64,000 bases of DNA. It comes from Opitutaceae bacterium. Its GTDB lineage: Bacteria; Verrucomicrobiota; Verrucomicrobiia; Opitutales; Opitutaceae. The DNA is taken from assembly GCA_027482185.1 (NCBI GenBank), contig JAIXWF010000015.1:434001-498000 (forward strand). The letters are read 5' to 3'. The position numbers and the translations under genes are program-made. Numbering within the stretch: position 1 is the first letter of the stretch; every line of letters starts with the position of its first letter. The notes under the pieces are model-generated. The model saw only the letters and a list, made by a program, of their open reading frames with translations. It did not search any database and was not told the origin of the DNA. This document shows positions 1 through 64,000 of the stretch, in pieces.

Positions 1-1395
1 GCCCGTCCGCGGCAAGTTGATCCCCGTGCCCTGACCCTGCGTCTGCAGGCGGGGGGAGCGCGCTCGGCGCAGGACTTGGCGGCCGCGCTGGACGTCGATC
101 GCTCCAGCATCAGCCGGGCGCTCGCGTTGCCGGAACTGGCATCGCAGGTCGTGCGGCTCGGCACCACGCGGGGCGCGACCTATGCCCTGCGCCGCCCGGT
201 GCGCGGGCTGGGCGACTCCTTCCCGATCCGGCGCATCGATGCCGCAGGCCAGGTGCGGGATTGGGCCCGGCTGGTTTCCCTGCACGGCGGCTGGCAGCTC
301 GACTGGGCGGAGCCGCACCGCGCTCCCGAGTGGGCCGGACTCGTCGCGGGCCTCGGCGGTTTCTCCGCGGGGTTTCCGTTCTTCCTCGGTGAGGCCCGGC
401 CGCAGGGTTACCTCGGGCGCGCCTTGGGGCGCGCGTTGAATCCCGCGCTCAACTTGCCGGCCGATCCGCGCCACTGGAGCGACGACGACACGCTCGTCTA
501 CTTGCAGGCCGAGGGCGACGACCTGCCCGGCGATCTCATTGTCGGCGATCCGCCCTTGCGCCGTTTGCAGGCGCGTTGGCTCAACCCGCCGCCGCCCTTG
601 CCCGAGGCCGGACGGGCCGAACGTTATCCGCTCCTCGCGGCTGCTTCCGCGGCGTCCGGCACCCCGGGCTCTTCGGTCGAGGGCGAGCAACCCAAGTTTC
701 TCGTCGCGCTGGCGGCCGGCGACGTCGTCACGCCGGTCCTGGTGAAGTTCACCGATGTCGTTGCGATCCCCACGGGTCGCCGCTGGGCCGATCTGCTCGC
801 AGCCGAGGCGCACGCGCTCGCGCTCCTGCATGCCCAGGGCGAGGCGCCGGCGATCCCGCGGCTGCTGGACGCGGCCGGGCGTCGTTTCCTCGAAACCCCG
901 CGCTACGACCGCGTCGGTCCGCGCGGCCGGCGCGGCGTCGTGTCCCTGCGCGCCCTGCATGACGCCGTCGGCGGACCCGCTGCCGTCACGTGGCCGGCCG
1001 CCGCCGCGCAGCTGCACGCGCAGGGCTGGATCGATGCGGCCGCGCTGCGCTCCATCCGCCTGCGCCACGCCTTCGGCACGCTCATCGGGAATACCGACAT
1101 GCACTTCGGCAACCTCGCGTTCTTTCTCGGCGACACCCTGCCGCTGCGGCTGGCGCCGGCCTACGACATGTTGCCGATGCTCTGGGCGCCGACGCCGGCC
1201 CAGTCCGCGCCGACGCCGTCGTTTGCGCCCGCCCCGCCCTTGCCGGCCGAGCAGCCGACTTGGCAGGAGGCGGCGGGATGGGCGACGGAGTTTTGGCAAC
1301 GCGTGGCGGACGATGCGCGGGTGTCGGCCGAGTTTGCCGCCTTGGCCCGCGCGGCGGGCGCACACGTGGCGCGGATGCGGGAAATGTTCGGTTGA
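1..1395 (+). CDS. HipA/YjjJ-like serine/threonine kinase-fold protein (5' end outside window)
   Basis: The reading frame is open back to base 1, so the true start lies left of the window; a TTG at 76 is possible but would cut into an N-terminal helix-turn-helix (visible as SAQDLAAALDVDRSSISRAL). This N-terminal DNA-binding part followed by a HipA kinase-like body resembles E. coli YjjJ. The phosphate-binding loop SVEGEQPKF, the catalytic GNTDMHFGN (about visible residue 363) and the metal-binding PAYDM (about 390) are all present, so the kinase core looks intact. HipA-family kinases phosphorylate translation factors or tRNA synthetases and slow growth. No antitoxin gene is visible; it would have to lie upstream. 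Subfamily assignment is less sure than the HipA fold. Confidence 0.85.
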   Translation, partial: ARPRQVDPRALTLRLQAGGARSAQDLAAALDVDRSSISRALALPELASQVVRLGTTRGATYALRRPVRGLGDSFPIRRIDAAGQVRDWARLVSLHGGWQLDWAEPHRAPEWAGLVAGLGGFSAGFPFFLGEARPQGYLGRALGRALNPALNLPADPRHWSDDDTLVYLQAEGDDLPGDLIVGDPPLRRLQARWLNPPPPLPEAGRAERYPLLAAASAASGTPGSSVEGEQPKFLVALAAGDVVTPVLVKFTDVVAIPTGRRWADLLAAEAHALALLHAQGEAPAIPRLLDAAGRRFLETPRYDRVGPRGRRGVVSLRALHDAVGGPAAVTWPAAAAQLHAQGWIDAAALRSIRLRHAFGTLIGNTDMHFGNLAFFLGDTLPLRLAPAYDMLPMLWAPTPAQSAPTPSFAPAPPLPAEQPTWQEAAGWATEFWQRVADDARVSAEFAALARAAGAHVARMREMFG

Positions 1396-1515
1396 AACCC
1401 GGACCGGCCGTCTGCCGGACCCAAGGCCGTCGCCAACTTCACCGGGGGAATGCCTGACGGGCCCGGTCCGCCGTTCGCCGATCCTGTTCACCTGGGCTGA
1501 GCCGGAATCAGGCAA

Positions 1516-1653
1516 TTGAGAGTTGAAAGTTGAGGGTGGAGAGATCGATCGGCCGAGCCACGGAAAACTCTGCCGAAGCCGGCAACCTGACGAACCGAAC
1601 GGTTTTGCGCTCAACTCCCAGCCAAGCGCTTTCGACTGCATGAGTTCGGCTCA
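1516..1653. repeat. 138-bp dispersed repeat, copy 1 (inverted relative to copy 2 at 4215-4353)
   Basis: Begins with heptamers TTGAGAG TTGAAAG TTGAGGG, then GATCGATCGGCC and a unique core, and ends TGAGTTCGGCTCA. Its reverse complement matches 4215-4353 almost base for base (roughly nine in ten positions by eye). It lies in the 487-base gap between the HipA-like gene and the TPR lipoprotein; I see no gene in the rest of that gap (1396-1515 and 1654-1882). Confidence 0.85.
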
Positions 1654-1882
1654 GAGCGAATCCCGTGAATCTTCGTCACCCCAATAGCGGGCCCGGGCAC
1701 CGTTCGTCCGCGCCGCGAGATCGGCGTTCAGCCGACGGCAAAAGCGGGGCCTCCTCTCGCGCAACGATCGGCCTTCCGTGGGCTGACGCCGAAGCCCGCC
1801 TTGTCCTTTACGCCCGTCCTTTCTGCCCTCGCCGCGCTCGGGCGCCCCGGCTAGAGAGATTCAGCCCACCACGCTTTTCCCC

Positions 1883-2524
1883 ATGCCAACGACGGCTTTC
1901 CCCCGGCCCAGGCGGTCCATTCACGCGTTCGCGCTCGCTCTCGTCTTGCTGCTGGCCGGCTGCGACCGACTCGCGGTCCTCGCCGATCCGCAGGCGCAGG
2001 TTGAAAAGGCGTACGCCGCCCTCGAGCGGAAGGAGTACAGCGAGGCCATCGCCCTCTTTGAATCCTCCCTGCGCCGGCGACCCGACGCCACCGTCTTCGC
2101 CCTGCTCGGCGACTGTTACTGGTCGCAATGGAAACACGGCAACCACGACCCCCGCCTGCTCGAACGCGCAAATGTGGAATATCGCAAGGGTCTCGCCCTC
2201 GACGCGAACCACTGCGGATTGAATCATGCCACCGGCCGCGACCTGGTGTTGCTCAACCGGCCCGCCGAGGCCCTCCCGTTTCTGGATGCCGCCAAGAGTC
2301 GGTGCGCCCAGCAGTCGTTGGAGGCCCAAAATCTCTCGTTCCGCATCCAAGCCTTGGTCGCCCTCCGGCGGCTCGACGAAGCGCGGACCGAGTTCGCCGG
2401 CCTGAGCGAGCGCTTTGCCCGGCACCGGATGACCGAGCTCGCCGGCCGGCTGCTCGCCGAAACCACCCAGGATGCGGCTTTGCTCGCGAAGTATCCGGGG
2501 AAAACCGATGCCGTGAAAAAATAG
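1883..2524 (+). CDS. TPR-containing lipoprotein
   Basis: The 213-residue product has a signal peptide with a lipobox ending LLAGC (Cys27), so it is predicted to be lipidated and anchored in a membrane on the periplasmic side. The mature part contains helical repeats of TPR type, for example VEKAYAALERKEYSEAIALF and a second unit around ERANVEYRKGLALDANHCGL. TPR lipoproteins usually act as scaffolds in envelope complexes; no specific partner can be named. The gene stands alone on the plus strand between copy 1 of the 138-bp repeat and the next membrane protein. ATG start; no strong Shine-Dalgarno sequence. Confidence 0.8.
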   Translation: MPTTAFPRPRRSIHAFALALVLLLAGCDRLAVLADPQAQVEKAYAALERKEYSEAIALFESSLRRRPDATVFALLGDCYWSQWKHGNHDPRLLERANVEYRKGLALDANHCGLNHATGRDLVLLNRPAEALPFLDAAKSRCAQQSLEAQNLSFRIQALVALRRLDEARTEFAGLSERFARHRMTELAGRLLAETTQDAALLAKYPGKTDAVKK

Positions 2525-2700
2525 GCCCTACCCTGCGCGCCCGGCACCGAGGTCTGCTCTCATGGGCGGCCCGGTGGGGTCAGGCCGAAATCGGTTCACA
2601 CCCGGGTCGAAACCCCGATCGCCGCCGGCGGCGCAGACCCGTGCGGTCACCCTGATCCACCCCGCCGCGCTCAGCCTCCCCCAACTCGGAGAGCCACCCT

Positions 2701-2740
2701 TCGTCCTCCGTGATCTCCGAGTCCTCCGTGATTCCACCCT
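2701..2740. repeat. CTCCGTG-type degenerate repeat
   Basis: Three near-copies of TCCTCCGTGAT (the middle one reads CTCCGAG) lie in the 310-base gap 2525-2834. The same word family recurs at 6023-6179 and 7567-7600. Apart from a small CCGGCG-TTTC-CGCCGG hairpin near 2778, nothing else is seen in the gap. Confidence 0.7.
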
Positions 2741-2834
2741 CCGGCCCTTCCCCGCTGCGCCGCTCCCGGCGTGAATTCACCGGCGTTTCCGCCGGACTTC
2801 ATCGTCACTTCACAAAAGACCGGCACCCTGCGGC

Positions 2835-4217
2835 ATGGACCCTTCCGATCCCGAGGCCTCGCTCGCGGCGCAAATCGCCCGGTGGCGACACCATCTCGGC
2901 CGCGATCCGGGCGGCCCGGCCGACCTGGCCGCGCACGAAGCCCGGCTGCGCGCCGAAATCGACCGCCTCCGCCGCGCCGGGTTGTCGGCCGACGAAGCCT
3001 TCCTCGTCGCCGTCCGGCGCCTCGGCTCCCTGAGTCCCGCCGCCGGGGAATTCGCCCGCGCCGCCACCGCCGCGGTCTGGCCACCGGCCGAAGGTGCGCG
3101 GGCCGCGGCGGACCCCGCGCGCCCGGCTGCGCGCCGGGAAGCATTCGTCGCCTTCGGCTGCGCGGTGCTAGCGGGCATCGCGATCAAGGTGCCGGCGCTC
3201 TTCGGGCTCAACCCGGGTGACGACCGCGCCGAGAGTTTCTATTTCCGCAACGGTCCCCTCCTCGTGCTGCCCTGCCTGATCGGGTTCTTCGTTTGGCAAC
3301 GGCGGCTCGCGTTGGGCGCGGCGGGTTGGCTCGCCCTCGTGGCGGCGTTCGGCACGGCCGCCCTCGCGGCCAATTTGCCCGGCTGGGGCGGCAGTCCTGC
3401 GTTCGGCGAACTCACCGCCTTGCACCTGCCGATCGCGCTCTGGCTGGGCGTGGGCATCGTCCACGCCGGCGGACATTGGCGCGAGGCCGCCGGGCGCATG
3501 GATTTCATCCGTTTCTCGGGCGAACTCTTCATCCACTTCGTGCTCATCGCACTCGGCGGCGGCGTGCTCTGCGCCTTCCTCGCGCTCACGTTCAAGAGCA
3601 TCGGCATCAACGTCGGGCCGTTCTTCGGCTCGTGGCTGATTCCCTGCGGAGCCGCCGGCGCGCTCATCGTCGCGTCGTGGCTGGTCGAAACGCGGTCGGG
3701 CGTGCGGGCGAATCTCGCCCCGATGCTGACGCGCCTCTTTGCGCCGTTGTTTGCCCTGATGCTCGTCGCGTTTCTGGTCGCACTGCTGGCGTCGGGGCGC
3801 GGGATTTCCCTCGAACGCGAACAGCTCATCGGTTTCGACCTGTTGCTCGTCGTCGTGCTGGGGCTGCTGCTGTATTCGATTTCGGCGCGCGATCCCCGGG
3901 CTCCGCCCGGCGCTTTCGATGTCGTGCTGGTCGTCCTGATTGTCGGCGCGTTGCTGGCCGACGCGGCGGCGCTCTGGGCCATCGGCGCCCGCATCGGCGA
4001 ATTCGGCCTCAGCCCCAACCGCGTGGCCGCCCTCGGCGAAAACGTGATCTTGCTCGTCAACCTCGCGGGGTCGGCGGTGCTCTACGTCCGGTTTCTGCTC
4101 GGCCGCGGCCCGTTCGGGCGGCTCGAGCGCTGGCAAACCTCCTACCTGCCCGTCTTCTCCGTCTGGGCGGCCCTGGTCGTGCTCGTTTTCCCGCCGCTGT
4201 TCCGCGCGCTCGCCTGA
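2835..4217 (+). CDS. Polytopic membrane protein with N-terminal permease-prefix-like domain (DUF4153-like)
   Basis: 460 residues. Residues 1-100 form a soluble helical region (SLAAQIARWRHHLGRD, ALRRLG-type helix) resembling the HAAS/permease-prefix domain found before bacterial membrane proteins. About ten hydrophobic segments follow. The C-terminal stretch GEFGLSPNRVAALGENVILL resembles DUF4153 proteins, where a similar 'LTPNRV' motif sits near the last helices. Function unknown; DUF4153 proteins are inner-membrane proteins. The TGA stop (4215-4217) is the first triplet of the second copy of the 138-bp repeat, so the repeat abuts the coding end exactly. Confidence 0.7.
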   Translation: MDPSDPEASLAAQIARWRHHLGRDPGGPADLAAHEARLRAEIDRLRRAGLSADEAFLVAVRRLGSLSPAAGEFARAATAAVWPPAEGARAAADPARPAARREAFVAFGCAVLAGIAIKVPALFGLNPGDDRAESFYFRNGPLLVLPCLIGFFVWQRRLALGAAGWLALVAAFGTAALAANLPGWGGSPAFGELTALHLPIALWLGVGIVHAGGHWREAAGRMDFIRFSGELFIHFVLIALGGGVLCAFLALTFKSIGINVGPFFGSWLIPCGAAGALIVASWLVETRSGVRANLAPMLTRLFAPLFALMLVAFLVALLASGRGISLEREQLIGFDLLLVVVLGLLLYSISARDPRAPPGAFDVVLVVLIVGALLADAAALWAIGARIGEFGLSPNRVAALGENVILLVNLAGSAVLYVRFLLGRGPFGRLERWQTSYLPVFSVWAALVVLVFPPLFRALA

Positions 4218-4353
4218 GCCGAACTCATGCAGTTGAGAGCGCTTGGCTGAGAGTTGAGCGCAAAACCGTTCGGTTCGTCAGGTTGCCGGCTTCGGCTGCG
4301 TTTTCCGTGGCTCGGCGGATCGATCTCTCCACCCTCAACGTTCAGCTCTCAAC
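4215..4353. repeat. 138-bp dispersed repeat, copy 2
   Basis: Inverted counterpart of 1516-1653. It starts with the stop codon of the preceding gene (TGAGCCGAACTCATGCAG) and ends in heptamers CCCTCAA CGTTCAG CTCTCAA. It is followed directly by an 8-bp hairpin (GGCACGAT 4354-4361 / ATCGTGCC 4376-4383). The rest of the 300-base gap up to 4517 shows no gene. Confidence 0.85.
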
Positions 4354-4517
4354 GGCACGATCCCCACTGAGCGGAATCGTGCCGCGGGCCCGGAAACGCG
4401 ACCTGAAGTTCGGCCCGTGGGATTGCCGCCAGGAAACGTTGCCCGCGCAAAAAATCGCGGTCTCCCGACCTTCGGCCGCGGCCCTCGAATGGCTGCGCCC
4501 TCGGCGCCTTTTTGCGG

Positions 4518-5327
4518 CTACTTCAACCGCCGGCGGCCGACGCCCAGCCCGATCAGGCCGAGGCCGAGGAGCGCGGCGGTGGTGCCCCACTCCGGAACCG
4601 GATTCGGCGCCGGATTGCCCGGAGCGGTTTCAGCCGTGACTTGAAACGCCGAAAAACCGATGCCGGCACCGGTGCCGCTGCCGAAAACGTTTCCGCCGTG
4701 CTGGATTCGGGCGCTGAAGCCCACGGTGAAGGTCGAGACGTTGCCCAGGACCAGCGGCACGCCGAAGTCCATGATCGGCATGAACTCCATGCCGCCACCG
4801 CCCTGATTGCTGCGGTGCCACCACTGGTAGTTGCCTCCGCCGGCGCCGACTTGCCACGAGGAACCGCCGGGCCAGGTATAGTAGGTGTCATCCAAATTGT
4901 TCGTTCCCGCATAGGTCGAACCGGGCAGCGACCAATTCATCTCGAACCAAAGCCAACCGCCTTCGGGCACCGCGAAACTCCATTGCCCGAAGCCCAAGGT
5001 GGCCCGGGTAAAGACATTGCCCGGATCGGCCTGGAACGTCGCGGTGAAGGTCTGCCAGCCCGTGGAGTAGTTGCTCTGGGCGGCGATCCACTCGGAACCC
5101 CAGGAGTTGCCGAAGTCGGCGCGGCTGCCGTTGAAGCCGACGCCCGAATTGAAGACGGTACTCGAAGCGCCCACCTCCACGGAGTAGGGCGCGTTCGGCG
5201 CATGCACCGGACCGGCACCGAGCCGCGAAGCACCCGCCAGCAGGACGGCGCAAAGCATGCCGAGGCCGAGGAACGTGGGGGAAGGACGGAATGACACCGA
5301 AGCAAGGGAAGAAGGAAACGGGGGCAT
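4518..5327 (-). CDS. Secreted protein with PEP/VPDSG-CTERM-type sorting tail
   Basis: 269 residues from the ATG at 5327 (a TTG 36 bases upstream is also in frame but weaker). An N-terminal signal sequence (FLGLGMLCAVLLAGASRLGAG) is followed by a Gly/Trp/Asn-rich beta-type domain. The tail is VPEWGTTAALLGLGLIGLG plus RRR, the motif-helix-basic layout of exosortase substrates. 'VPEWGTT' looks like a variant of the VPDSG-CTERM tails known in Verrucomicrobia. The protein is expected to be sorted to the cell surface. The ligand of the central domain is unknown, and no exosortase gene is in the window. Confidence 0.75.
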   Translation of the reverse strand: MPPFPSSLASVSFRPSPTFLGLGMLCAVLLAGASRLGAGPVHAPNAPYSVEVGASSTVFNSGVGFNGSRADFGNSWGSEWIAAQSNYSTGWQTFTATFQADPGNVFTRATLGFGQWSFAVPEGGWLWFEMNWSLPGSTYAGTNNLDDTYYTWPGGSSWQVGAGGGNYQWWHRSNQGGGGMEFMPIMDFGVPLVLGNVSTFTVGFSARIQHGGNVFGSGTGAGIGFSAFQVTAETAPGNPAPNPVPEWGTTAALLGLGLIGLGVGRRRLK

Positions 5328-5390
5328 ACCCTCGGCTATTGGATTCCGAATCGGGAATTTCAAAAAATCTCCCGCCGACCCCGAATCCGC

Positions 5391-5885
5391 TCACGCCGGC
5401 CCGCGCCGCGCGGCTTCGATCGCGGCGATGTCGATCTTCCCCATCTCCATCATCGCCGAGAAAACGCGTTGCGCTTCCGCGCCGCCGGCCGCCATGGCGC
5501 GCGTCAGCACGCGCGGCGTGATCTGCCAATTCACACCCCAGCGGTCCTTGCACCAACCGCATTGGCTCGCGCGGCCGCCGTGGCCCACGATCGCGTTCCA
5601 ATAACGGTCCGTCTCCTCCTGCGTGTCCGTCGCCACCTGGAACGAAAACGCCTCGGTGTGCGGAAAAATCGGCCCGCCGTTCAGGCCCAGGCACGGAATC
5701 CCGAGCACGGTGAACTGCACGGTCAGGATGTCGCCGGCCTTCCCCATGGGATAATCCGTCGGCGCGCGGTACACCGCCGTGACGCTGCTGTCGGGAAACG
5801 TCGCCGCATAGAACGCGGCGGCGTACTGCGCGTCGTGATTGTACCAAAGGCAGACGAGGTTTTTCGGGATCGAGGTTTGGTTCAT
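5391..5885 (-). CDS. VOC-superfamily protein, PhnB/3-dmu-9_3-mt type
   Basis: 164 residues. The sequence has the pattern of the PhnB-like VOC family: LVCLWYNHDAQYAAAFYAATF at the start, AGDILTVQFTVLGIPCLGLNGG in the middle and GWCKDRWGVNWQITPRVL near the end. These proteins form paired beta-alpha-beta-beta-beta units; most have no proven reaction despite the old '3-demethylubiquinone methyltransferase' name. Single gene, minus strand, with its upstream gap filled by CTCCGTG-type repeats. The specific role cannot be inferred. Confidence 0.8.
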   Translation of the reverse strand: MNQTSIPKNLVCLWYNHDAQYAAAFYAATFPDSSVTAVYRAPTDYPMGKAGDILTVQFTVLGIPCLGLNGGPIFPHTEAFSFQVATDTQEETDRYWNAIVGHGGRASQCGWCKDRWGVNWQITPRVLTRAMAAGGAEAQRVFSAMMEMGKIDIAAIEAARRGPA

Positions 5886-6042
5886 GGGAAAAGTCCGACG
5901 CGCCCCGCAGCCCAACCGGCCCGGGCCCCGGAAGCGATTACGTTGCGTCTCCTTCTCCACGTTCCACCTCGCCCGATCCGGACCACGCCCCTCCAAAAAA
6001 CCCCGGACCCTCCCCTTCCCATCCTCCGTGCCCTCCCCCCTC

Positions 6043-6179
6043 CCTCCGTGCCCTCTGTGTCTCCGTGGTTCTTTCCCTTTCGCTCCCCCTCCGTCCACCT
6101 CTCCCTTTCTCCGCCCCTCCCATCCTCCCGTGCCCGCCCCCCATCCTCCGTGCCCTCTGTGTCTCCGTGGTTCTTTCCC
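6043..6179. repeat. Perfect 35-bp direct duplication of a CTCCGTG-type array
   Basis: Bases 6043-6077 and 6145-6179 are identical (35 bp, beginning CCTCCGTGCCCTCTGTGTCT). Between and around them lie further degenerate copies (CCATCCTCCGTGCCC at 6019 and similar). This pyrimidine-rich array fills the 420-base gap 5886-6305, which I see as non-coding; long reading frames here are artefacts of missing stops. Confidence 0.8.
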
Positions 6180-6305
6180 CTTCCCTCCCTTTCCGTCCCC
6201 TTCCACCGACCACTTCTCTGCGGTTCAACCCGTCCCGCGGCGTTCGCGTTTCGCGGTTTGACCCCGGCTGACCGCCCCGTCCCCTTGGCCCTGACCCACC
6301 CCGCC

Positions 6306-7403
6306 ATGTTTGCCTTATCCCGCCCCGACCTGCGCCTACCCCTGTTCTTCGCCCGGCTCGGTGTCCTCGCCCTGCTGGCCGGCGGCGCGCTCGCGCCGGC
6401 GGCCGCGGCGGACGCGCCCCGGCTGACGCATTTCCAGCCCGGTATCCCTTGGCCCGATACGCAGGGCACGCACCTCAACGCCCACGGCTTCGGCCTCCTG
6501 TACCACGGCGGACGCCACTACTGGTACGGCGCGCACAAGATCCCCGGCCGCACCGAGTCCGAGAAAAACGAAGCCGGCGTCCGCTGCTACGTCAGCGACG
6601 ATCTCCTCCACTGGCAGGACGCCGGGCTCGTGCTGTCCGTCTTCGCGCCGGACGCCCACTCCGACCTCGCCGACGCCTCCATCCTCGACCGCCCCAAGGT
6701 CATCTTCCACGCGGCCACCGGGAGATTCATCCTCTACTTCAAACTCTACCCGCCGAAATCGCAGGGCGGAAAATCCGGCGTCGACTTCGCCTACGTCGGC
6801 GTCGCGACCGCCGCGCAACCGACCGGACCGTTCCGCTACCACGGGCGATTCTCCGGCGGCGGCAGCCGCTTTGGCACGGGCGACTTCGCAATTTTCCCCG
6901 ATGCCGACGGCACGATCTACCACGTCGGCGTGCGCAAACCGGACAAAGTCCACGTCGCCGGCCGTCTCGCTCCCGACGGCCTGGGTCCCGCGGGCGATTA
7001 CGTCGAACTCGCCGGCATCGCGCCCGCCACCGAGGCGCCCGCGCTCTTCCGCCGCGGGGACAAGATTTACTTCCTCGGTTCCGGCAGCACGGGCTGGGCG
7101 CCCAACGCGGCGCGCATGTTTGTCGCGGACCGCGTCACCGGTCCCTACCGCGCCCTCGGCAACCCCTGCGTCGGCATCAATCCGCACAACGGCCTCGGCC
7201 CCGAGAAAACCTTCGGCGGCCAGAGCACGTTCGTCTACGCGGTGCCCGGCCGGCGCGACGCATGGATCGCGATGTTCGATATCAACCGGCCCCAAGACCC
7301 GGTGAACTCCGGCTACATCTGGCTGCCGATCGAGTTCGAGGGCGACCACCCGGTGATCCGCTGGCGCGACCGCTGGGACCTGTCCGTCTTCGCCCGAAAT
7401 TGA
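6306..7403 (+). CDS. GH43-like (five-bladed propeller) secreted glycoside hydrolase
   Basis: 365 residues from ATG 6306. A signal peptide (LGVLALLAGGALAPAAAADA) precedes the mature domain. The mature part follows the family-43 plan: NAHGFGLLYHGGRHYWYGAHK at the first blade, ILDRPKVIFHAATGRFILYF, GTGDFAIFPDADGTIYHVG and GGQSTFVYAVPG. It resembles the 'family 43 glycosylhydrolase' group tied to galactan or arabinan side chains of plant polymers. I cannot assign all three acidic catalytic residues with confidence. Pectate lyase and uronate genes later in the window give a plausible pectin context. The TGA stop (7401-7403) falls inside a TTGAGCG heptamer. Confidence 0.75.
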   Translation: MFALSRPDLRLPLFFARLGVLALLAGGALAPAAAADAPRLTHFQPGIPWPDTQGTHLNAHGFGLLYHGGRHYWYGAHKIPGRTESEKNEAGVRCYVSDDLLHWQDAGLVLSVFAPDAHSDLADASILDRPKVIFHAATGRFILYFKLYPPKSQGGKSGVDFAYVGVATAAQPTGPFRYHGRFSGGGSRFGTGDFAIFPDADGTIYHVGVRKPDKVHVAGRLAPDGLGPAGDYVELAGIAPATEAPALFRRGDKIYFLGSGSTGWAPNAARMFVADRVTGPYRALGNPCVGINPHNGLGPEKTFGGQSTFVYAVPGRRDAWIAMFDINRPQDPVNSGYIWLPIEFEGDHPVIRWRDRWDLSVFARN

Positions 7404-7417
7404 GCGGGAGCAGGCAG

Positions 7418-7559
7418 TTGAAAATTGGTGTTTGAGGGTTGAGCGATCGATCCGCCAGCGCAGCGTCGAAAACGCCGGTCCCGTAGCAGCGAGCGGGAGC
7501 GAGTAGCGCCCGTGCACACCCGCTGCCTTCGACCCTGCTTTACTCGCTGGCGCTCGCTG
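7418..7559. repeat. Heptamer array plus 18-bp inverted repeat
   Basis: Four heptamers (TTGAAAA TTGGTGT TTGAGGG TTGAGCG) run directly into ATCGATC, the same junction as in the 138-bp repeat. Downstream, 7487-7504 and 7542-7559 are an 18-bp inverted pair with two mismatches (first arm CAGCGAGCGGGAGCGAGT). CTCCGTG-type words follow at 7567-7600. The element fills most of the gap 7404-7618. Confidence 0.75.
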
Positions 7560-7618
7560 TGCCCTCCCGGTCTCCTCCGTGTCCGCCGGGCCTCCGTGGT
7601 TCAATCCCCCGCGGCACC

Positions 7619-10600
7619 TCAGTGGAAATCGTGCGACGCCTGCGTCGGCACGGCCGCGGGCGGCAGCGGTTCGATCGTCTCCGCCTTCACGTGGATCACG
7701 CCCTCGCGGTGCTGCAGCCGGCCCGTGATGCGCAGCGCCGGTTCCTGCGTGATCGTCAGCCGCCGCGCCTCGAACAGCGCCGGCAACACCACCGCGTTCG
7801 CGATCCCCGTCTCGTCCTCGAGGCTGATGAACACGAACCCTTTCGCCGTGCCCGGCCGTTGCCGGCAGATCACCGAGCCCGCGATCTCCACGCGGTCCCC
7901 GTCCCGCCCCAGCGGCAAATCCGCCGCCCGCCACACGTCCGGCAGTTGCGCGCGCACCAGCGCCATCGGGTGCACGCCCGCCGTCAGCTCCAGGGCCGTG
8001 AAATCCGCCCGCAGCCGTTCCGCCAACGTCATCGGCGCCAGCGGCGCCGCGACGTCCCGCTCCTCTTCCGCCCCCGCCGCATCCCGGAACAGCGCTTCGT
8101 CCTCCGACCACGCCGCCTCGATCTGCCAGAGCGCCGCGCGGCGGTGCGGCGCGAGCGCGTGCAGCGCCCCGGCCGCGGCCAACGCCCGCCGCTCCGCCGC
8201 CGTGAATGCCGTGCGCCGCAGCCAATCGACCAATTTCGCAAAGGGCCGCTCCGCGCGCGCCGCGAGCATCGCGCGCACCGCCGTCTCGCGCAGGCCCTTC
8301 ACGTACGAGAGGCCGATCCGCAGCGTGCCGTCGGCTTCCACCGTGCACGGCCAGTCCGACCGCGCGACGCACACGGGCCGCGTGCGCAATCCGTGGCGCC
8401 GCGCGTCCTGCAGCAGCGTCGCCGGGGAATAGAAACCCATCGGCTGGTGGTTGAGCAGGCTCGCGGTGAACTCCGCCGGCCGGTGCACCTTCAGCCAGGT
8501 GCTCGCGTACGCGAGCAGCGCGAAACTCAGCGCGTGCGATTCCGGAAAACCGTAGGCCGCGAAACTCAGGGCCGACTCGCTCACTTTCTTCACCACGGTT
8601 TCGTTGCGCCCGTGCGCGCGCAGCGCGGCCACGAGCTTCGCCAGCGCGCGCTGCAACCGGTCGCTGCCCTTGGTGAAACCCATCGCGCGCCGCAGCTCCT
8701 CCGCCTCGCCGCCGGTGAACGCCGCCAGCTTCATCGCCAGCTCCAGCATTTGCTCCTGGAACAGAATCACGCCCAGCGTGCGGCGCAGGATCGGCGCCAC
8801 GATGTCGTCGACGCTCGGGTCGAGGTAGCTCACGGGCTCGAGCCCGTTGCGCCGCCGGATCAGCGGGTGCACGAGATGCCCGACGATCGGCCCCGGCCGC
8901 ACGATCGCGACCTGCATCGCCACGTCGTAGAAACAGGCCGGCCGCAGCCGCGGCAGCGTCGCCATCTGCGCCCGGCTCTCGATCTGGAACACGCCCACCG
9001 TGTCCGCCGCCCGCATCGCCGCGTAGGTGGCCGGGTCGTCCGGCGGGATCGTGTGCAGCTCCACCGGCACACCCCGCGCGCGGCACAACGCGAACGTATC
9101 CTGCAGCGCCGCCATCATGCCGAGGCCGAGGAAATCGACCTTCACGATGCCGAGGTCCTCGCAGTCGTCCTTGTCCCACTGCACCACGGTGCGGCCGGGC
9201 ATGGTCGCGTTTTCCAGCGGCACGACGCGGTCGAGCTGGCCCTGCGCGATCACCATGCCGCCGCTGTGCTGCCCGAGGTGCCGCGGCAGCCCGTGGATCT
9301 GCCGGTAGAGCTCGACCATCGCCGCGGCGCGGGGATGCCGCGCCGCGATGCCGGCGAGCGCGAGTTGGTCCTGCAGCTCCAGCGTCTCGGGAAAATCGCC
9401 GTTGGCATAGAGGCCGGAAAAACGGTCGAGCGCATCGTCGCCGAAGCCGAGCACCTTGCCGATCTCGCGCACCGCGCTGCGGCCGCGGTACGTGATCACG
9501 TTCGCCGTCATGGCCGCGCCCCGCGCGCCGTACTGCGCGTACACGCGCTGCAGCACGCGTTCGCGCAGCTCGCCGCTGGGCAGGTCGAGATCGATGTCGG
9601 GCCACGAGGGATGCCCGTCGCGCCCGACGCGCCCCTCGCTCAGGAACCGTTCGAACAGCAGCTCGTGCCGGATCGGATCCACCGCCGTGATGCCGAGCGC
9701 GTAGCACACCGCGCTGTTGGCCGCGCTGCCGCGGCCCTGCACGAGAATGCCCTCCTCGCGGCAGTACCGGCAGATATCCCACACGATCAGGAAATAGCCG
9801 GCGAACCCGAGCCGCGCGATCAGCGCGAGCTCGCGGTCGAGCTGCGCCGCAACCCGCGGACAGATCGCGCCGAAACGCCGCGCCGCGCCGGCGTACGTCG
9901 CCGTGCGCAGGAACTCCGGCATCGGCGAGCCGTCGGGCGTCGTGTAGTCCGGAAACCGATACCCGAGGTCGCGCAGCGTGAAATTGAGCCGCGCCTCGAG
10001 GCGCACCGAGTTGGCCACGGCCTCCGGCAGGTCGCGGAACCGCGCCGCCATCGCGGCGGGCGTCGCCAGGTGGCGCTCGGCGTTGGGTGCGAGCCGGCGG
10101 CCCGCGGCGTCGAGCGTCGTGTGCAGCCGCAGGCAGGTGAACACGTCCGCCGTCCGGCGCTGCGCCGGCGTCGCGTACGCGGCGCCGCCCGTCGCCAGCA
10201 ACGGCAGCCCGCGCGTCGCCGCCAGATCGCGCAGAAACGCCACCTCATGCTCCTCGCCGCGCACGCGGTGCCGCTGCACCTCGACAAACAGCCCGGCCTC
10301 GTCCGGCCCCGCCGGCCCGCCGCCCGGCGCAAAGATCGCCGCCAACCGATCCAGCGCCGCCGCCGCCGCCGCCGGCCCCGCCGCGCGCCAGGCGCGGCGC
10401 ACCGGGCCGTCCTCGTCGCCCGTCAGCGCAACGAGGCCCTCGGCGTGCGCGGCGAGTTCGTCCCAACCCGCGAAGCAGGGCCGTTTGCGGTCCGCCGGGC
10501 CCGGCGCCAACGGATGCTCCGGCGGCGGCAAGCCGGCCCGGCGCGGCGTGAGCTTCGCCGCCGTGATCAGCCGGCAGAGGTTGCGGTAGCCGGCCGGCGT

Positions 10601-10840
10601 GGCCGCGAGCAACGGCACCACGCTGCCGTCTTCCATCGTCACCTCCGCGCCCACACGCGCACGCAGGCCCTGCTCGCGCGCCGCGCCGTAGAGCCGGGGC
10701 GCGCCGTACACGCCGTCGCGGTCGAGCAGCGCGAGCGCCGCCAGCCCTTGCTTCGCCGCCGCCGCCGCCATGTCCTCCGGACTCGACGCGCCGCGCAGGA
10801 AACTGAACGCACTGCGGGCATGCAGTTCGACGTAGTTCAT
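7619..10840 (-). CDS. dnaE2: Error-prone DNA polymerase III alpha subunit DnaE2 (ImuC)
   Basis: 1073 residues, the usual DnaE2 length. Residues 1-260 form the PHP domain (MNYVELHARSAFSFLRGAS), followed by a C-family polymerase core with the catalytic PDIDLDLPSG at about residue 415. HHH and OB regions follow (RAMLAARAERPFAKLVDWL; VEIAGSVICRQRPGTAKGF). The reading FVFISLEDETGIANAVV is typical of the C-terminal OB fold. It performs the nucleotide-insertion and extension step of damage-induced translesion synthesis with ImuA and ImuB. Third gene of the imuA-imuB-dnaE2 operon, separated from imuB by a hairpin-forming heptamer repeat. ATG start at 10840; a TTG at 10855 is in frame but lies in the repeat. 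Confidence 0.95.
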   Translation of the reverse strand: MNYVELHARSAFSFLRGASSPEDMAAAAAKQGLAALALLDRDGVYGAPRLYGAAREQGLRARVGAEVTMEDGSVVPLLAATPAGYRNLCRLITAAKLTPRRAGLPPPEHPLAPGPADRKRPCFAGWDELAAHAEGLVALTGDEDGPVRRAWRAAGPAAAAAALDRLAAIFAPGGGPAGPDEAGLFVEVQRHRVRGEEHEVAFLRDLAATRGLPLLATGGAAYATPAQRRTADVFTCLRLHTTLDAAGRRLAPNAERHLATPAAMAARFRDLPEAVANSVRLEARLNFTLRDLGYRFPDYTTPDGSPMPEFLRTATYAGAARRFGAICPRVAAQLDRELALIARLGFAGYFLIVWDICRYCREEGILVQGRGSAANSAVCYALGITAVDPIRHELLFERFLSEGRVGRDGHPSWPDIDLDLPSGELRERVLQRVYAQYGARGAAMTANVITYRGRSAVREIGKVLGFGDDALDRFSGLYANGDFPETLELQDQLALAGIAARHPRAAAMVELYRQIHGLPRHLGQHSGGMVIAQGQLDRVVPLENATMPGRTVVQWDKDDCEDLGIVKVDFLGLGMMAALQDTFALCRARGVPVELHTIPPDDPATYAAMRAADTVGVFQIESRAQMATLPRLRPACFYDVAMQVAIVRPGPIVGHLVHPLIRRRNGLEPVSYLDPSVDDIVAPILRRTLGVILFQEQMLELAMKLAAFTGGEAEELRRAMGFTKGSDRLQRALAKLVAALRAHGRNETVVKKVSESALSFAAYGFPESHALSFALLAYASTWLKVHRPAEFTASLLNHQPMGFYSPATLLQDARRHGLRTRPVCVARSDWPCTVEADGTLRIGLSYVKGLRETAVRAMLAARAERPFAKLVDWLRRTAFTAAERRALAAAGALHALAPHRRAALWQIEAAWSEDEALFRDAAGAEEERDVAAPLAPMTLAERLRADFTALELTAGVHPMALVRAQLPDVWRAADLPLGRDGDRVEIAGSVICRQRPGTAKGFVFISLEDETGIANAVVLPALFEARRLTITQEPALRITGRLQHREGVIHVKAETIEPLPPAAVPTQASHDFH

Positions 10841-10854
10841 CGGTCGCTGGGCCA

Positions 10855-10942
10855 AGCTTTCAGCGGTCAGCTATCAGCGCTCAGCTTTCAGCGGTCGATC
10901 TTGGACCGATCGCCGACAGCTGATAGCTGACAGCTGAAAGCT
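10855..10942. repeat. AGCNNTC heptamer repeat forming a long hairpin between imuB and dnaE2
   Basis: Arm 1 (10855-10878) reads AGCTTTC AGCGGTC AGCTATC AGC. Arm 2 (10919-10942) is its reverse complement with one mismatch (GATAGCT GACAGCT GAAAGCT). The core holds GGTCGATCTTGGACCGATC. The TAG stop of imuB is completed by the outermost unit, so the operon mRNA would carry this hairpin immediately after imuB. Confidence 0.85.
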
Positions 10943-12428
10943 AATCGTATTCTCCCTCGATGAAGTACGCGTCGTCGATCTGCAGCAGGCGGTAGAGCCC
11001 GCCGCCCGCGAGCGCCAGGTCCCATTCGCAGCGGATCCACGCGCGGTCGTGCTGCCACCAGTCGCCGCTGCTGCGCCACGGCCCGCGCAGGTCGGCGATC
11101 TCGCCGTGGAAGCGGTGCGTGAACAGGTACGTGGGCCGCCGGCTGCCCGCGGCAAACTCCAGCGTCGCCAGCAGCGGCGGCCGGAACCGCCGCAGCGGCA
11201 GCCCGTACGGCGGGTGCACCGGCGGCGGCGCCGGCGGCGGCACCGTGGGCGCGGGCGCGGCGAGGCCGACGGCGTCGGGCCGGCGCGTGTCGAGCAGCTG
11301 CGGCGTGCCGAGGCGACCGGGGCCGACGATCGCCGAAACGCGCGCCAGCGTTTCGGCGAAGCCGTGCGGATCGCGCAGGCCCGTCTCGAACAACCCGGCC
11401 TGGCGCACGGGCGGCCGCGCGGGCACGACGGCGAGGTCGAAGCCCGTGAGCGCGGCCGCGGTTTGCAGTGTTTCCAGGTGGGTGTGGAGCGCGCGGAAGA
11501 GCACGGCCGGATCCGCCGTCGGCTCGGGCAAACTGAACGTGCGGGTGTGCCGGCCGCCGTCCTCGAGGTGCAGCGCGAGGTCGAGGGCGGCCGCGACGAA
11601 GTGCGCCGCACGCAACTCGAGCGCCAGCCGGTCCAGCGCGCGCCGCAGCCCGAAGAGCAGCGGCTCGAGCGTGGCGACGCCGTCCTCGAAGCGCAGCCGC
11701 GCCGCGAATTCCACCGGCAGGGCCGCGAGGCGCAGCGGGCGCGGCGCGCCGCCGGCCGCGCGCTGCCAGAGCGCGAGCCCGGCCGCGCCGAAACGGCGGC
11801 CAACCTCGTCGCGCGGCAGCGCCAACAGGTCCCCGAGCGTGCGCACGCCCCAGAGCGCGCATACGTCCGCCAGCTCCGCCGGCGGCTCGGCGACCGCGAG
11901 CGTCAGCGGCGCGAGGAACGCGGCCTCCGCCTCCGGCGCCAGCCGCCGCACGGCCGCGGCACCCGCCGCGTCCGCGAGCGTGTGCGCGACGTACCGCGCC
12001 AGCAACGGCGTGCGGGCGAGCCCCGCCGTCGCCGCCAGCCCGAGCCCGGCCAGCTCCGTCACCGCGGCGCGCGCCGCGGGCTCCGGCGGGTCGAGCAGGC
12101 CGCGCAGATCGCAGGTGCAGAGGCCGGGCGCGGTGTCCTCGACGCGCGGCGCGAGGTTGTGTGCGAGCGCAAGCAGGAGCGCGCCCGTCTCGGCCTCCGC
12201 CGCGGCCGCCGGCGCGCGGATCGCGAGCACCGGACAGCGCGCCATGGCCTGCGGCGCCGTGAGACCGGGCGTCACGCCCGCCGCGCGCGCGGCCGCGTTG
12301 GCCGCGAGCACGAGGGATTTCTTGCCGCCGGCGGAGAACAGCGCCGCCGGCCCGCCCGGCGCGGCGGGCGGATCGGCCCGCAACGCGGCCTGCAGGGCAA
12401 ACTCCGGCAGATGGAGAACGGCAAACAT
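10941..12428 (-). CDS. imuB: ImuB, Y-family-polymerase-like mutasome subunit
   Basis: 495 residues. The layout is that of a Y-family polymerase (MFAVLHLPEFALQAALRAD at the N-terminus, VEDTAPGLCTCDLRG and a little-finger-like region), but the acidic catalytic residues of true Y-family enzymes are absent, as expected for ImuB. The C-terminal part (PPVHPPYGLPLRRFRPPLLA, then DWWQHDRAWIRCEWDL) matches the conserved ImuB tail. ImuB links DnaE2 to the sliding clamp and to ImuA. Starts 14 bases after imuA ends, consistent with one transcript. The last codons run into the AGCTTTC repeat. Confidence 0.92.
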   Translation of the reverse strand: MFAVLHLPEFALQAALRADPPAAPGGPAALFSAGGKKSLVLAANAAARAAGVTPGLTAPQAMARCPVLAIRAPAAAAEAETGALLLALAHNLAPRVEDTAPGLCTCDLRGLLDPPEPAARAAVTELAGLGLAATAGLARTPLLARYVAHTLADAAGAAAVRRLAPEAEAAFLAPLTLAVAEPPAELADVCALWGVRTLGDLLALPRDEVGRRFGAAGLALWQRAAGGAPRPLRLAALPVEFAARLRFEDGVATLEPLLFGLRRALDRLALELRAAHFVAAALDLALHLEDGGRHTRTFSLPEPTADPAVLFRALHTHLETLQTAAALTGFDLAVVPARPPVRQAGLFETGLRDPHGFAETLARVSAIVGPGRLGTPQLLDTRRPDAVGLAAPAPTVPPPAPPPVHPPYGLPLRRFRPPLLATLEFAAGSRRPTYLFTHRFHGEIADLRGPWRSSGDWWQHDRAWIRCEWDLALAGGGLYRLLQIDDAYFIEGEYD

Positions 12429-12442
12429 GGCGGCGCGCGTGG

Positions 12443-13084
12443 TCAGGCCGTGGCGGCGGCCAGCCGCTGGCGCCGGAGCTCGGCCGGCAGCCGCGCTACC
12501 GCCGCCGCCCGCTCGCACTCCAGCGCCGCGAACGGCTGCGTTTCCGGCAACACAAAGCGCACCTGCGCGCTCGGCACCGTGGCTCCGGGAGTGACGACAA
12601 CGAGCACGAGGTCGGACGGCTCGACCGCGCGTTGCAGCCGGTACCAGGTCGTCGCGGGAATGCGCCGCAGCTCGGCCTCGGGCGCGCGGCGCAGGTCGAG
12701 GCAGACGAGGCCGAGGTTGGCATCGCGCACGAGCAGGTCGGCCACCGCCAAGGCCTCGTCCGTCCCGCCGCAACGCACCCAGACGAGATGCGCGAGCAGA
12801 TCGGCCGGATGCGACCACGGGTCGAAACAGTCCGTGGTGTCGACGAGCGCGACGCGGCGGCGCGCGGCCCGCGTCGTCGCCAGCAGTTGCCCGAGGCAGA
12901 GCTGGCCGCCGCAGCTCGGCGCCGCACAGACCAATTCGGTCACGGCCCCGCGCGGCAAACCGCCGGCCGGCGCATCGAGCGCGGGCACGCCCGACGGCAC
13001 CGCGCAGCCCGGACCCCGCGGTCCCGTGGGGAAGCGGACGGCCAGTTGCTGGCGCAGCTGGGTGAGAATCTCGGAGGCGGGCAT
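12443..13084 (-). CDS. imuA: ImuA, RecA-like mutasome subunit
   Basis: 213 residues, RecA/SulA-like. It shows GVPALDAPAGGLPRGAVTEL near the N-terminus, the region that in RecA relatives leads into the nucleotide-binding core, then LVDTTDCFDPWSHPADLL and WVRCGGTDEALAVADLLVRD. First gene of imuA-imuB-dnaE2. In characterised systems ImuA stimulates the mutasome and contacts RecA. Its promoter region carries a perfect GTGTTC-N4-GAACAC palindrome 37 bases upstream of the ATG, so damage induction through LexA is likely. A longer reading frame extends upstream without a plausible start. Confidence 0.88.
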   Translation of the reverse strand: MPASEILTQLRQQLAVRFPTGPRGPGCAVPSGVPALDAPAGGLPRGAVTELVCAAPSCGGQLCLGQLLATTRAARRRVALVDTTDCFDPWSHPADLLAHLVWVRCGGTDEALAVADLLVRDANLGLVCLDLRRAPEAELRRIPATTWYRLQRAVEPSDLVLVVVTPGATVPSAQVRFVLPETQPFAALECERAAAVARLPAELRRQRLAAATA

Positions 13085-13120
13085 GGCGGCGGACGGTGCG
13101 GCTGGGGTCGTTTTTGGATA

Positions 13121-13136
13121 GTGTTCAAACGAACAC
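13121..13136. promoter_or_regulatory. LexA-type SOS operator
   Basis: GTGTTC-AAAC-GAACAC is a perfect palindrome. From memory, the LexA motif reported for Verrucomicrobia is TGTTC-N4-GAACA, which this matches at every fixed position. It lies 37 bases before the imuA start, the right place to repress the imuA-imuB-dnaE2 operon. I found no second full match by eye in the window. Confidence 0.8.
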
Positions 13137-13236
13137 TTTTGAAACCGAAGGCAACCGCGGCGAATGACGGAAGTCACGCTCCTGCGGCGCTTTTCCCGCT
13201 TCCATCCTTCACGGTGCGGCGGAGTCGGCCGGGGAC

Positions 13237-13252
13237 TACACCCTTGGGTGTA
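13237..13252. promoter_or_regulatory. TACACCC-TT-GGGTGTA palindrome, likely activator site
   Basis: Seven-base perfect arms around TT, extended by outer GCCGG/CCGGC. It is centred near -43 of the start site predicted from a TAGAAT -10 box at 13276, the position used by activators that contact RNA polymerase. TAC...GTA half-sites resemble those of NarL/FixJ (LuxR-HTH) response regulators. It serves the PEP-CTERM gene at 13326. Confidence 0.55.
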
Positions 13253-13275
13253 TGGCCGGCGCGGCGCCTTGCTGC

Positions 13276-13281
13276 TAGAAT
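13276..13281 (+). promoter_or_regulatory. Putative -10 element TAGAAT
   Basis: GCTAGAATC is one mismatch from the TATAAT consensus in very GC-rich surroundings, 45 bases before the ATG at 13326. No consensus -35 box is present; the palindrome at 13237-13252 sits there instead, which fits activator-dependent transcription. Confidence 0.45.
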
Positions 13282-13325
13282 CGCCGGACCTGCCCCGATC
13301 TCTGTCCGCGGGCGGGATTCCACCC

Positions 13326-14048
13326 ATGAAACGATTCCTCGCCTGCGTCGCGTTCGGCGCCGCCACCGCCCTCCTGCCCGCGCAATCCGCGTTCAACGTC
13401 GACTTCGGCAGCCCCGATACGCCGGCCCACTTCTCGGGCACCGCCCTCGCCCCCGGCAGCGGCACGATTTGGACCAACATCACCGCCACCGGCGGCCCTG
13501 TCAGCCTGCTCGACACGCAGGGCAACGCCAGCGCGGTCACCCTCCAACTCTCGGGCTTCAGCTTCTGGTACGGCGGAGGCAGCTACTCCGGCGGCCCCCT
13601 GGCCACGACTTACGCCAACCTGATGTTCGACTACGCGTACGTGGGCATCGCCGGGATTCAGGGCACCGGCACGGTTCGCTTCGAAAATCTCAATCCCGGC
13701 ACAACCTACAACCTCCACCTCTACTCCCAAGGCGACAGCATCGACCAGGGCGGCCGTTTCACGCTCACGACCTACGGTGCGGCCGACCAGACTGCCTTGA
13801 ACATCGGCACTTCGGATTTCAGCGCCTTCAGCGAGGGCAACAACTTCGTCGTCTTCCGGAACGTCCGGGCCGACAGCTCGGGCGTCCTCCAGCTCCAGAT
13901 CGCCTCCAATCTCTTGTCCAGCTACGGCGCCCTCAACGGCCTGCAACTCACCGCCGTGCCCGAGCCCTCGACCTACGCCGCCCTCGCCGGTGCCGCGGCG
14001 CTCGGGTTCGCGTTCTGGCGCCGCCGGCGGCCAAGCCGCACGGCCTGA
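13326..14048 (+). CDS. PEP-CTERM sorted secreted protein
   Basis: 240 residues. The signal peptide MKRFLACVAFGAATALLPAQ precedes an all-beta domain (FNVDFGSPDTPAHFSGTAL..., GTGTVRFENLNPGTTYNLHL) typical of small surface adhesin-like or carbohydrate-associated proteins. The tail is a textbook VPEPSTYA, hydrophobic helix, then WRRRRP, the exosortase recognition signal. It should be cut after sorting and shown at the surface or released to the matrix. Divergent from imuA, with its own palindrome-controlled promoter at 13237-13281. The gene after it is a pectate lyase on the same strand (82-base gap), so co-expression with pectin attack is possible. Confidence 0.88.
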   Translation: MKRFLACVAFGAATALLPAQSAFNVDFGSPDTPAHFSGTALAPGSGTIWTNITATGGPVSLLDTQGNASAVTLQLSGFSFWYGGGSYSGGPLATTYANLMFDYAYVGIAGIQGTGTVRFENLNPGTTYNLHLYSQGDSIDQGGRFTLTTYGAADQTALNIGTSDFSAFSEGNNFVVFRNVRADSSGVLQLQIASNLLSSYGALNGLQLTAVPEPSTYAALAGAAALGFAFWRRRRPSRTA

Positions 14049-14130
14049 CGCGCTGCGGCCGCGGGCGGCCGCTTTCGAATCTTGGCGGCCGGCGGATCAC
14101 CGGCATGCTGCCGCGGTCCCAATCCCGCCC

Positions 14131-15207
14131 GTGAAAACGCTTTCCCTTCTCCGTCTCGCCGCCGCCTGCCTCTGCGCTGTGTCCGTCGCGGCCGCGGCCG
14201 CGCCCCTGCGCTGGAGCAACGATCTGCCCAACCGCCCCGCCGCCTGGTTCGCCACGCCGGAGGCCCGCACCATGGCCGCCGCGGTCCTGACCTACCAGTC
14301 CGAGCACGGCGCCTGGCCCAAGAACACCGACCTCTCCGTCCCGCTCACGCCCGAGATCGCCGCGGAAATCAAGCGTGGTGGAAAAGCCGATACGATCGAC
14401 AACGGCGGCACCGTTTCGCCGCTGCGCTTCCTCGCCCGCGTCCACGCGGCCGCCCCCGACCCCGCCTACGTCCGCGCCATGGTCCGCGGCCTCGATTACC
14501 TGCTCGCCAGCCAATACCCCAACGGCGGCTTCCCCCAGTTCTTCCCCCTGCGCGAAGGCTACTATTCCCGGATTACCTACAACGACAATGCCATGGCCAA
14601 CGTGCTCGGGTTCCTGCGCGAAATCGCCCAGGGCAAGGAGCCGTTCGGCTTCGTCGACGCGGACCGCCGCGCGCGCTGCGCCGACGCCGTCGCCCGCGGC
14701 CTCGATTGCATTCTGCGCACGCAGATCCGCCAGAACGGCCAGCTCACCGCCTGGTGCGCGCAGCACGACGAGAAGACCCTCGCGCCGGCCTGGGCCCGCA
14801 AGTACGAGGCCCCTTCCCTTTCCGGCAACGAGAGCGTCGGCCTCGTGCGCTTCCTGATGGGCGTGGAAAAACCGGCGCCGGAAATCGTCGCCGCGATCGA
14901 GGGCGCCGTCGCCTGGCTGCGCGCGGCCACGATCACCGGCCTGCGCATCGACACCTTCACCGGCGCCGACGGCAAACGCGACCGCCGCGCCGTGCCGGAC
15001 CCGGCCGCCCCGCCGGTCTGGGCCCGCTTCTACGAGCTCGGCACCAACCGCCCGCTCTTCATGGGCCGCGACTCCGTACCCCACTACGCCCTCGCCGAGA
15101 TCGAACAGGAACGCCGCGGCGGCTACGCCTTCTACGGCGACTGGCCCGCCTCCCTGCTGGAAAAAGACTACCCGCGCTGGCGCGCGAAACTCGCCGCGGC
15201 GCGCTGA
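14131..15207 (+). CDS. pelA: Pectate lyase, family PL10-like (PelA)
   Basis: 358 residues from a GTG start (the only plausible start before the signal peptide LLRLAAACLCAVSVAAAAA). The mature protein has the (alpha/alpha)-toroid hallmarks of PL10: TIDNGGTVSPLRFLARVH, GLDYLLASQYPNGGFPQFFPL, YYSRITYNDNAMANVL, LTAWCAQHD and DSVPHYALAEIEQERRGGY. It cleaves polygalacturonate by beta-elimination outside the cytoplasm, using calcium. With the uronate isomerase and epimerase genes downstream it indicates pectin utilisation. Length matches single-domain PL10 enzymes; no carbohydrate-binding module. Confidence 0.92.
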   Translation: MKTLSLLRLAAACLCAVSVAAAAAPLRWSNDLPNRPAAWFATPEARTMAAAVLTYQSEHGAWPKNTDLSVPLTPEIAAEIKRGGKADTIDNGGTVSPLRFLARVHAAAPDPAYVRAMVRGLDYLLASQYPNGGFPQFFPLREGYYSRITYNDNAMANVLGFLREIAQGKEPFGFVDADRRARCADAVARGLDCILRTQIRQNGQLTAWCAQHDEKTLAPAWARKYEAPSLSGNESVGLVRFLMGVEKPAPEIVAAIEGAVAWLRAATITGLRIDTFTGADGKRDRRAVPDPAAPPVWARFYELGTNRPLFMGRDSVPHYALAEIEQERRGGYAFYGDWPASLLEKDYPRWRAKLAAAR

Positions 15208-15263
15208 GACCCAATCCGGCCGTTGCGCGCCGGGCTTTGCGAATCGGGAGACCGGTCCGCCGC

Positions 15264-16055
15264 TTACTCCACTTTCACCGCGGCGTCCTCGACGATCAGG
15301 CCGTACTTGTAGCCGCCGCCGAAATCTTTGTCGGCGGAAAGCTTGCCCGTCACGAGCACGAGGTCGCCGACCTTCGCGGCCGCCTGGGTCGTGACCGTGA
15401 GGTCGTTCGTGCCCTCGGCGCCGGAGCCGTCGCGGATATGCAGCCAGTTCTTGCCCATGATCTGGGCGTTGAATTTCACAACGCGGCCGCGCACCGCGAT
15501 CGGTTTGCCGGCGAGGGCTTTCTTGCCCGCGTAGATCTCGGCGACGGTCTGGCCGCCGTCCGCGCGCTTGATCCCTTTCAGGTCGGGCGCCGCCTTGGGC
15601 GCCGGAGCCGCCGACGCCGCTGCGCCCGCGGCCGGCGGATGGCCGGCGGGCAGGCCCGCGGCCGCAAGGATCGCCGCCTCGCCGATCGAGCTGCCGCCGC
15701 CCGGCCGCTGGCCGTTCACGCGCACGTCGCCGCTGAAGTACACGACCTCGAAGGTGCGGTTGAGCGTCTTGCTGTGGTAATTCGCCATCGGCATCGCGTC
15801 GGCGATCTCGACCGTGTCGCCGACCTTCACCGGGAACTGCGGCGCCGCGGCCCAGACCTTTTTGCCCGCGACGTCGACCAACACGTAGGTATAGCTCGCG
15901 GCGTTCATCGTCTCGGCCACCTTGCCCGCCAGGGCTCCGGCCGGAGCCGGGGCGGCCGCGGCCGGGGCCGCCCCGCCGGACGCATTCGCTGCCAGGACCG
16001 GCAGACCGCCGAGCACCACCGCCGCCAATCCGCCGAGCACGAACGAAGATTTCAT
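15264..16055 (-). CDS. NrfJ-like exported protein with OB-fold domain
   Basis: 263 residues. Signal peptide (FVLGGLAAVVLGGLPVLAANA), then an NrfJ-like domain (GKVAETMNAASYTYVLVDV, KKVWAAAPQFPVKVGDTVEI, MPMANYHSKTLNRTFEVVYF), an Ala/Pro linker, and a second small beta-barrel (AVRGRVVKFNAQIMGKNWLHIRDGSG) of the OB type often labelled 'nucleotide-binding protein'. NrfJ is associated with periplasmic cytochrome pathways, but its biochemical role is unclear. Convergent with the pectate lyase and divergent from the RDD gene. The two-domain fusion is seen directly; function is not known. Confidence 0.7.
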   Translation of the reverse strand: MKSSFVLGGLAAVVLGGLPVLAANASGGAAPAAAAPAPAGALAGKVAETMNAASYTYVLVDVAGKKVWAAAPQFPVKVGDTVEIADAMPMANYHSKTLNRTFEVVYFSGDVRVNGQRPGGGSSIGEAAILAAAGLPAGHPPAAGAAASAAPAPKAAPDLKGIKRADGGQTVAEIYAGKKALAGKPIAVRGRVVKFNAQIMGKNWLHIRDGSGAEGTNDLTVTTQAAAKVGDLVLVTGKLSADKDFGGGYKYGLIVEDAAVKVE

Positions 16056-16181
16056 GCGGCCAACGGAACACGTCGCCCGCCCCGCGGCAAGTTTCTCCAC
16101 CGCCGCCGGCCAGCGATGCGCAATCCTTGGCAAACGACGCGGCAATTGACGACCCCGGCGGCCGCCGTTTCGCTCCCGCCC

Positions 16182-16919
16182 ATGTTCACCATCATCGGCG
16201 GCGACGGCAAAGAGTACGGTCCCGTGACGGCGGATCAGGTCCGCGCCTGGATCGCGGGCGGCCGGGCCAACCTCGACACGCAGGCGAAGGCGGTCGGCTC
16301 CGACGAATGGCGCCGGCTCGGCGACTACGCCGAATTCGCGCCCGGCGGCGGCGTGCCGCCCCCGCCCTTGAGCGCACCGCCGTTCCCGGCCGCCGCCGCG
16401 CCCGCGGCCGCCGGCTTCACCGCCGCCGCCCCGACGACGCTCGTGCCCGCCGGCCGCATTGTCCGGCTCGGCGCCGCCGTCCTCGATTCGTTGCTGGCGT
16501 CGGTGGCGATCTTGCCCGGCATTTTGCTGATGGGCCCCTCTTTCCTCGCTCTGGTCACGGCCTACACCCGCGGCGAGCAGCCGGACATTGCGGCGATCGG
16601 CGGCGCCGGCCTCGTGCTCGGCGGCCTCGTCGCCGCCGCCGGCTGGTTCGTGCAGTTCGTGATCCAAGTTTGGCTGATCAGCACGCGCGGGCAGTCGATC
16701 GGCAAAAAGCTCCTCGGCATCCGGATCGTGAAGTTCGCGGACCACACCAACCCCGGCTTTCTGCACGGCTGGTTCCTGCGCAACTTCATCCGCGGCGTGA
16801 TCCAGATGGTGCCCTACATCGGCTTCGTCTTCGCCCTCGTCAACCTCGCGTTCATCTTCGGCGAGCAGCGCCGCTGCCTGCACGATCTCATCGCGGGCAC
16901 GAAGGTCGTGAACGCCTGA
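16182..16919 (+). CDS. GYF_2 plus RDD-domain membrane protein
   Basis: 245 residues. Residues 1-55 are a GYF_2-type domain (MFTIIGGDGKEYGPVTADQV, GDYAEF) of the sort that sits on the cytoplasmic side of many bacterial membrane proteins. A Pro/Ala linker follows, then an RDD domain with three to four transmembrane helices (IVRLGAAVLDSLLASVAIL; STRGQSIGKKLLGIRIV; EQRRCLHDLIAGTKVV). RDD proteins are proposed to be ion or solute transporters or scaffolds. Convergent with the buf-like operon, 19 bases apart. Confidence 0.85.
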   Translation: MFTIIGGDGKEYGPVTADQVRAWIAGGRANLDTQAKAVGSDEWRRLGDYAEFAPGGGVPPPPLSAPPFPAAAAPAAAGFTAAAPTTLVPAGRIVRLGAAVLDSLLASVAILPGILLMGPSFLALVTAYTRGEQPDIAAIGGAGLVLGGLVAAAGWFVQFVIQVWLISTRGQSIGKKLLGIRIVKFADHTNPGFLHGWFLRNFIRGVIQMVPYIGFVFALVNLAFIFGEQRRCLHDLIAGTKVVNA

Positions 16920-16938
16920 CGCGCCTCCGCGCGGCGGT

Positions 16939-17400
16939 TCACTTGCGGCCCAGGACGGCGTCGAGCGACAGCCGGCCCGGCCCGAAGGCGAACACGATCG
17001 CGCTCGCGAGCAGGAAGAGAAACGGCGCCGCCTCGGTGAACTTGTCCGGCTCGCCGGCGAACAGCGCCGCGGCCTCCGCGCGGTGCGCGGTCGCATAGGC
17101 CACCGCCATCGTCGCCAGCAGCGGCACGCTCGCGAGCCGCGCCCCGAGCCCCGCGAGGAGCAGCAACCCGCCGCCGCACTCGACGGCTCCGGCCAGAAAC
17201 GCGTTCACCTGCGGCAGCGGCAGGCCGAGCTCGGTGAAGAACGCCGTGGTCTGGCCGAGGTTCATCAGCTTGCCCTTGCCGGCGACGAAGAACGACCAGC
17301 CCCACCAGCCCCGCACCAGCAGCAGCAGGACGGGCTGCACCCACGTACCGGCGGTCACGGCAAGCGTTTCCAATTTGGACCAAAGCGCGGCGAATTTCAT
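16939..17400 (-). CDS. DoxX-family membrane protein of the bufferin-type operon
   Basis: 153 residues, four predicted transmembrane helices with the DoxX pattern (PVLLLLVRGWWGWSFFVAGKGKLMN, AFLAGAVECGGGLLLLAGLG, TEAAPFLFLLASAIVFAFGPG). It follows the DUF2063 gene by 46 bases on the same strand. DoxX-like proteins are frequent fourth members (BufD/HvfD) of MNIO operons and are thought to act in membrane redox or handling of the modified peptide. Assignment rests on family plus context. It faces the RDD gene convergently. Confidence 0.8.
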   Translation of the reverse strand: MKFAALWSKLETLAVTAGTWVQPVLLLLVRGWWGWSFFVAGKGKLMNLGQTTAFFTELGLPLPQVNAFLAGAVECGGGLLLLAGLGARLASVPLLATMAVAYATAHRAEAAALFAGEPDKFTEAAPFLFLLASAIVFAFGPGRLSLDAVLGRK

Positions 17401-17446
17401 GCGGATGGGAGGGCCGCGCGGCGGAAACATTCCCGAAGCACGGGAT

Positions 17447-18397
17447 TTAATTTTTCCCGCGCGCGCAGAACCAACCGAAGCCCATCCACGCGGCGAACCA
17501 CGCCTGCACCTGCGCCGGCCGCACGCGCGGGCCGCCGGCGGCCACCGCGGCCGCGAGGGTCCGGCCCGCCGCCAGCGCGGACAGGATGCGGCAGGCCGCG
17601 GGTTCGAGCCGCTTGTAATACAGGCGGTTGTCCAGGCGGTGGACGGCCACATACACGCGCTGCCGCCGCGGCCGCGCCACCCGGCGGGCGGCGGCCCGCG
17701 ACGCCACCCCGTCGACCGCATGGCTCGCCGCGGAGCGGAGCGCGTCCCGCTGCTTCACCGCGAGCACGTAGTCGTCCACCGGCCACGCGGCCGTGAGCAG
17801 AGTCACATAGGGCTGCAGGCGGAGCCGGAGCCGCGTCGGCGCCGCGCCCGCGATGTCCGCCGCCCCGAGCACCGGCCGCGCCTCGCCGTCGAAAGCCACC
17901 GTCTGCGCCCATTCGAAATCCGCGACCGCCGCGGCGAAAGCCGCATGCCGCCCGGCCCACCGCGGGTGCGCCCGCAGGAAAGCCGGCAGGCGCGCGCAGA
18001 GATTCCGCAACGTGAACGACCGCGACGGCTGCGCCGCCAGGTAGGCGCGCACCAGCGCGTCGAATCGCCGCTCGCCCAGCAAAGCCCGCAGCCCGGGCGC
18101 ATCCTCGTGCACGCAGTCGATGAGCCGGAACCAATAGCTGCGGCTGTAGATCTGCAGGCGCTCGAAGGGACTGATCCGTCCGCCCGGCCGGATGACCTCG
18201 GCGGCGACCTCCGCCATCGGCCGGCCGTCGAGCCAGCGCGGCTGCAGTCCGTCCGAAGGTGTCAGCGGCCGCACCAGCGCGTGCAGCATCCAGCGCTGCA
18301 GGGCCCGCAGGTCGGCGTCGGTCCGCAGCGCCGCCGGCACGCGCCGCGGCGGCGGCCGAAGCCCGGCGGGAGGCGCGGGGACGCGGCGGCGCTTCAT
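17447..18397 (-). CDS. bufC: DUF2063 partner protein (BufC-like) of the MNIO RiPP operon
   Basis: 316 residues. The N-terminal half carries the DUF2063 signature (LRALQRWMLHALVRPL, GRISPFERLQIYSRSYWFRL, DCVHEDAPGLRALLGERRFD, LVRAYLAAQPSRSFTLRNL), and the rest is a second helical region. In MNIO systems this partner binds the precursor peptide and presents it to the enzyme. Its ATG overlaps the TGA of the MNIO gene (ATGA, 4 bp), so the two are translationally coupled. A basic, Pro-rich extension of about 20 residues at the N-terminus is unusual. Confidence 0.87.
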   Translation of the reverse strand: MKRRRVPAPPAGLRPPPRRVPAALRTDADLRALQRWMLHALVRPLTPSDGLQPRWLDGRPMAEVAAEVIRPGGRISPFERLQIYSRSYWFRLIDCVHEDAPGLRALLGERRFDALVRAYLAAQPSRSFTLRNLCARLPAFLRAHPRWAGRHAAFAAAVADFEWAQTVAFDGEARPVLGAADIAGAAPTRLRLRLQPYVTLLTAAWPVDDYVLAVKQRDALRSAASHAVDGVASRAAARRVARPRRQRVYVAVHRLDNRLYYKRLEPAACRILSALAAGRTLAAAVAAGGPRVRPAQVQAWFAAWMGFGWFCARGKN

Positions 18398-19245
18398 CGC
18401 GGGTCCGCGGCGCGCGCGCCGGCGAGGTAGGTGTCGGCCTTCAGCGCCTCGGCATGGACTTCGTCGAACGACGGGATTTTGTCGTCCCACTCGAGCAACG
18501 TCGCCGTCACGCCCGCCCCGCGGATCGCGCGGTCGTAGAGCCGCCAGACCGGGTCGGGCACGGGGTGGTCGTGCGTATCCAGAATGTAATGCTCGAAGCG
18601 CGTGTGGCCGGCGACGTGGATCTGGCCGACGCGGTCGAGCGGCACGCCGCGGAGGTAATCCAACGGGTCGAAACCGTGGTTCTCCGACGAGACGTAGATG
18701 TTGTTCACGTCGAGCAGGATTCCGCAGTCGGCCTGCTCGGCGACTTCGGCGAGGAATTCCCATTCCGCCATCTCGCTGGCGTTGAACTCGGCGTAGCTGC
18801 TGACGTTCTCGACGCAGATCGGCACCTCGAGAAAATCGCGCACTTCGCGGATCTTCCCGGCGGTGCGGCGGGCGGCGGAAAACGTGTAGGGCATCGGCAG
18901 CAGGTCGTGCGAATACGTGCCGTCGACGCTGCCCCAGCAAAGATGGTCGGAAAGCCACGGCGTGCGCGTGCGGCGCACGAGCGCCTTGAGTTTCCGCAGG
19001 TGCGCGCGGTCGGGCCGGTCGGCGGATCCGAAATAGAGCGACACGCCGTGCTGCACGACGCGGTACTGCTCGAGGATCCGGTCGAGCACTTCGAGCGGCC
19101 GGCCGCCGTCGACCATGAAGTTTTCGGAAATGATCTCGAACCACGCGCAGACGGGTTTGCGCTCGAGGATATGCCGGTAGTGCGGCACGCGCAGCCCGAG
19201 GCCGATGCCGTAGTCGGTGAAACCGTTGAAGCGGTTGGCGGGCAT
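18394..19245 (-). CDS. bufB: DUF692 multinuclear iron oxidase (MNIO), BufB-like RiPP-modifying enzyme
   Basis: 283 residues, a TIM-barrel of the DUF692/MNIO family. Family motifs are all visible: GLRVPHYRHIL, FEIISENFM, HGVSLYFGS, LSDHLCW, ENVSSYAEF, LLDVNNIYVSSENHGFDP, IHVAGH, THDHPVPDPVW and LLEWDD, providing the His/Asp/Glu ligands for two or three iron ions. MNIO enzymes oxidise cysteines of a co-encoded peptide, for example to thiooxazole or oxazolone-thioamide groups that bind copper. ATG at 19245 is 80 bases after the Cys-rich precursor gene. The longer upstream reading frame overlaps that gene and is not used. Confidence 0.93.
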   Translation of the reverse strand: MPANRFNGFTDYGIGLGLRVPHYRHILERKPVCAWFEIISENFMVDGGRPLEVLDRILEQYRVVQHGVSLYFGSADRPDRAHLRKLKALVRRTRTPWLSDHLCWGSVDGTYSHDLLPMPYTFSAARRTAGKIREVRDFLEVPICVENVSSYAEFNASEMAEWEFLAEVAEQADCGILLDVNNIYVSSENHGFDPLDYLRGVPLDRVGQIHVAGHTRFEHYILDTHDHPVPDPVWRLYDRAIRGAGVTATLLEWDDKIPSFDEVHAEALKADTYLAGARAADPR

Positions 19246-19325
19246 GGCCGGAGCGAAATGGCGGATTCGGAAAACGGAAAAACGCGGCCGGCTCCCGGCG
19301 CCGGCCGCGGGCCCCCTGAAAGCGA

Positions 19326-19595
19326 TCAGCTCTTCTTCGGCTCCGGCTTCTTCTCCATCGTGGAGCAGCCGCCCTTGCCCTTGCAGGAATTCTTGGACTT
19401 GCAGCCGTTGTCGCCGGCCTTGCAGCCGCCCTGGCCCTTGCAGGCGTTCTTGCCCTTGCAGTCGTGTTTGCCGGCGTCGGATTTCTGCACGGTCTTGCCG
19501 GCGGTCTCGGCGGCGAGGGCGCGGGAAGCAAGCGCACCGGAATAGAGGCCGGCCACGGCGGCGGCGGTGATGAGGAGGCGGGTGGATTTGGTCAT
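19326..19595 (-). CDS. bufA: Bufferin-type Cys-rich RiPP precursor (BufA2-like)
   Basis: 89 residues from ATG 19595. Signal peptide LLITAAAVAGLYSGALASRA followed by AAETAGK, then a core with six cysteines arranged as two matching units, DCKGKNACKGQGGC and GCKSKNSCKGKGGC, and a Lys/Pro tail. The CKGxNxCKGxGGC pattern is that of the BufA2 class of precursors modified by MNIO enzymes. The modified peptide is expected to be exported to the periplasm and bind copper. First gene of the four-gene operon. No copper-responsive operator could be recognised upstream in 19596-19748. Confidence 0.85.
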   Translation of the reverse strand: MTKSTRLLITAAAVAGLYSGALASRALAAETAGKTVQKSDAGKHDCKGKNACKGQGGCKAGDNGCKSKNSCKGKGGCSTMEKKPEPKKS

Positions 19596-19748
19596 GGGGA
19601 GGAACGGACGGAGGTTGGAACCGCGCCGCCGCACCATGCGACGAACCGCGGACGCACATCAGAGCAACCGCCGCCGCGTTTATTCCGCGGCCGCCGAAAA
19701 AATCCTCCGCCCCCGCGGCATCCGGGATTCGGATACCACCGTGCCGGC

Positions 19749-19780
19749 AAAAAAAGCGGGGCGGGTTTGCACCCGCCCCG
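19749..19780 (-). terminator. Intrinsic terminator of the three-repeat protein gene
   Basis: A 10-bp perfect stem (CGGGGCGGGT 19757-19766 / ACCCGCCCCG 19771-19780) with loop TTGC. Read on the minus strand it is followed by seven T residues (19755-19749). It lies 8 bases past the stop at 19789 and insulates the buf-like promoter region from the gene upstream. Confidence 0.9.
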
Positions 19781-19788
19781 GAGCGAAA

Positions 19789-21561
19789 TCACTCGGCTTT
19801 TTTGCCGCGGCCGCGACCGCCGCGGCGGGACGGCTTCTTGTCGCCGTCGGCTTCGCCGCCTTCGGCCGCGTCGTCTTCCTCGTCGCCCGCCTCGTCCTCT
19901 TCGCCGACCTTGTCGGCGAATTTCGACGCTTTGGCGTTGAGCCAGAGGTCGCCGCGGCCGTTGCGGTTGAACCAGAAGATCTCGCCGGCGTGCTCGACGA
20001 ACACGGGCTTCTCGCGCGGCTTCTCCGGCACCTTCAGGCCGACGGCCACGAGCGTGGCGACGAGGTCGTCGACCGGCTTGTTGAGATCTTCGGCGAGCCG
20101 CTCGGCCTTGCCGGCAAACGCGCCCGTCTTCGTCTCCTTCAACAGCAGACGGATACCGGCGAGCACGCTGTCGCCCACCGGGGCGGCCGGAGCAGCCGGA
20201 GCGGCGGATGATTCAGCGGACGCAGCCGGAACGTCGGTTGCCACGGGAGCCACGGCAGGCTCCGCGGCCGGCGCGGAGTCGGAAGCCGGGGCGGCCGGCG
20301 CGCCATCGGGCGCGGGCGCCTGGCCATCGGGGGCCGGAGCTGCGCCGGCTTCGGCGCCGGCCGGAGCCGCCGCATCGCTGGCCGCGGCCGCGGCGGCGGT
20401 TTCGCCGCCCTTCTTTTCGCGGCCGTTGATCCAGAGGCCGCCGCGGGAATCGAGATTGAGCCACCAGAGCTCGTTGCCGAATTCCGAATACACGGGCTTG
20501 TCGGCCGCGGCGGCGGGAATCGTCAGGCCGAGGGAGGCAAACGCCGTCTTGAGTTCGGCTTCGTTGGTGCGCAGCGCCCGCGAGAGGAAACTCGCGCTGC
20601 CCGAACCGCCGGGGCCGCGCCGGTTGCGGCGCATGTGCGGACGGATCTTGGCGAGCAATTCGGCACCGGCCGGCAACGGCGCCGGAGGAATTTCGGATTT
20701 CGGAGTGCGGGTTGCGGATTGCGAACTTTCGGCCTCGGACGGCGTTCCGTTTTCGGCCAATTCCGGTTTCCGGTCTCCGACTTCGGCATTCGGGTTGGCC
20801 GGCGCCGGGGCCTTGGCGGGATCTTCCTCGATCACGATCCGCTGGGCCTTGACGGAACGGAACACCGGACGCGGCTTTTCCTTGGTGTTGATCCAAAGTT
20901 CGCCGCGGCGGTTGATGTTCAGCCAATAAAGATCGCCGTCGTATTCGATGTGCTCGGGCTTGGAATCCTCGTCGATCGGCAGCACGAAGCCGCACTCCAC
21001 GAGTGCACCCTTGAGGTCCTCTTCGGCCTGGTCCCATTTCTTGGCCAGATAATCGACGCCGACGGACATGCCCGGGCCGCGTTGGTTGCGGCGCATGTGC
21101 GGTTTGATCGCATCGAAAAACGTCGGCAGCTCGTCTTCCTCGGCCGTGAGCTTGTCCCACTCGTCCTTCTCCTCTTCCGCGACCTCGGGATCGTCGTCGC
21201 GGGACGTGTCGACCGGCTTGCGGAAACCGTCGTCGGGCGCGGTCTTTTCCTCGAGGAAACTCGGGGCGCGTTCCTCGGCGGGCGCGGGCTGGTTGGCGGC
21301 CTTGAATTTGGCCTCGAACTCGGCGCGCAGTTTCTCGGCCTCGGCCTTCGCGGCGGCCGCGGCGGCGTCCTGGAGCGTCCAGTCGCGCTGCGTCGAGCGC
21401 CGGGCCAAGCCCGTGAACGCCAGAAAGTTGTCCGGATGCGGCTGGAACTGGATGATCTCCCACTCTTCGCGGCCGAGATCGTTCAGAAATTTTTCCAGCA
21501 AGGCGGGCGTGGCGAATCCGCCTTTGCCGCTCGTGATGACCTTGTATTCCCAAAGTGACAT
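19789..21561 (-). CDS. Three-repeat protein with DUF4177-like N-terminus
   Basis: 590 residues. Residues 1-61 (MSLWEYKVITSGKGGFATPA, then GREEWEIIQFQ) resemble DUF4177. Three copies of an approximately 85-residue unit follow at about 145-228, 298-384 and 462-547. The first two share PHMRRNxRGPG, and all end in a (Y/W/F)WLNxxxRGxLWxN motif; the third is more diverged. Linkers are Ala/Pro-rich and the C-terminus is acidic then basic (SRRGGRGRGKK), suggesting nucleic-acid or ribosome contact. I do not recognise the unit by name. The linker at residues 257-291 is encoded by a heptamer repeat array. Function unknown. Confidence 0.75.
   Translation of the reverse strand: MSLWEYKVITSGKGGFATPALLEKFLNDLGREEWEIIQFQPHPDNFLAFTGLARRSTQRDWTLQDAAAAAAKAEAEKLRAEFEAKFKAANQPAPAEERAPSFLEEKTAPDDGFRKPVDTSRDDDPEVAEEEKDEWDKLTAEEDELPTFFDAIKPHMRRNQRGPGMSVGVDYLAKKWDQAEEDLKGALVECGFVLPIDEDSKPEHIEYDGDLYWLNINRRGELWINTKEKPRPVFRSVKAQRIVIEEDPAKAPAPANPNAEVGDRKPELAENGTPSEAESSQSATRTPKSEIPPAPLPAGAELLAKIRPHMRRNRRGPGGSGSASFLSRALRTNEAELKTAFASLGLTIPAAAADKPVYSEFGNELWWLNLDSRGGLWINGREKKGGETAAAAAASDAAAPAGAEAGAAPAPDGQAPAPDGAPAAPASDSAPAAEPAVAPVATDVPAASAESSAAPAAPAAPVGDSVLAGIRLLLKETKTGAFAGKAERLAEDLNKPVDDLVATLVAVGLKVPEKPREKPVFVEHAGEIFWFNRNGRGDLWLNAKASKFADKVGEEDEAGDEEDDAAEGGEADGDKKPSRRGGRGRGKKAE
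20690..20793. repeat. Heptamer repeat array inside a coding region
   Basis: On the coding (minus) strand the array reads CGCAATC CGCAACC CGCACTC CGAAATC CGAAATT, and further upstream GAGACCG GAAACCG, with TC (or GA) at the same phase as in the intergenic arrays. It encodes the linker between the first and second repeats of the 590-residue protein. Confidence 0.75.
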
Positions 21562-21741
21562 AGTTTGCGCCACGCCCAGCGCGGCGAATGACCCATCCCA
21601 AAAGCCCGGGAGGTTGCCGAGCACTAAATCGCCGGGAAACCGATTCGTCGCCCCTCGGACAACAGGCCATCCGTCATAAACGCCTTCGCCGGCCCGCCCC
21701 CGCCCTTGCACCGCCGTCGTTCCAACCCACCCTTCCGCGCC

Positions 21742-23838
21742 ATGGTCCGCCGTCCGCTCCTCGTTTTCCTGCGCCTGCTCGGCGGCACGGCGGCCGCCCT
21801 CGGCGCCGCGGCAACGCGCGCGCAAACCGTGCGGCTCGATCCCGAGGTGGTCACCGCCTCCCGCCTCGCCCAACCGCCCGCGCAGGCCGCGGCCACCATC
21901 CGGCTGCTCGAGGCGAACGCCCTGCGCGCGTCGCCGGCCGCCACACTCGACGGCGCCCTCCGCGCGATCCCGGGCTTCAGTCTCTTCCGCCGCAGCGACA
22001 GTTTCTCCGCCAACCCCACGGCCCAGGGGGTCTCCCTCCGCGGTCTCGGCCCGAGCGGCGCCAGCCGTTCCCTCGTGCTGCTCGACGGCGTCCCGCTCAA
22101 CGATCCCTTCGGCGGCTGGGTCGCCTGGGCCAAGCTCCCGCGCGAATCGCTGCAACAAGCCGAGCTCGTGCCCGGCGGCGGCGCCACCGCCTGGGGCAAC
22201 GCCGCCCTCGGCGGCGTCATGCAGCTCCTCTTCGCCGCTCCCGAAAACCAAACCACCCGCGCCGCCGTCACCGCCGGCAGCTTCGGCACGCGCAGCGCCG
22301 AATTCGCCCACGCGCAACCGGGCCGCAACGCGATCCTCGACGTCGCCGCACGGGCTTTCGCGACCGATGGTTTCGCGCTCGTCGCCCCGGAACGCCGCGG
22401 CCCCATCGACGTCCCCGCCTGGAGCCGCCACCGCTGGGCCTCCGCCCGCTGGCGCCAAACGCTCGGCCCCGCGCTCGGCCTCACCGCCAATTTCCGCACC
22501 TTCGAGGAAAAGCGCGGCAACGGCACGCCCTACCAACGCAACGGCTCCCGCGAAAACTTCGGGTCCTTCGGCTTCAACGGCCGCCCTGCGGCCACGTTTG
22601 CCTGGTCCGCCGTCGCGTATGTCCAAGATCAATCCTTCGCCTCGACGTTCAGCGGCGTGAACGCCGCGCGCACCGCCGAGACGCCCGCCAGCGACCAATT
22701 CGCCGTGCCGGCCACGGCCGCAGGTGCCGCCGCCTCCGGCACGTGGAAACACGCCGACGGTGCGCGCACCGTCGCGGGCGCCGACGCCCGCTTCGTCCGC
22801 GGCGAAACCCGCGAACACTTCACGTTCGTCGCCGGCAATTTCACCCGCCTGCGCGTCGCCGGCGGCCGCCAGACCGTCGCCGGGCTCTTCGCCGTGCACG
22901 AACGCCCGCTCGCCGCCGGCCTCCGCGCCACCCTCGGCGCGCGCGTCGACCGTTGGCGCGACACCGACGGCCTCCGCCGCGAATCCGACCGCGCCACCGG
23001 CACGCTCTCGCGCAACGACCGCTACGCCGATCTGGCCGACCACGAAGTCAGCCCCAACGCCGGCCTTGTCTGGCAACCCGCCCCGGCCTGGCGTTTCCGC
23101 GCCCACGCGCAGCACGCGTTCCGCCGCCCCACTTTGAACGAACTGCACCGCCCGTTCCGCGTCGGCGCCAATGTCACCGAAGCCAACGCCGCCCTCCGCA
23201 CCGAACATGTCCTCGGCGCCGAACTCGGCGCCGAATGGTCGCCCGCCGGCACCGGGCTCGTGCTCGGCGCGGTCGCATTCGCGAACGATTTCCGCGACGC
23301 CGTCGGCAACGTCACCCTCGCCCGCGGCCCGGGCGCGTTTCCCCTCTTCGGCACCCTAGCCGCCGGCGCCGTCGGCCGCCAACGCCTCAACCTCGACCGC
23401 ACGCGCGTCCAAGGCCTTGAACTTTCCGCCCGCTGGTCGCCGCGGGCCGACTTCGCCTTCACCGCCGACTATTTGGGCAACCAGGCCGAGGTCCGCTGCG
23501 CCGCCGTCGCGCCCGCCCTCGTCGGCAAACGCGTCGCCCAGGTCCCGCGGCACAGCGCGGCCTTCGGCGCCGTGTGGCGCGCACCGGGCGGCGTCGTCGT
23601 GACGCCGCGCCTGCGCACCTTGGGCCGCCAATTCGAGGACGACGAAAACCAACTCCGCCTCGGCGCCGTCGCCATCGTGGATCTCGGGCTCAGCCGCCCG
23701 CTCACGCGCCAGCTGGAGCTCTTCGTCTCCGCCGAAAATCTCGGCCGCGCCCGCATCGAAACCGGCCGCAGCGCCGACGGCGTCGTAAACACCGGCACCC
23801 CGCGGCTGGTTTTCGGCGGCGTGAGGGGAGTTTGGTAA
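21742..23838 (+). CDS. TonB-dependent outer-membrane receptor
   Basis: 698 residues from ATG 21742 (a TTG at 21706 is in frame but adds only a basic stretch). Signal peptide (LLVFLRLLGGTAAALGAAAT), a TonB-box-like EVVTA, a plug domain (AIPGFSLFRRSDSFSANPTA, VSLRGLGPSGASRSLVLLDG, VPLNDPFGGW) and a 22-strand-type barrel ending with a C-terminal Trp, as in BtuB/FhuA-like receptors. It imports a substrate, perhaps a vitamin or metal complex, at the cost of proton-motive force. I found no cobalamin riboswitch in the 180-base leader, so the ligand is open. No ABC or ExbBD genes adjacent. Confidence 0.9.
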   Translation: MVRRPLLVFLRLLGGTAAALGAAATRAQTVRLDPEVVTASRLAQPPAQAAATIRLLEANALRASPAATLDGALRAIPGFSLFRRSDSFSANPTAQGVSLRGLGPSGASRSLVLLDGVPLNDPFGGWVAWAKLPRESLQQAELVPGGGATAWGNAALGGVMQLLFAAPENQTTRAAVTAGSFGTRSAEFAHAQPGRNAILDVAARAFATDGFALVAPERRGPIDVPAWSRHRWASARWRQTLGPALGLTANFRTFEEKRGNGTPYQRNGSRENFGSFGFNGRPAATFAWSAVAYVQDQSFASTFSGVNAARTAETPASDQFAVPATAAGAAASGTWKHADGARTVAGADARFVRGETREHFTFVAGNFTRLRVAGGRQTVAGLFAVHERPLAAGLRATLGARVDRWRDTDGLRRESDRATGTLSRNDRYADLADHEVSPNAGLVWQPAPAWRFRAHAQHAFRRPTLNELHRPFRVGANVTEANAALRTEHVLGAELGAEWSPAGTGLVLGAVAFANDFRDAVGNVTLARGPGAFPLFGTLAAGAVGRQRLNLDRTRVQGLELSARWSPRADFAFTADYLGNQAEVRCAAVAPALVGKRVAQVPRHSAAFGAVWRAPGGVVVTPRLRTLGRQFEDDENQLRLGAVAIVDLGLSRPLTRQLELFVSAENLGRARIETGRSADGVVNTGTPRLVFGGVRGVW

Positions 23839-23842
23839 GGGA

Positions 23843-24013
<171 letters not shown>

Positions 24014-24097
24014 TACGACATCCAAGCGTGCCTTTTCGCGCGTATGGGTTTTGCTGCGAGCGGCGGAATAAACCGCCGCCCCACGCCTCCCATCCCC

Positions 24098-25090
24098 ATG
24101 CTGATCCGCGTCCCGAAGTCCTGGGAACTCCCCGAGTCCGCCGCCACGCCCGAGAGCGCCTACCTGCTCCGGCCCAAGCCCGTCGTCCCGCGCCGCGATT
24201 TCCTCAAGACGATCGGCACCGGCGCCGCCGGCCTTGCCGCGGCCTCGTTGCTGCCTTCGTCCCTCCGCGGCGCGACCGCCGGTTTCCCGACCAAGGTCAA
24301 CCCGGCCCACCGCGATCCCGCGCTCAAGCCGACATCGTACGAGCTCATCACCAGCTACAACAACTTCTACGAATTCGGCACCGACAAGGCCGACCCCAAG
24401 CCGAATTCCCAAGGTTGGAAAACGGAACCGTGGACCGTCGAGATCGGCGGCCTGATCAACAACCCCGTCAAAATCGACGCCAACGACCTCGTCATGAAGA
24501 TGGGCGGCGTCGAACAGCGCGTGTACCGTTTCCGCTGCGTCGAAGCCTGGTCGATGGTGATTCCCTGGGACGGATTCCCGCTGTCCAAGCTGATCGCGTT
24601 CGCCGATCCGAAACCGGAGGCGAAGTTCATCACGTTCACCACCTTCAACGATCCGAAAAACGTCCCCGGCCAGCGCCGCCCCGCGCTCGACTGGCCCTAC
24701 TTCGAAGGCCTGCGCCTCGACGAGGCCAACCACGATCTCTCCTTCATCGCCACCGGCATCTACGGCAAACCGATCCCCAACCAGAACGGCGCCCCGCTCC
24801 GCCTCGTCGTGCCGTGGAAGTACGGTTTCAAGTACGGGAAATCGATCGTGAAGATCGACTTCGTCGCCAAGCAGCCCCGCAACACGTGGCAGGTCATGGC
24901 GGCCAACGAATACGGCTTCTACGCCAACGTGAATCCCACCGTCGACCACCCGCGCTGGTCCCAGGCCAGCGAGCGCGTGATCGGCGAGGGCGGCGCCTTC
25001 GGCCGCCGGCAACGCACCCTCATGTTCAACGGCTACGAGAAGGAAGTCGCCGCCCTCTACAAGGGCATGGACCTCGCGAAATTCTACTGA
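24098..25090 (+). CDS. msrP: MsrP (YedY), periplasmic methionine-sulfoxide reductase catalytic subunit
   Basis: 330 residues. Tat signal RRDFLKTIGTGAAG (Arg32-Arg33), exported folded with molybdenum cofactor. The Mo-binding cysteine is Cys147 in YRFRCVEAWSMVIPW. Conserved GLRLDEANHDLSFIATGIYG and WKYGFKYGKSIVKI follow. It reduces oxidised methionines in periplasmic proteins with electrons from MsrQ. msrQ is the next gene on the same strand, the standard arrangement. Length matches E. coli MsrP (334). Confidence 0.96.
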   Translation: MLIRVPKSWELPESAATPESAYLLRPKPVVPRRDFLKTIGTGAAGLAAASLLPSSLRGATAGFPTKVNPAHRDPALKPTSYELITSYNNFYEFGTDKADPKPNSQGWKTEPWTVEIGGLINNPVKIDANDLVMKMGGVEQRVYRFRCVEAWSMVIPWDGFPLSKLIAFADPKPEAKFITFTTFNDPKNVPGQRRPALDWPYFEGLRLDEANHDLSFIATGIYGKPIPNQNGAPLRLVVPWKYGFKYGKSIVKIDFVAKQPRNTWQVMAANEYGFYANVNPTVDHPRWSQASERVIGEGGAFGRRQRTLMFNGYEKEVAALYKGMDLAKFY

Positions 25091-25178
25091 GCCGCGGCCG
25101 CGTTGCCCGGACGGCACCGCCGTATCCGGATTTCGTTTACCGACGCGCGCCTTCGATTTGCCGATCCAACTTCCGCCC

Positions 25179-25790
25179 GTGCCCGCGAATCTGCTGCGTC
25201 GGAAATGGGTCGTCTGGGTGCTGCTCGTCGCGCCCGGGATCTGGGCCCTGTGGCCGCTCTTCCGCCCGAGCCCGAGCGACGCCGATCCGCTCAAGTCCGC
25301 GCTGCTCCACCTCGGGCTCGTCGCCGCGATCTTGCTCGCGGTCGTGCTCACGTTTTCGCCCCTGCGCGTGCTGTGGCCGAAATGGGATGTCGCCCAGGCA
25401 CTCAACCGCCACCGCCGGCTCGTCGGCGTCGCCGTCTTCGCCTACGCCCTGCTCCACGTCGTCGCCCACACGCTGCACGTCTACGACGGCGGCTTCGCGA
25501 CGCTGCTGAAAGAGCTGCAAAAACCTTTCCAGCTCACCGGCCTCGTCGCCTTCGCCATCCTCTTTGTGCTGACGGTCACGAGCCTCGACGCCGCGATCCG
25601 CCGCCTCGGCGGCAAGCGTTGGAAAAACCTGCACCGCTTCGTCTACCTCGCCGCCGCGCTCACGATCTACCATCAGGCCGCGGCGCGAAAAATCTTCCCG
25701 CTGCAGGTGGTGTGGATCTTCGGCCCCGTGCTCGTGCTTCAGGCCGCGCGCTGGTGGCGCGTCCGGAGAAACAAAACCGCGACCGCGTAG
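25179..25790 (+). CDS. msrQ: MsrQ (YedZ), heme-binding membrane subunit
   Basis: 203 residues if GTG 25179 is used; a TTG at 25158 would add seven residues. About six transmembrane helices of the ferric-reductase-like family, with heme-ligand histidines in LNRHRRLVGV, ALLHVVAHTLH, KNLHRFVYL and IYHQAAARK. It passes electrons from the cytoplasm or quinones to MsrP. It follows msrP by 88 bases and ends facing uxaC. Confidence 0.93.
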   Translation: MPANLLRRKWVVWVLLVAPGIWALWPLFRPSPSDADPLKSALLHLGLVAAILLAVVLTFSPLRVLWPKWDVAQALNRHRRLVGVAVFAYALLHVVAHTLHVYDGGFATLLKELQKPFQLTGLVAFAILFVLTVTSLDAAIRRLGGKRWKNLHRFVYLAAALTIYHQAAARKIFPLQVVWIFGPVLVLQAARWWRVRRNKTATA

Positions 25791-25802
25791 CCGGCCGGCC
25801 GC

Positions 25803-25862
25803 GTAGGGGCGCGCCTCGTGCACGCCCAGTCTCCGAAGGGCGCGCCCAAGGCGCGCCCCTAC
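25803..25862. terminator. Inverted repeat between convergent msrQ and uxaC (possible bidirectional terminator)
   Basis: GTAGGGGCGCGCC (25803-25815) is perfectly complementary to GGCGCGCCCCTAC (25850-25862), a 13-bp stem around a 34-base loop that itself contains GGGCGCGCCC. No long T run follows on either strand, so termination is a guess; it may be a dispersed palindromic element. Confidence 0.45.
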
Positions 25863-25886
25863 GAAACCCAGGCGGGCCGGCGCCGC

Positions 25887-27329
25887 TTACTTCTTCGCCG
25901 CGTACTGCGGCGCCAGCTCGAGGCCGAAGTAGTCGCGCGCGTTGGCGTAGCAGATGTTTTTCACCATGCCGCCGACGAGCTTGAGGTCGTTCGGGATTTC
26001 GCCGCGGGCCATGTCGCCGCCGAGCAGATTGCAGAGCGTGCGGCGGAAATACTCGTGCCGCGGGTAGCTCACGAAGCTGCGCGAATCGGTGATCATGCCG
26101 ACGAACCGCGAGAGCAGGCCGAGGTTGGAGAGCGCGTTCATCTGCCACTCCATGCCTTCCTTCTGGTCGAGGAACCACCAGCCGCTGCCGAACTGCACTT
26201 TGCCGGGGATCGAGCCGTCCTGGAAATTGCCGATCATCGTCCCGAGCACGTAATTGTCGTTCGGGTTGTTGTTGTAGAGGATCGTGCGCGGCAACTGGTC
26301 GGTCGAGTCGAGCGTGTTGAGGTAGCGCGAGAGCGCCGCGGCCTGCGGGAAATCGCCGATCGAGTCGAAGCCCGTGTCGGGCCCGAGCTTCGTAAGCAGG
26401 CGGACGTTGTTGTTCCGCAGCGCGCCGAGGTGGAGCTGTTTCACCCAGCCGCGGGCGGCGTCCCATTTCCCGAATTCCAACATCAGATAGGAACCGTAGC
26501 GGGCCGCTTCCTCGGGCGTGGCGGCGCGGCCGCCGCGGACGGCGTCGAACACCATCCGCGCCTGCGCGTGCGTGCAGGGTTCGGCCAACGCGCTCTCGAG
26601 GCCGTGGTCCGAGACGCGGCCGCCGGCGGCGTGGAAATCGTCGTGGCGCTTCTTCAACGCGGACAGCAGGTCGTCGAAGGTCTTGATCCCGGTCGCGAAA
26701 CCGGCGGCGCCGGCGAGCTTGTCGACCCAGGCGTTGAACGCCGCGGGGTTGCCCACGCCGAGGGCCTTGTCGGGCCGGAAAGTCGGATAAACGCGCGCCT
26801 TCAGTTTGCCCGGGTTGCGGCGGATCGCCTGGTGGTGCTCGAGGCTGTCGGCGGGGTCGTCGGTCGTGCAGACGACGGCGACGTTGGACTTGTTGATCAG
26901 CTCGTGGACGGGGAGCTTGGGCAGCTTGGCGTTGGCCTTTCTCCAGATGCGTTCGGCGGACTTGCCATCGAGCAATTCCGTGGTGCCGAAGTAGGCCTTC
27001 AGCTCGAGGTGCGTCCAGTGAAAGAGCGGGTTGCGCAGCGTGTGCGGCACGGTCTCGGCCCAGGCCTGGAATTTCTCGCGGGGCGTGGCGTCGCCGGTGC
27101 AGAAACGCTCCTTCACGCCGTTGGTCCGCATCGCGCGCCACTTGTAGTGGTCGCCGCCGAGCCAGAGCTCGGCGAGGTCGGCGAAGGTGTGGTTCTTCGC
27201 GATCAGGTCGGGCGGCAGGTGGCAGTGGTAATCGTAGATCGGCTCCGGCGCCGCGTAGCGGTGGTACAGCTCGCGGGCCTGTTTCGTGCCGAGGAGGAAG
27301 TCGTCGTGGAAGAGCGGACGGGAGGCCAT
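25887..27329 (-). CDS. uxaC: Glucuronate/galacturonate isomerase UxaC
   Basis: 480 residues, family length about 470. Key signatures: FLLGTKQARELYH, YDYHCHLPPDLIA (metal-binding HxH), VVCTTDDPADSLEHH, GWFLDQKEGMEWQMNALS and MITDSRSFVSYPRHEYFRR. It converts D-glucuronate to D-fructuronate and D-galacturonate to D-tagaturonate in the cytoplasm, the first step after uptake of pectin-derived uronates. Followed on the same strand by an epimerase of the same pathway in the same orientation (epimerase first, 70-base gap), so the two probably share a transcript. Confidence 0.97.
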   Translation of the reverse strand: MASRPLFHDDFLLGTKQARELYHRYAAPEPIYDYHCHLPPDLIAKNHTFADLAELWLGGDHYKWRAMRTNGVKERFCTGDATPREKFQAWAETVPHTLRNPLFHWTHLELKAYFGTTELLDGKSAERIWRKANAKLPKLPVHELINKSNVAVVCTTDDPADSLEHHQAIRRNPGKLKARVYPTFRPDKALGVGNPAAFNAWVDKLAGAAGFATGIKTFDDLLSALKKRHDDFHAAGGRVSDHGLESALAEPCTHAQARMVFDAVRGGRAATPEEAARYGSYLMLEFGKWDAARGWVKQLHLGALRNNNVRLLTKLGPDTGFDSIGDFPQAAALSRYLNTLDSTDQLPRTILYNNNPNDNYVLGTMIGNFQDGSIPGKVQFGSGWWFLDQKEGMEWQMNALSNLGLLSRFVGMITDSRSFVSYPRHEYFRRTLCNLLGGDMARGEIPNDLKLVGGMVKNICYANARDYFGLELAPQYAAKK

Positions 27330-27333
27330 GGGG

Positions 27334-27393
27334 TTGGAAAATCGGAAAGGCGGGAAATTGGAAAAACGGGAAACGCGAAACGGCGCGCGGCGC
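27334..27393. repeat. GGAAA-type degenerate repeat between the epimerase gene and uxaC
   Basis: Successive units TTGGAAAA, TCGGAAAG, GCGGGAAA, TTGGAAAA, ACGGGAAA and CGCGAAA occupy nearly all of the 70-base gap. The word is the complement of the CAATTTCC octamer found at 45971-46034. Confidence 0.6.
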
Positions 27394-27399
27394 GACGGT

Positions 27400-29244
27400 T
27401 TACTTGGAGATATCGTTGAGCATTTCGTCGAGCGAGGCGTACCGCTCGAGCAGCTTGCGCGCGGCGGCGCAGTGGGCCGCGGGGGCGAGGCCCGTGTTCT
27501 CGGCGAGGAAGACGATGTAGCTCGCGATGTTTTTCGCGAAGTTCAGGCGGCCTTCGTCGCTGATGCCGTAGAACCGCGCGCGCTGGCGGTAGCCCGCCGG
27601 CGTGTGGTCGCCGAGCGCCGCCTTGTCCGGCCGGCCGCCGGCGGCGAGCACATGCAGGAAATTGTATTCGAACCAGAACATGTGCTCCGGGCTCGGCGGC
27701 AGCGACTCCAGCGCCGCGCGCGTCACCGTCGGGTTGGCAAACACGTCCGTGCCGCGGCCCGTCTTCGCCAGCGCGTCGGTGATGAACACGCGCGCCATCT
27801 TCTGCTCGGTGGCGTCGGCGCTGTACGCGCCGGCCAAGGCCAGTTCCAACGTGAACGTGTACCAGTCGGACCAGAGCGCCTGGTCGCCGGCGTGCTTCGA
27901 GGCGAAGAGCGCGCGGCCCATTTCGTAGGTGTAACGGCCGCTCGTCTTGATCTCGAGGCGGCTGCCGGTGACCTCGCCCATGACGCGGTAGTTTTCCGCC
28001 GATTTGCCCGAGCCGGAATGGAAACCGATGCTCGCGCCGAATTGGCGGCACACGCCCCACTGTTTCTCGATCAGCGTCCGCAGCGCGGCGTTGTCCGGAT
28101 AGGGCATGTTCTTCTGGAAACCGAAGGCCGGCGCCACGAAGTGGATCTTCATCCCCAGCGCTTCGCAGAGCGCGAGCATGATGGCCGTCGTCTCCGGCGT
28201 CGTCAGGCCCGGCAATTCGTCGATCGACAATTCGCGCAGATAGGCGCGGCCGACCGCGGTCGTGAACTGCTTCGCGCGCGCGGCGGCGTACTTGTCGTCG
28301 CGCCGCTTCATCTTCTGCAACGAGGGCCAGACGTACGCGAGGAGCTTGGCGAACTCGGCTTCGTTCAGCGTCAGACCGACGGCCGCGACGCGGGCCTTCA
28401 CCGTGGCGACCAGCGCGGCGGGCACGTTGGCCGCGACCCAGCCCGCGGCGTCGTCCGGCACCTTGGTCTGCGCCAACTCGGGCGAGAGATCGAACGTGAT
28501 GTAGCTTGCCAGCACGCAACCCGCGACGAGCGCGTCCTCGCGGTGGTCGAATTTGCCGCCGATCGGCTGGTGGTCGGCATTGAAACTCCACGCGATGCCG
28601 CGGCGGTGGAAGCCGGTCTTCAGCTTCGCCAGCACGCAGCCGTGGCTCATGCCCTCGACGCTCTGGCCCTGGTGGCCCTCGGGCACGTTGGTGCCGATGA
28701 AGGGGAACGGGACGGTGTCGAGTTTGCCCGCGAGCATGACGTCGACGTCGTAAACCAATTCGCGCGGGATCGAGTTCTGGTTCGCCGTCACGCCGAGGCC
28801 GAGCGCGCTCATCGCCCAATCGACCGCCGGCCAATGCAAGGTTGTGAACCGCGCGCCGATGCCGAGGGTGCTGCGGCCGAGCTGCTCGGTTGCCGTCGCG
28901 AAAATCGTGCTCTGCGGATTGTGCTCCTGGACGAGATTCTTCAGGCGGAGCAGATTCTCGAACGTCGCGGGGAAGGCCGTCGTGCCGTCGGAGAGCTCGA
29001 CGCCGTCGTGCAACGCGTCCGTGCGCCCCTGCAGGCGCCAAGCGCAGTCGCCGTGCGTGTTCTCGATCAACGTCCACGCGCCCGCCTTCGTCTCGAACCG
29101 GCTCTTCGGGTAAACCTTCAGCAAAGTGCCGGCGCGCAATTCGTCGCGGAGGGCGGGCCAATCGAGGCAGAAATCCGGGCTGACGCAGGGATTGCTGGCG
29201 ATGCGGAGTTGGTGCTGGAGCAGGAAGCGGTTGATGGCGGACAT
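27400..29244 (-). CDS. Tagaturonate/fructuronate epimerase-like protein (UxaE family)
   Basis: 614 residues from ATG 29244. The C-terminal half has the family signature: IHFVAPAFGFQKNMPYPD, GVCRQFGASIGFHSGSGKSA and GSRLEIKTSGRYTYEMGRAL, which parallels the HSGSDK...LHVKTAG region of tagaturonate epimerases. A histidine/aspartate motif AWSFNADHQPIGGKFDHRED fits a metal site. It would interconvert tagaturonate and fructuronate, joining the galacturonate and glucuronate branches after UxaC. It is longer than the Thermotoga enzyme (about 480), so it belongs to a larger subgroup. Located just upstream of uxaC on the same strand. Confidence 0.72.
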   Translation of the reverse strand: MSAINRFLLQHQLRIASNPCVSPDFCLDWPALRDELRAGTLLKVYPKSRFETKAGAWTLIENTHGDCAWRLQGRTDALHDGVELSDGTTAFPATFENLLRLKNLVQEHNPQSTIFATATEQLGRSTLGIGARFTTLHWPAVDWAMSALGLGVTANQNSIPRELVYDVDVMLAGKLDTVPFPFIGTNVPEGHQGQSVEGMSHGCVLAKLKTGFHRRGIAWSFNADHQPIGGKFDHREDALVAGCVLASYITFDLSPELAQTKVPDDAAGWVAANVPAALVATVKARVAAVGLTLNEAEFAKLLAYVWPSLQKMKRRDDKYAAARAKQFTTAVGRAYLRELSIDELPGLTTPETTAIMLALCEALGMKIHFVAPAFGFQKNMPYPDNAALRTLIEKQWGVCRQFGASIGFHSGSGKSAENYRVMGEVTGSRLEIKTSGRYTYEMGRALFASKHAGDQALWSDWYTFTLELALAGAYSADATEQKMARVFITDALAKTGRGTDVFANPTVTRAALESLPPSPEHMFWFEYNFLHVLAAGGRPDKAALGDHTPAGYRQRARFYGISDEGRLNFAKNIASYIVFLAENTGLAPAAHCAAARKLLERYASLDEMLNDISK

Positions 29245-29415
29245 GGGCGCGGACGGGAAAAACGGACACGAGTCGCGCACAATCGCCGGCCGCTGACAAG
29301 GCTCGGGCGTGTCGCGCCGGGGAAATGACGTCGGACGGTTCTCCGGCCGACTGCGTCGCCGTTTTCAGGGTTGCGCGCGCCGCGCGCGCCGCCTTTGTCG
29401 GCGGTTTTTCTCCGC

Positions 29416-31794
29416 ATGTCCGCTGTCGCCGCCCCGGCCCCCGCCACTTCCCCGAATTCGCCGAACCCGGATCACGTCCTGCGTCTCGCGCAGGAACTGA
29501 ACGTCAAGGTGTTCCAGGTCGCCGCCACCGCGCAGCTCCTGGCCGAGGGCGCCACGGTGCCGTTCATCGCGCGCTACCGCAAAGAAGTGACCGGCGAACT
29601 CGACGAAGTTCAGATCACCTCGATCCGCGACCGCCTCGAACAGCTCCGCGCCATCGACGAGCGCCGCGCGGCCATCTTGGCCTCGTTGAAAGAACGCAAT
29701 CTCCTCAACCCCGCCCTCGAAAAAGCGATCCTCGCCGCCGATTCCCTCACCGTCCTCGAGGACCTTTACCTGCCGTTCCGCCCGAAGAAACGCACCCGCG
29801 CCACCATCGCCAAAGAGAAGGGTCTTGAGCCGCTCGCCGACCTGCTTTTCGCCCAGGACCCGGCGACCGATGCCGCCGCGGCCGCCGCCGCGTATGTGGG
29901 CAAGGAATACGTCGCCGACGACGGCAAGAACGTGAAATCGCAGATTGCCTCCGGCGAAGAAGCCCTCGCCGGCGCCCGCGACATCATCGCCGAGCGCGTG
30001 AGCGACGACAAAGACGCGCGCGCCAAGCTTCGTGCCGTTTTCCAGAAGGATGCCGTCGTTTCCGCCAAGGTCATGCCCGGCAAGGAAAACGATCCCGAGG
30101 CCGCGAAGTTCAAAGACTACTTCGAGTGGAGCGAGCCGCTCGCCAAGGCGCCTTCCCACCGCGTGCTCGCGATGCGCCGCGGCGAAAAGGAAATGTTCCT
30201 GATGATGCGCGTGCAGCTGCCCGACGAAGGCACCGCCTTCGCCACCGTGCAGTCGCTCTTCGTGAAAGCGAAGTGCCCCGCCGCCGACCAGGTGTCCCTC
30301 GCCGTCCAGGACGCCTGCAAACGCCTGCTCGCGCCCGCCATGGAAACCGAGATGCGGCTCGAGTCGAAGAAGCGCGCCGACGAGGCCGCGATCAAGGTCT
30401 TCGCCGACAACGCCCGCGAACTTCTCCTCGCCGCCCCGCTCGGCCAGCGCGCCGTCATGGCCATCGACCCCGGCTTCCGCACCGGTTGCAAAACCGTCCT
30501 CCTCGATCGCCAGGGCAAACTGCTCCACAACGACGTCATCTTCCCCGATCGCCACGCCGAGGAAGCGAAGGAAAAACTGCTCGGCTTCGTGAACTTCTTC
30601 AAAGTCGAGGCCGTCGCCATCGGCAACGGCACCGCCGGCCGCGAGACCGAGGCCTTCGTCCGCGCCCTCGGCCTGCCCGCCACGATTCCGATCGTCATGG
30701 TCAACGAATCCGGCGCCTCGATCTACTCCGCCAGCGAGGTCGCCCGCGAAGAGTTTCCCGACCACGATCTCACCGTCCGCGGCGCCGTCTCCATCGGCCG
30801 CCGGCTCATGGACCCGCTCGCCGAGCTCGTGAAACTGGATCCGAAATCCATCGGCGTCGGCCAATACCAGCACGACGTCGACCAGAACGCGCTCAAGCGC
30901 TCCCTCGACGACGCCGTCGTCAGCACCGTCAACGGCGTCGGCGTCGAGCTCAACACCGCCTCGAAACAGCTCCTCAGCTACGTCTCCGGCCTCAACGCCG
31001 CCACCGCCGCCGCCATCGTCGCGCGCCGCAACGAGAAGGGCCCGTTCAAGACCCGCGCCGACCTCAAAGACGTGCCGCGCCTCGGGCCCAAGGCCTTCGA
31101 GCAGGCGGCCGGCTTCCTGCGCATCCGCGACAGCGCGCACCCGCTCGACGCCAGCGCCGTCCATCCCGAACGCTACGCCCTCGTCGAGAAAATGGCCGCC
31201 GACCTCGGCGCCACCGTCGCCGACCTGATGCGCGACGGGAAACTGCGCGCGAAGATCAAACTCGAGCAGTACGTCACCGCCGACGTCGGTCTGCCCACGC
31301 TCACCGACATTATGGCCGAGCTCGCGAAGCCCGGCCGCGATCCGCGCCAGAAGTTCGAGGCCTTCAGTTTCGCCGAGGGCGTCAACAAGCCCGAGGACCT
31401 CAAGCCCGGCATGAAACTGCCCGGCATCGTGACCAACGTCACCGCCTTCGGCGCCTTCGTCGACATCGGCGTCCACCAGGACGGCCTCGTCCACGTCAGC
31501 CAACTCGCCGACAGCTTCGTGAAGGATCCGGCTTCGGTCGTGAAGCCGTCGCAGCGCGTGATGGTGACGGTCACCGAGATCGACCTCGCCCGCCAGCGCA
31601 TCGCCCTCTCGATGCGCAGCAACCCGCAGCTCGGGCCCAAGACCGCGCCCGGCGCCGGCGGCCCGCGCACCGGCCCGGGCCAACGCCCCGGCGGTCCCGG
31701 GGCGGGTCCGCGGCCCGGCGCCCCCGCCGCGCCGCGCCCGCCGCAAACGCTGACCAACGACTGGTTCAGCGCCGCGCTCAACAAGCGCAAGTGA
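29416..31794 (+). CDS. tex: Tex, RNA-binding transcriptional accessory protein
   Basis: 792 residues from ATG 29416. Domain order is standard: N-terminal helical Tex domain (GATVPFIARYRKEVTGELDE), YqgF/RNase-H-like core (MAIDPGFRTGCKTVLLDRQG), helix-hairpin-helix repeats (SKQLLSYVSGLNAATAAAIV) and a C-terminal S1 domain (LPGIVTNVTAFGAFVDIGVH). A Gly/Pro/Arg-rich linker of about 45 residues follows the S1 domain before a conserved-looking NDWFSAALNKRK tail. Tex binds RNA and the transcription elongation complex. Upstream of hpf on the same strand with two hairpins between. Confidence 0.97.
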   Translation: MSAVAAPAPATSPNSPNPDHVLRLAQELNVKVFQVAATAQLLAEGATVPFIARYRKEVTGELDEVQITSIRDRLEQLRAIDERRAAILASLKERNLLNPALEKAILAADSLTVLEDLYLPFRPKKRTRATIAKEKGLEPLADLLFAQDPATDAAAAAAAYVGKEYVADDGKNVKSQIASGEEALAGARDIIAERVSDDKDARAKLRAVFQKDAVVSAKVMPGKENDPEAAKFKDYFEWSEPLAKAPSHRVLAMRRGEKEMFLMMRVQLPDEGTAFATVQSLFVKAKCPAADQVSLAVQDACKRLLAPAMETEMRLESKKRADEAAIKVFADNARELLLAAPLGQRAVMAIDPGFRTGCKTVLLDRQGKLLHNDVIFPDRHAEEAKEKLLGFVNFFKVEAVAIGNGTAGRETEAFVRALGLPATIPIVMVNESGASIYSASEVAREEFPDHDLTVRGAVSIGRRLMDPLAELVKLDPKSIGVGQYQHDVDQNALKRSLDDAVVSTVNGVGVELNTASKQLLSYVSGLNAATAAAIVARRNEKGPFKTRADLKDVPRLGPKAFEQAAGFLRIRDSAHPLDASAVHPERYALVEKMAADLGATVADLMRDGKLRAKIKLEQYVTADVGLPTLTDIMAELAKPGRDPRQKFEAFSFAEGVNKPEDLKPGMKLPGIVTNVTAFGAFVDIGVHQDGLVHVSQLADSFVKDPASVVKPSQRVMVTVTEIDLARQRIALSMRSNPQLGPKTAPGAGGPRTGPGQRPGGPGAGPRPGAPAAPRPPQTLTNDWFSAALNKRK

Positions 31795-31855
31795 ACCGCG
31801 CCCGCGCGCGGCCCGTGGGGCCGCCGCGGATACGCCGTTTCCGCAACGCAAAATC

Positions 31856-31905
31856 CGCGCGACTTCCCGCAAGTCGCGCGCTGGAATCCCCCTTGGCGAT
31901 TCCAG
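31856..31905. other. Twin perfect hairpins between tex and hpf
   Basis: Stem 1: CGCGCGACTT (31856-31865) with AAGTCGCGCG (31871-31880), loop CCCGC. Stem 2 starts at the next base: CTGGAATC (31881-31888) with GATTCCAG (31898-31905). No T tract follows, so this is not a clear terminator; it could be an RNA processing or leader structure 38 bases before hpf. Confidence 0.55.
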
Positions 31906-31942
31906 CGAACCGGCGCACGCTGGCGGTGTTCCAAACCCCCGC

Positions 31943-32338
31943 ATGAAAAATCCGAACCCGGTTCCCGAAAACACCGCCGACAAACTCATCGTCCGCGGCG
32001 TCCACCTCGCCCTCACCCCCGCGCTCCGCGACTACGTCGCCGACAAGACCGCGCGGCTGCTGAACCGCAGCGAAGAAATCGTCCGCCTCCGCATCGACCT
32101 CGAATCCGACAAGACCCGCGACGTCGCCGCCCGCTTCACCGCCCACGGCCGCATCGAGCTCAGCGGCCCCGACCTGCAGGCCACCGCGGAGACCGAGGAC
32201 GCCTACAAGTCCGTCGATCTCCTCGTCGACAAACTCGACGAACTCCTCCGCCGCCGGCACAGCCTGCGCAAAGACCGCCGCAACCACCCGCACGCCGTCG
32301 AACTCGACGCCGATCTGCCGAAGGCCGGCGGCCGCTGA
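31943..32338 (+). CDS. hpf: Ribosome hibernation promoting factor, short form (HPF/RaiA)
   Basis: 131 residues. It matches the HPF N-terminal domain: LIVRGVHLALTPALRDYVAD, RLRIDLESDKTRDVAARFTA, ELSGPDLQATAETEDAYKSV and DLLVDKLDELLRRRHSLRKD. It has only a short C-terminal tail, so it is the short rather than the long dimerising form. It binds the 30S decoding region in stationary phase and stops translation. The gene ends in a strong UUCG-loop terminator. Confidence 0.92.
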   Translation: MKNPNPVPENTADKLIVRGVHLALTPALRDYVADKTARLLNRSEEIVRLRIDLESDKTRDVAARFTAHGRIELSGPDLQATAETEDAYKSVDLLVDKLDELLRRRHSLRKDRRNHPHAVELDADLPKAGGR

Positions 32339-32359
32339 GCCGGCGCGCCGCGCCGGCGG

Positions 32360-32528
32360 TTGAAAGTCCTAGGTTGAAAGTTGAAAGACCGCCGACCGAT
32401 CGATTCCCGAATTTCAAACCCCTGACGACGCCCGCGGTTCGCCGCGGGCGTTTTTCGTTCTCCAAATCACCAACCCGGCGCCGCCGGCCGCTATCTCCGG
32501 CTTTCAACTTTCAACCTTCAACTTAAAC
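32360..32528. repeat. Heptamer inverted arms flanking the hpf terminator
   Basis: Left arm 32360-32387 (TTGAAAG TCCTAGG TTGAAAG TTGAAAG) and right arm 32501-32528 (CTTTCAA CTTTCAA CCTTCAA) are complementary. The left arm runs into ACCGCCGACCGATCGATTC, which resembles the GATCGATC core of other copies. Confidence 0.75.
32428..32455 (+). terminator. Intrinsic terminator after hpf
   Basis: Stem ACGCCCGCGG / CCGCGGGCGT with a TTCG tetraloop, followed by TTTTTCGTT. It is a strong rho-independent signal on the plus strand, 90 bases after the hpf stop. Confidence 0.92.
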
Positions 32529-32558
32529 CTCCGCCGAACCCGGCGCCCAGCGCCGCGC

Positions 32559-33308
32559 TCAGCGGTACGGCTGGTGCAATTCGACCGGCTTCGTCTTTTG
32601 CTTGGCCTTCAGGCGCAGGTTCAACATTTCGACGCCGAAGGCGAAGGCCATGGAGAAGTAGATATAACCCTTCGGGATGTGCTGGCCGAGGGCCTCGCCG
32701 ACGAGCGTCACACCGATCAGAATCAGGAAACTCAGGGCGAGCATCTTCACGGTCGGATGCCGGTTCACGAAGTCGCTGATCGCGCCCGCAAACGCCAGCA
32801 TCACGCCGAGGGCGATCACAACCGCCGTGATCATCACGGCGATGTTGTTCGCCATGCCGACCGCCGTGATCACCGAATCGAGGGAGAACACGATATCGAG
32901 GAGCAAAATCTGGATGATGACCCCGGTGAACGTGACCTTGGTCTTGCCGGCGGTCGCGTGGCCGTCGTCGGCCTCGAGCTTCTCGTGCACTTCCTTCACG
33001 CTCTTCCAGATCAGGAACAGGCCGCCGATCAGCAGCACGAGATCGCGGCCGGAAATGTCGCGCGCGAGGATCGGCAGTTTGAACAGCGGCGCCGTGAGGC
33101 CCATGATCCACGTCAGGCTCAGCAGCAGCAGAACGCGGGTCACGAGCGCCAGCATGAGGCCGAGTTTGCGGGCCTTCTCCTGCTGCTCGACGGGCAATTT
33201 GCCGGCGAGGATCGAGATGAAGATGACGTTGTCGATGCCCAGCACGATCTCGAGCGCCGTGAGCGTGAGCAGGGAAATCCAGATTTCGGGATTCGTGATC
33301 CAGTCCAT
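32559..33308 (-). CDS. TerC-family integral membrane protein
   Basis: 249 residues from ATG 33308. Seven to eight hydrophobic segments with TerC hallmarks: ALEIVLGIDNVIFISILAGK, LLLLDIVFSLDSVITAVGMA and YIYFSMAFAFGVEMLNLRLK. The paired acidic motifs (GIDNV, SLDSV) lie in membrane helices and probably bind a metal. TerC/Alx proteins are linked to manganese export and metal loading of exported proteins; 'tellurium resistance' is historical. No ter cluster is nearby. Confidence 0.92.
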   Translation of the reverse strand: MDWITNPEIWISLLTLTALEIVLGIDNVIFISILAGKLPVEQQEKARKLGLMLALVTRVLLLLSLTWIMGLTAPLFKLPILARDISGRDLVLLIGGLFLIWKSVKEVHEKLEADDGHATAGKTKVTFTGVIIQILLLDIVFSLDSVITAVGMANNIAVMITAVVIALGVMLAFAGAISDFVNRHPTVKMLALSFLILIGVTLVGEALGQHIPKGYIYFSMAFAFGVEMLNLRLKAKQKTKPVELHQPYR

Positions 33309-33356
33309 AAAGTGCGCGTAGCAAGCCGCCCGGCGCACTCCGGCGCAAGATTACGG

Positions 33357-33455
33357 TTCAGGGTTCGGAGTTCGGGGTTCGGAGTTCGGGGTTTGGGATT
33401 TGGAGTTCCGACCTCCGTTCCCTCGACCTCTCAACTCTCAGCTCTCAACCCTCAA
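33357..33455. repeat. Compound heptamer array (TTCGGRG, then CTCTCAA)
   Basis: Eight consecutive heptamers TTCAGGG TTCGGAG TTCGGGG TTCGGAG TTCGGGG TTTGGGA TTTGGAG TTCCGAC (33357-33412), then CTCTCAA CTCTCAG CTCTCAA CCCTCAA (33428-33455). Two families of words are joined in one gap between the TerC and AEC genes. Confidence 0.85.
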
Positions 33456-33464
33456 CTCCTCCGC

Positions 33465-34421
33465 TCACGGTGCCGCCACGCCGACCCACGCGAGACCCGC
33501 GCGCAGCCACAGCGGAATCGTCAGAATGCCGATGGCCGTCGTGCCGAGCACGATCTGCACCGCGGTCCGCGGATGGCCGCCGTAGAGCCGCGCGATGATG
33601 ATCGGTACGACGGCCGCGGGCATCGCGGCCTGCACGACGAGCACGCGCTTGAGCTCGAGCGAGAGCGGCAAATAGCGCGCGAGCAGCAGAATCAGGACGG
33701 GCATGAGCCCGAGCCGCAGGGCGAGCGCGGCGACCGAGACCTTGGCGTCGAACAGTTCGCGCGGTTCGTTGAGGTAGTTCGCCAGATTGACGCCCGTCAT
33801 GATGAGCCCGAGCGGAATGCCGCAGACCGCGAGCGCGTGGATCGTCGTCGTGCCGACCTTGGGAATCAGCGGGGCCAGGCCGGCGACGTTCACCGCGATC
33901 GCCACGAGCAGCGTGATGAACACGGGATTGAGCAGTTTGCGCCAGCCCTCGGCCAGCGATTGGCCGCTCAGCACGAGCAGGCCGACGGTCCAAATCGCGA
34001 CCTCGACGCCGACGTTGTGCACGAGCAGCACGCCGCGGCTCTCCGGCCCCCAGATGCCTTCCATGATCGGCAGCGGCAAATAGCCGTAGTTCGTGATGCC
34101 GACCGTCAGCGCGAAGGTCCGCAGACCCGTGCCCACGTGCAGCCCGATCCCCTTGGCCACGAGCAGGCCGGCGCGGATCCCGAGGAACGTGACGCCGAAG
34201 CCGAGCAGCGGCGGCAGCACCAGATTGCCGGCCGAATTGAGCGCGGGGTTGCCCGCGACGGATTCGAAAATCAGGCAAGGGTAGCAAACGTTGACCACGA
34301 GCCGGATCAGGCTCGTTTCCGCGTCGCCCTCGATCCAATGCAGCCGCCGCGCCGCCACGCCGACGCCGATGAGGGCGAAGACGGGCACGACCAGCGAGAG
34401 CAGTTGGAAAAACGTCGGCAT
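33465..34421 (-). CDS. AEC-family transporter (auxin efflux carrier fold)
   Basis: 318 residues, ten predicted transmembrane helices in a five-plus-five arrangement. It shows family features such as VVPVFALIGVGVAARRLHWI, NVCYPCLIFESVAGNP, TNYGYLPLPIMEGIWG and VQAAMPAAVVPIIIARLYGG. Bacterial AEC proteins export or import small organic acids such as malate; the substrate here is unknown. The gene starts 71 bases from the heptamer array at 34493 and ends 9 bases from the one at 33455. Confidence 0.88.
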   Translation of the reverse strand: MPTFFQLLSLVVPVFALIGVGVAARRLHWIEGDAETSLIRLVVNVCYPCLIFESVAGNPALNSAGNLVLPPLLGFGVTFLGIRAGLLVAKGIGLHVGTGLRTFALTVGITNYGYLPLPIMEGIWGPESRGVLLVHNVGVEVAIWTVGLLVLSGQSLAEGWRKLLNPVFITLLVAIAVNVAGLAPLIPKVGTTTIHALAVCGIPLGLIMTGVNLANYLNEPRELFDAKVSVAALALRLGLMPVLILLLARYLPLSLELKRVLVVQAAMPAAVVPIIIARLYGGHPRTAVQIVLGTTAIGILTIPLWLRAGLAWVGVAAP

Positions 34422-34492
34422 GGTTGCCCGATGCCATGCACGAGCGCCGCGCCGGGCACAAGAGCGGCCGCAGGCCGGGCAGAAGTTCCGAG

Positions 34493-34604
34493 TTGAGAGT
34501 TGAGGGTTGAGAGACCGAAGAGCGCGAACGCGCCGAGATCCCGCTCCGAACCACCATGGGGCGGCGGCCTTTCCGACTCTCAGCTCTCAACTCTCAACGC
34601 TCAA
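34493..34604. repeat. TTGAGAG/CTCTCAA hairpin element overlapping a gene end
   Basis: Left arm TTGAGAG TTGAGGG TTGAGAG (34493-34513), right arm CTCTCAG CTCTCAA CTCTCAA CGCTCAA (34577-34604). The TGA stop of the flavoprotein gene (34587-34589 on the minus strand) lies inside the right arm, whose units encode the last residues LSVES. Confidence 0.88.
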
Positions 34605-35870
34605 CCCATCCCGGCCTTCGGCCGCGCCTCCCGCCATCGCCTGCCCCGCCAGCCAGCCCGTCGTCCACGCGGCCTGGAAATTGAAACCGCCGGTGACGCC
34701 GTCGATGTCCAACACCTCGCCCGCGAAATGCAGCCCCGGGCAAATCCGGCTCTCCATCGTGCGGAAATCGACTTCGCTCAGGCGCACGCCGCCGCAGGTC
34801 ACGAACTCATCCTTGAAGAGGCTCTTGCCGACGACCTTCAGCTCCGCCGCGGTCAATTGCCCGGCGAGCGTCGCCAGCGCCGCGTTGCTCACGCTGCTCC
34901 ACGGCGTCGTCGCCGCGATCCCGGCCGAGGTCACGAGCCGTTCCCACAGGCGCTGCGGCATCGGCAACGGGCTCCACGTCGTGATCTGCTTCCGGGGATT
35001 TTTTTCGCGCACGCCGGCCAATTCGCGGACGAGCGAATCGCGCCCGTGCGGCGGCGCGAAGTTCACCGTCAGCGGAAACTCGTAATTCCGTCCCGCCAAT
35101 TCCCGCGCGCCCCACGCCGAAAGTTTGAGAATCGCCGGTCCGCTCAGGCCCCAATGCGTCACGAGCAACGGCCCGCTTTCCTTCAACTTCGTCCCGGGCA
35201 CGGCGACCGCCGCATTTTCCATCGCCACGCCGGAGAGCCCGATCAGCCGCGCGTCGTCGATGTGGAACGTGAACAGCGACGGCACCAGCGGCTCGATCGC
35301 ATGGCCCAGCGCCTCCGCGATGGTGAAGCCGGCGGAGGAACGGTTCCCGCCCGTCGCGATCAGCACGCGGTCCGCGCGCACGCCGGAGCCGTCGGTCAGC
35401 GTCACCCAGAAATCCGGCGCCCCGCCTTCGCGGCCGACGCGCTCGATTTTCCGCACGCCCATGCTCGTCACGACCGCGACCCCGGCCTTGGCCGCCGCGG
35501 CCGCAAGACAGTCGACGATCGTCGCGGAATCGTCCGTGACCGGAAACATGCGGCCGTCGCCCTCGGTCTTCGTCTCCACGCCGCGTTCCGCGAGCCACGC
35601 GATCATGTCGCGGGGCTGGAACCGGTGGAACGCGCCGAGCAATTCGCGCCCGCCGCGCGGATACCGTTTCGCCAATTCCCCCGGTTCGAAGCAGGCGTGC
35701 GTCACGTTGCAACGGCCGCCGCCCGAGACGCGCACCTTGGCCAGCGGATGCGCCGTGGCCTCGTAAAGCGTCACCGTGCCCGCGGCCCCGAGCGTTTCCG
35801 CGCAGGCAATCGCGGCGAAAAAGCCCGCGGCTCCGCCCCCGATGATGATCGTGCGTCGCTGGTCCGGCAT
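34587..35870 (-). CDS. HI0933/YhiN-family flavoprotein
   Basis: 427 residues. N-terminal FAD-binding motif IIIGGGAAGFFAAIACAE, then AKVRVSGGGRCNVTHACFEP, GRMFPVTDDSATIVDCL, VLIATGGNRSSAGFTIAEAL, and a C-terminal CPGLHFAGEVLDIDGVTGGF. These are diagnostic of the YhiN/HI0933 family of FAD-dependent oxidoreductases, whose substrate is generally unknown. The gene ends within a heptamer repeat, so the C-terminal tail GLSVES is repeat-derived. Confidence 0.92.
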   Translation of the reverse strand: MPDQRRTIIIGGGAAGFFAAIACAETLGAAGTVTLYEATAHPLAKVRVSGGGRCNVTHACFEPGELAKRYPRGGRELLGAFHRFQPRDMIAWLAERGVETKTEGDGRMFPVTDDSATIVDCLAAAAAKAGVAVVTSMGVRKIERVGREGGAPDFWVTLTDGSGVRADRVLIATGGNRSSAGFTIAEALGHAIEPLVPSLFTFHIDDARLIGLSGVAMENAAVAVPGTKLKESGPLLVTHWGLSGPAILKLSAWGARELAGRNYEFPLTVNFAPPHGRDSLVRELAGVREKNPRKQITTWSPLPMPQRLWERLVTSAGIAATTPWSSVSNAALATLAGQLTAAELKVVGKSLFKDEFVTCGGVRLSEVDFRTMESRICPGLHFAGEVLDIDGVTGGFNFQAAWTTGWLAGQAMAGGAAEGRDGLSVES

Positions 35871-35947
35871 GCGCGCACGCTGCGGGCCGCGCCGACGGTG
35901 TCGAAATCAAACCAATCCGCCCGCGGCGCGTGTGCCCGGGTCCGGGC

Positions 35948-35983
35948 AAAAAAATGCCGCCGCGGGCTGCGATCCGCGGCGGC
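35948..35983 (-). terminator. Intrinsic terminator of the Spy-like gene
   Basis: Perfect 10-bp stem GCCGCCGCGG (35956-35965) / CCGCGGCGGC (35974-35983) with an 8-base loop. On the minus strand it is followed by A and seven T residues (35954-35948). It lies 33 bases after the stop at 36017. Confidence 0.9.
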
Positions 35984-36016
35984 TACTAACACCAACCCCT
36001 GACAATTCGTGGAGCC

Positions 36017-36406
36017 TTACTGGCTCTTCTTCTTGCCCTGACCGCCGCCTTGGCCGCGGCCCGGGGCCATCTCGTCGAACTTCTTCTGCTGCTCGGCGGT
36101 GAGGACGGCGCGGACTTCCGTGCGGACGGCGGCCATGATCTCGCGGCCCTTTTCCATGCGCTGGTCCTCGGGGAGGGCCTGCATCTTCTCGCGGGACTTC
36201 GCGTAAATCGCGGTGATCTTCGTCTTCTGCTCGGCGGTCAGCTGCACGGCTTCGTCGAGACGCTGGACCATCTGTTCGGGATTGCCCATGCCGCCCCGGC
36301 CACCGCCGCCGCCCTTGCCCTTCTTCTCTTCCTGGGCCTGCATGAGCGTGGTGGAAGCGAGGGCGCCGACGGCGATCGCGGAAACGAGGAATTTGCGGAT
36401 ATTCAT
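36017..36406 (-). CDS. Spy/CpxP-like (LTxxQ) exported protein
   Basis: 129 residues from ATG 36406. Signal peptide FLVSAIAVGALASTTLMQAQ, a Gly/Lys-rich stretch, then helices with two LT-x-x-Q motifs: VQLTAEQKTKITAIYAKSRE and AVLTAEQQKKFDEMAPG, followed by a Gly/Gln/Lys tail. LTxxQ proteins are periplasmic chaperones or metal sensors of the Spy/CpxP type. Single gene with its own terminator, divergent from the ABC transporter pair. Confidence 0.78.
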   Translation of the reverse strand: MNIRKFLVSAIAVGALASTTLMQAQEEKKGKGGGGGRGGMGNPEQMVQRLDEAVQLTAEQKTKITAIYAKSREKMQALPEDQRMEKGREIMAAVRTEVRAVLTAEQQKKFDEMAPGRGQGGGQGKKKSQ

Positions 36407-36555
36407 GGGATTCAAACTTGGGTTCGGGGTGAGGGTTTAAAGCGTCCCGGCCGAAACCGCGGACACCGGGGCAAGACGCCCGATCGGGGAAGGAGTTGCG
36501 CGAAATCTGCACGGAGCTTGCGGGCTCCGGTCGGCGGCCGCACCGTCCCGGCCGC

Positions 36556-37287
36556 ATGATCGAGGCCGAATCCCTCTGCAAACGCTACGGTTCCTTCACC
36601 GCCGTCCGGGACCTCTCCCTCGTCGTGCGGCCCGGGGAAGTGCTCGGTCTCGTGGGCCCCAACGGCGCCGGCAAAACCAGCACGCTGCGCTGCCTCGCCG
36701 GCATCATCCCGGCCACCTCCGGCACCCTCCGCATCGCGGGCCACGACCTCGCCGCCGATCCCGTCGCCGCCAAACGCAAACTCGCCTTCTTCCCCGACGA
36801 ACCGCGCCTCTTCGACTACCTCACGGTGCGCCAACACCTCAACTTCGTCGCGCGCATCTACGGCGTCGCCGACCACGAGGCCCGCGCGCAGCCGCTGCTC
36901 GAGGAATTCGAGATCGCCGACAAAGCCGACCGCCTGCCCGGCGAACTCTCCCGCGGCATGAAGCAGAAACTCGCCATCGCCTGCGGCCTCCTGCACGCGC
37001 CGCAAGTGATGTTCTTCGACGAGCCGCTCACCGGCCTCGACCCCCTCGGCATCCGCCGGATGAAGAACTCCATTTTGCAACGCGCCCGCGACGGCGCCAC
37101 GATCGTGCTCAGCTCGCACCTGCTGCATTTGCTCGAGGAGGTCTGCTCCCACGTCCTCATCCTGAAGAAAGGCGAAAAGATCGCCGACGGCACCCTCGCC
37201 GAAGTCGCCGCCCGCTTCAGCGCCGGCGAAACCGGCGTCAGCCTCGAGGAAATCTTCATCCGCGCCACCGGCGGATCGGAAAACTGA
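36556..37287 (+). CDS. ABC exporter ATP-binding protein
   Basis: 243 residues from ATG 36556. Walker A GPNGAGKTST, signature LSRGMKQKLAIACGLL, Walker B VMFFDEPLTGLDP and the H-loop SSHLLH are complete. Resembles CcmA/YhaQ-type ATPases of multidrug or cofactor exporters. The following gene (28 bases later) encodes its large membrane partner. Confidence 0.93.
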   Translation: MIEAESLCKRYGSFTAVRDLSLVVRPGEVLGLVGPNGAGKTSTLRCLAGIIPATSGTLRIAGHDLAADPVAAKRKLAFFPDEPRLFDYLTVRQHLNFVARIYGVADHEARAQPLLEEFEIADKADRLPGELSRGMKQKLAIACGLLHAPQVMFFDEPLTGLDPLGIRRMKNSILQRARDGATIVLSSHLLHLLEEVCSHVLILKKGEKIADGTLAEVAARFSAGETGVSLEEIFIRATGGSEN

Positions 37288-37315
37288 CGCCGCGGTCCGC
37301 CCGTTTCCGCCCCCG

Positions 37316-39115
37316 ATGCTCGGCGCCCTCCTCTACCTGCGGCTCACGTCCTTCCGGAACGGGCTGCTCTCCCGCCTGCGCCGGCTGCGCCAGCCGAAAT
37401 ACCTCATCGGCGCGATCGTCGGGTTCGCCTACCTCTGGTTCTTTTTCTTCCGCCCGATGGGCGCCGTCGGCGCGCCGCGCCATTCTCCCGGCGAAGCCCT
37501 CGCCCTCGCCGAAGCCGCGACCGGCACGGCCGTGCTGCTGCCCGCGGACTGGGTGCCGCTGAGCACCGCAATCGGCGCCCTCGCGTTGCTCGTTTTCTTC
37601 ACGCTGATGTGGGTGATTCCGACGGAACGCGCCGCCCTCGGCTTCACGGAAGCGGAAATCGCGTTCCTGTTTCCCGCGCCCATCACCCGCCGCGGCCTCG
37701 TGCATTTCCAACTGCTCAGCACCCAGTTTCGCAGCCTCGCGGGGGCGACAATCATGATGCTGTTTTCGCACCGTTGGACCTTCCTCGGCGGCAACGCCCT
37801 CACCCACGCCCTCGGCTGGTGGTTCGTGTTCTCCGCGCTCAATCTCCATCTCAACGGCGCCCGCTTCACGCTCACGCGCCTTGCCGACGGCGGTCTCGGC
37901 CTCTGGCCGCGCCGGGTCGCCGTGCTCGCCCTCGTCGGGGCCGTGATCGCCGTCACCGTCTGGCGGATGCCCGCCGGGGCGCCGCCCCAGGCCCCGGGCG
38001 CCGATCCCGATCTCCGCCCGATCACGGATTGGCTGCTCGCTCTCAGCAACACCGCGCCGCTCACGTGGCTGCTGTGGCCCTTCCGCTTTGTCGTCGGCCC
38101 CTTCCTCGCGCCCGACGCCCTGGGTTTCTTCCTCGCCCTCGGCCCCGCCCTCGCCGTGCTCGGCCTGCACTATTACTGGGTCGTGCGCGCCGTCTCGGCC
38201 TTCGAGGATTCGTCCGTCGACGCCGCCCAGAAACGCGCCGCCCGCATCGCCGCGTGGCGCAGCGGCCAATCCGTCCGCTCCCCCGGCGACGCCAAGCCCC
38301 AGCGGCCGCCCTTCGCGCTCGCCGGCACGGGCCGGCCCGAGCTCGCGTTTCTCTGGAAAAACCTGCTCTCCACCTGGCCCTGGTTCACCGGCCGCGTGTT
38401 CCTCGGCTGCGCCGCCGTCATCGTCGCCGCCGGCCTCTGGCTCGGCAGCCAACCGCTGCCCCGCGGCGTGCTCCCCGGCATCGGCGCCATGGCCGTGATG
38501 TTCGCCGCGTACACGCTCATCGTCGGCCCGCAATTCGCGCGCCAGGACATCCGCAGCGATCTCGCCAACGCCGACATCCTCAAGACCTACCCGCTCGCCG
38601 GCTGGCAGATCGTGCTCGGCGAATTGCTCGCCCCGACCGCGATTCTCACCGGCATCCTCTGGCTGGCGTTGCTCGCCGCCGGGATCACGTTCCAGCCGAC
38701 CTCGGAACGGATGGCGTGGCTGACCCCGGGCCTGCGCGTCGCGCTCACCGCCGCCCTCGCCCTGCTCGCGCCCGCCCTCGCCGCCCTGCAATTGCTCGTG
38801 CCCAACGCCGCCGCCCTTGTTTTCCCGGGTTGGTTCCAAGCCAGCCGCACCCGCGGCGGCGGCCCGGAAATGATCGGCCAGCGCATGATCTTCTTCTTCG
38901 CCCAGCTGCTCACGATGCTGTTCGCCCTCCTGCCCGCCGCGGCCCTCGGCGCCGCCCTCGTCTTCATTTTCCAATGGCTCGTCGGTGCGGTCGTCGCCGT
39001 CTGCCTCACCGCCGTCGCTGTGCTCGCGATTCTCGTCGCCGAGGTCTGGTGCGGCATCTGGCTGCTCGGCCAGCAATTCGAGCGGCTCGAAATCTCCGCC
39101 GAGAACCGCGCTTGA
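37316..39115 (+). CDS. ABC exporter membrane subunit
   Basis: 599 residues with about twelve hydrophobic segments. The N-terminus LTSFRNGLLSRLRRLRQPKY followed by LIGAIVGFAYLWFFFFRPMG resembles putative ABC exporter permeases that work with stand-alone CcmA-type ATPases. Another recognisable piece is MWVIPTERAALGFTEAEIAF with LFPAPITRR. Substrate unknown. No accessory periplasmic protein adjacent, so it is more likely an exporter than an importer. Confidence 0.82.
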   Translation: MLGALLYLRLTSFRNGLLSRLRRLRQPKYLIGAIVGFAYLWFFFFRPMGAVGAPRHSPGEALALAEAATGTAVLLPADWVPLSTAIGALALLVFFTLMWVIPTERAALGFTEAEIAFLFPAPITRRGLVHFQLLSTQFRSLAGATIMMLFSHRWTFLGGNALTHALGWWFVFSALNLHLNGARFTLTRLADGGLGLWPRRVAVLALVGAVIAVTVWRMPAGAPPQAPGADPDLRPITDWLLALSNTAPLTWLLWPFRFVVGPFLAPDALGFFLALGPALAVLGLHYYWVVRAVSAFEDSSVDAAQKRAARIAAWRSGQSVRSPGDAKPQRPPFALAGTGRPELAFLWKNLLSTWPWFTGRVFLGCAAVIVAAGLWLGSQPLPRGVLPGIGAMAVMFAAYTLIVGPQFARQDIRSDLANADILKTYPLAGWQIVLGELLAPTAILTGILWLALLAAGITFQPTSERMAWLTPGLRVALTAALALLAPALAALQLLVPNAAALVFPGWFQASRTRGGGPEMIGQRMIFFFAQLLTMLFALLPAAALGAALVFIFQWLVGAVVAVCLTAVAVLAILVAEVWCGIWLLGQQFERLEISAENRA

Positions 39116-39159
39116 ATCCGGAAACCGAATACCGTCCCCGCGCGCAACCCACCCTCCGG

Positions 39160-39187
39160 CTTTCAACTTTCAACCTTCACCTTTCAA
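39160..39187. repeat. CTTTCAA heptamers (single arm)
   Basis: CTTTCAA CTTTCAA CCTTCAC CTTTCAA directly precede the metallopeptidase start at 39204. No complementary arm is present, unlike most other copies. Confidence 0.75.
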
Positions 39188-39203
39188 CCCCCCGCCGCCT
39201 GCC

Positions 39204-39584
39204 ATGGCCGCCCCCGATCTCAACCGCCTGACCAAGCTCGCCGCCGATGTGGTCGGCGCCGCGCAACGCGGTCTCCCGCCGGAGATCCGCGCCCTCGCCC
39301 GCCATGTCCCCGTCCACTACGAGGCCCTCCCGGCCGCCGACGTCCTCGCCGAGGGCTTCGAGCCCGACATCCTCGGCCTCTTCACCGGGGCCGCCCACGG
39401 CACCGAATTCTCCTCGGAGCAACCCGCGCCGCCCCAGATCCTCCTCTACCTGGAAAACCTCTGGGACTTCGCCGAGGGCGACGACGAGATCTTCCGCGAC
39501 GAAGTCCGCCTCACCTATCTGCACGAACTCGGGCACTTCCTCGGTTGGGACGAAGACGAAGTCGCCGCCCGCGGCCTGGATTGA
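39204..39584 (+). CDS. Small zincin-like metallopeptidase-family protein
   Basis: 126 residues from ATG 39204. It carries HELGHFLGWDEDEV, an HExxH zinc motif with the downstream acidic residues of the DUF1025/'metallopeptidase family protein' group. GLFTGAAHGTEF and PPQILLYLENLWDFA are also family features. Members are short cytosolic proteins with untested protease activity. On the plus strand after the ABC genes; a heptamer array separates them. Confidence 0.88.
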   Translation: MAAPDLNRLTKLAADVVGAAQRGLPPEIRALARHVPVHYEALPAADVLAEGFEPDILGLFTGAAHGTEFSSEQPAPPQILLYLENLWDFAEGDDEIFRDEVRLTYLHELGHFLGWDEDEVAARGLD

Positions 39585-39682
39585 CGCCGGCGCACGTCGC
39601 CGGGAACCCCTTTCAATCCGCGCTTTCCAACGGCTCCCCCGCCTGCCTACACTCCCGGCCACTTTTGTCTTTCCGCTCCGCC

Positions 39683-40357
39683 ATGAAGAAACTCCTCCTC
39701 CTGTCCCTCGTCGCGCTGCTCAGCCCCGCGCTCCTGCGCGCCGCGCCGACCCGCGCCGACCTCGTCGCCCGCGTCGAGACCTGCGAGGCGATCCTCCAGG
39801 AGTTCCAACAGAACCGCGACCTCGCGATCCCGCCGACCGTGTGGCAGCGCGCCAAGGCGATCATCATCCTCAACCAATTCAAGGCCGGCATTCTCCTCGG
39901 CGTGCAGGACGGCTACGGCGTCATTATGGTCCGCAAACCCGGCGGCTGGAGCCTCCCCGTCCTCATCAACGCCGGCGAAGCCAGCCTCGGATTCCAGCTC
40001 GGCGCCAAGGCCCTCGAAAGCATCTACATCATCACGGACGACAACACGCCGCGCCTCCTCTTCAAGCAGCGCTTCAACCTCGGCGTCGACGCCAAGGCCG
40101 TAGCCGGTCCCAAGGCCGCCGAAGCCGAGCGCAACAACGAGGAACTCCTCCGCACCCCGCTGCTCGCCTACACCAAGACCGTCGGCCTCTTCGCCGGCGC
40201 CACCGTCAAGGCCGGCCACCTCTCCCGCGACGACAAGGCGAACTTCGCCCTCTATAACACGAACTATACGCTGCCCGAGCTGCTCTACAGCGATTGGGTC
40301 CAGCCGCCCGCCGAGGTCCGTCCGCTGATGAACCTCGTGCGCAAGTACGCGCCCTGA
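39683..40357 (+). CDS. SYLF-domain (YSC84-like) exported lipid-binding protein
   Basis: 224 residues. Signal peptide MKKLLLLSLVALLSPALLRA, then a SYLF domain: AKAIIILNQFKAGILLGVQD, GYGVIMVRKPGGWSLPVLIN, AGEASLGFQLGAKALESIYI and KTVGLFAGATVKAGHLSRDD. SYLF domains bind phosphoinositides in eukaryotes; in bacteria they are exported proteins of unknown role. A VOC gene follows after 10 bases and is probably co-transcribed. Confidence 0.88.
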   Translation: MKKLLLLSLVALLSPALLRAAPTRADLVARVETCEAILQEFQQNRDLAIPPTVWQRAKAIIILNQFKAGILLGVQDGYGVIMVRKPGGWSLPVLINAGEASLGFQLGAKALESIYIITDDNTPRLLFKQRFNLGVDAKAVAGPKAAEAERNNEELLRTPLLAYTKTVGLFAGATVKAGHLSRDDKANFALYNTNYTLPELLYSDWVQPPAEVRPLMNLVRKYAP

Positions 40358-40367
40358 GGCCGGCCCC

Positions 40368-40784
40368 ATGGCCGCGCTCGTCTCCGGTTTCCACCACGTG
40401 TGCATCCGCACGCGCGACTGGGACCGCTCCGTCGCTTTCTACCGCGACGTCCTCGGCTTCGCGGAAAAAGTCGCCTGGCCGCTCCGCGCCACCGGCCGGC
40501 GTGCGGCCATGCTGGATACGGGCGACGGCAACTACCTCGAGCTCTTCGACGACCCGGACTATCCGGCGGCCCCCGACGGCGCCGTCGCCCATTTCGCTTT
40601 CCGCACCGCGCAGCTCGACGAAACGGCCGCCCGCGTGCGCGCCTTCGGCGCCAAGATCACCGTCGAGCCCAAGGACGTCGTCATCCCCACGACCAACGGC
40701 CGCGGCGACATCCCGGTCCGGCTCTTCTTCTGCGAAGGCCCGAGCGGCGAGCTGATCGAGTTCTTCCAGAACACGCTCACCTGA
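40368..40784 (+). CDS. VOC-family (glyoxalase-like) metalloprotein
   Basis: 138 residues. Begins GFHHVCIRTRDWDRSVAFYR with a metal-ligand His, continues AAMLDTGDGNYLELFDDPDY and VAHFAFRTAQLDETAARVRA, and ends VRLFFCEGPSGELIEFFQNT with the final Glu ligand. The His/Glu metal pattern of glyoxalase/dioxygenase-type VOC proteins is intact, but the substrate is unknown. It follows the SYLF gene by 10 bases. Confidence 0.85.
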   Translation: MAALVSGFHHVCIRTRDWDRSVAFYRDVLGFAEKVAWPLRATGRRAAMLDTGDGNYLELFDDPDYPAAPDGAVAHFAFRTAQLDETAARVRAFGAKITVEPKDVVIPTTNGRGDIPVRLFFCEGPSGELIEFFQNTLT

Positions 40785-40869
40785 AGCCGCAGCGGGCTGT
40801 TGGGAGTCTCGAAGGCAGAGGAGCCTCTGAAAAACTTCCCGCCGCATTCCTCTCCGCACCGCCGCCGGG

Positions 40870-41204
40870 GAAGTTGCCGCAAGGCAGCGCAAAAGGCGCA
40901 GAAAACGAAGCCCTCGCCAAGGCATTGACGTCCGCGCCATGGGCTCCGAGAGCGTGATCGCCTTCGCTGCCGCGAAGTCTCCGCCGGTCGGGCGCTTTTG
41001 CGCATTTTGAGTTTCTTTGCGGCCATCCACCCTACGGAGATCGAGCGGACGATACTCCCGGGCGTTTCTCAGAAGCTCCGTGAGGGTTGAGAGATCGGAT
41101 CCGAGGCAGAAAACCGCCGCTGCCGCACCCCACGGCACGAGTTTCGGTTGAATGCCTCCCTGCGGCCAATCCGCCGCCTTCAACGTTCAGCTCTCAACCT
41201 TCAA
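40870..41204. repeat. Two repeat elements in the 416-base gap before the CinA-type gene
   Basis: First, a CTTTGCG-type inverted pair: about 40873-40910 (GCCGCAAGGCAGCGCAAAAG) against 41001-41024 (TTTTGCGCATTTTGAGTTTC and on). Second, heptamers TTGAGAG at 41087 with CCTTCAA CGTTCAG CTCTCAA CCTTCAA at 41177-41204. The CinA-type gene's TGA stop lies within the last unit. I see no gene in 40785-41200. Confidence 0.7.
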
Positions 41205-41716
41205 CCGCGCGGTGCGCCGCCGCGCGTTAGCACCCCGAGCAGCGCCGCCAACACCGCCTCCGCCACAAAAGCCTGCGCATCCGTCCGCGTCGCCCCGGGG
41301 CACTCGACCCGTCCGGTCCATTGCCCGGCAATTCGGCCGCGCGGTCCCCGCTGCACGATCGCCCACCAGGCCATCGGCTCCGCCACGCCCCGGCCGGCAT
41401 CCGGTTCCGCATAGCCCGTCGTCGCGACGCCGACATCGCTCCCGAACAACCGGCACGCGCCCGCCGCCATCTCGAGCGCGACACTTTCGGAAACGCAATT
41501 CACGCGCTTGGCCCCGCGCCGATCGACGCCGAGCAGTTTCACTTTCTCGTCCAGCGTATACGCCGTCACGCCGCCGAGAAAAAACGTCGAGGCGCCCGGG
41601 ATCGCGCCGATCCGCGCCTGCACTCCCCCGCAGGTCAGACTTTCCGCCACCGCCAACGTCAGCCGCGGCGCCGCCAGCAGGCGGGCCTTCAACGCGACGC
41701 CGGCCGCCGGGCTCAT
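41201..41716 (-). CDS. CinA C-terminal-domain protein (NMN deamidase type)
   Basis: 171 residues. Family motifs LTLAVAESLTCGGVQARIGA, STFFLGGVTAYTLDEKVKLL, VSESVALEMAAGACRLFGSD and VGVATTGYAEPDAGRGVAEP are those of the stand-alone CinA-C/PncC nicotinamide-mononucleotide amidohydrolase, which recycles NMN to NaMN. One deviation: the usual GIAGP of the family reads GYAEP here. Its ATG overlaps the SRPBCC gene stop (ATGA), so the two are coupled. The stop codon is inside a CCTTCAA heptamer. Confidence 0.85.
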   Translation of the reverse strand: MSPAAGVALKARLLAAPRLTLAVAESLTCGGVQARIGAIPGASTFFLGGVTAYTLDEKVKLLGVDRRGAKRVNCVSESVALEMAAGACRLFGSDVGVATTGYAEPDAGRGVAEPMAWWAIVQRGPRGRIAGQWTGRVECPGATRTDAQAFVAEAVLAALLGVLTRGGAPRG

Positions 41717-42252
41717 GGCGCCGATTTCTCGGCCAAAACCTTCAACTTCTGCAGCCCGTGTTCGAAATCCGGACCGATCATGCCGTCGAGAAAAAGACCG
41801 ACCCAGCGGTGCAGCGGATTCATCCCGAGCTCGCCCGCATCGACCCACGTCACTTTCACGGCGCCGCCTTCGGCATTCTCGAGCGTAAGCGTGCCCCACG
41901 AGGACATGCCCATGTCGGGAAACTCGAGTTTGTACGCCACGCGTTTCGGGGCCTCGTACACCTCGTACGTCATCTTGCCGTTGCCCTGGGAAACGCTCTC
42001 CCACGAGCTCCACGCGCCGACCCCGGTGGTCTTCTCGGAATAGGCCAGCTTCATCGCCGGATCCTTCTCGAACCAGCTGCCCCAGTCCTTCCAGCGCCGC
42101 AAGTCGCCGAAATACCCGAAAACGGTCTCGGGCTTGGCCTTGATCACGACCGTGCGCTCAACCGTATAGGTGTCCGGCAGAAGGAAACTGATCGCGGCCG
42201 CCAGCAACACCAACGCCGCCAGCCCGGCGACGAGTTTGAGCAGGAATTTCAT
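41713..42252 (-). CDS. SRPBCC-family protein with N-terminal membrane anchor
   Basis: 179 residues from ATG 42252. A hydrophobic anchor (LLKLVAGLAALVLLAAAISF) precedes a START-like lipid/small-molecule-binding fold (YTVERTVVIKAKPETVFGYF, LRRWKDWGSWFEKDPAMKLA, GKMTYEVYEAPKRVAYKLEF). Typical of polyketide-cyclase-type SRPBCC proteins with unknown ligand. It overlaps the CinA-type gene by 4 bp. Confidence 0.85.
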   Translation of the reverse strand: MKFLLKLVAGLAALVLLAAAISFLLPDTYTVERTVVIKAKPETVFGYFGDLRRWKDWGSWFEKDPAMKLAYSEKTTGVGAWSSWESVSQGNGKMTYEVYEAPKRVAYKLEFPDMGMSSWGTLTLENAEGGAVKVTWVDAGELGMNPLHRWVGLFLDGMIGPDFEHGLQKLKVLAEKSAP

Positions 42253-42324
42253 GGGGTGGTAAGAAAGGACGGGCAGCGTGGGCGGTACGAAGGCGTTGCG
42301 CAGCAAAATTTATCGGGGAATCCC

Positions 42325-43080
42325 TCATTTCACCTCGACGCCCACCGGACAGTGGTCGCTGCCCAGCACGTGCGGCTCGATCCAGGCCCGCTTGAGCCGG
42401 GGCTGCAGCACGCCGCTCGCCATCACATAGTCGATCCGCCACCCGATGTTCCGCTCGCGCGCCCCGGCGCGGTACGTCCACCAGCTGTAGTGTCCCGGCC
42501 CTTTTTCGAAGTGCCGGAACGTGTCGACAAAACCGGCGTCCAGGAAATCGCGGAACCCGGCCCGCTCCTGGTCCGAAAATCCCGGGTTGCCCACGTTTTC
42601 CTTGGGCCGTGCCAAATCGATTTCCTCGTGCGCCACGTTCAGATCCCCGCAAAACAGCACCGGCTTCCGTTTCTCCAATTTCTTCGCGTACGCCAGCAAC
42701 GCCCTATCCCACGCCTGCCGGAATCCGATCCGCGCCAATTCGGACTGCGCGTTCGGCACATAGACGCCGATCACGTAGCAATCCTCGAACTCCGCCGTCA
42801 CCGCGCGGCCCTCCGCGTCGTGCTCCGGGGATCCGATCCCGAGCTGCACCGCCAACGGCTTCCGTTTCGTGAACAACGCCGTCCCGCTGTAGCCCTTTTT
42901 CTCCGCCGCGTTCCACACCACCTCGTAGCCCTTCGGCCACGTCACGTGCTGCACGTCGCCGGCCGTCGCTTTCACCTCCTGCAGGCAAATCACGTCGGCT
43001 TTCCCGGCCTCCATCCATTCGAGCAGGCCCTTGCCCAAGGCCGCGCGCACCCCGTTCACATTCCAGGAGACCAATTTCAT
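42325..43080 (-). CDS. xthA: Exodeoxyribonuclease III
   Basis: 251 residues. All catalytic motifs of the ExoIII/AP-endonuclease family are present: KLVSWNVNGVRAA, ICLQEVKA (metal Glu), CGDLNVAHEEIDLARPKEN, WTYRAGARERNIGWRIDYVM and LGSDHCPVGVEV (Asp-His pair). It removes abasic sites and 3' blocks during base excision repair. First of three minus-strand genes but separated from the next by 72 bases. Confidence 0.96.
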   Translation of the reverse strand: MKLVSWNVNGVRAALGKGLLEWMEAGKADVICLQEVKATAGDVQHVTWPKGYEVVWNAAEKKGYSGTALFTKRKPLAVQLGIGSPEHDAEGRAVTAEFEDCYVIGVYVPNAQSELARIGFRQAWDRALLAYAKKLEKRKPVLFCGDLNVAHEEIDLARPKENVGNPGFSDQERAGFRDFLDAGFVDTFRHFEKGPGHYSWWTYRAGARERNIGWRIDYVMASGVLQPRLKRAWIEPHVLGSDHCPVGVEVK

Positions 43081-43219
43081 CGCCGCGACGTTACCAAAGC
43101 CGCGCCGCAGGTCCGCAACCTGTTATTTGCCCCGCCGCCCGCCCGGACCCGCAACCGTTCATCCTGAATCGCTCGCTTTCCCGCCGCTCCCGGCCACGTT
43201 CCCCGACTTTTCCACACCC

Positions 43220-44209
43220 ATGATCTCCTCCCTCTCCCGCCTCCTCGCCCCGGCCTTCATCGGCTGCGCGTTGCCGCTTGCGCTCGTCGCCGCCGACAAC
43301 GCCGCCGCCGTCAAGGGCTTCGCCCCCGTCTCCGTCTCCTCGGCCAATTACCGCACCACGCCGCGCGACGAACTCGTCCGCGCCGTCGACGGCGACCGCG
43401 CCGCCGTCAATCCCGAGACCCCCGGCCTCAAGCCCCTCTCCGCCCCCATCCACTTCATCTTCATGCCGGGCGAAATCTACGACGCCGACCTCACCTACGA
43501 GCAGCTGACGGAAATGCTCACGCCCGCCCTCGCCAAAAAGGGCTACGTCAACGGCGCCGACGCCCAAGGCCTCATCCGCGAACCCGCCAAAGTCACCCTC
43601 GTCCTCCGCGTCCACTACGGCACCCGCACCTGGCGCCTCCCCACCGTCCGCGCCACCGACCTCACGTGGGCCGACGGCATGGTCCCCCGCCGCAAGGGCA
43701 AGGGCCTCCACAATCTCGGCGCCGAGCAAACCTGGGAATACCGCGCCGGCGGCAACGACGACTCCCTCAATGCCGCCGCGGCCAACGCCGCCAACACCCA
43801 GTCCTTCGGTTTCGGCAGCGGCGGTGGCGGCGGAGGGGCAGCCGCCGGCGGTTCCGCGGGCGGCGGCGGCGCGGCCCAAGGCGCCCTCACCCCCGGTCTC
43901 GGTTCCAACGCCGGCGTCGGCGGCGTCGAATACGGCTCCACCCGCGATTTCCACCTCATCGTCGTCGACGCCTTCGACTACCAGGAACTGAAGAAGGAAG
44001 GGAAATCCGCCCGCCGCCTCTGGACGACTTTCGTCTCCGCCCCGAAGGAACCGAAACAGAACTTCTCCGACCTCGCCTCCACCCTCATCCGCAACGCCAC
44101 GCCCTACTTCGGCGAAACCACCCGCGGCATGCAGGTCTACTCCGACACCCGCGCCGAAGTGAAAATCGGCGAAATGATCGAGGTCAAAGAACCGGCCAAG
44201 ACGCCGTAA
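43220..44209 (+). CDS. Exported protein of unknown function with Gly-rich insert
   Basis: 329 residues from ATG 43220. Signal peptide (LLAPAFIGCALPLALVAADN) then a domain with FMPGEIYDADLTYEQLTEML, VTLVLRVHYGTRTWRLP and later FHLIVVDAFDYQELKKEGKS, ARRLWTTFVSAPKEPKQNFS. Between them is a low-complexity Gly/Ala/Ser insert of about 40 residues (residues ~195-235). I do not recognise the family. The pattern (conserved ends, 'FHLIVVDAFDY') is that of an envelope protein. The C-terminus is charged (VKEPAKTP). Stands alone between xthA and the PLP gene. Confidence 0.65.
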   Translation: MISSLSRLLAPAFIGCALPLALVAADNAAAVKGFAPVSVSSANYRTTPRDELVRAVDGDRAAVNPETPGLKPLSAPIHFIFMPGEIYDADLTYEQLTEMLTPALAKKGYVNGADAQGLIREPAKVTLVLRVHYGTRTWRLPTVRATDLTWADGMVPRRKGKGLHNLGAEQTWEYRAGGNDDSLNAAAANAANTQSFGFGSGGGGGGAAAGGSAGGGGAAQGALTPGLGSNAGVGGVEYGSTRDFHLIVVDAFDYQELKKEGKSARRLWTTFVSAPKEPKQNFSDLASTLIRNATPYFGETTRGMQVYSDTRAEVKIGEMIEVKEPAKTP

Positions 44210-44283
44210 CCGCGCCCGCCCGCTCCGCCCGCGGGGCCGGAGCCGCACCATGACGCACGGGACACACGTTCCCGTTGCCAACC

Positions 44284-44319
44284 GGGACCGCGCCGCGAAG
44301 GCTCGGTCCCCGCTTCGCG
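44284..44319 (+). promoter_or_regulatory. Overlapping alternative hairpins in the PLP-enzyme leader
   Basis: GGGACCG (44284-44290) pairs with CGGTCCC (44304-44310), while CGCGAAG (44294-44300) pairs with CTTCGCG (44313-44319). The two stems interlock and cannot form as one nested structure; the second ends two bases before the start codon. It could be a control element, but 7-bp GC stems also arise by chance here. Confidence 0.35.
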
Positions 44320-44321
44320 CC

Positions 44322-45836
44322 ATGTCCGCCTTCACCCATCTGCCGCTCGGTCAACGCATCCCGCCCAGCCCGCACGCCGTGTCGTGCAGCTTGCCGACGA
44401 TGTCCGCCGTCCGCGGCTACGAGGAAAAGGACCCGGCCGTCATGGATCGGCTCACCTCCGGCTACCCGCGCTTCGTCGTCCATCCGTTCGCCAAACAGCT
44501 CGCCGCCCACTTCGTCGCCTCCGTCCCCGCCCTGCGCGACCGCACGCTCTGGCTCACGACGTCGCCGCGCCTGAGCCACGCGTTGGCCTCGTTTCTCAAG
44601 GACCAATTTCCCGCCGCGGCCGTGGAAACGTTTTCCCGCGACGGCCTCTCCGGTGTCGCCCACACCCCGGCCGCCGACCTCGCCGCCCGCGCCAAGACCT
44701 TTCTCCAAAACGTCGGCGGCTTCGTCTCTTCCCGCGAAGCCGAGGACCACCTCGTCCGCCTCGGCCTCGTGCCCGCCCCGTTCGCGGAAACGGTTTCGTC
44801 CGGCGACGCCCCCGCCGAGATCCGCGCCGCCCTCCGCCGCGCGCTCCCCGGCGCGGCCGACGCCGACCTCCACCTCGCCGGCTGCGGCATGAACGCCGTC
44901 TACGCCGCCTTCCGCGCCGCCGCCGACCTCCAGGCCGCCCGCGGCCGCACCGTCTGGCTCCAGCTCGGCTGGCTCTACCTCGACACCATCGCGATCCTCA
45001 AACGTTTCACGAACGCGCCCGCCGACTACGTCTACATCCGCGACCCGCTCGATCTCGAAGGCATCGCGCGCATCTTCGCGAAACACGGCCATCGCATCGC
45101 CGGCATCGTCGCCGAACTGCCGACCAATCCGCTCATCCAGACGCCGGACATCCCCGCGCTCGCCGATCTCTGCCGCCGCCACGGGGCCCATTTCATCGTC
45201 GATCCCTCCGTCGCCTCCGTCTTCAGCGTCGACGTGCTCCCGCACTGCGACGTCGTCGCCACCAGCCTCACGAAGTACACCGCCAGCGAAGGCGACCTCA
45301 CCGCCGGCCTCGTCGCGATCAATCCCGCCGGCGCCGATGCCGCGGAACTCCGCCGCCGCGTCGCCGCGGAACTCGAGCCGGTCTATCCGCGCGACCTCGC
45401 CCGCCTCGCGTTGCAGATTCGCGAAACGGAATCCGTGCTCGCGCGCATCGACGCCGGCACCGCCCGCGTCGCCGCCTTCCTCGCCGCGCACCCGAAGGTC
45501 GCCCGCGTTTACTGGGCCCTGCAGCCCGACTCGCGCGCCAACTACCTCCGCCTCGCCCGCCGGCCCGATGCGACCGGCGGCATGATCTCCTTCACGCTGC
45601 GCGGGCCGATGGAACCGTTCTACGACCGCCTCCGCCTGCCCAAGGGCCCGAGCTTCGGCATGAAGACGACGCTCATCTGTCCCTTCATGTACCTCGCGCA
45701 CTACGACCTCGTGACGACGCCCGCCGGCCTCGCCGAACTCGCCGCGAGCAAACTCGACCCCGATCTCCTGCGTCTCTGCTGCGGCACCGAACCCGCCGAG
45801 GACATCATCGCCTCCCTGGCCGAAGCCCTCGGCTGA
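44322..45836 (+). CDS. Cys/Met-metabolism PLP-dependent enzyme (cystathionine gamma-synthase-like)
   Basis: 504 residues from ATG 44322; an ATG at 44250 would add 24 residues. It belongs to the fold-type I Cys/Met family in a long subgroup: substrate loop AGCGMNAVYAAFRAAADLQA, AELPTNPLIQTPDIPALADL, and the PLP lysine in VATSLTKYTASEGDLTAG. The N-terminal extension of about 120 residues (LPLGQRIPPSPHAVSCSLPT, VMDRLTSGYPRFVVHPFAKQ) is typical of this subgroup, seen in proteobacteria and Verrucomicrobia. Likely a trans-sulfuration or O-acyl-homoserine sulfhydrylation step; the exact reaction is unclear. The leader shows alternative hairpins. Confidence 0.8.
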   Translation: MSAFTHLPLGQRIPPSPHAVSCSLPTMSAVRGYEEKDPAVMDRLTSGYPRFVVHPFAKQLAAHFVASVPALRDRTLWLTTSPRLSHALASFLKDQFPAAAVETFSRDGLSGVAHTPAADLAARAKTFLQNVGGFVSSREAEDHLVRLGLVPAPFAETVSSGDAPAEIRAALRRALPGAADADLHLAGCGMNAVYAAFRAAADLQAARGRTVWLQLGWLYLDTIAILKRFTNAPADYVYIRDPLDLEGIARIFAKHGHRIAGIVAELPTNPLIQTPDIPALADLCRRHGAHFIVDPSVASVFSVDVLPHCDVVATSLTKYTASEGDLTAGLVAINPAGADAAELRRRVAAELEPVYPRDLARLALQIRETESVLARIDAGTARVAAFLAAHPKVARVYWALQPDSRANYLRLARRPDATGGMISFTLRGPMEPFYDRLRLPKGPSFGMKTTLICPFMYLAHYDLVTTPAGLAELAASKLDPDLLRLCCGTEPAEDIIASLAEALG

Positions 45837-45970
45837 GCCCGGGATCTTTTGTCGGGAGTTGAATGTTGGGTGTCGGGAAAACGATCCGCCGCGTCCCATC
45901 TCGTTTTCCCAACTTGGAAAATCGGAATTCCCGCTTTGCCCTTTTCCGCCGTTTCACTCTGCGCCCCCGC

Positions 45971-46034
45971 CAATTTCCCAATTTCCCAATTTCCCAATTT
46001 CCCAATTTCCCAATTTCCCAATTTCCCAATTTCG
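45971..46034. repeat. (CAATTTCC)8 tandem octamer
   Basis: Seven perfect CAATTTCC units and one ending in CG. The 308-base gap 45837-46144 also contains TTGAATG TTGGGTG words at 45858-45871; nothing in it looks coding. Confidence 0.92.
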
Positions 46035-46100
46035 CCTTCCGCCTTTCCCGTCCTGTTCCTCCCCCTTCCACCGTCCTGTCCCTCCTGTCCCCTGCCTTAG

Positions 46101-46144
46101 ATTTCCGGTCTCCGGTCTCCGGTTTCCCCTCTCCGGTTTCCCCC
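46101..46144. repeat. CGGTCTC heptamers upstream of the DUF167 gene
   Basis: ATTTCCGGTCTCCGGTCTCC followed by GGTTTCCCCTCTCCGGTTTC, reaching the base before the ATG at 46145. Same word family as 23938-24013 and 49941-50030. Confidence 0.82.
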
Positions 46145-46414
46145 ATGCCCGCCTCCTGTCTCCTCGCCATCAAAGCCATCCCCAACGCCCCGCGCAGCGC
46201 GGTCGTCGGTTGGCTCGGCGACGCCCTGAAGGTCAAGGTCCACGCCCCGCCCGTCGAGGGCCGCGCCAATGAGGCGCTCTGCGAATTTCTCGCCGCCGAA
46301 TTCGGCCTGCCGCGCCGCGCCGTGACCGTCGAGCGCGGCGACACCTCGCGCCAGAAAACGGTCCGCCTCGCCGGCCTCTCCCTCGCCGACGTGCACGCGC
46401 GTTTCCCGCGTTAG
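46145..46414 (+). CDS. DUF167 (UPF0235, YggU-like) protein
   Basis: 89 residues. Contains LLAIKAIPNAPRSAVVGWLG, LKVKVHAPPVEGRANEALCE and the DTSRQKTVRLAGLSL tail, the full signature of DUF167. The fold is small and RNA-binding-like, but no function has been settled. The start is fixed by the repeat array that ends at base 46144. Confidence 0.9.
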   Translation: MPASCLLAIKAIPNAPRSAVVGWLGDALKVKVHAPPVEGRANEALCEFLAAEFGLPRRAVTVERGDTSRQKTVRLAGLSLADVHARFPR

Positions 46415-46485
46415 CCCCCCACGGCGCCGCCTCCCCCGTCTGGGCGATTGCGTCTTCGCAGGAATTGGCGGATAAACTCCGCGTC

Positions 46486-47409
46486 ATGCGCCCGGCCTTT
46501 CTCGGCCTCCTGCTCTGCTTCCTCGCCCCGCTCGCGGCGGCCGCCCCCGCCGCCGGGAAAATGTCCGCGGTCCAAATCGGTCCGCGCATCGATGTCTCCG
46601 TCGGCGGCGATTTCTTCACCAGCTATCGCTGCGACCCGGACGAAAAGTACCCGTTTCTCTTTCCCGTCAACGGCCCCTCCGGCGCCTCCGTCACCTCGCT
46701 GCGCAACGGTCGCTACCCGCACCACTCGTCGCTCTTCTTCGGCTGCGACCGCGTCAACGGCGGCAACTACTGGCAGGACCGCCTCGAGACCGGCCGCATC
46801 GTCTCCGCCGGCGCCGTCGTTGCTAAAAACTCCGCCGCCGCCGTCGTCGTGACCGACACCTGCCTCTGGCAACGCCCCGGCGCCGAACCGCCGCTCCGCG
46901 ACCGCCGCCGGATCGCGTTCTCCGCCCCCGCGCCCGACCTGCGGCAGATCGATTTCGAAATCGAACTCGAGGCCCTGGCCGACGTCGTCATCGGCAAGAC
47001 CAACCACTCCCTCCTCGGCGTCCGCCTCGATCCCGATCTCGCCCCGGCCGCCGGGGGCACCCTCGTCGACGCCGCCGGCCGTATCGGGGAATCGGGTACC
47101 TTCGGCCAAACCTCCCCCTGGCTCGCCGCCTACGGCCCGCGCGCCCGCGGCCGCCCCGAAGGCCTTGCCGTTTTCCAACATCCGTCCAACCCCGGCGCGC
47201 CCGCCCCGTGGTTCACGCGCGACTACGGTTTCCTTTCGCCGACCCCGATGTACTGGCCCGCCGACGGCGTCGCCACCCGGCTCGCCCGCGGGCAACGGCT
47301 CGCGCTGCGCTACCGGATATTGATCTTCGCCGGCGATCCGGCGGCCCTCGACTTCGCCGCCCGCTTCGCCGCCTACGCCGCCGAAACTCCTGTCCCTTTT
47401 CCGCCATGA
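46486..47409 (+). CDS. PmoA-like (DUF6807) exported protein
   Basis: 307 residues from ATG 46486. Signal peptide (LGLLLCFLAPLAAAAPAAGK) and a beta-rich domain with FFTSYRCDPDEKYPFLFPVN, SVTSLRNGRYPHHSSLFFGC and GRIGESGTFGQTSPWLAAYG. The 'RYPHHxSLFFG' motif marks the family annotated 'PmoA-like', which despite the name is common in sugar-catabolic clusters of Planctomycetes and Verrucomicrobia. Likely acts on or binds a sugar derivative outside the cytoplasm. Its stop overlaps the next start (ATGA). Confidence 0.82.
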   Translation: MRPAFLGLLLCFLAPLAAAAPAAGKMSAVQIGPRIDVSVGGDFFTSYRCDPDEKYPFLFPVNGPSGASVTSLRNGRYPHHSSLFFGCDRVNGGNYWQDRLETGRIVSAGAVVAKNSAAAVVVTDTCLWQRPGAEPPLRDRRRIAFSAPAPDLRQIDFEIELEALADVVIGKTNHSLLGVRLDPDLAPAAGGTLVDAAGRIGESGTFGQTSPWLAAYGPRARGRPEGLAVFQHPSNPGAPAPWFTRDYGFLSPTPMYWPADGVATRLARGQRLALRYRILIFAGDPAALDFAARFAAYAAETPVPFPP

Positions 47410-48785
47410 CTCCGCTGACCCGCCGCCAGTTCACGCGCTCCGCCCTCGCCGGCGCCGGCCTGCTCGCCGCCCCGCAGATCGTGCCGTCCCGTCTCTTCGG
47501 CGCCTCCGCCCCGAGCAACCGCATCCGCCTCGCCCAGATCGGCTGCGGCCGCATCGCCCTCGGCCACGACATGCCCGCCGTCCTCCACGCCGGCCTTGCC
47601 GACTACGTCGCCGTCTGCGACGTCGACCGCGACCGCGCCGCCGGCGGCCGCGCCTTCGTCGAAAAATTTCACCGCGAACAAGGCACGCCCCTGCCGAAAA
47701 TCGATGTCGTCGGCGACTACCGCGAACTCGTTTCCCGCCCCGACATCGACGGCTTCGTCATCAGCACCCCCGACCACTGGCACGCCGAACCCGCCCTCGC
47801 CGCCGTCATGGCCGGCAAGGATGTCTACCTGCAGAAACCGATGACGATGACGCACGCCGAGGGCGTCCTCCTCCGCGCCGCGGTGGCGAAATCCGGCCGC
47901 ATCTTCCAGCTCGGCTCGCAGCAACGTTCGAGCCAGCAGTTCCGCCGCGCCTGCGAACTCGTCCGCAGCGGCCGCCTCGGCCGCCTCCGCGCCGTCGAGA
48001 TCGGCCTCCCGATCGATCCCACCGCGCCCGACCAACCGGAACAGCCGGTCCCCGCCGGCCTCGACTACGACCGCTGGCTCGGGCCCACGCCCTTCGCCCC
48101 CTACACCGAGCAACGCGTCCACGGCAAAGTCGTCGCCGATCGCCCGGGTTGGCTCCGCCACGACGCCTATTGCCTCGGCATGATCACCGGCTGGGGCGCG
48201 CACCACTACGACATTCTCCACTGGGCCCTCGACGCCGAGGCCTCCGGCCCGCTCAAGATCGAAGGCCGCGCCGATTTCCCGACCAATAAAATCTGGAACG
48301 TCCACGGCGCCTACCGCGTGGAGCTCGAGTATCCCGGCGCCGTAAAGGTCACCGTCGCCGACACGTTTCCCAACGGCCTCCGCTTCATCGGCGACGAGGG
48401 CTGGATCTTCGTCTCGCGCGGCTCCGAGCCCACCAAGGACCCGTCCGTCCCGCGCGGCCGCCTCCGCCCCCTCGACGCCAGCCGCCCCGAATTGCTCGAT
48501 CCCGCCGGCCTCAAGGTCGAGCTGCCCCGCAGCACCGAGCACCACCTCAACTGGCTCGAAGCCGTGCGCGCGCGCACCGCCCCGCTCGTGCCCGCCCCCG
48601 TCGCCCACCGCCCCAACACCGCCTGCATCGTCAGCTGGATCGCGATGAAACTCGGCCGGCCCCTCCGCTGGGACGCCGCCGCCGAGCGCTTCGTCGGCGA
48701 CCCGGCCGCCGACGCCCTCCTCGCCCGGCCCGAACGCGGCGCCTACGGCGCCGTCCGCCTCGCCGCCCGGCTCTGCGTGGCCTGA
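47406..48785 (+). CDS. Exported Gfo/Idh/MocA-family oxidoreductase
   Basis: 459 residues. Tat-type signal RRQFTRSALAGAGLLAAP, then an NAD(P)-binding fold RIRLAQIGCGRIALGHDMPA, DGFVISTPDHWHAEPALAAV, GKDVYLQKPMTMTHAEGVLL (catalytic Lys of the EKP/QKP motif), and a second domain GMITGWGAHHYDILHWALDA. This exported subgroup is abundant in Planctomycetes and Verrucomicrobia. The substrate is a sugar or polyol, undefined. Overlaps the PmoA-like gene by 4 bp and is followed after 17 bases by an enolase-superfamily gene. Confidence 0.92.
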   Translation: MTPLTRRQFTRSALAGAGLLAAPQIVPSRLFGASAPSNRIRLAQIGCGRIALGHDMPAVLHAGLADYVAVCDVDRDRAAGGRAFVEKFHREQGTPLPKIDVVGDYRELVSRPDIDGFVISTPDHWHAEPALAAVMAGKDVYLQKPMTMTHAEGVLLRAAVAKSGRIFQLGSQQRSSQQFRRACELVRSGRLGRLRAVEIGLPIDPTAPDQPEQPVPAGLDYDRWLGPTPFAPYTEQRVHGKVVADRPGWLRHDAYCLGMITGWGAHHYDILHWALDAEASGPLKIEGRADFPTNKIWNVHGAYRVELEYPGAVKVTVADTFPNGLRFIGDEGWIFVSRGSEPTKDPSVPRGRLRPLDASRPELLDPAGLKVELPRSTEHHLNWLEAVRARTAPLVPAPVAHRPNTACIVSWIAMKLGRPLRWDAAAERFVGDPAADALLARPERGAYGAVRLAARLCVA

Positions 48786-48802
48786 ACCGCCGCCGCCCCG
48801 CG

Positions 48803-49933
48803 ATGAAGATCGAGCGCATCGAGCTCTTCCCCGTTCGGTATCCCATGGTCGGATACTTCAAATTCTTCGCCGGCCCCGCCGGCGAGGCCGGCCGCGCCGC
48901 GATCGTCGTCAAGCTCACGGCCGACGACGGCACCGTCGGCTGGGGCGAAAGCGTCCCTCTCCCCACGTGGAGCGACGAGACGCCCGAGGGCGCCCTCGCC
49001 GCCCTCCGCCGCTACTTCGCCCCCGCCCTGCTCGGCCACGATCCCTCGGACCTCGCCGGCGCCCAGCGACGGCTCGATGCCGCGATCGCCCCCGCCTTCG
49101 GCCCCGGCCAACCCATCGCGCGCGCCGGCCTCGATCTCGCGTTGCACGATCTCGCCGGCCGCGCCGCCGGCGTGCCCCTGCACCGGCTCTGGAACCGGCC
49201 CCGCGGCGGGCCGCTCACCCTCAGCTGGACGGTCAACGCCCGCTCCCTCGACGACGTCCCCGCCCTCGTCGCCGCCGGCCGCGCCCGCGGCTACCGCCAC
49301 TTCAACCTCAAGGTCGCGCCCGATCCCGAGTTCGACGTCGCCCTCGCCCGGCAGGTCCGCGCCCTCGCGCCGGGCTGTTTCCTCTGGGCCGACGCCAACT
49401 GCGGCTACGATCCCGCCACGGCCCTTGCCGCCGCGCCGCGCCTGGCCGACGCCGGCGTCGACGTGCTCGAGGCCCCCGTCCGCCCCAACCGCATTTCCGC
49501 GTACCAGGAACTGAAGAAACAGGGCGCCCTCCCGATCTACATGGACGAAGGCGTCGTCTCGCCCGTCGAACTCGCGGAGTTCATCCGCCTCGGCATGCTC
49601 GACGGCGTCGCCCAGAAACCCGCCCGCTGCGGCGGCCTCTGGTCCTGCCGCCAACAGATCGAACTGCTCCAGCAAAACCACCTGCCCTTCCTCGGCAGCG
49701 GCCTGACCGACCCCGACATTTCCCTCGCCGGCATGCTCGCCCTCTACGCCGCCTACGGCCTCGCCAAACCCGCCGCGCTCAACGGCCCGCAGTTCCTCGG
49801 CGCGAGCCTGCTGAAAACTCCGCTCCAAGTGATCGCCGGCACCCTCGCCGTGCCGGAAGGCCCCGGCCTCGGCATCGAAGTCGACGAAGCCGCCGTCCGC
49901 GACCTCTCCGCCCGCACCGGCAACTGGTCCTGA
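48803..49933 (+). CDS. Mandelate racemase/muconate lactonizing (enolase superfamily) enzyme
   Basis: 376 residues. N-terminal capping domain VGWGESVPLPTWSDETPEGA, then a barrel with RHFNLKVAPDPEFDVAL (base Lys), FLWADANCGYDPATAL (metal Asp), VLEAPVRPNRISAYQELKKQ (metal Glu) and LPIYMDEGVVSPVELAEFIR (metal Asp/Glu). Such enzymes dehydrate, racemise or cycloisomerise sugar acids and related acids. As the third gene after the PmoA-like and Gfo genes it suggests a short sugar-acid pathway. Substrate not predictable from sequence alone. Confidence 0.9.
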   Translation: MKIERIELFPVRYPMVGYFKFFAGPAGEAGRAAIVVKLTADDGTVGWGESVPLPTWSDETPEGALAALRRYFAPALLGHDPSDLAGAQRRLDAAIAPAFGPGQPIARAGLDLALHDLAGRAAGVPLHRLWNRPRGGPLTLSWTVNARSLDDVPALVAAGRARGYRHFNLKVAPDPEFDVALARQVRALAPGCFLWADANCGYDPATALAAAPRLADAGVDVLEAPVRPNRISAYQELKKQGALPIYMDEGVVSPVELAEFIRLGMLDGVAQKPARCGGLWSCRQQIELLQQNHLPFLGSGLTDPDISLAGMLALYAAYGLAKPAALNGPQFLGASLLKTPLQVIAGTLAVPEGPGLGIEVDEAAVRDLSARTGNWS

Positions 49934-49940
49934 GTCTTCC

Positions 49941-50030
49941 CCAACTCCGGTCTCCCCCGTCCGGTCTCCGGTTTCCGAACTCCGGTTTCCGGTTTCGAAA
50001 TTCCGGTTTCCGAACTCCGGTTTTCAAACC
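49941..50030. repeat. CGGTTTC/CGGTCTC heptamers
   Basis: About ten degenerate units such as CCGGTCT, CCGGTTT, CCGAACT and CGAAATT in a row. The TGA stop of the MATE gene (50024-50026, minus strand) lies in the last unit. Confidence 0.82.
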
Positions 50031-51358
50031 GCCGTCCGCCGCGCGTACCGCACGCTCAGGAAAATCGCCGCGAAGGTCAGGCCGCCCGCGATCCCGATCC
50101 AGATGCCGACCGCGCCGAGCGGACCGGCGATGCCGAGCCCGTACCCGAGCGGCAACGCGATCAGCCAGTAGGCCACCAGCGTGATCGTGACCGGTACTTT
50201 GTTGTCGGATACGCCGCGCAGCGCCGACGCCGCGATCACCTGCACGCCGTCGACCAGCTGGAACAGCGCCGCCACCGCCAGCAGCTGCACCGCCAGCGCG
50301 ATCACGGCCGCGTCCGTCACGAACCAGCCCGCGATCGGCCGGCCCGCCAGCCAGAAGGCCAGCGCGAACGCGCCCATCACGCCGAACCCCAGCCCCATCG
50401 CCCCGAACGCGATCGGCTGCAGGCGGGCGCGCTCGCCCGCGCCCACCGCGCGGCTCACGCGCATGCCCACCGCGATCGAAAGCCCGAGCGGGAACATGAA
50501 GGCCAGCGACGCGCAGCTGATCGCGATCTGGTGCGCCGCCAGCGGCACCGCCCCGAGCCAGCCGACCATAATGCCGGAAAACGCGAACGCCGTGGATTCG
50601 AACAGCAGCATCCCGGAGGCCGGCACGCCGATCCGCAGCATTTCGCGCCAGCGCGCCCGTTCGTAATTCCCCAGCCAACGCTGCGGCCAAGCCGCGCGCA
50701 CCTTGGGATCCCGCCGCAGCCACAGCGCGATCACGACCAGGGCCGCCAGCCGCGACAGAAACGTCGCCAACCCCGCGCCCGTCAGCCCGAGGGCCGGCGC
50801 GCCGAGATTGCCGTAGATAAAGATCCAGTTGAGCCCGGCATTGAGCCCGACGCACGCGAGCATGATCGCCATCGGCGCCCACGGATGGCCCATCGCCTCC
50901 GCGAATTGCCGCAACGCAAGATAGGCCAGCACCGGCGGGATCGACGCCGCCAGCCACAGCGCGAACGGCGTCACGATCGCCAGCACCTCCGGCGGCTGCC
51001 CGAACCGGTGGAACTGCGTGCTCAGGGCCGCCATCGCGAGCATCTCCGCCACGCCGAAGGCCACCGCCAGCACCAACCCGTGCCGCAGAAACTCCCCGGC
51101 CTCGCGCAACTCGCCGGCGCCGCGCGCCCGCGAAACCAAAATCGACACCGGCACCATCAGCCCGATGCCCAGCACGTAAAAGATGCCGAATACATGCCCG
51201 CCGAACGCCGAAGCCGCCAGCGGCACCGCGCCGACTTGCCCGATCATCACGCTGTCCGTCACGCCCATCAGCATCTGGCTGACCTGCCCGACGATGATCG
51301 GCAGGGCCAACGCCAGCGTCGGCCGAATCTCGGCGCGGTAACTTTGGAGGCGGGACAT
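50024..51358 (-). CDS. MATE-family multidrug/toxin efflux transporter
   Basis: 444 residues from ATG 51358; the longer upstream frame overlaps the next plus-strand gene and is not used. Twelve predicted transmembrane helices with MATE landmarks: LALPIIVGQVSQMLMGVTDS, VMIGQVGAVPLAASAFGGHV, GIGVPASGMLLFESTAFAFS and the second-half repeat AVPLAAHQIAISCASLAFMF. NorM-like, sodium- or proton-coupled drug export is likely. Divergent from the small protein at 51504. The final codons are in a heptamer array. Confidence 0.92.
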   Translation of the reverse strand: MSRLQSYRAEIRPTLALALPIIVGQVSQMLMGVTDSVMIGQVGAVPLAASAFGGHVFGIFYVLGIGLMVPVSILVSRARGAGELREAGEFLRHGLVLAVAFGVAEMLAMAALSTQFHRFGQPPEVLAIVTPFALWLAASIPPVLAYLALRQFAEAMGHPWAPMAIMLACVGLNAGLNWIFIYGNLGAPALGLTGAGLATFLSRLAALVVIALWLRRDPKVRAAWPQRWLGNYERARWREMLRIGVPASGMLLFESTAFAFSGIMVGWLGAVPLAAHQIAISCASLAFMFPLGLSIAVGMRVSRAVGAGERARLQPIAFGAMGLGFGVMGAFALAFWLAGRPIAGWFVTDAAVIALAVQLLAVAALFQLVDGVQVIAASALRGVSDNKVPVTITLVAYWLIALPLGYGLGIAGPLGAVGIWIGIAGGLTFAAIFLSVRYARRTAV

Positions 51359-51503
51359 ACGCGCGCAGTCTTCGCCAGCCGCGGCGCGAAGCCACGCCAA
51401 AGCGGCCGGCGCCCGGTACAGCCGCCGCGAAAAACATCCGCCTCCGGCCGCGCGGGAACCTGCATTGCGCTGCCCGGTTTCGCCGCCACAGTACGCCGTC
51501 CCC

Positions 51504-51920
51504 ATGAAAACCCGCCTGCTCGTTGTGGCCGTGATCCTCGCCGCCGGCGTCGCGTTTTACCTCACCACCATCCGGCCGATGCTGCTGCCGGCTCCGCCGC
51601 GGATCAGCCCGCGTCTGCTCAAGACCCTGCGTCCGCCGGAAGTCGAACCACCCGCGGTCGCGTTGCCCGCGCCCAAGGTCGAGGTGCCGACGCTCACGCC
51701 GCCGCCGCTCGCCGCCAAACCCGCGGCCGCTTCGGCCGATCCGCTCCGGCCCATCCCCATGGAAGTGCCGATCCAGCCCGCGACCACGATCGATTTCTCC
51801 ACCGGCGCCCCGATCATCAAGACGCAGGGCGAAGATCAGGTTGCGTTGGAAAAGGCGCTGAAGGAAATGGCCGAAGCGACCAAGAACACGACTTTCCCTG
51901 CGACGCCCCCGAAGCCCTGA
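51504..51920 (+). CDS. Small membrane-anchored Pro-rich protein
   Basis: 138 residues from ATG 51504. One N-terminal hydrophobic helix (LLVVAVILAAGVAFYLTTIR) anchors a Pro/Ala-rich, probably extended region (PRISPRLLKTLRPPEVEPPA, then VEVPTLTPPPLAAKPAAA) and a short helical end (EDQVALEKALKEMAEATKN). The shape resembles a periplasmic linker or TonB-like arm, but no TonB C-terminal domain is present. I do not recognise the family. Ends at a terminator-like hairpin shared with the next, convergent gene. Confidence 0.65.
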   Translation: MKTRLLVVAVILAAGVAFYLTTIRPMLLPAPPRISPRLLKTLRPPEVEPPAVALPAPKVEVPTLTPPPLAAKPAAASADPLRPIPMEVPIQPATTIDFSTGAPIIKTQGEDQVALEKALKEMAEATKNTTFPATPPKP

Positions 51921-51929
51921 ACCGGGCGC

Positions 51930-51960
51930 AAAAAAACCCGGCCCCTCGCGGGACCGGGTT
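51930..51960 (-). terminator. Terminator between convergent genes
   Basis: Stem AACCCGGCCC (51935-51944) with GGGACCGGGTT (51950-51960), one bulged A. On the minus strand it is followed by seven T residues (51936-51930), so it mainly serves the CTERM gene at 51980. Confidence 0.82.
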
Positions 51961-51979
51961 GGAAAATCCGGCGAACAAA

Positions 51980-52684
51980 TCAGGCGCGACGACGCAGGCG
52001 CAGGCCGACCAAACCCACCAAGCCGAGACCGATGAGCAGGGAGGTCGAAGCCGCATCCGGCACCGCGGTGCCGCCCGTGCCGACCACAACCTGCATCCCC
52101 ACGCTGGCCAGGCGCGTGCCGTTGACGCCGGCGCCCGAAGCCACGGCGTAGAGATCATAATTGTAGGTGGCGTTGAGGAACGGATTGAGGCCGATGAAAA
52201 CGATGTTCTGGGAGTTCTGGGCGATCGTGTTCGAACCGATGAAATTCACCGCCGGACCCTCGAGTCCCTGGCCGTTGGCCGTGGCTCCCGTGCCGTACGA
52301 ATTGTCGCCGAACGCCGCCAGCGGATTGATCGTGGTGAAGGAGACGTTGAGCGCCGGATTGGTGTCGATGCTCAGGTAATAGTCGTAGGCGCTCAGCATG
52401 GACGCACCGCTGTTGATCGAGAACTCGTAGTTCCAGATCGCGCGGTTGTTCGCCGGCGGAACCACGCCCGTCGCGAAGGAATAAACCCCGTTCACATTCG
52501 GCGTCGCACCGGTCGTGCGATTCTTCGCCCGCAGCCCGAGCGTGAGGCCGGAACCGGAATCCGTCGTCCAACCGCCGTTCGGATTGCCGGTGCCGTAGAT
52601 CGCCGTGATGTTCTGATTGTACAGGTCGGCGAAAGCCAAGGGAGAGACGGCCGTGCAAACGAAAGCGAGGAGGAGTTTTTTCAT
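51980..52684 (-). CDS. Secreted protein with VPDSG-CTERM-like sorting tail
   Basis: 234 residues from ATG 52684. Signal peptide MKKLLLAFVCTAVSPLAFA. The body is Asn/Gly/Thr-rich (NITAIYGTGNPNGGWTTDSG, FTTINPLAAFGDNSYGTGAT). The tail VPDAASTSLLIGLGLVGLVG plus RLRRRA matches the VPDSG-CTERM arrangement of Verrucomicrobia. Surface sorting by an exosortase elsewhere in the genome is expected. Ligand unknown. An AT-rich palindrome lies 84 bases upstream. Confidence 0.82.
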   Translation of the reverse strand: MKKLLLAFVCTAVSPLAFADLYNQNITAIYGTGNPNGGWTTDSGSGLTLGLRAKNRTTGATPNVNGVYSFATGVVPPANNRAIWNYEFSINSGASMLSAYDYYLSIDTNPALNVSFTTINPLAAFGDNSYGTGATANGQGLEGPAVNFIGSNTIAQNSQNIVFIGLNPFLNATYNYDLYAVASGAGVNGTRLASVGMQVVVGTGGTAVPDAASTSLLIGLGLVGLVGLRLRRRA

Positions 52685-52767
52685 ACCCTGCCCCGATAGC
52701 AATCCACGGGCCCAGCACCCCGTCCGTTTGCACCTACTTGACAGCCCCATGCCGACCAAGCGGTTGC

Positions 52768-52780
52768 GAATATCATATTC
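52768..52780. promoter_or_regulatory. GAATAT-C-ATATTC palindrome in an AT-rich patch
   Basis: A perfect 6+1+6 palindrome in the only clearly AT-rich stretch of this region, 84 bases upstream of the CTERM gene start (minus strand). The minus strand contains TATGAT, a possible -10 box. It may be a regulator site or part of the promoter. Confidence 0.4.
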
Positions 52781-52890
52781 TTGCATTAACCGACTTCGCC
52801 GCGGGCACGCGCCGAAATCTGTAAAGAAAGCCGACGCACTCAGCCGCCGAGGCGACGCCTTGCCGAACTCTCACCCCCCGGAGCCGGCCC

Positions 52891-53745
52891 TCACTTCCGA
52901 CCCGTCAACATATCCTCCATCAGCGCCAGCGCCGTGGCCTCGGTGATCTCCTGCGCGCCGAACTGCTTTGCGACGCGGCCCGCCTGCGGGCCCTTGCCGA
53001 TCACATCGCTCGCGGCGGCCTGGCCGATGATCGCGGCATCCTTCAGCCGGATCGCCGTCGCTTGGATATCCGGCACCGGCACCGCCGTGTCGCCCGACAC
53101 TTCGGGAATCGTCAGGCTCCGGCTGGAAATCAGAATCTCGATCGCGATGTCGGCGATGTTGGCCAGCGCCTGCCGGTCTTTCGCGGCGCTCTCGCCGACC
53201 AGATGGGCCCCGGCGGTTTCGGGCAGCAGCGATGCCGCGACGGCTTGGTCCGCGAGCTGCGCGCCGGCATGCCGGAACGCGCGGCCGAAGAGGCGCTCGA
53301 TTTCGCGCACCGTCTGCTGGTCCGCCAACGTCGGCGCGGCCGTTTCCTTGGCTTTGTAGGTGTTCGTGCCGCTCGTCTTGAGCTGCTCGTTCGTCTTTTC
53401 GAATTGCTCGACGCGTTCCGCCAATTTCATCCCGCCGGCCGTGTCGACGAGCGCACGATTCACGTAGAACACGATCCGCGGCGCGGGCTGCGCCTGATAG
53501 ACTTTGCGGAATTTTTCCACGATCCCCTCGGCCGTCTGCTTCGCCACCAACGTGGCCGCATCCGGTCCGTAAACCCGCTGCTGCGCCTGCGCGCGCTCGC
53601 CGGGATACAGCTCGGTCGTTTGCGGCCGCGGCAAACTCTGGACCAAGGGCGGCGGCGTCGGTGTTTCGACCGTGCCGGCGGTCTGCGCCACCAGCGGAAC
53701 GACGAACGCGAGGGCCAACGGTGCGAGCAAGACGGAGCGGTGCAT
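52891..53745 (-). CDS. Exported protein of the LpoB-linked cluster, unknown function
   Basis: 284 residues from ATG 53745. Signal peptide LLAPLALAFVVPLVAQTAGT. The mature part has RVYGPDAATLVAKQTAEGIV, RIVFYVNRALVDTAGGMKLA and AGAHLVGESAAKDRQALANI, the last followed by ADIAIEILISSRSLTIPE. It recalls periplasmic CsgG/LpoB-like repeats but I cannot name it. It is the last gene of the cluster lpoB-COG3014-ycfL-like-this, all minus strand with small gaps, so a shared envelope role is likely. Confidence 0.7.
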   Translation of the reverse strand: MHRSVLLAPLALAFVVPLVAQTAGTVETPTPPPLVQSLPRPQTTELYPGERAQAQQRVYGPDAATLVAKQTAEGIVEKFRKVYQAQPAPRIVFYVNRALVDTAGGMKLAERVEQFEKTNEQLKTSGTNTYKAKETAAPTLADQQTVREIERLFGRAFRHAGAQLADQAVAASLLPETAGAHLVGESAAKDRQALANIADIAIEILISSRSLTIPEVSGDTAVPVPDIQATAIRLKDAAIIGQAAASDVIGKGPQAGRVAKQFGAQEITEATALALMEDMLTGRK

Positions 53746-53789
53746 GGCGAGCGGGGGATTGAAGGTTGGGAATTCGGAAAACGCCGCGT

Positions 53790-54233
53790 TCAGCGCGCCT
53801 GGCGGACGCGGATCGTGTACTTCTTGGCCGCCGCGTTCATCGCGGTGAAACGCACGGCCTCGGTCGCGCTCTCGGACAGGATCAGGTTCTGCCACGGCGT
53901 TTCGTCGCCGGTCGAGAAGCCCTGCTCGTCCTTGAACACGCAGCTGATCTGGACCTGGATCCGCCGGCTTTCGCGGTTCTTCACGTTGGCCACCACCTCG
54001 AGTCGGCCGTCCGCCAGCGTCATCTGCTGCAGGCCCGTGCACGTCACGGAATTCTGAGCCGGCTGGTCGAGCAGCACGAAGCGCTCGGTGTTCTCGAGCG
54101 TGAATTTGGTCGTGTCGAGCGGCGCAAAGGGACCGGGCTCGCTCACGCAGCCCGCGGTCAACGCGAGCGCGGCGACGGCGGCAACAACACCAAGACGGCC
54201 CGGAAGCGGGCGCAGGACGGACGGGGAGTTCAT
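53790..54233 (-). CDS. YcfL-like (DUF1425) lipoprotein
   Basis: 147 residues. Lipobox LTAGC (Cys29) and a beta-sandwich with FVLLDQPAQNSVTCTGLQQM, LADGRLEVVANVKNRESRRI and VQISCVFKDEQGFSTGDETP, ending KYTIRVRQAR. This is the pattern of YcfL/DUF1425, which in E. coli is encoded next to lpoB. It lies 44 bases after the previous cluster gene's start region and 36 bases from the COG3014-like gene. Confidence 0.82.
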   Translation of the reverse strand: MNSPSVLRPLPGRLGVVAAVAALALTAGCVSEPGPFAPLDTTKFTLENTERFVLLDQPAQNSVTCTGLQQMTLADGRLEVVANVKNRESRRIQVQISCVFKDEQGFSTGDETPWQNLILSESATEAVRFTAMNAAAKKYTIRVRQAR

Positions 54234-54269
54234 AGGATCGGCACGGCGGGTGAAGGCTAGGACTTGGGT

Positions 54270-55532
54270 TCAGCGCTTTAGTTCGCTCAAAAAAACGACG
54301 GCGTCGCGGCCGTCGGCCGGGACGGAAATCGTCACGGTTTGCGAGCGGCTCGCGAGGATCTGCCCTTCGCGGTCGAGAAACTCGAGGCGGCCGCGGTGTT
54401 CGCCCGGCGGCAATTTCACCGCGGCAAAACTCAGGCGTTGCGGGAGGTTGTCCCATTGCCGCGTGTCGGCCTGCGTCTGCGTCGCCGCCGCCGCGACCTT
54501 CGAAATGAGGCCGATGATCCCGAGGCCGATCGCCGCCGCCTCGGCGTCGTCGCCGTCCTTGCCGCGGCGTTCGCGGCGCCGCGCCTGCTCGCTCGCGATC
54601 ACGGCCCCGGCGAGCGCCACGTCGCCCGCCGTATCGGCGCCGGCTTTGAAATACGCTTTGTTGCCGAGGATGTGGTCCATCACGCGGCCGCCGCGCGTCG
54701 CCGCCTGGAAACCGAGATCGTCGTAGGCCGGCAACGGCACGATCGTGCGCCCTTCGTCGAGGAGCAGGCGCGCCGAACGGCTCGGCGAATCCTGCGTCTG
54801 AAATCTGAGTTTCTCGCCGTACTCGCCCGCCGCGATCTTGCGCGGCCCGTAGCCGAATTCCGCAAACACGAGCACATTCGCCGCCGGATCGTAGGCCGGC
54901 AGCGGCTTCGCCTCGCCCGCCCGGGCCTGCGCCCGCGCCCACGCGTCGGCGCCGTCGGCCTGCAGCTTCACGGACGCGAATCCGTCCAGGTAATCGAGCA
55001 GCACGTAGTCGGCGCTGTAGCCGTTCTGCCCGGGATCGCTGTCGATCACCTGCCCGGAACGGAAACACGCGCGCGCGTTGTCGGGCTGGCCGTCGCGCCA
55101 ATAGAGAATGCCGCGGTAATAATACGCCATCACCCGCTCGTACGGTTCGCCGACGAAGGGCTTCGTGCTCTCGGCCGCGAAGAGCCCGCGCGCCCGCGCC
55201 GCCTCCGCGTCGTTCGTGATGATGCCGCCGATGCGCAGAATCGCATCGTCGAGCCGCGTCTTGGCCTCGTCGAAATTCCCCGCGCGCAACGCCGTCGCCG
55301 CCTGGCGGTAGTTCACGAGCACACGGTTGCGTTCCGGCACCGCGGGTTCGCCGCGGTCCGCCGCCGTGCCTTGCCGGGCCGGACCGGAGCGCGCGCGGTC
55401 CGCCGCGACTTCGTCGGGCAGCGTCGCGCAGCCGCCCAGCAGCAGCGCGCCGGCCAACGGCAAAAAAACCGCCGCGCGCCGGCGGCGGTCGGCAGCGGCG
55501 CCGGAGCGCCGCGGTGTCGCCGGCGCGTTCAC
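54270..55532 (-). CDS. COG3014-like lipoprotein
   Basis: 420 residues from a GTG start. Lipobox LLLGGC (Cys35). The mature protein contains TPR-like helices (ALRAGNFDEAKTRLDDAILR, VMAYYYRGILYWRDGQPDNA) and a beta-rich C-terminal half (SFAAVKLPPGEHRGRLEFLD). It resembles the COG3014 family found beside lpoB and ycfL in many Gram-negative genomes. Its start overlaps the lpoB stop (GTGA), so translation is coupled. Confidence 0.78.
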   Translation of the reverse strand: MNAPATPRRSGAAADRRRRAAVFLPLAGALLLGGCATLPDEVAADRARSGPARQGTAADRGEPAVPERNRVLVNYRQAATALRAGNFDEAKTRLDDAILRIGGIITNDAEAARARGLFAAESTKPFVGEPYERVMAYYYRGILYWRDGQPDNARACFRSGQVIDSDPGQNGYSADYVLLDYLDGFASVKLQADGADAWARAQARAGEAKPLPAYDPAANVLVFAEFGYGPRKIAAGEYGEKLRFQTQDSPSRSARLLLDEGRTIVPLPAYDDLGFQAATRGGRVMDHILGNKAYFKAGADTAGDVALAGAVIASEQARRRERRGKDGDDAEAAAIGLGIIGLISKVAAAATQTQADTRQWDNLPQRLSFAAVKLPPGEHRGRLEFLDREGQILASRSQTVTISVPADGRDAVVFLSELKR

Positions 55533-56161
55533 CGGTAGGCCGCGTCCTCGAGCCCCTGCTTCTTGATCTCGGCGGAGTCCTCCCAGACAATCCGGCTGGT
55601 GCGCGCGTCCGTCAGGCGGAAGCTGTAGAGCACGTAGTCGCTCGTGCCCTGCGAGGTGCGCGTGGTCATGCCGTCGAGCTTGCCGGTCAGGAAATAATCC
55701 GCGCCGCCGAATTCCACCGGCCGCGGATCGGCGCTGGCCGTGACTTGGCCGCTGCGCTTGAGCTCACGTTCGCGTTCCAAGGTCTTCATCATTTCACGGT
55801 CGAGGAAACTGACCTGGCCCATCGCCTTCGAGTTCAGCTGCGTGCGCAGCCGCGTGAGAAAGATGTCCTTGTTGATCGGGAAACGCGTGTTGTTGACCAC
55901 CGGCTCCAGCACGATGCTCGGCGGCACCTGCGCGCGGGCGATCTGCGGAATGCCCAGAATGCTGCGCGCCATCTTGTCGGTGACGGTCACCATGTCCTGC
56001 GACTCGATGCCGGTGCCCGCGACGAATCCGCGTTCATCCGGACGCATTTCGGTCACGGCGACGCCGGACGGATTCTTGACCCCGGCCGTGGTGGCGCAGC
56101 CGGAGAAAAACGCGGAGCCGGCCAAGAGGCCGGCCGCCAGGAGACGGGAAGTGGAGTTCAT
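55529..56161 (-). CDS. lpoB: LpoB-like penicillin-binding protein activator lipoprotein
   Basis: 210 residues from ATG 56161. Lipobox FFSGC (Cys22). Conserved body: VTVTDKMARSILGIPQIARA, SIVLEPVVNNTRFPINKDIF, LTRLRTQLNSKAMGQVSFLD and YFLTGKLDGMTTRTSQGTSD, YVLYSFRLTDARTSRIVWED. LpoB spans from the outer membrane to stimulate PBP1b-type peptidoglycan synthases. Family match is strong; whether it activates a PBP here is inferred. First of the four-gene lipoprotein cluster. Confidence 0.9.
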   Translation of the reverse strand: MNSTSRLLAAGLLAGSAFFSGCATTAGVKNPSGVAVTEMRPDERGFVAGTGIESQDMVTVTDKMARSILGIPQIARAQVPPSIVLEPVVNNTRFPINKDIFLTRLRTQLNSKAMGQVSFLDREMMKTLERERELKRSGQVTASADPRPVEFGGADYFLTGKLDGMTTRTSQGTSDYVLYSFRLTDARTSRIVWEDSAEIKKQGLEDAAYR

Positions 56162-56209
56162 GGAAAAACGGGAATGCGGTGCAGGCAATGAAGCCGGGAT
56201 CCGCCGGAA

Positions 56210-56231
56210 GTCGCGCCGTCGACGGCGCGAC
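56210..56231. other. Perfect 22-bp palindrome upstream of lpoB
   Basis: GTCGCGCCGTC joined directly to its complement, GACGGCGCGAC, with no spacer. It lies 48 bases before the lpoB start and 29 bases after the glycine-zipper gene's stop. It could be an operator or a transcript hairpin. Confidence 0.6.
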
Positions 56232-56260
56232 GGGGTCGCGAATTCACCCGGCCGGAAAAA

Positions 56261-56848
56261 TCAGCGGCCGAACAGCCCGTTGGCCGCGCTCATCGGCGTC
56301 GCCGGGGCATTGTAGTAGTTGTTGATAATCGTCACCTGCTGCGGCGCCGCCTGGGGCTGCACCGGCGCCGGCGCGCTGATCACCTGCGGCGCCGGGGTCG
56401 CATAGACGTAGTCCGTCGCATACTCGGGATAGGTGCGGTACAACGGATAGGAAAGACTGACGCCGAAACTGCTGCGACCGCCGTAGTAGCCCGGATAACC
56501 GCGGTGCCAGCCGCCATGGCGGGGACCGGAATAGTAGCCGTACCCGCGGCCGTAGGAGATATTCACCCGCGGTGCCGTGCGGTAAACGTATTCGCCGCGG
56601 TTGCTCGCCCGGGCGTAACCGCGGTCGTCGCGCGCGTCACCGATGATCTGGCCGAGCAGCAGGCCGGCGCCCGCACCGATCGCGGCGCCTTTCCAGCCGT
56701 TGTGCCGGAGATCGCCGCTGTTGTGGCCGATGATCGCGCCGGCAATCCCGCCGAGCACCGCGCCATCGACGGCCTCAGGCCGGAAGATCTGGGCCCGCGC
56801 GGGAGCGAGGGCGATCAAGGCAAGTCCGAGAGCTAACGTGGTTTTCAT
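56261..56848 (-). CDS. Glycine-zipper outer-membrane-type protein
   Basis: 195 residues from ATG 56848. Signal peptide [18 protein letters not shown], then a glycine zipper ([36 protein letters not shown]) and a Tyr/Gly-rich C-terminal part ([31 protein letters not shown]). Glycine-zipper (YMGG-like) proteins insert in the outer membrane or bind peptidoglycan. Function unknown. Next to the lpoB cluster on the same strand, 99 bases away. Confidence 0.8.
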
Positions 56849-56995
56849 GGCAAAATGGGAAGTAGGCAGCGTGTCCGACACGGCGTTGTCCGCAAGGTTT
56901 CCGCGAAGCGGGCGATCGAACCGGCTTTCGGTTCGGCCGCGCCGGGCGACCCGCCGCAGGCTTGGCGGGCCGGCCCCGGTCGCCCACGCTGCGTC

Positions 56996-58501
56996 ATGCC
57001 CCGCCGTTACGTTCTCGCGCTCGACCAAGGCACCACCTCGAGCCGCGCCCTGGTCTTCGATCGCCTCGGCCGCATCCGCGGCGCCGCCCAAGAGGAGTTT
57101 GCCCAACACTTCCCGCAGCCCGGCTGGGTGGAGCACGACCCGGCCGATCTCTGGCAAACGATTCGCCGCACCGCCGTCGCCGCCGTGCGCCGGGCCGGCG
57201 CCCGCGGGACCGAAATAGCCGCGGTCGGCCTGACCAACCAACGCGAAACCACGTTGCTCTGGGATCGCCGCACCGGCCGGCCGCTCGCTCCCGCCATCGT
57301 CTGGCAGGACCGTCGCACGGCTCCGCTCTGCGCCCGCCTGCGCCAACGCGGACTCGAGCCCCTGTTTCGCCGCCACACCGGCCTGGTGCTCGATCCCTAC
57401 TTCTCCGGCACCAAACTGGCGTGGTTGCTCGACCACGTGCCCGGTGCGCGCCGCCGGGCGGCACGCGGCGAATTGGCCTTCGGCACCGTCGACACCTGGC
57501 TCCTTTGGCAACTCACCGGCGGACAATTGCACGCCACCGATGTCTCGAATGCGTCGCGCACCCTGCTGCTCAACCTGCGCACCGGCGACTGGGACGACCG
57601 TTTGCTCGCCGCTCTCCGCATCCCGCGCGCAGTCCTGCCCTCGATCCGGGCCAGCAGCGAAATCTACGGCGAAGTCACCGCGATTCCCGAATTGCGCGGC
57701 GCGCCCATCGGCGGCGTCGCCGGCGACCAACAGGCTGCACTCTTCGGCCAACGCTGTTTCGCCCCGGGCCTCGCCAAAAACACCTACGGCACCGGCTGCT
57801 TCCTCCTGCTCCACACCGGCGCCAAACCCGTCGTCTCGAAACACCGCCTGCTGACCACGGTGGCCTGGAAAATCGGCGCCACCGGCCCGCTCGAGTACGC
57901 GCTTGAGGGCGGCGTGTTCATCGGCGGCGCCGTGGTGCAGTGGCTACGCGACGGCCTCGGCCTGATCCGCGATTCCCGGGCCGTCGAGGCCCTCGCCGCC
58001 CGCGTGCCCGACAACGGCGGCGTTTACCTCGTCCCGGCCTTCGCCGGCTTGGGCGCACCGCATTGGGATGCCGACGCCCGCGGCGTCCTCGTCGGCCTGA
58101 CCCGCGGCTCGACCGCCGCCCACGTTGCCCGCGCGGCCCTCGAAAGCATCGCCTACCAAAGCGCGGATTTGCTCGCGGCCATGGAAGCCGATGCCGGCTT
58201 CAAGCTCCGCGAGCTGCGGGTCGACGGCGGCGCCACCGCCAACGCCGGCCTCATGCAGTTTCAGAGCGACCTGCTGCGTGTGCCCGTCGTGCGACCCGCC
58301 GTGACCGAAACCACCGCCCTCGGCGCCGCCTTTTTGGCCGGTCTCGCGGTCCGCTTCTGGCCGGATCGGCAGGCCCTCGCGTCCCTCGCCTCCGGCGACC
58401 GCGTCTTCCGGCCCGCCCGCGTCGACCCGGCCCTGCGCCGCGCTTACCGCCAGTGGCATCGGGCCGTGGCCCGCGCCAAGGCCTGGAACCGCCCCGAATA
58501 A
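56996..58501 (+). CDS. glpK: Glycerol kinase
   Basis: 501 residues, the standard length. FGGY-family motifs: [85 protein letters not shown] and [20 protein letters not shown]. It phosphorylates glycerol to glycerol 3-phosphate. ATG 56996; longer frames upstream overlap the glycine-zipper gene's promoter. No glpF or glpD adjacent, so glycerol uptake and oxidation are encoded elsewhere. Confidence 0.96.
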
Positions 58502-58586
58502 GCGCGGTCGGGCCCGGCGGCAGGTCAAGTTTCGCGAGTTGTAACCGATCCGTTGCTACTTAGTGTCCGCGAGCCTCCGCGCCCAC

Positions 58587-61500
58587 ATGTCCGCCCGTTT
58601 TGCCTTTTTCTCCCTGCTGGCCCTGCCGCTCGCCTCCGCCGCGACGGCGGAGAATCAGGCTGCACCCGCCAAAGCCCCGGCCGGAGCGCCGGCGCCCAAG
58701 CCGGACAACGCCGAGATCGCCTCGCTGCGCGCCAAAGCCGAACGCGGCAACGCGATCGCCCAGTACAATCTCGGTCTGGCCTACGCGCAGGGTCGCCAGG
58801 TCGCGGCCGATCCCGTCGAGGCCTTCGTGTGGCTCACCTTGGCCGCCGAAAGCGGCAGCACGGGCAAGGCCCTCGAGTCCGTTCTCAACTCGCTCTCGCG
58901 GACCCAGCTCGCCGAAGGCAGGCAGCGGCTCGACCAACTCCGCCGCACCAATCCGTACCTCCGGGCCGCCACCGCCGCGGCCGCCGCCTCCGCCGCCGCC
59001 ACCAAGGCCGCGGCCCCTTCGCCCGCGGCACCCGCCCCCGGCCTCGTGCCCGCGAATACCCCTCCGCCGTCGGCGCCGGCCTCCGAGGAAGCCCGCAACC
59101 TGTACGACCAACTCACCGCCGTCGGCGAAGAAAAGACCCGCATCGCCGCAGAGCTGAATTCCGCCCAACGCGAGCTCGCCCGGCTGCGCGCGGAACTCGC
59201 CACCCGCTCCGCCCCGGAATCCCCGGCCTCCGCCGCCGAGGTCGGCGCGCTGCAGGCCCGCCTCAAGGAAGCGCAGGAAAACCTCTCCGCCCAATCGACC
59301 GAGCTCGCCGGCCGCCGCGCCGAACTCGCCGCCGCCCGGATCGAACTCGCCAAAGCCCAGTCCGCGCAGGCGCAGCTCAAGGCCCAGCTCGCCGCCGCAA
59401 CCGCCCCGGCCCCCGACGCCGGACCGTCGCCCGAACTGACCGCGGCCCGCGAACGCATCGCGGTACTCGAAAAGGACAACGCCGCCTCCCGTGCACGCCA
59501 GGACGACGCGACGCTCCGGATCGAACGCCTCACCGCCGATCTCGCCGCCAACCGCAGCGATCTCTCGCGCAGCCTCGCCAACGCCGGCGACCAAAACCGC
59601 GCCCAAGCCGAACGCATCGCCGCGCTGGAACGCGATCTCGCCGCCGCCCGCGTGACCGCCCGCAGCCAGACGGAGGCCGCCGAAACGCTCCGGCGCGAAC
59701 TCGCGGGCAACCGCAGTGCCGAGTCGACGCTCGCCGCCGCCACCGCCGCCGTGCGCCAGGCGGAGGAAAAGGCCGCGCGCGACGCCGAAGTTTCCGCCCG
59801 CGAAATCCAATCCCTGCGCGCCACCCTCGCCCAGACCGAAGCCGCCCTGCAGGCCGCCACCGAACGCGCCCAACGCGCCACCGGGTCGACCCAGGCTGAA
59901 ATCGCCGCCCAAGCCGAAGCCGCGAAGGCGGCCGCCGCCAAGGCCGAGGCCCTGAACGCCGATCTCGCCGCCGCCCGCGCCGAAATCGCCCGGCGCACCG
60001 CAGCCGAAGCGGCCGTTCGCCGCGACTCCGAGGCGGCTTCCGCCCGCGCCGCCGCGCTCGACTCGGTCCGCGCCGAACTTGCCGCGCGTTCCGCGGAGGT
60101 CGCCTCGCTGCGCCGCGAACTCGCTCCGGCCCAGGCCCTCGCCGCCGAACTCGCCGCCGCCAAGAACGCCCTGGCCGAAGCCGTCGCCGCCCGCGCCGGC
60201 GATCGCGCCGCCGGCGAACGTTCCGCCGCCGCCGTCCGGGCCGAAGCCGAAGCGAAAGCCGCGCTCGCCGCCGATTTGGCCGCCAAGTCCGACGCTCACG
60301 CGGCCGCCACCCGCCGGGCCGAGGAGCTCGCCCGCGAACTCGCCGCCGCCCGCGAGCAATCCGCAGATTCTTCCCGCCGCCTCGCCGCCGCCACCGAAGC
60401 CCAGCGCGAACTCGCCGCCCGGCTCGCCGCCGCCGAACGCACCGCCGCCGACTCGGGCCGGCTGGAACCGCGCCTCGCCTCGGTCGAGCGCGATCTCGCC
60501 GCCGCCGTCGCCGCCCGCGACGAAGCCCTCGCCCGCGAAAAATCCGCCGCCGAAGCACTCCGGTCCGCCGGCGAACGAATTCGCCAAGGGGAAGCCGCGG
60601 TCGCGGAAGCCGAGCGCACCCGCGCCGATGCCCGCACGGAACAGCAACGCCTCGCCGCCACCCTTGCCGCCGAAACCGCCGCCAAGGCCCAGGCCGAAGC
60701 CGCCTTGGCGCAAGCCGTGCAAGCCGGCCGCCAGAGCGCGGCGGAACAGGCCGACCTGCGTGCCAAACTCCAAACGCTCGCCGCCGAACGCGCGCAACTC
60801 GCGGCGGAGATCTCCGCCGGTCTCGGCGCCAAGGATGACACCGTCCGCCGGCTCAGCGAGGAAAAGCAGGCGCTGGCCGTACGCCTGACCGAAACCGAAG
60901 CCGCCCTCGCTTCGCTTCGCCAAGCCGCCCAAACCGGCGCCGCCGACCGTGGCGAAGTCCAAGCCCGCGCCGCCGCCCTCGCGGCAGATCTCGCCGCCGC
61001 CCGCAAGTTGGCCGAAACCGCGGAAGCCCGCGCCGCCGAGAACGCCGCCGCCAAGGCCGCCGCGGAATCCGCCTTCGCCGCCCGCCAAACCGAGATCGCG
61101 GCGCTCGAAACCGAACGCAACGCACTCCGCGAACGCCTCGCAGCCGCCGAAACCAATCTGGCCGGCCAACGCCGGCAGGCCGACTCCGCTGTCGCCGCCG
61201 CCTCCGCCCGCGAGGCCGAAGCCGCCGCCGCCCTCCGCCAGGAATTGGCCGCCGCCCGGGCCGAAACCGCCGCCGGCAAGGATCAAGTCGCCGCCCGCGA
61301 AGCCGAACTCGGCCGCCTGCGCAATGAACTGGCCGCGGGGGAAACCCGGCTGGCCGGCGCCGCCGCGCAGCTCGAAACCGCGACCCGCGAACTCGCCGCG
61401 CTCCGCCGGCAGGCCGAAGCCGACCAAGCGCGCCCCGATCCCGCCGCCCCGCTCCGCCGCGAGCTCGAGGAAACGCGCGGCCGTCTCGCCGCCGCCGCCG

Positions 61501-62855
61501 CCACCGGGCAGGAACAGGTCGCCGCCGTCGCCGCGGAACGCGACCGACTCGCCGCCGAAGTCGCCGCCTTGCGTAGTGCCAAGTCCGATACCGACGCCGC
61601 CGGCCGCCGCGACGCCGAAGCCCTGCGGGAAACGGCCGCCCGCGCCGAGACGGAAAAATCCGCCCTCGCCGCCCGGCTCGCCGCCGCCGAGACCGCCGCC
61701 CGCGGCCTCGCGGAAGCGCAACGCGAGCTGACCTCCGCCCGCTCCGCCCTCGCGGCCAGCGAAGCCGCCCGCGCCGAGCTTTCGCGCTCCGGCCTCGCCG
61801 CCTCCGCCCTCCAGGCCGAGGCCGACGGACTCCGGCGCCAAGTTTCGGAGCTCACCGCCGCCCGCGACGAAGCCCAATCGCGCCTGCGCTCCGCCGGTTC
61901 CGCCGCCGCGGCCGCCGCCGCCATCGAGCAACGCGCCGCCGCCCTCGCCGCGGAAAACACGGACCTTGCCCGCCGCCTCGCCGCCGCCGAAGCCGCCGCC
62001 CAGGCCGCCGCACGCCGGCAGGAAAACTCCGCCGCCCTCGCCTCCGAACTCGCCGCCGCCAAGTCCGCCTTGGCCGATTCCGGGCGCAAACTGGCCGACG
62101 CCGAACGCGAGCGCACGGCGCTGCGCGAACAAGCCGAGTCCGCGGCCGCGGCCGCCGAACGGCTCCGCCGGCTCGAGTCCGAACGCGACACCCTCGCGAC
62201 GAAGCTCGCCGAAGCCGAAACCGCCGCCAAACGCGCCGCGAGGGCCGCGGAAACCGAGGACAAACTCGCCACCGCCCTGCGCTCCTACGCCCTCGTGACC
62301 AAGGAACGCGACACGCTCGGCCAGCGCGTCGCCGACCTCGATCGCCGCCTCGCCGCCGCGACCGAATCCACGGCCCGCCTCGAAGCCCAGCTCCGCGCCG
62401 CGCCCGCGGCCCCCGATCCGACCGAACTCGACACGCTGCGCGCCCGGGCCAGCGCCGCCGAGCGCACCGCCGAACTGGCCCGGGCCGAATTGGCGAAGGC
62501 CAACCAGCTGCTCGCCGCGCGCCCGGCGCCGGCGGAGCCCTCCCGCCCGCCCGCGACCCCCGTCGCCGTTGCCCCCTCCCTTGCGCCCGCCCCGACCGCC
62601 GGCGGTCTCCGCGAACCGTCGCGGCCCCAAGCCGCCCGGCCCCCGGCTCCCGCCTCGGCCGCAACCGCGGCGCCGAGCCCGGCCTCGACGCCCGCGGCGC
62701 GCACCCATACGGTCGCCGCCGGTGAAACCCTCTCCGGCATTTCCCGCCAATACTACGGCACCACGCAGCGGTGGACCGAAATCCTCGCGGCCAACCGCGA
62801 CACCCTGCGCGATGAACGCAGCCTCGCGCCGGGCCGCGTGATCCGGATTCCCTGA
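58587..62855 (+). CDS. Giant exported coiled-coil protein with Sel1 repeats and C-terminal LysM
   Basis: 1422 residues from ATG 58587 (a GTG eight codons upstream is also in frame). Signal peptide SARFAFFSLLALPLASA. Residues ~44-121 are Sel1-like (NAIAQYNLGLAYAQGRQVAA, DPVEAFVWLTLAAESG). From ~175 to ~1320 it is an almost unbroken Ala/Glu/Arg heptad coiled coil (AELAARSAEVASLRRELAPA and similar). A Pro/Ala linker leads to a LysM domain (THTVAAGETLSGISRQYYGT, then EILAANRDTL and GRVIRIP). Expected to bind peptidoglycan by LysM and extend a rod of roughly 170 nm (0.15 nm per residue) if continuous. Very high Ala/GC content; neighbour of a second coiled-coil gene. Role unknown. Confidence 0.8.
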   Translation: MSARFAFFSLLALPLASAATAENQAAPAKAPAGAPAPKPDNAEIASLRAKAERGNAIAQYNLGLAYAQGRQVAADPVEAFVWLTLAAESGSTGKALESVLNSLSRTQLAEGRQRLDQLRRTNPYLRAATAAAAASAAATKAAAPSPAAPAPGLVPANTPPPSAPASEEARNLYDQLTAVGEEKTRIAAELNSAQRELARLRAELATRSAPESPASAAEVGALQARLKEAQENLSAQSTELAGRRAELAAARIELAKAQSAQAQLKAQLAAATAPAPDAGPSPELTAARERIAVLEKDNAASRARQDDATLRIERLTADLAANRSDLSRSLANAGDQNRAQAERIAALERDLAAARVTARSQTEAAETLRRELAGNRSAESTLAAATAAVRQAEEKAARDAEVSAREIQSLRATLAQTEAALQAATERAQRATGSTQAEIAAQAEAAKAAAAKAEALNADLAAARAEIARRTAAEAAVRRDSEAASARAAALDSVRAELAARSAEVASLRRELAPAQALAAELAAAKNALAEAVAARAGDRAAGERSAAAVRAEAEAKAALAADLAAKSDAHAAATRRAEELARELAAAREQSADSSRRLAAATEAQRELAARLAAAERTAADSGRLEPRLASVERDLAAAVAARDEALAREKSAAEALRSAGERIRQGEAAVAEAERTRADARTEQQRLAATLAAETAAKAQAEAALAQAVQAGRQSAAEQADLRAKLQTLAAERAQLAAEISAGLGAKDDTVRRLSEEKQALAVRLTETEAALASLRQAAQTGAADRGEVQARAAALAADLAAARKLAETAEARAAENAAAKAAAESAFAARQTEIAALETERNALRERLAAAETNLAGQRRQADSAVAAASAREAEAAAALRQELAAARAETAAGKDQVAAREAELGRLRNELAAGETRLAGAAAQLETATRELAALRRQAEADQARPDPAAPLRRELEETRGRLAAAAATGQEQVAAVAAERDRLAAEVAALRSAKSDTDAAGRRDAEALRETAARAETEKSALAARLAAAETAARGLAEAQRELTSARSALAASEAARAELSRSGLAASALQAEADGLRRQVSELTAARDEAQSRLRSAGSAAAAAAAIEQRAAALAAENTDLARRLAAAEAAAQAAARRQENSAALASELAAAKSALADSGRKLADAERERTALREQAESAAAAAERLRRLESERDTLATKLAEAETAAKRAARAAETEDKLATALRSYALVTKERDTLGQRVADLDRRLAAATESTARLEAQLRAAPAAPDPTELDTLRARASAAERTAELARAELAKANQLLAARPAPAEPSRPPATPVAVAPSLAPAPTAGGLREPSRPQAARPPAPASAATAAPSPASTPAARTHTVAAGETLSGISRQYYGTTQRWTEILAANRDTLRDERSLAPGRVIRIP

Positions 62856-62923
62856 TTCGTAGTGTCCGTAAGCCCGCATTCTTGATCCCTCCCGTGTCCG
62901 TCGCTTCAACTTCTTCGCCCCGT

Positions 62924-64000
62924 ATGCAACCTTGGCGGAATTCACTCCCCGTCGCCGTCCTTGCCCTGCTCTGCGGAGGTTGCGGCTATGTCCACGTCGG
63001 CAAATTGCCGGAAGCCCCTCCCGCCACGGTCGTCGGCGACGAGAAATTGCTGAAGGAAAACGCCGACCTGCGCTTGGAGAAGAAGATGCTCCAGCAGGAA
63101 CTCGCCCTCACCCGCGCCCAGGGCGACGCCCTCCGCATGGCGATCGAGAATCGTGCCGCCGACGGCGACACCTCCAAGCGCCTCGTCGAGAAACTCAACG
63201 AAACCAGCCGCGAGCTCGCTTCCCTTCGCACCAGCTACACGCAGCTCCAAACCGAGCGCAATCGCGCCGTCGCTTCCGCCGCCGAGTCCAACACCCTCCG
63301 GCAGCAACTCGGCGCCACCGAGGAAAAACTCGCCGCTTCCCTCCGCAACTACACCCAGCTCCAGGAGGAAATCGGCAAACTGCGCGCCGATGTCGACCGC
63401 ACCCGCGCCGAAAACGTCGTCCTCTCCGAGCAGGTCAAGACCGTCACCGCCCAGAACGAGCAGGCGCAGGCCGCCCTGGCCCAGCTCAACCTCGACTTCA
63501 TCGCCCAAAAAGACGCCCGCTTCCGCGCCGAACAGGACGCCGCCACGCTGCGCACGGAACTGAAATCGGTGGCCCCCAACTCGTCCCTTCTTTCGCAGCA
63601 ACGCACCGGCGCCGCCGCGGACGCGCGCTCCCTTGTCGCCGAACACGCCGCCGAGACCGCCGCCCTCAAGCAGCAACTCGACACCCTGCGCCAGCAGGTC
63701 GACACGCTGTCCGCCGAGCGCACCGAACTGAACCGCCGCCTCTCGGCCGCCCCGCCCGCCGACCTCGCCAACATCGAGGCCAAGCTCGCTTCCGCGCTCC
63801 GCGAATCCACCGCCCTGCGCAGCGAAAACGAACAGCTCAAGTCCGCCCGCGCCCAGATGAGCGACCAGCTCGCGCAACTCCAGACTTCAGGTCCCGCGCC
63901 CAGCGCCGTCCAAGCCCTCCGCGTCCAACTCCGCGACGCCCAGACCCAAGCTTCCGTCCTCACCGAGGAAAACGCCCGCCTCAAGGCCCGCCTCTCCGGC
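62924..64000 (+). CDS. Exported coiled-coil (lipo)protein, 3' end outside window
   Basis: 359 residues are visible from ATG 62924 (a GTG at 62894 is in frame), and the frame is still open at base 64000. The start LPVAVLALLCGGCGYVHVGK looks like a lipoprotein signal, although Cys rather than Leu precedes GGC. After that the sequence is coiled coil (LLKENADLRLEKKMLQQELA, ELASLRTSYTQLQTERNRAV, ALKQQLDTLRQQVDTLSAER) with few interruptions. It follows the giant LysM coiled-coil gene by 68 bases and may belong to the same structure or operon. C-terminal domain unknown. Confidence 0.72.
   Translation, partial: MQPWRNSLPVAVLALLCGGCGYVHVGKLPEAPPATVVGDEKLLKENADLRLEKKMLQQELALTRAQGDALRMAIENRAADGDTSKRLVEKLNETSRELASLRTSYTQLQTERNRAVASAAESNTLRQQLGATEEKLAASLRNYTQLQEEIGKLRADVDRTRAENVVLSEQVKTVTAQNEQAQAALAQLNLDFIAQKDARFRAEQDAATLRTELKSVAPNSSLLSQQRTGAAADARSLVAEHAAETAALKQQLDTLRQQVDTLSAERTELNRRLSAAPPADLANIEAKLASALRESTALRSENEQLKSARAQMSDQLAQLQTSGPAPSAVQALRVQLRDAQTQASVLTEENARLKARLSG

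Follow-up and report, generated by a model that had tools for sequence, protein, structure and literature searches.

Work on bufferins has treated them as copper peptides and has centred on Pseudomonadota. A bufferin-like gene cluster in a verrucomicrobium of the family Opitutaceae raises the question of what kind of operon it is and what would switch it on. The cluster lies at positions 16939-19595 of the window, by which we mean the whole 64,000-nucleotide stretch of DNA that was analysed. A sequence-only reading had described it as four tightly ordered minus-strand genes forming a bufferin-type operon, and had placed it in a probable verrucomicrobium.

The operon, its family matches and its distribution

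The four genes are indeed found on the minus strand at 16939-19595, in the order bufA, MNIO enzyme, DUF2063 partner and DoxX protein, and all four reading frames are open. The first gene, bufA (19326..19595, -), encodes a bufferin-type precursor of 89 aa with six cysteines and a Sec-type signal peptide, the latter called by eye and from the conserved leader. After a gap of 80 nt, bufB (18394..19245, -) encodes a 283-aa MNIO (DUF692) enzyme, which matches PF05114 at 347 bits and NF050167 (MNIO_BufB) at 337.4 bits, above the cut-off of 310, indicating a maturase of the bufferin type. These scores exclude the possibility, named earlier as the case that would count against the operon, that this product is a TIM barrel outside the MNIO family. 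It is followed, with a 4-bp overlap (ATGA at 18394-18397), by bufC (17447..18397, -), whose 316-aa product is a DUF2063 partner with an RRE-type domain (PME-type 1; PF09836, 60.9 bits against a cut-off of 27.2), and 46 nt further on by doxX (16939..17400, -, ATG at 17400), which encodes a DoxX-family membrane protein of 153 aa (PF07681, 69.3 bits, cut-off 23.6). More specific models for the last two proteins scored under their cut-offs, with 44.1 bits against 142 for the HvfC equivalog model on the DUF2063 partner and 66.9 bits against 80 for NF050144 (HvfX family) on DoxX.

A sequence search of the PDB with the MNIO enzyme matched 3bww as well as TglH and MbnB entries. The same kind of search with the DUF2063 partner gave no match, but fold comparison did: the closest PDB folds to its AlphaFold2 model (pLDDT 91.9) are TglI (8hci_A and 8hi7_A) and NGO1945 (3dee). 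Residues of the metal-ligand type are conserved. In the MNIO enzyme, D255 adjoins D254, which is conserved at 98% or more, and falls opposite the Phe of ERDF in the alignment with 3bww. As far as the accessible part of the paper goes, Cys-Lys MNIOs carry an Asp at the FonB-Phe250 site (PMC13097082), and by our own mapping the D255 column may be the equivalent of that site.

Among 46 fetched regions with an MNIO gene, precursor and DUF2063 matches were both present in 44 and a DoxX match in 35. By its profile matches and gene order, the locus belongs to the Buf2-type ("Cys-Lys") bufferin operons, which are already known as a kind, and it is found here in an opitutaceous verrucomicrobium. Three other identities were considered and dropped: oxazolin/HvfB (237 bits for the MNIO enzyme, cut-off 360), methanobactin (32.8 bits with the MbnB model, cut-off 325) and Buf1/DUF2282, the bufA precursor having no match in Pfam.

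The operon is flanked by a convergent RDD-type gene (16182..16919, +; name taken from the sequence-only reading), which marks the left end of the segment that the congener G413 lacks, and, upstream, by a gene whose product has a DUF4177-like N-terminus (19789..21561, -; PF13783, 21 bits, cut-off 25). A terminator-like hairpin with a T run, read from the sequence, stands between the latter gene and the operon (19749..19780, -). The entire operon is absent from G413, where the DUF4177 and RDD genes adjoin and the hairpin and T run are also found. The convergent RDD neighbour recurs in 14 of the 46 operon regions, many of which are incomplete, and in two further congeners, and no DUF4177 match was seen beside the operon in the roughly 2 kb upstream that the 46 regions cover. 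Within the genus, an MNIO gene is carried by 4 of 27 genomes; it is absent from the other 23, and from 15 of the 17 more complete ones.

The precursor and its cysteine core

Precursors with a Sec signal peptide and six conserved cysteines make up 90% of Buf2. The six cysteines of bufA, spaced 6,6,7,6,6, do fall into two units as first described; the motif CKGxNxCKGxGGC does not hold for both, since the units read CKGKNACKGQGGC and CKSKNSCKGKGGC and the second deviates from it. The profile check suggested with that description was likewise borne out for DUF692, DUF2063 and DoxX and fell short for BufA2: NF050166 matches bufA at only 45.5 bits (E 6.6e-12), under its cut-off of 60. We therefore name the locus only as Buf2-type and do not call the precursor an NCBI BufA2 equivalog. 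Across the phylum, none of 288 genomes has a protein that passes this cut-off and 12 have matches beneath it.

The bufA leader is common to the other precursors of the family in an alignment of 39 rows, including that of the window. The idea that the two-unit core might be specific to this lineage has to be given up, as pattern matching recovered the six-cysteine, two-unit core at 42 of 49 named loci in Verrucomicrobiota and 22 of 30 in Acidobacteriota. Opitutaceae precursors carry 4 to 11 cysteines on one leader, and with the same enzyme type and leader their cores range from six cysteines up to pure six-residue arrays of the CKGKDx type with 7-9 cysteines. On an MNIO tree in which no more than 10 of the 63 inner branches are starred, the extended-core labels need at least 12 changes (shuffled mean 27.0). 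These precursors offer a natural series for studying cysteine choice by the MNIO enzyme. A plasmid search with the precursor gave no match, although a sequence of this sort may be masked by the low-complexity filter.

A promoter-like element and its candidate sigma factor

A predicted ECF-type promoter element, GGAATA-N16-CTCTGAT, is located at 19658..19686 (-), 62 nt from the bufA ATG. Its two-part layout with a spacing of 16 or 17 is that of ECF promoters. GGAATA-N16/17-CTC occurs upstream of bufA at 36 of 42 family loci and is missing from the other six, compared with a mean of 0.075 and a maximum of 1 in Markov resamples. The A of CTCNNA is present in 36 of 36 of these elements and a T or C follows it in 35, neither position having been part of the search pattern. 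The leaders of bufA were also inspected for RNA structure. At first sight a hairpin some 35-55 nt ahead of the ATG seemed to be conserved. The best stems in 57 leaders are longer than in their shuffles (5.9 versus 4.5). In an unconstrained alignment of 36 leaders, from which 8 long ones were left out, the best stem had a paired fraction of 0.72, within the range reached when the arms were shuffled 1000 times (mean 0.65, max 0.748), and RNAalifold returned no structure for the leaders.

The pattern GGAATAN{16,17}CTCYNA matches seven times in the bacterium's own genome, and the reversed-pattern control not at all. Five matches precede bufA, msrPQ, an exported MsrA, a peroxiredoxin-ECF sigma-anti-sigma operon and an Ig-domain protein; the remaining two, at C18:30460 and C19:505724, are not followed by a convincing gene start and were taken as chance. 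The msrPQ copy lies in the window itself, at 24065..24093 (+), 4 nt before the ATG of msrP (24098..25090, +), which encodes the catalytic subunit of a periplasmic methionine-sulfoxide reductase (NF003767, 434 bits, cut-off 207). Downstream is a gene for an MsrQ-like membrane subunit (25158..25790, +; TTG start according to the ORF lister), which passes PF01794 (60.1 bits, cut-off 28) and stays under the cut-off of NF003831 MsrQ (89.9 bits, cut-off 130). Across 42 genomes, we counted 181 matches to the element against 25 to the reversed pattern. Among 60 sites traced in relatives, 44 precede msrP, msrA, msrB, ECF operons, peroxiredoxin-like genes, DoxX genes or a few DUF genes; these target classes were named after inspection and 16 sites were left without assignment. 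An element common to bufA and to genes for the repair of oxidised proteins suggests that one stress regulator may switch both on.

We propose, with a probability of roughly 0.7, that this Buf2-type operon is driven by an ECF sigma factor through GGAATA-N16-CTCTGAT and that its peptide contributes one arm to an envelope response. Transcription would most likely start behind the element, under the control of an ECF sigma factor whose gene (C19:911698-912237), elsewhere in the genome, accompanies those of a peroxiredoxin-like and an anti-sigma-like protein. The same factor would also drive msrPQ and the exported MsrA, and it is for this reason that the peptide is placed within an envelope response, either to copper, to oxidation of sulfur residues or to both, with the trigger perhaps sensed by the outer cysteine pair of the anti-sigma protein. 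The precursor would be synthesised complete with a signal peptide, which the DUF2063/RRE partner would help to present to the iron enzyme; cysteines would become thiooxazoles, with an expected absorbance at about 305 nm, as in studied relatives, and the modified peptide would be exported, with DoxX assisting, to chelate copper in the periplasm. Promoter recognition by the sigma factor, the cysteine chemistry and copper binding are all steps that we infer, and a role as periplasmic copper buffer, suggested with the first description, can reasonably be extrapolated from relatives that have been studied.

The co-regulated genes would also fit oxidant stress. Because these putative targets repair oxidised methionine and reduce peroxides, the peptide might instead serve chiefly as a sink for oxidants, such as hypochlorous acid and the like, or as a reserve of thiols. 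Under hypochlorous acid, an ECF/anti-sigma pair is known to drive MsrPQ together with a Met-rich scavenger peptide (PMC8315932), and oxidative stress is already in print as an inducer of clusters such as this one (PMC13097082). We regard this explanation as unlikely, given that copper is bound by the bufferins characterised so far and by other thiooxazole peptides (PMC12452194; PMC13097082) and that the Cys-Lys core matches the copper-binding class.

The ECF gene of this genome is not near the buf operon. At 15 of 49 named Verrucomicrobiota loci, an ECF homologue is near the operon, 14 times on the same strand and 10 times with the element. GGAATA-N16/17-CTCNNA lies no more than 60 nt from the start of the ECF gene at 24 of 30 loci (shuffled 0.002); a stricter pattern, CTCHNAY, had placed it within 110 nt of 10 of 30 ECF genes and was loosened after that result. 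An anti-sigma homologue lies downstream of the ECF gene at 30 of 30 loci, with its C-x13-C pair kept in 46 of 46 alignment rows. For the anti-sigma candidate, the profile matches are limited to DUF3379 (17.3 bits) and the antisigma model NF052375 (28.1 bits), and neither reaches its cut-off. The 33 genomes with the ECF gene have a mean of 4.8 sites; the counts in the five that lack it are 2, 0, 6, 1 and 0.

Recognition of the element by this sigma factor is a prediction, and the element could belong to a different regulator, an activator or another sigma factor, and stand before the ECF gene by chance, as the six ECF loci without an element directly before the ECF start might suggest, along with genome G130, which has six sites and no ECF match at E 1e-25. 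We consider this improbable, since the element has the layout and spacing of ECF promoters, is rare in the genome, precedes the ECF gene at most loci, and is scarce where that gene is missing, G130 excepted, while the ECF gene is near the operon in several lineages. Least probable is an operon that is inactive or serves gold, cadmium, chromium or mercury, metals discussed for bufferins (PMC12452194), for despite its patchy presence in the genus its frames are open, its metal-ligand-type residues conserved and its promoter element kept.

What this analysis adds is a candidate regulator together with its element and, as further putative targets, msrP, msrA, msrB and peroxiredoxin-like genes. Outside Pseudomonadota, a Buf2-type operon is here preceded by a conserved ECF-type element, and in several lineages a matching sigma gene is located close to such operons. 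Together, the candidate regulator and targets make the protective role of the bufferin directly testable. More tentatively, and at somewhat less than even odds, a dedicated ECF/anti-sigma pair of Verrucomicrobiota, with the outer cysteine pair as sensor, might switch on periplasmic methionine repair plus, where carried, a thiooxazole peptide that is a general defence against sulfur oxidation and not a buffer for copper only; in Opitutaceae, one enzyme type and leader would serve cores from six cysteines to CKGKDx arrays.

Comparison with known systems

The HvfABC/oxazolin systems with EGKCG captophorins likewise combine an MNIO enzyme, a DUF2063 protein and a signal-peptide precursor, whose Sec signal behaves like a leader (PMC13419390). 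Their repeat is EGKCG (Lys-Cys), whereas that of the present precursors is CKGKx (Cys-Lys). The bcrS-abcS system, of which the Azospira system is a named homologue, resembles ours in pairing an ECF factor and an anti-sigma protein with periplasmic MsrPQ and a small peptide, although that peptide is Met-rich and the available sections mention neither DUF692 nor DUF2282 (PMC8315932).

A closer parallel is the Caulobacter sigmaF/NrsF regulon: there, bufferin operons and YedY/MsrP are among the targets of sigmaF (PMC3511200), and the element described here precedes a bufferin operon and msrP, on which it would act similarly. However, the Caulobacter sequence is GTAACC-N16-CGAA, which was not found before bufA of the window, where GGAATA-N16-CTCTGAT stands. 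CTGTWACC, akin to the sigmaF -35 region, was absent from all 43 upstream regions of named Verrucomicrobiota loci and present in 13 of 27 from Acidobacteriota. In addition, profile searches gave no DUF1109/NrsF match in our anti-sigma candidate, and MsrA, MsrB and peroxiredoxin-like genes join the putative targets here, while msrA homologues were unchanged in the Caulobacter arrays as far as that text extends (PMC3511200).

The closest match remains the Buf2 (Buf_6/12Cys, BufA2) operons with Cys-Lys captophorins, which share the order of precursor, MNIO, DUF2063 and DoxX genes, the six cysteines and a BufB profile that the present enzyme passes. The locus differs from them in a precursor that scores under the NF050166 cut-off and in its regulation, for sigma factor genes have been reported from Buf1 clusters and not from Buf2 clusters (PMC12452194), whereas this Buf2-type operon has a predicted ECF-type promoter.

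Operon genes and precursors

The four minus-strand genes of the buf operon (window 16939-19595) lie where the sequence-only reading had placed them, and profile searches confirm that the product of 18394-19245 is an MNIO enzyme (NCBI MNIO_BufB, 337 bits against a cut-off of 310; Pfam MbnB_TglH_ChrH, 347 bits). Its PDB relatives by sequence are 3bww first, followed by TglH and MbnB entries. Across 128 aligned sequences, we observed at least 98% conservation at 33 MNIO His, Asp, Glu and Asn positions, among them D179, N181, N182, D223 and H225. According to our own motif-based mapping, these positions probably include the equivalents of the essential N, D and H residues of HvfB (PMC13419390). 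The DUF2063 partner also proved to be as proposed (60.9 bits with the DUF2063 profile), and its AlphaFold2 model (pLDDT 91.9) gave three PDB hits at E <= 0.001, namely two TglI chains and NGO1945, which are reference folds for MNIO partners (PMC12452194). As for the precursor, the BufA2 model does match it, at 45.5 bits, without reaching the cut-off of 60; among 288 genomes of the phylum, 12 have matches below this cut-off and none has one above it. MNIO, DUF2063 and BufA2 each match once in the window's genome.

It had been suggested that the two-unit core might be specific to this lineage. This is not the case: among loci retrieved by MNIO similarity and scored by pattern, the six-Cys two-unit core is found in 42 of 49 loci from Verrucomicrobiota and 22 of 30 from Acidobacteriota, and is missing from the single locus without a phylum. 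Five acidobacterial loci (L111, L152, L166, L168 and L172) have precursors with 4 or 5 Cys, in which the six-Cys core is partly altered or shortened. Within the family, 39 precursors were compared (47 rows minus L062 and L090-L093, which lie outside the set, and L055, L071 and L089, which have truncated or misread starts). The leader AAxAGLYAG is nearly fixed, with AA, G, Y and G each present in 39/39, which agrees with a reported second role of the Sec signal, as leader (cited in PMC13419390). The total number of Cys is 4 in one precursor, 6 in 16, 7 in three, 8 in six, 9 in five, 10 in four and 11 in four; two GGC units are present in 28/39 and none in 11/39. The window's precursor is of the plain six-Cys form. 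Pure period-6 arrays, such as CKGKDGCKGKDGC, occur in 5/39 precursors and hold 7 or 9 Cys. Of the Buf2 precursors in the literature, 90% hold 6 Cys and the others 12, and 1-18 are stated for unclassified precursors (PMC12452194); therefore, the period-6 arrays extend what has been published. The array precursors, from the Opitutaceae loci L053, L077, L079, L082 and L088, have the standard family leader, no GGC units, and six-residue repeats such as CKGKDG or CKGKEG/CKAKES. Separately, the precursors of loci L131 and L170 carry an additional Cys closing the signal region (TGCS / TGCA), which is lipoprotein-like.

Distribution and genomic place

MNIO matches above the cut-off were found in 43 of the 150 family genomes sampled and in 4 of 27 within the genus (2 of the 17 more complete). 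Of 47 regions fetched, several of which end at contig edges, all but L094 contain an MNIO match. Among these 46 MNIO regions, DUF2063 matches are present in 45 (missing from L076), precursor matches in 45 (missing from L062), and both together in 44. DoxX is present in 35, with an upstream placement in L091, and the convergent RDD gene in 14. In L062 (genome G064), the MNIO is 51% identical and is preceded by a long protein that contains Cys and has a TAT-like start, with no bufA match.

The DUF4177 and RDD proteins encoded in the window at 19789-21561 (-) and 16182-16919 (+) have counterparts in the congener G413 with 88% and 80% identity, respectively. The two genes are separated there by approximately 240 bp, of which approximately 200 bp do not align, and this locus has no counterpart of window 16920-19749. 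The terminator-like hairpin after the DUF4177 gene is retained in G413, and thus the buf operon seems to be a self-contained unit. It adjoins RDD in genomes G417, G432 and G139 as well, and 17 RDD regions of MNIO-less congeners gave no matches to operon proteins. This distribution could reflect either gain of the operon beside RDD or its loss from an ancestral position there, and loss is the simpler reading.

A promoter-like element shared with methionine-sulfoxide repair genes

Upstream of bufA, at window 19658-19686 (-), lies an ECF-type promoter-like element, GGAATA-N16/17-CTC, which resembles the E. coli sigmaE-type promoter, GGAACTT-N16-TCTGA. Its recognition by a sigma factor is putative. 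We observed the element in 36 of 42 family bufA upstreams (45 loci minus L062, L071 and L089; close relatives are included, so not all are independent), compared with a mean of 0.075 and a maximum of 1 in first-order Markov resamples that allowed spacings of 16-19. It was not found in the bufA upstreams of L053, L054, L068, L074, L083 and L203. At positions outside the search pattern, the 36 copies share the A of CTCNNA (36/36) and a following T or C (35/36). Among named records, which partly overlap with the other genomes, the element is present in 28/43 Verrucomicrobiota versus 0/27 Acidobacteriota. A different motif, CTGTWACC, lies upstream of bufA in 13/27 Acidobacteriota (0.11 when shuffled) versus 0/43 Verrucomicrobiota and resembles the Caulobacter sigmaF -35 sequence, GTAACC (PMC3511200); its loci are L115, L116, L128, L133, L137, L144, L154, L155, L156, L166, L167, L172 and L173, some of which also have a distant ECF gene close by. 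The bufA 5' leader (window 19596-19657, -) and the same place in relatives may hold a small hairpin 35-55 nt before the ATG.

In the window's genome, GGAATAN{16,17}CTCYNA has seven exact matches, versus none for the reversed control, and gene starts lie behind five of them. These genes are bufA, 62 nt from its element; msrP, whose ATG is 4 nt downstream of an element at window 24065-24093; the gene for an exported MsrA; an operon in which the gene for an exported AhpC/TSA protein precedes those for an ECF sigma factor and an anti-sigma-like membrane protein; and the gene for an exported protein with Ig domains (region L232, 1717-3852, -), which starts a few bases after the element. Across 42 hand-chosen genomes, 32 with MNIO and 10 without, GGAATAN{16,17}CTCHNAY has 181 matches versus 25 for the reversed control. 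We followed 60 sites outside buf operons, selected among the matches listed, and sorted their targets into classes defined post hoc, without a matched control: msrP (9, and one further site with a distant molybdopterin enzyme), msrA (6), msrB (6), ECF operons (8), peroxiredoxin-like (4, three at 25-30% identity), DoxX (2), DoxX-like (2), DUF1223 (2), DUF547 (3) and DUF3047 (1), with the remaining 16 unassigned. Pfam searches covered both DUF1223 proteins, the DUF3047 protein and one each of the MsrB, DUF547 and DoxX-like targets (the DoxX-like one under the cut-off); the other MsrB, DUF547 and DoxX-like targets were named by resemblance. The DUF1223 and DUF547 proteins behind the element in relatives are at loci L293, L295, L300, L303 and L308. 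A separate copy of the element precedes doxX in 9/35 operons. In the MNIO-less genomes G413 and G421, the element still precedes msrP and ECF genes, and thus bufferin looks like an optional member of the regulon.

The candidate sigma factor and known systems

The ECF protein is the likely candidate sigma factor for the element. A homologue is present in 33/38 genomes (E <= 1e-25), and an anti-sigma homologue lies downstream in 30/30 of the ECF loci listed. Within these 30 loci, the strict pattern is found within 110 nt of the ECF gene in 10, and a CTCNNA version, adopted after that result, within 60 nt in 24 (0.002 in shuffles). L323, L344 and L350 instead carry the element ahead of an earlier gene in the same gene run, in L341 its two halves are spaced by 18, and L336 and L349 lack the element. 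Genomes with the ECF protein have a mean of 4.8 sites, compared with 2, 0, 6, 1 and 0 in five without it (one-sided Mann-Whitney, 0.009; G130 is the exception). ECF homologues with at least 40% identity are encoded in the examined operon flanks of 15/49 named Verrucomicrobiota loci, on the same strand in 14/15 and with the element in 10/15, and near the operon in seven family regions (L048-L051, L060, L086 and L089) whose genomes are partly shared with the named set. A distant ECF protein (25-31% identity) is also found near the operon in seven acidobacterial loci. C-x13-C is present in 46/46 anti-sigma rows, which overlap between two sets, and by eye lies behind the membrane segment. This Cys pair is a plausible candidate redox or metal sensor.

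The buf operon itself belongs to a known kind, the bufferin operons, and Cys modification and copper binding of its peptide are putative by analogy. Six-Cys DUF692/DUF2063 clusters have been described in uncultured gammaproteobacteria (PMC8692599), and MNIO-DUF2063 clusters have already been linked to oxidative stress (PMC13097082). Sigma genes are reported in Buf1 and not in Buf2 clusters (PMC12452194). We recognized no description of ECF control of verrucomicrobial bufferins among the literature matches listed, a search whose coverage excludes most subscription journals. What sets this operon apart as a variant is the ECF-type element, the gene set it has in common with methionine-sulfoxide repair, and the presence of the sigma/anti-sigma pair close to operons of this kind in related lineages. 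A parallel is Caulobacter sigmaF, which acts under chromium and cadmium and controls two DUF692/DUF2063 operons, one with DoxX, plus YedY (MsrP) (PMC3511200). The wiring of the present gene set is alike, whereas the element differs and the anti-sigma candidate has no NrsF match.
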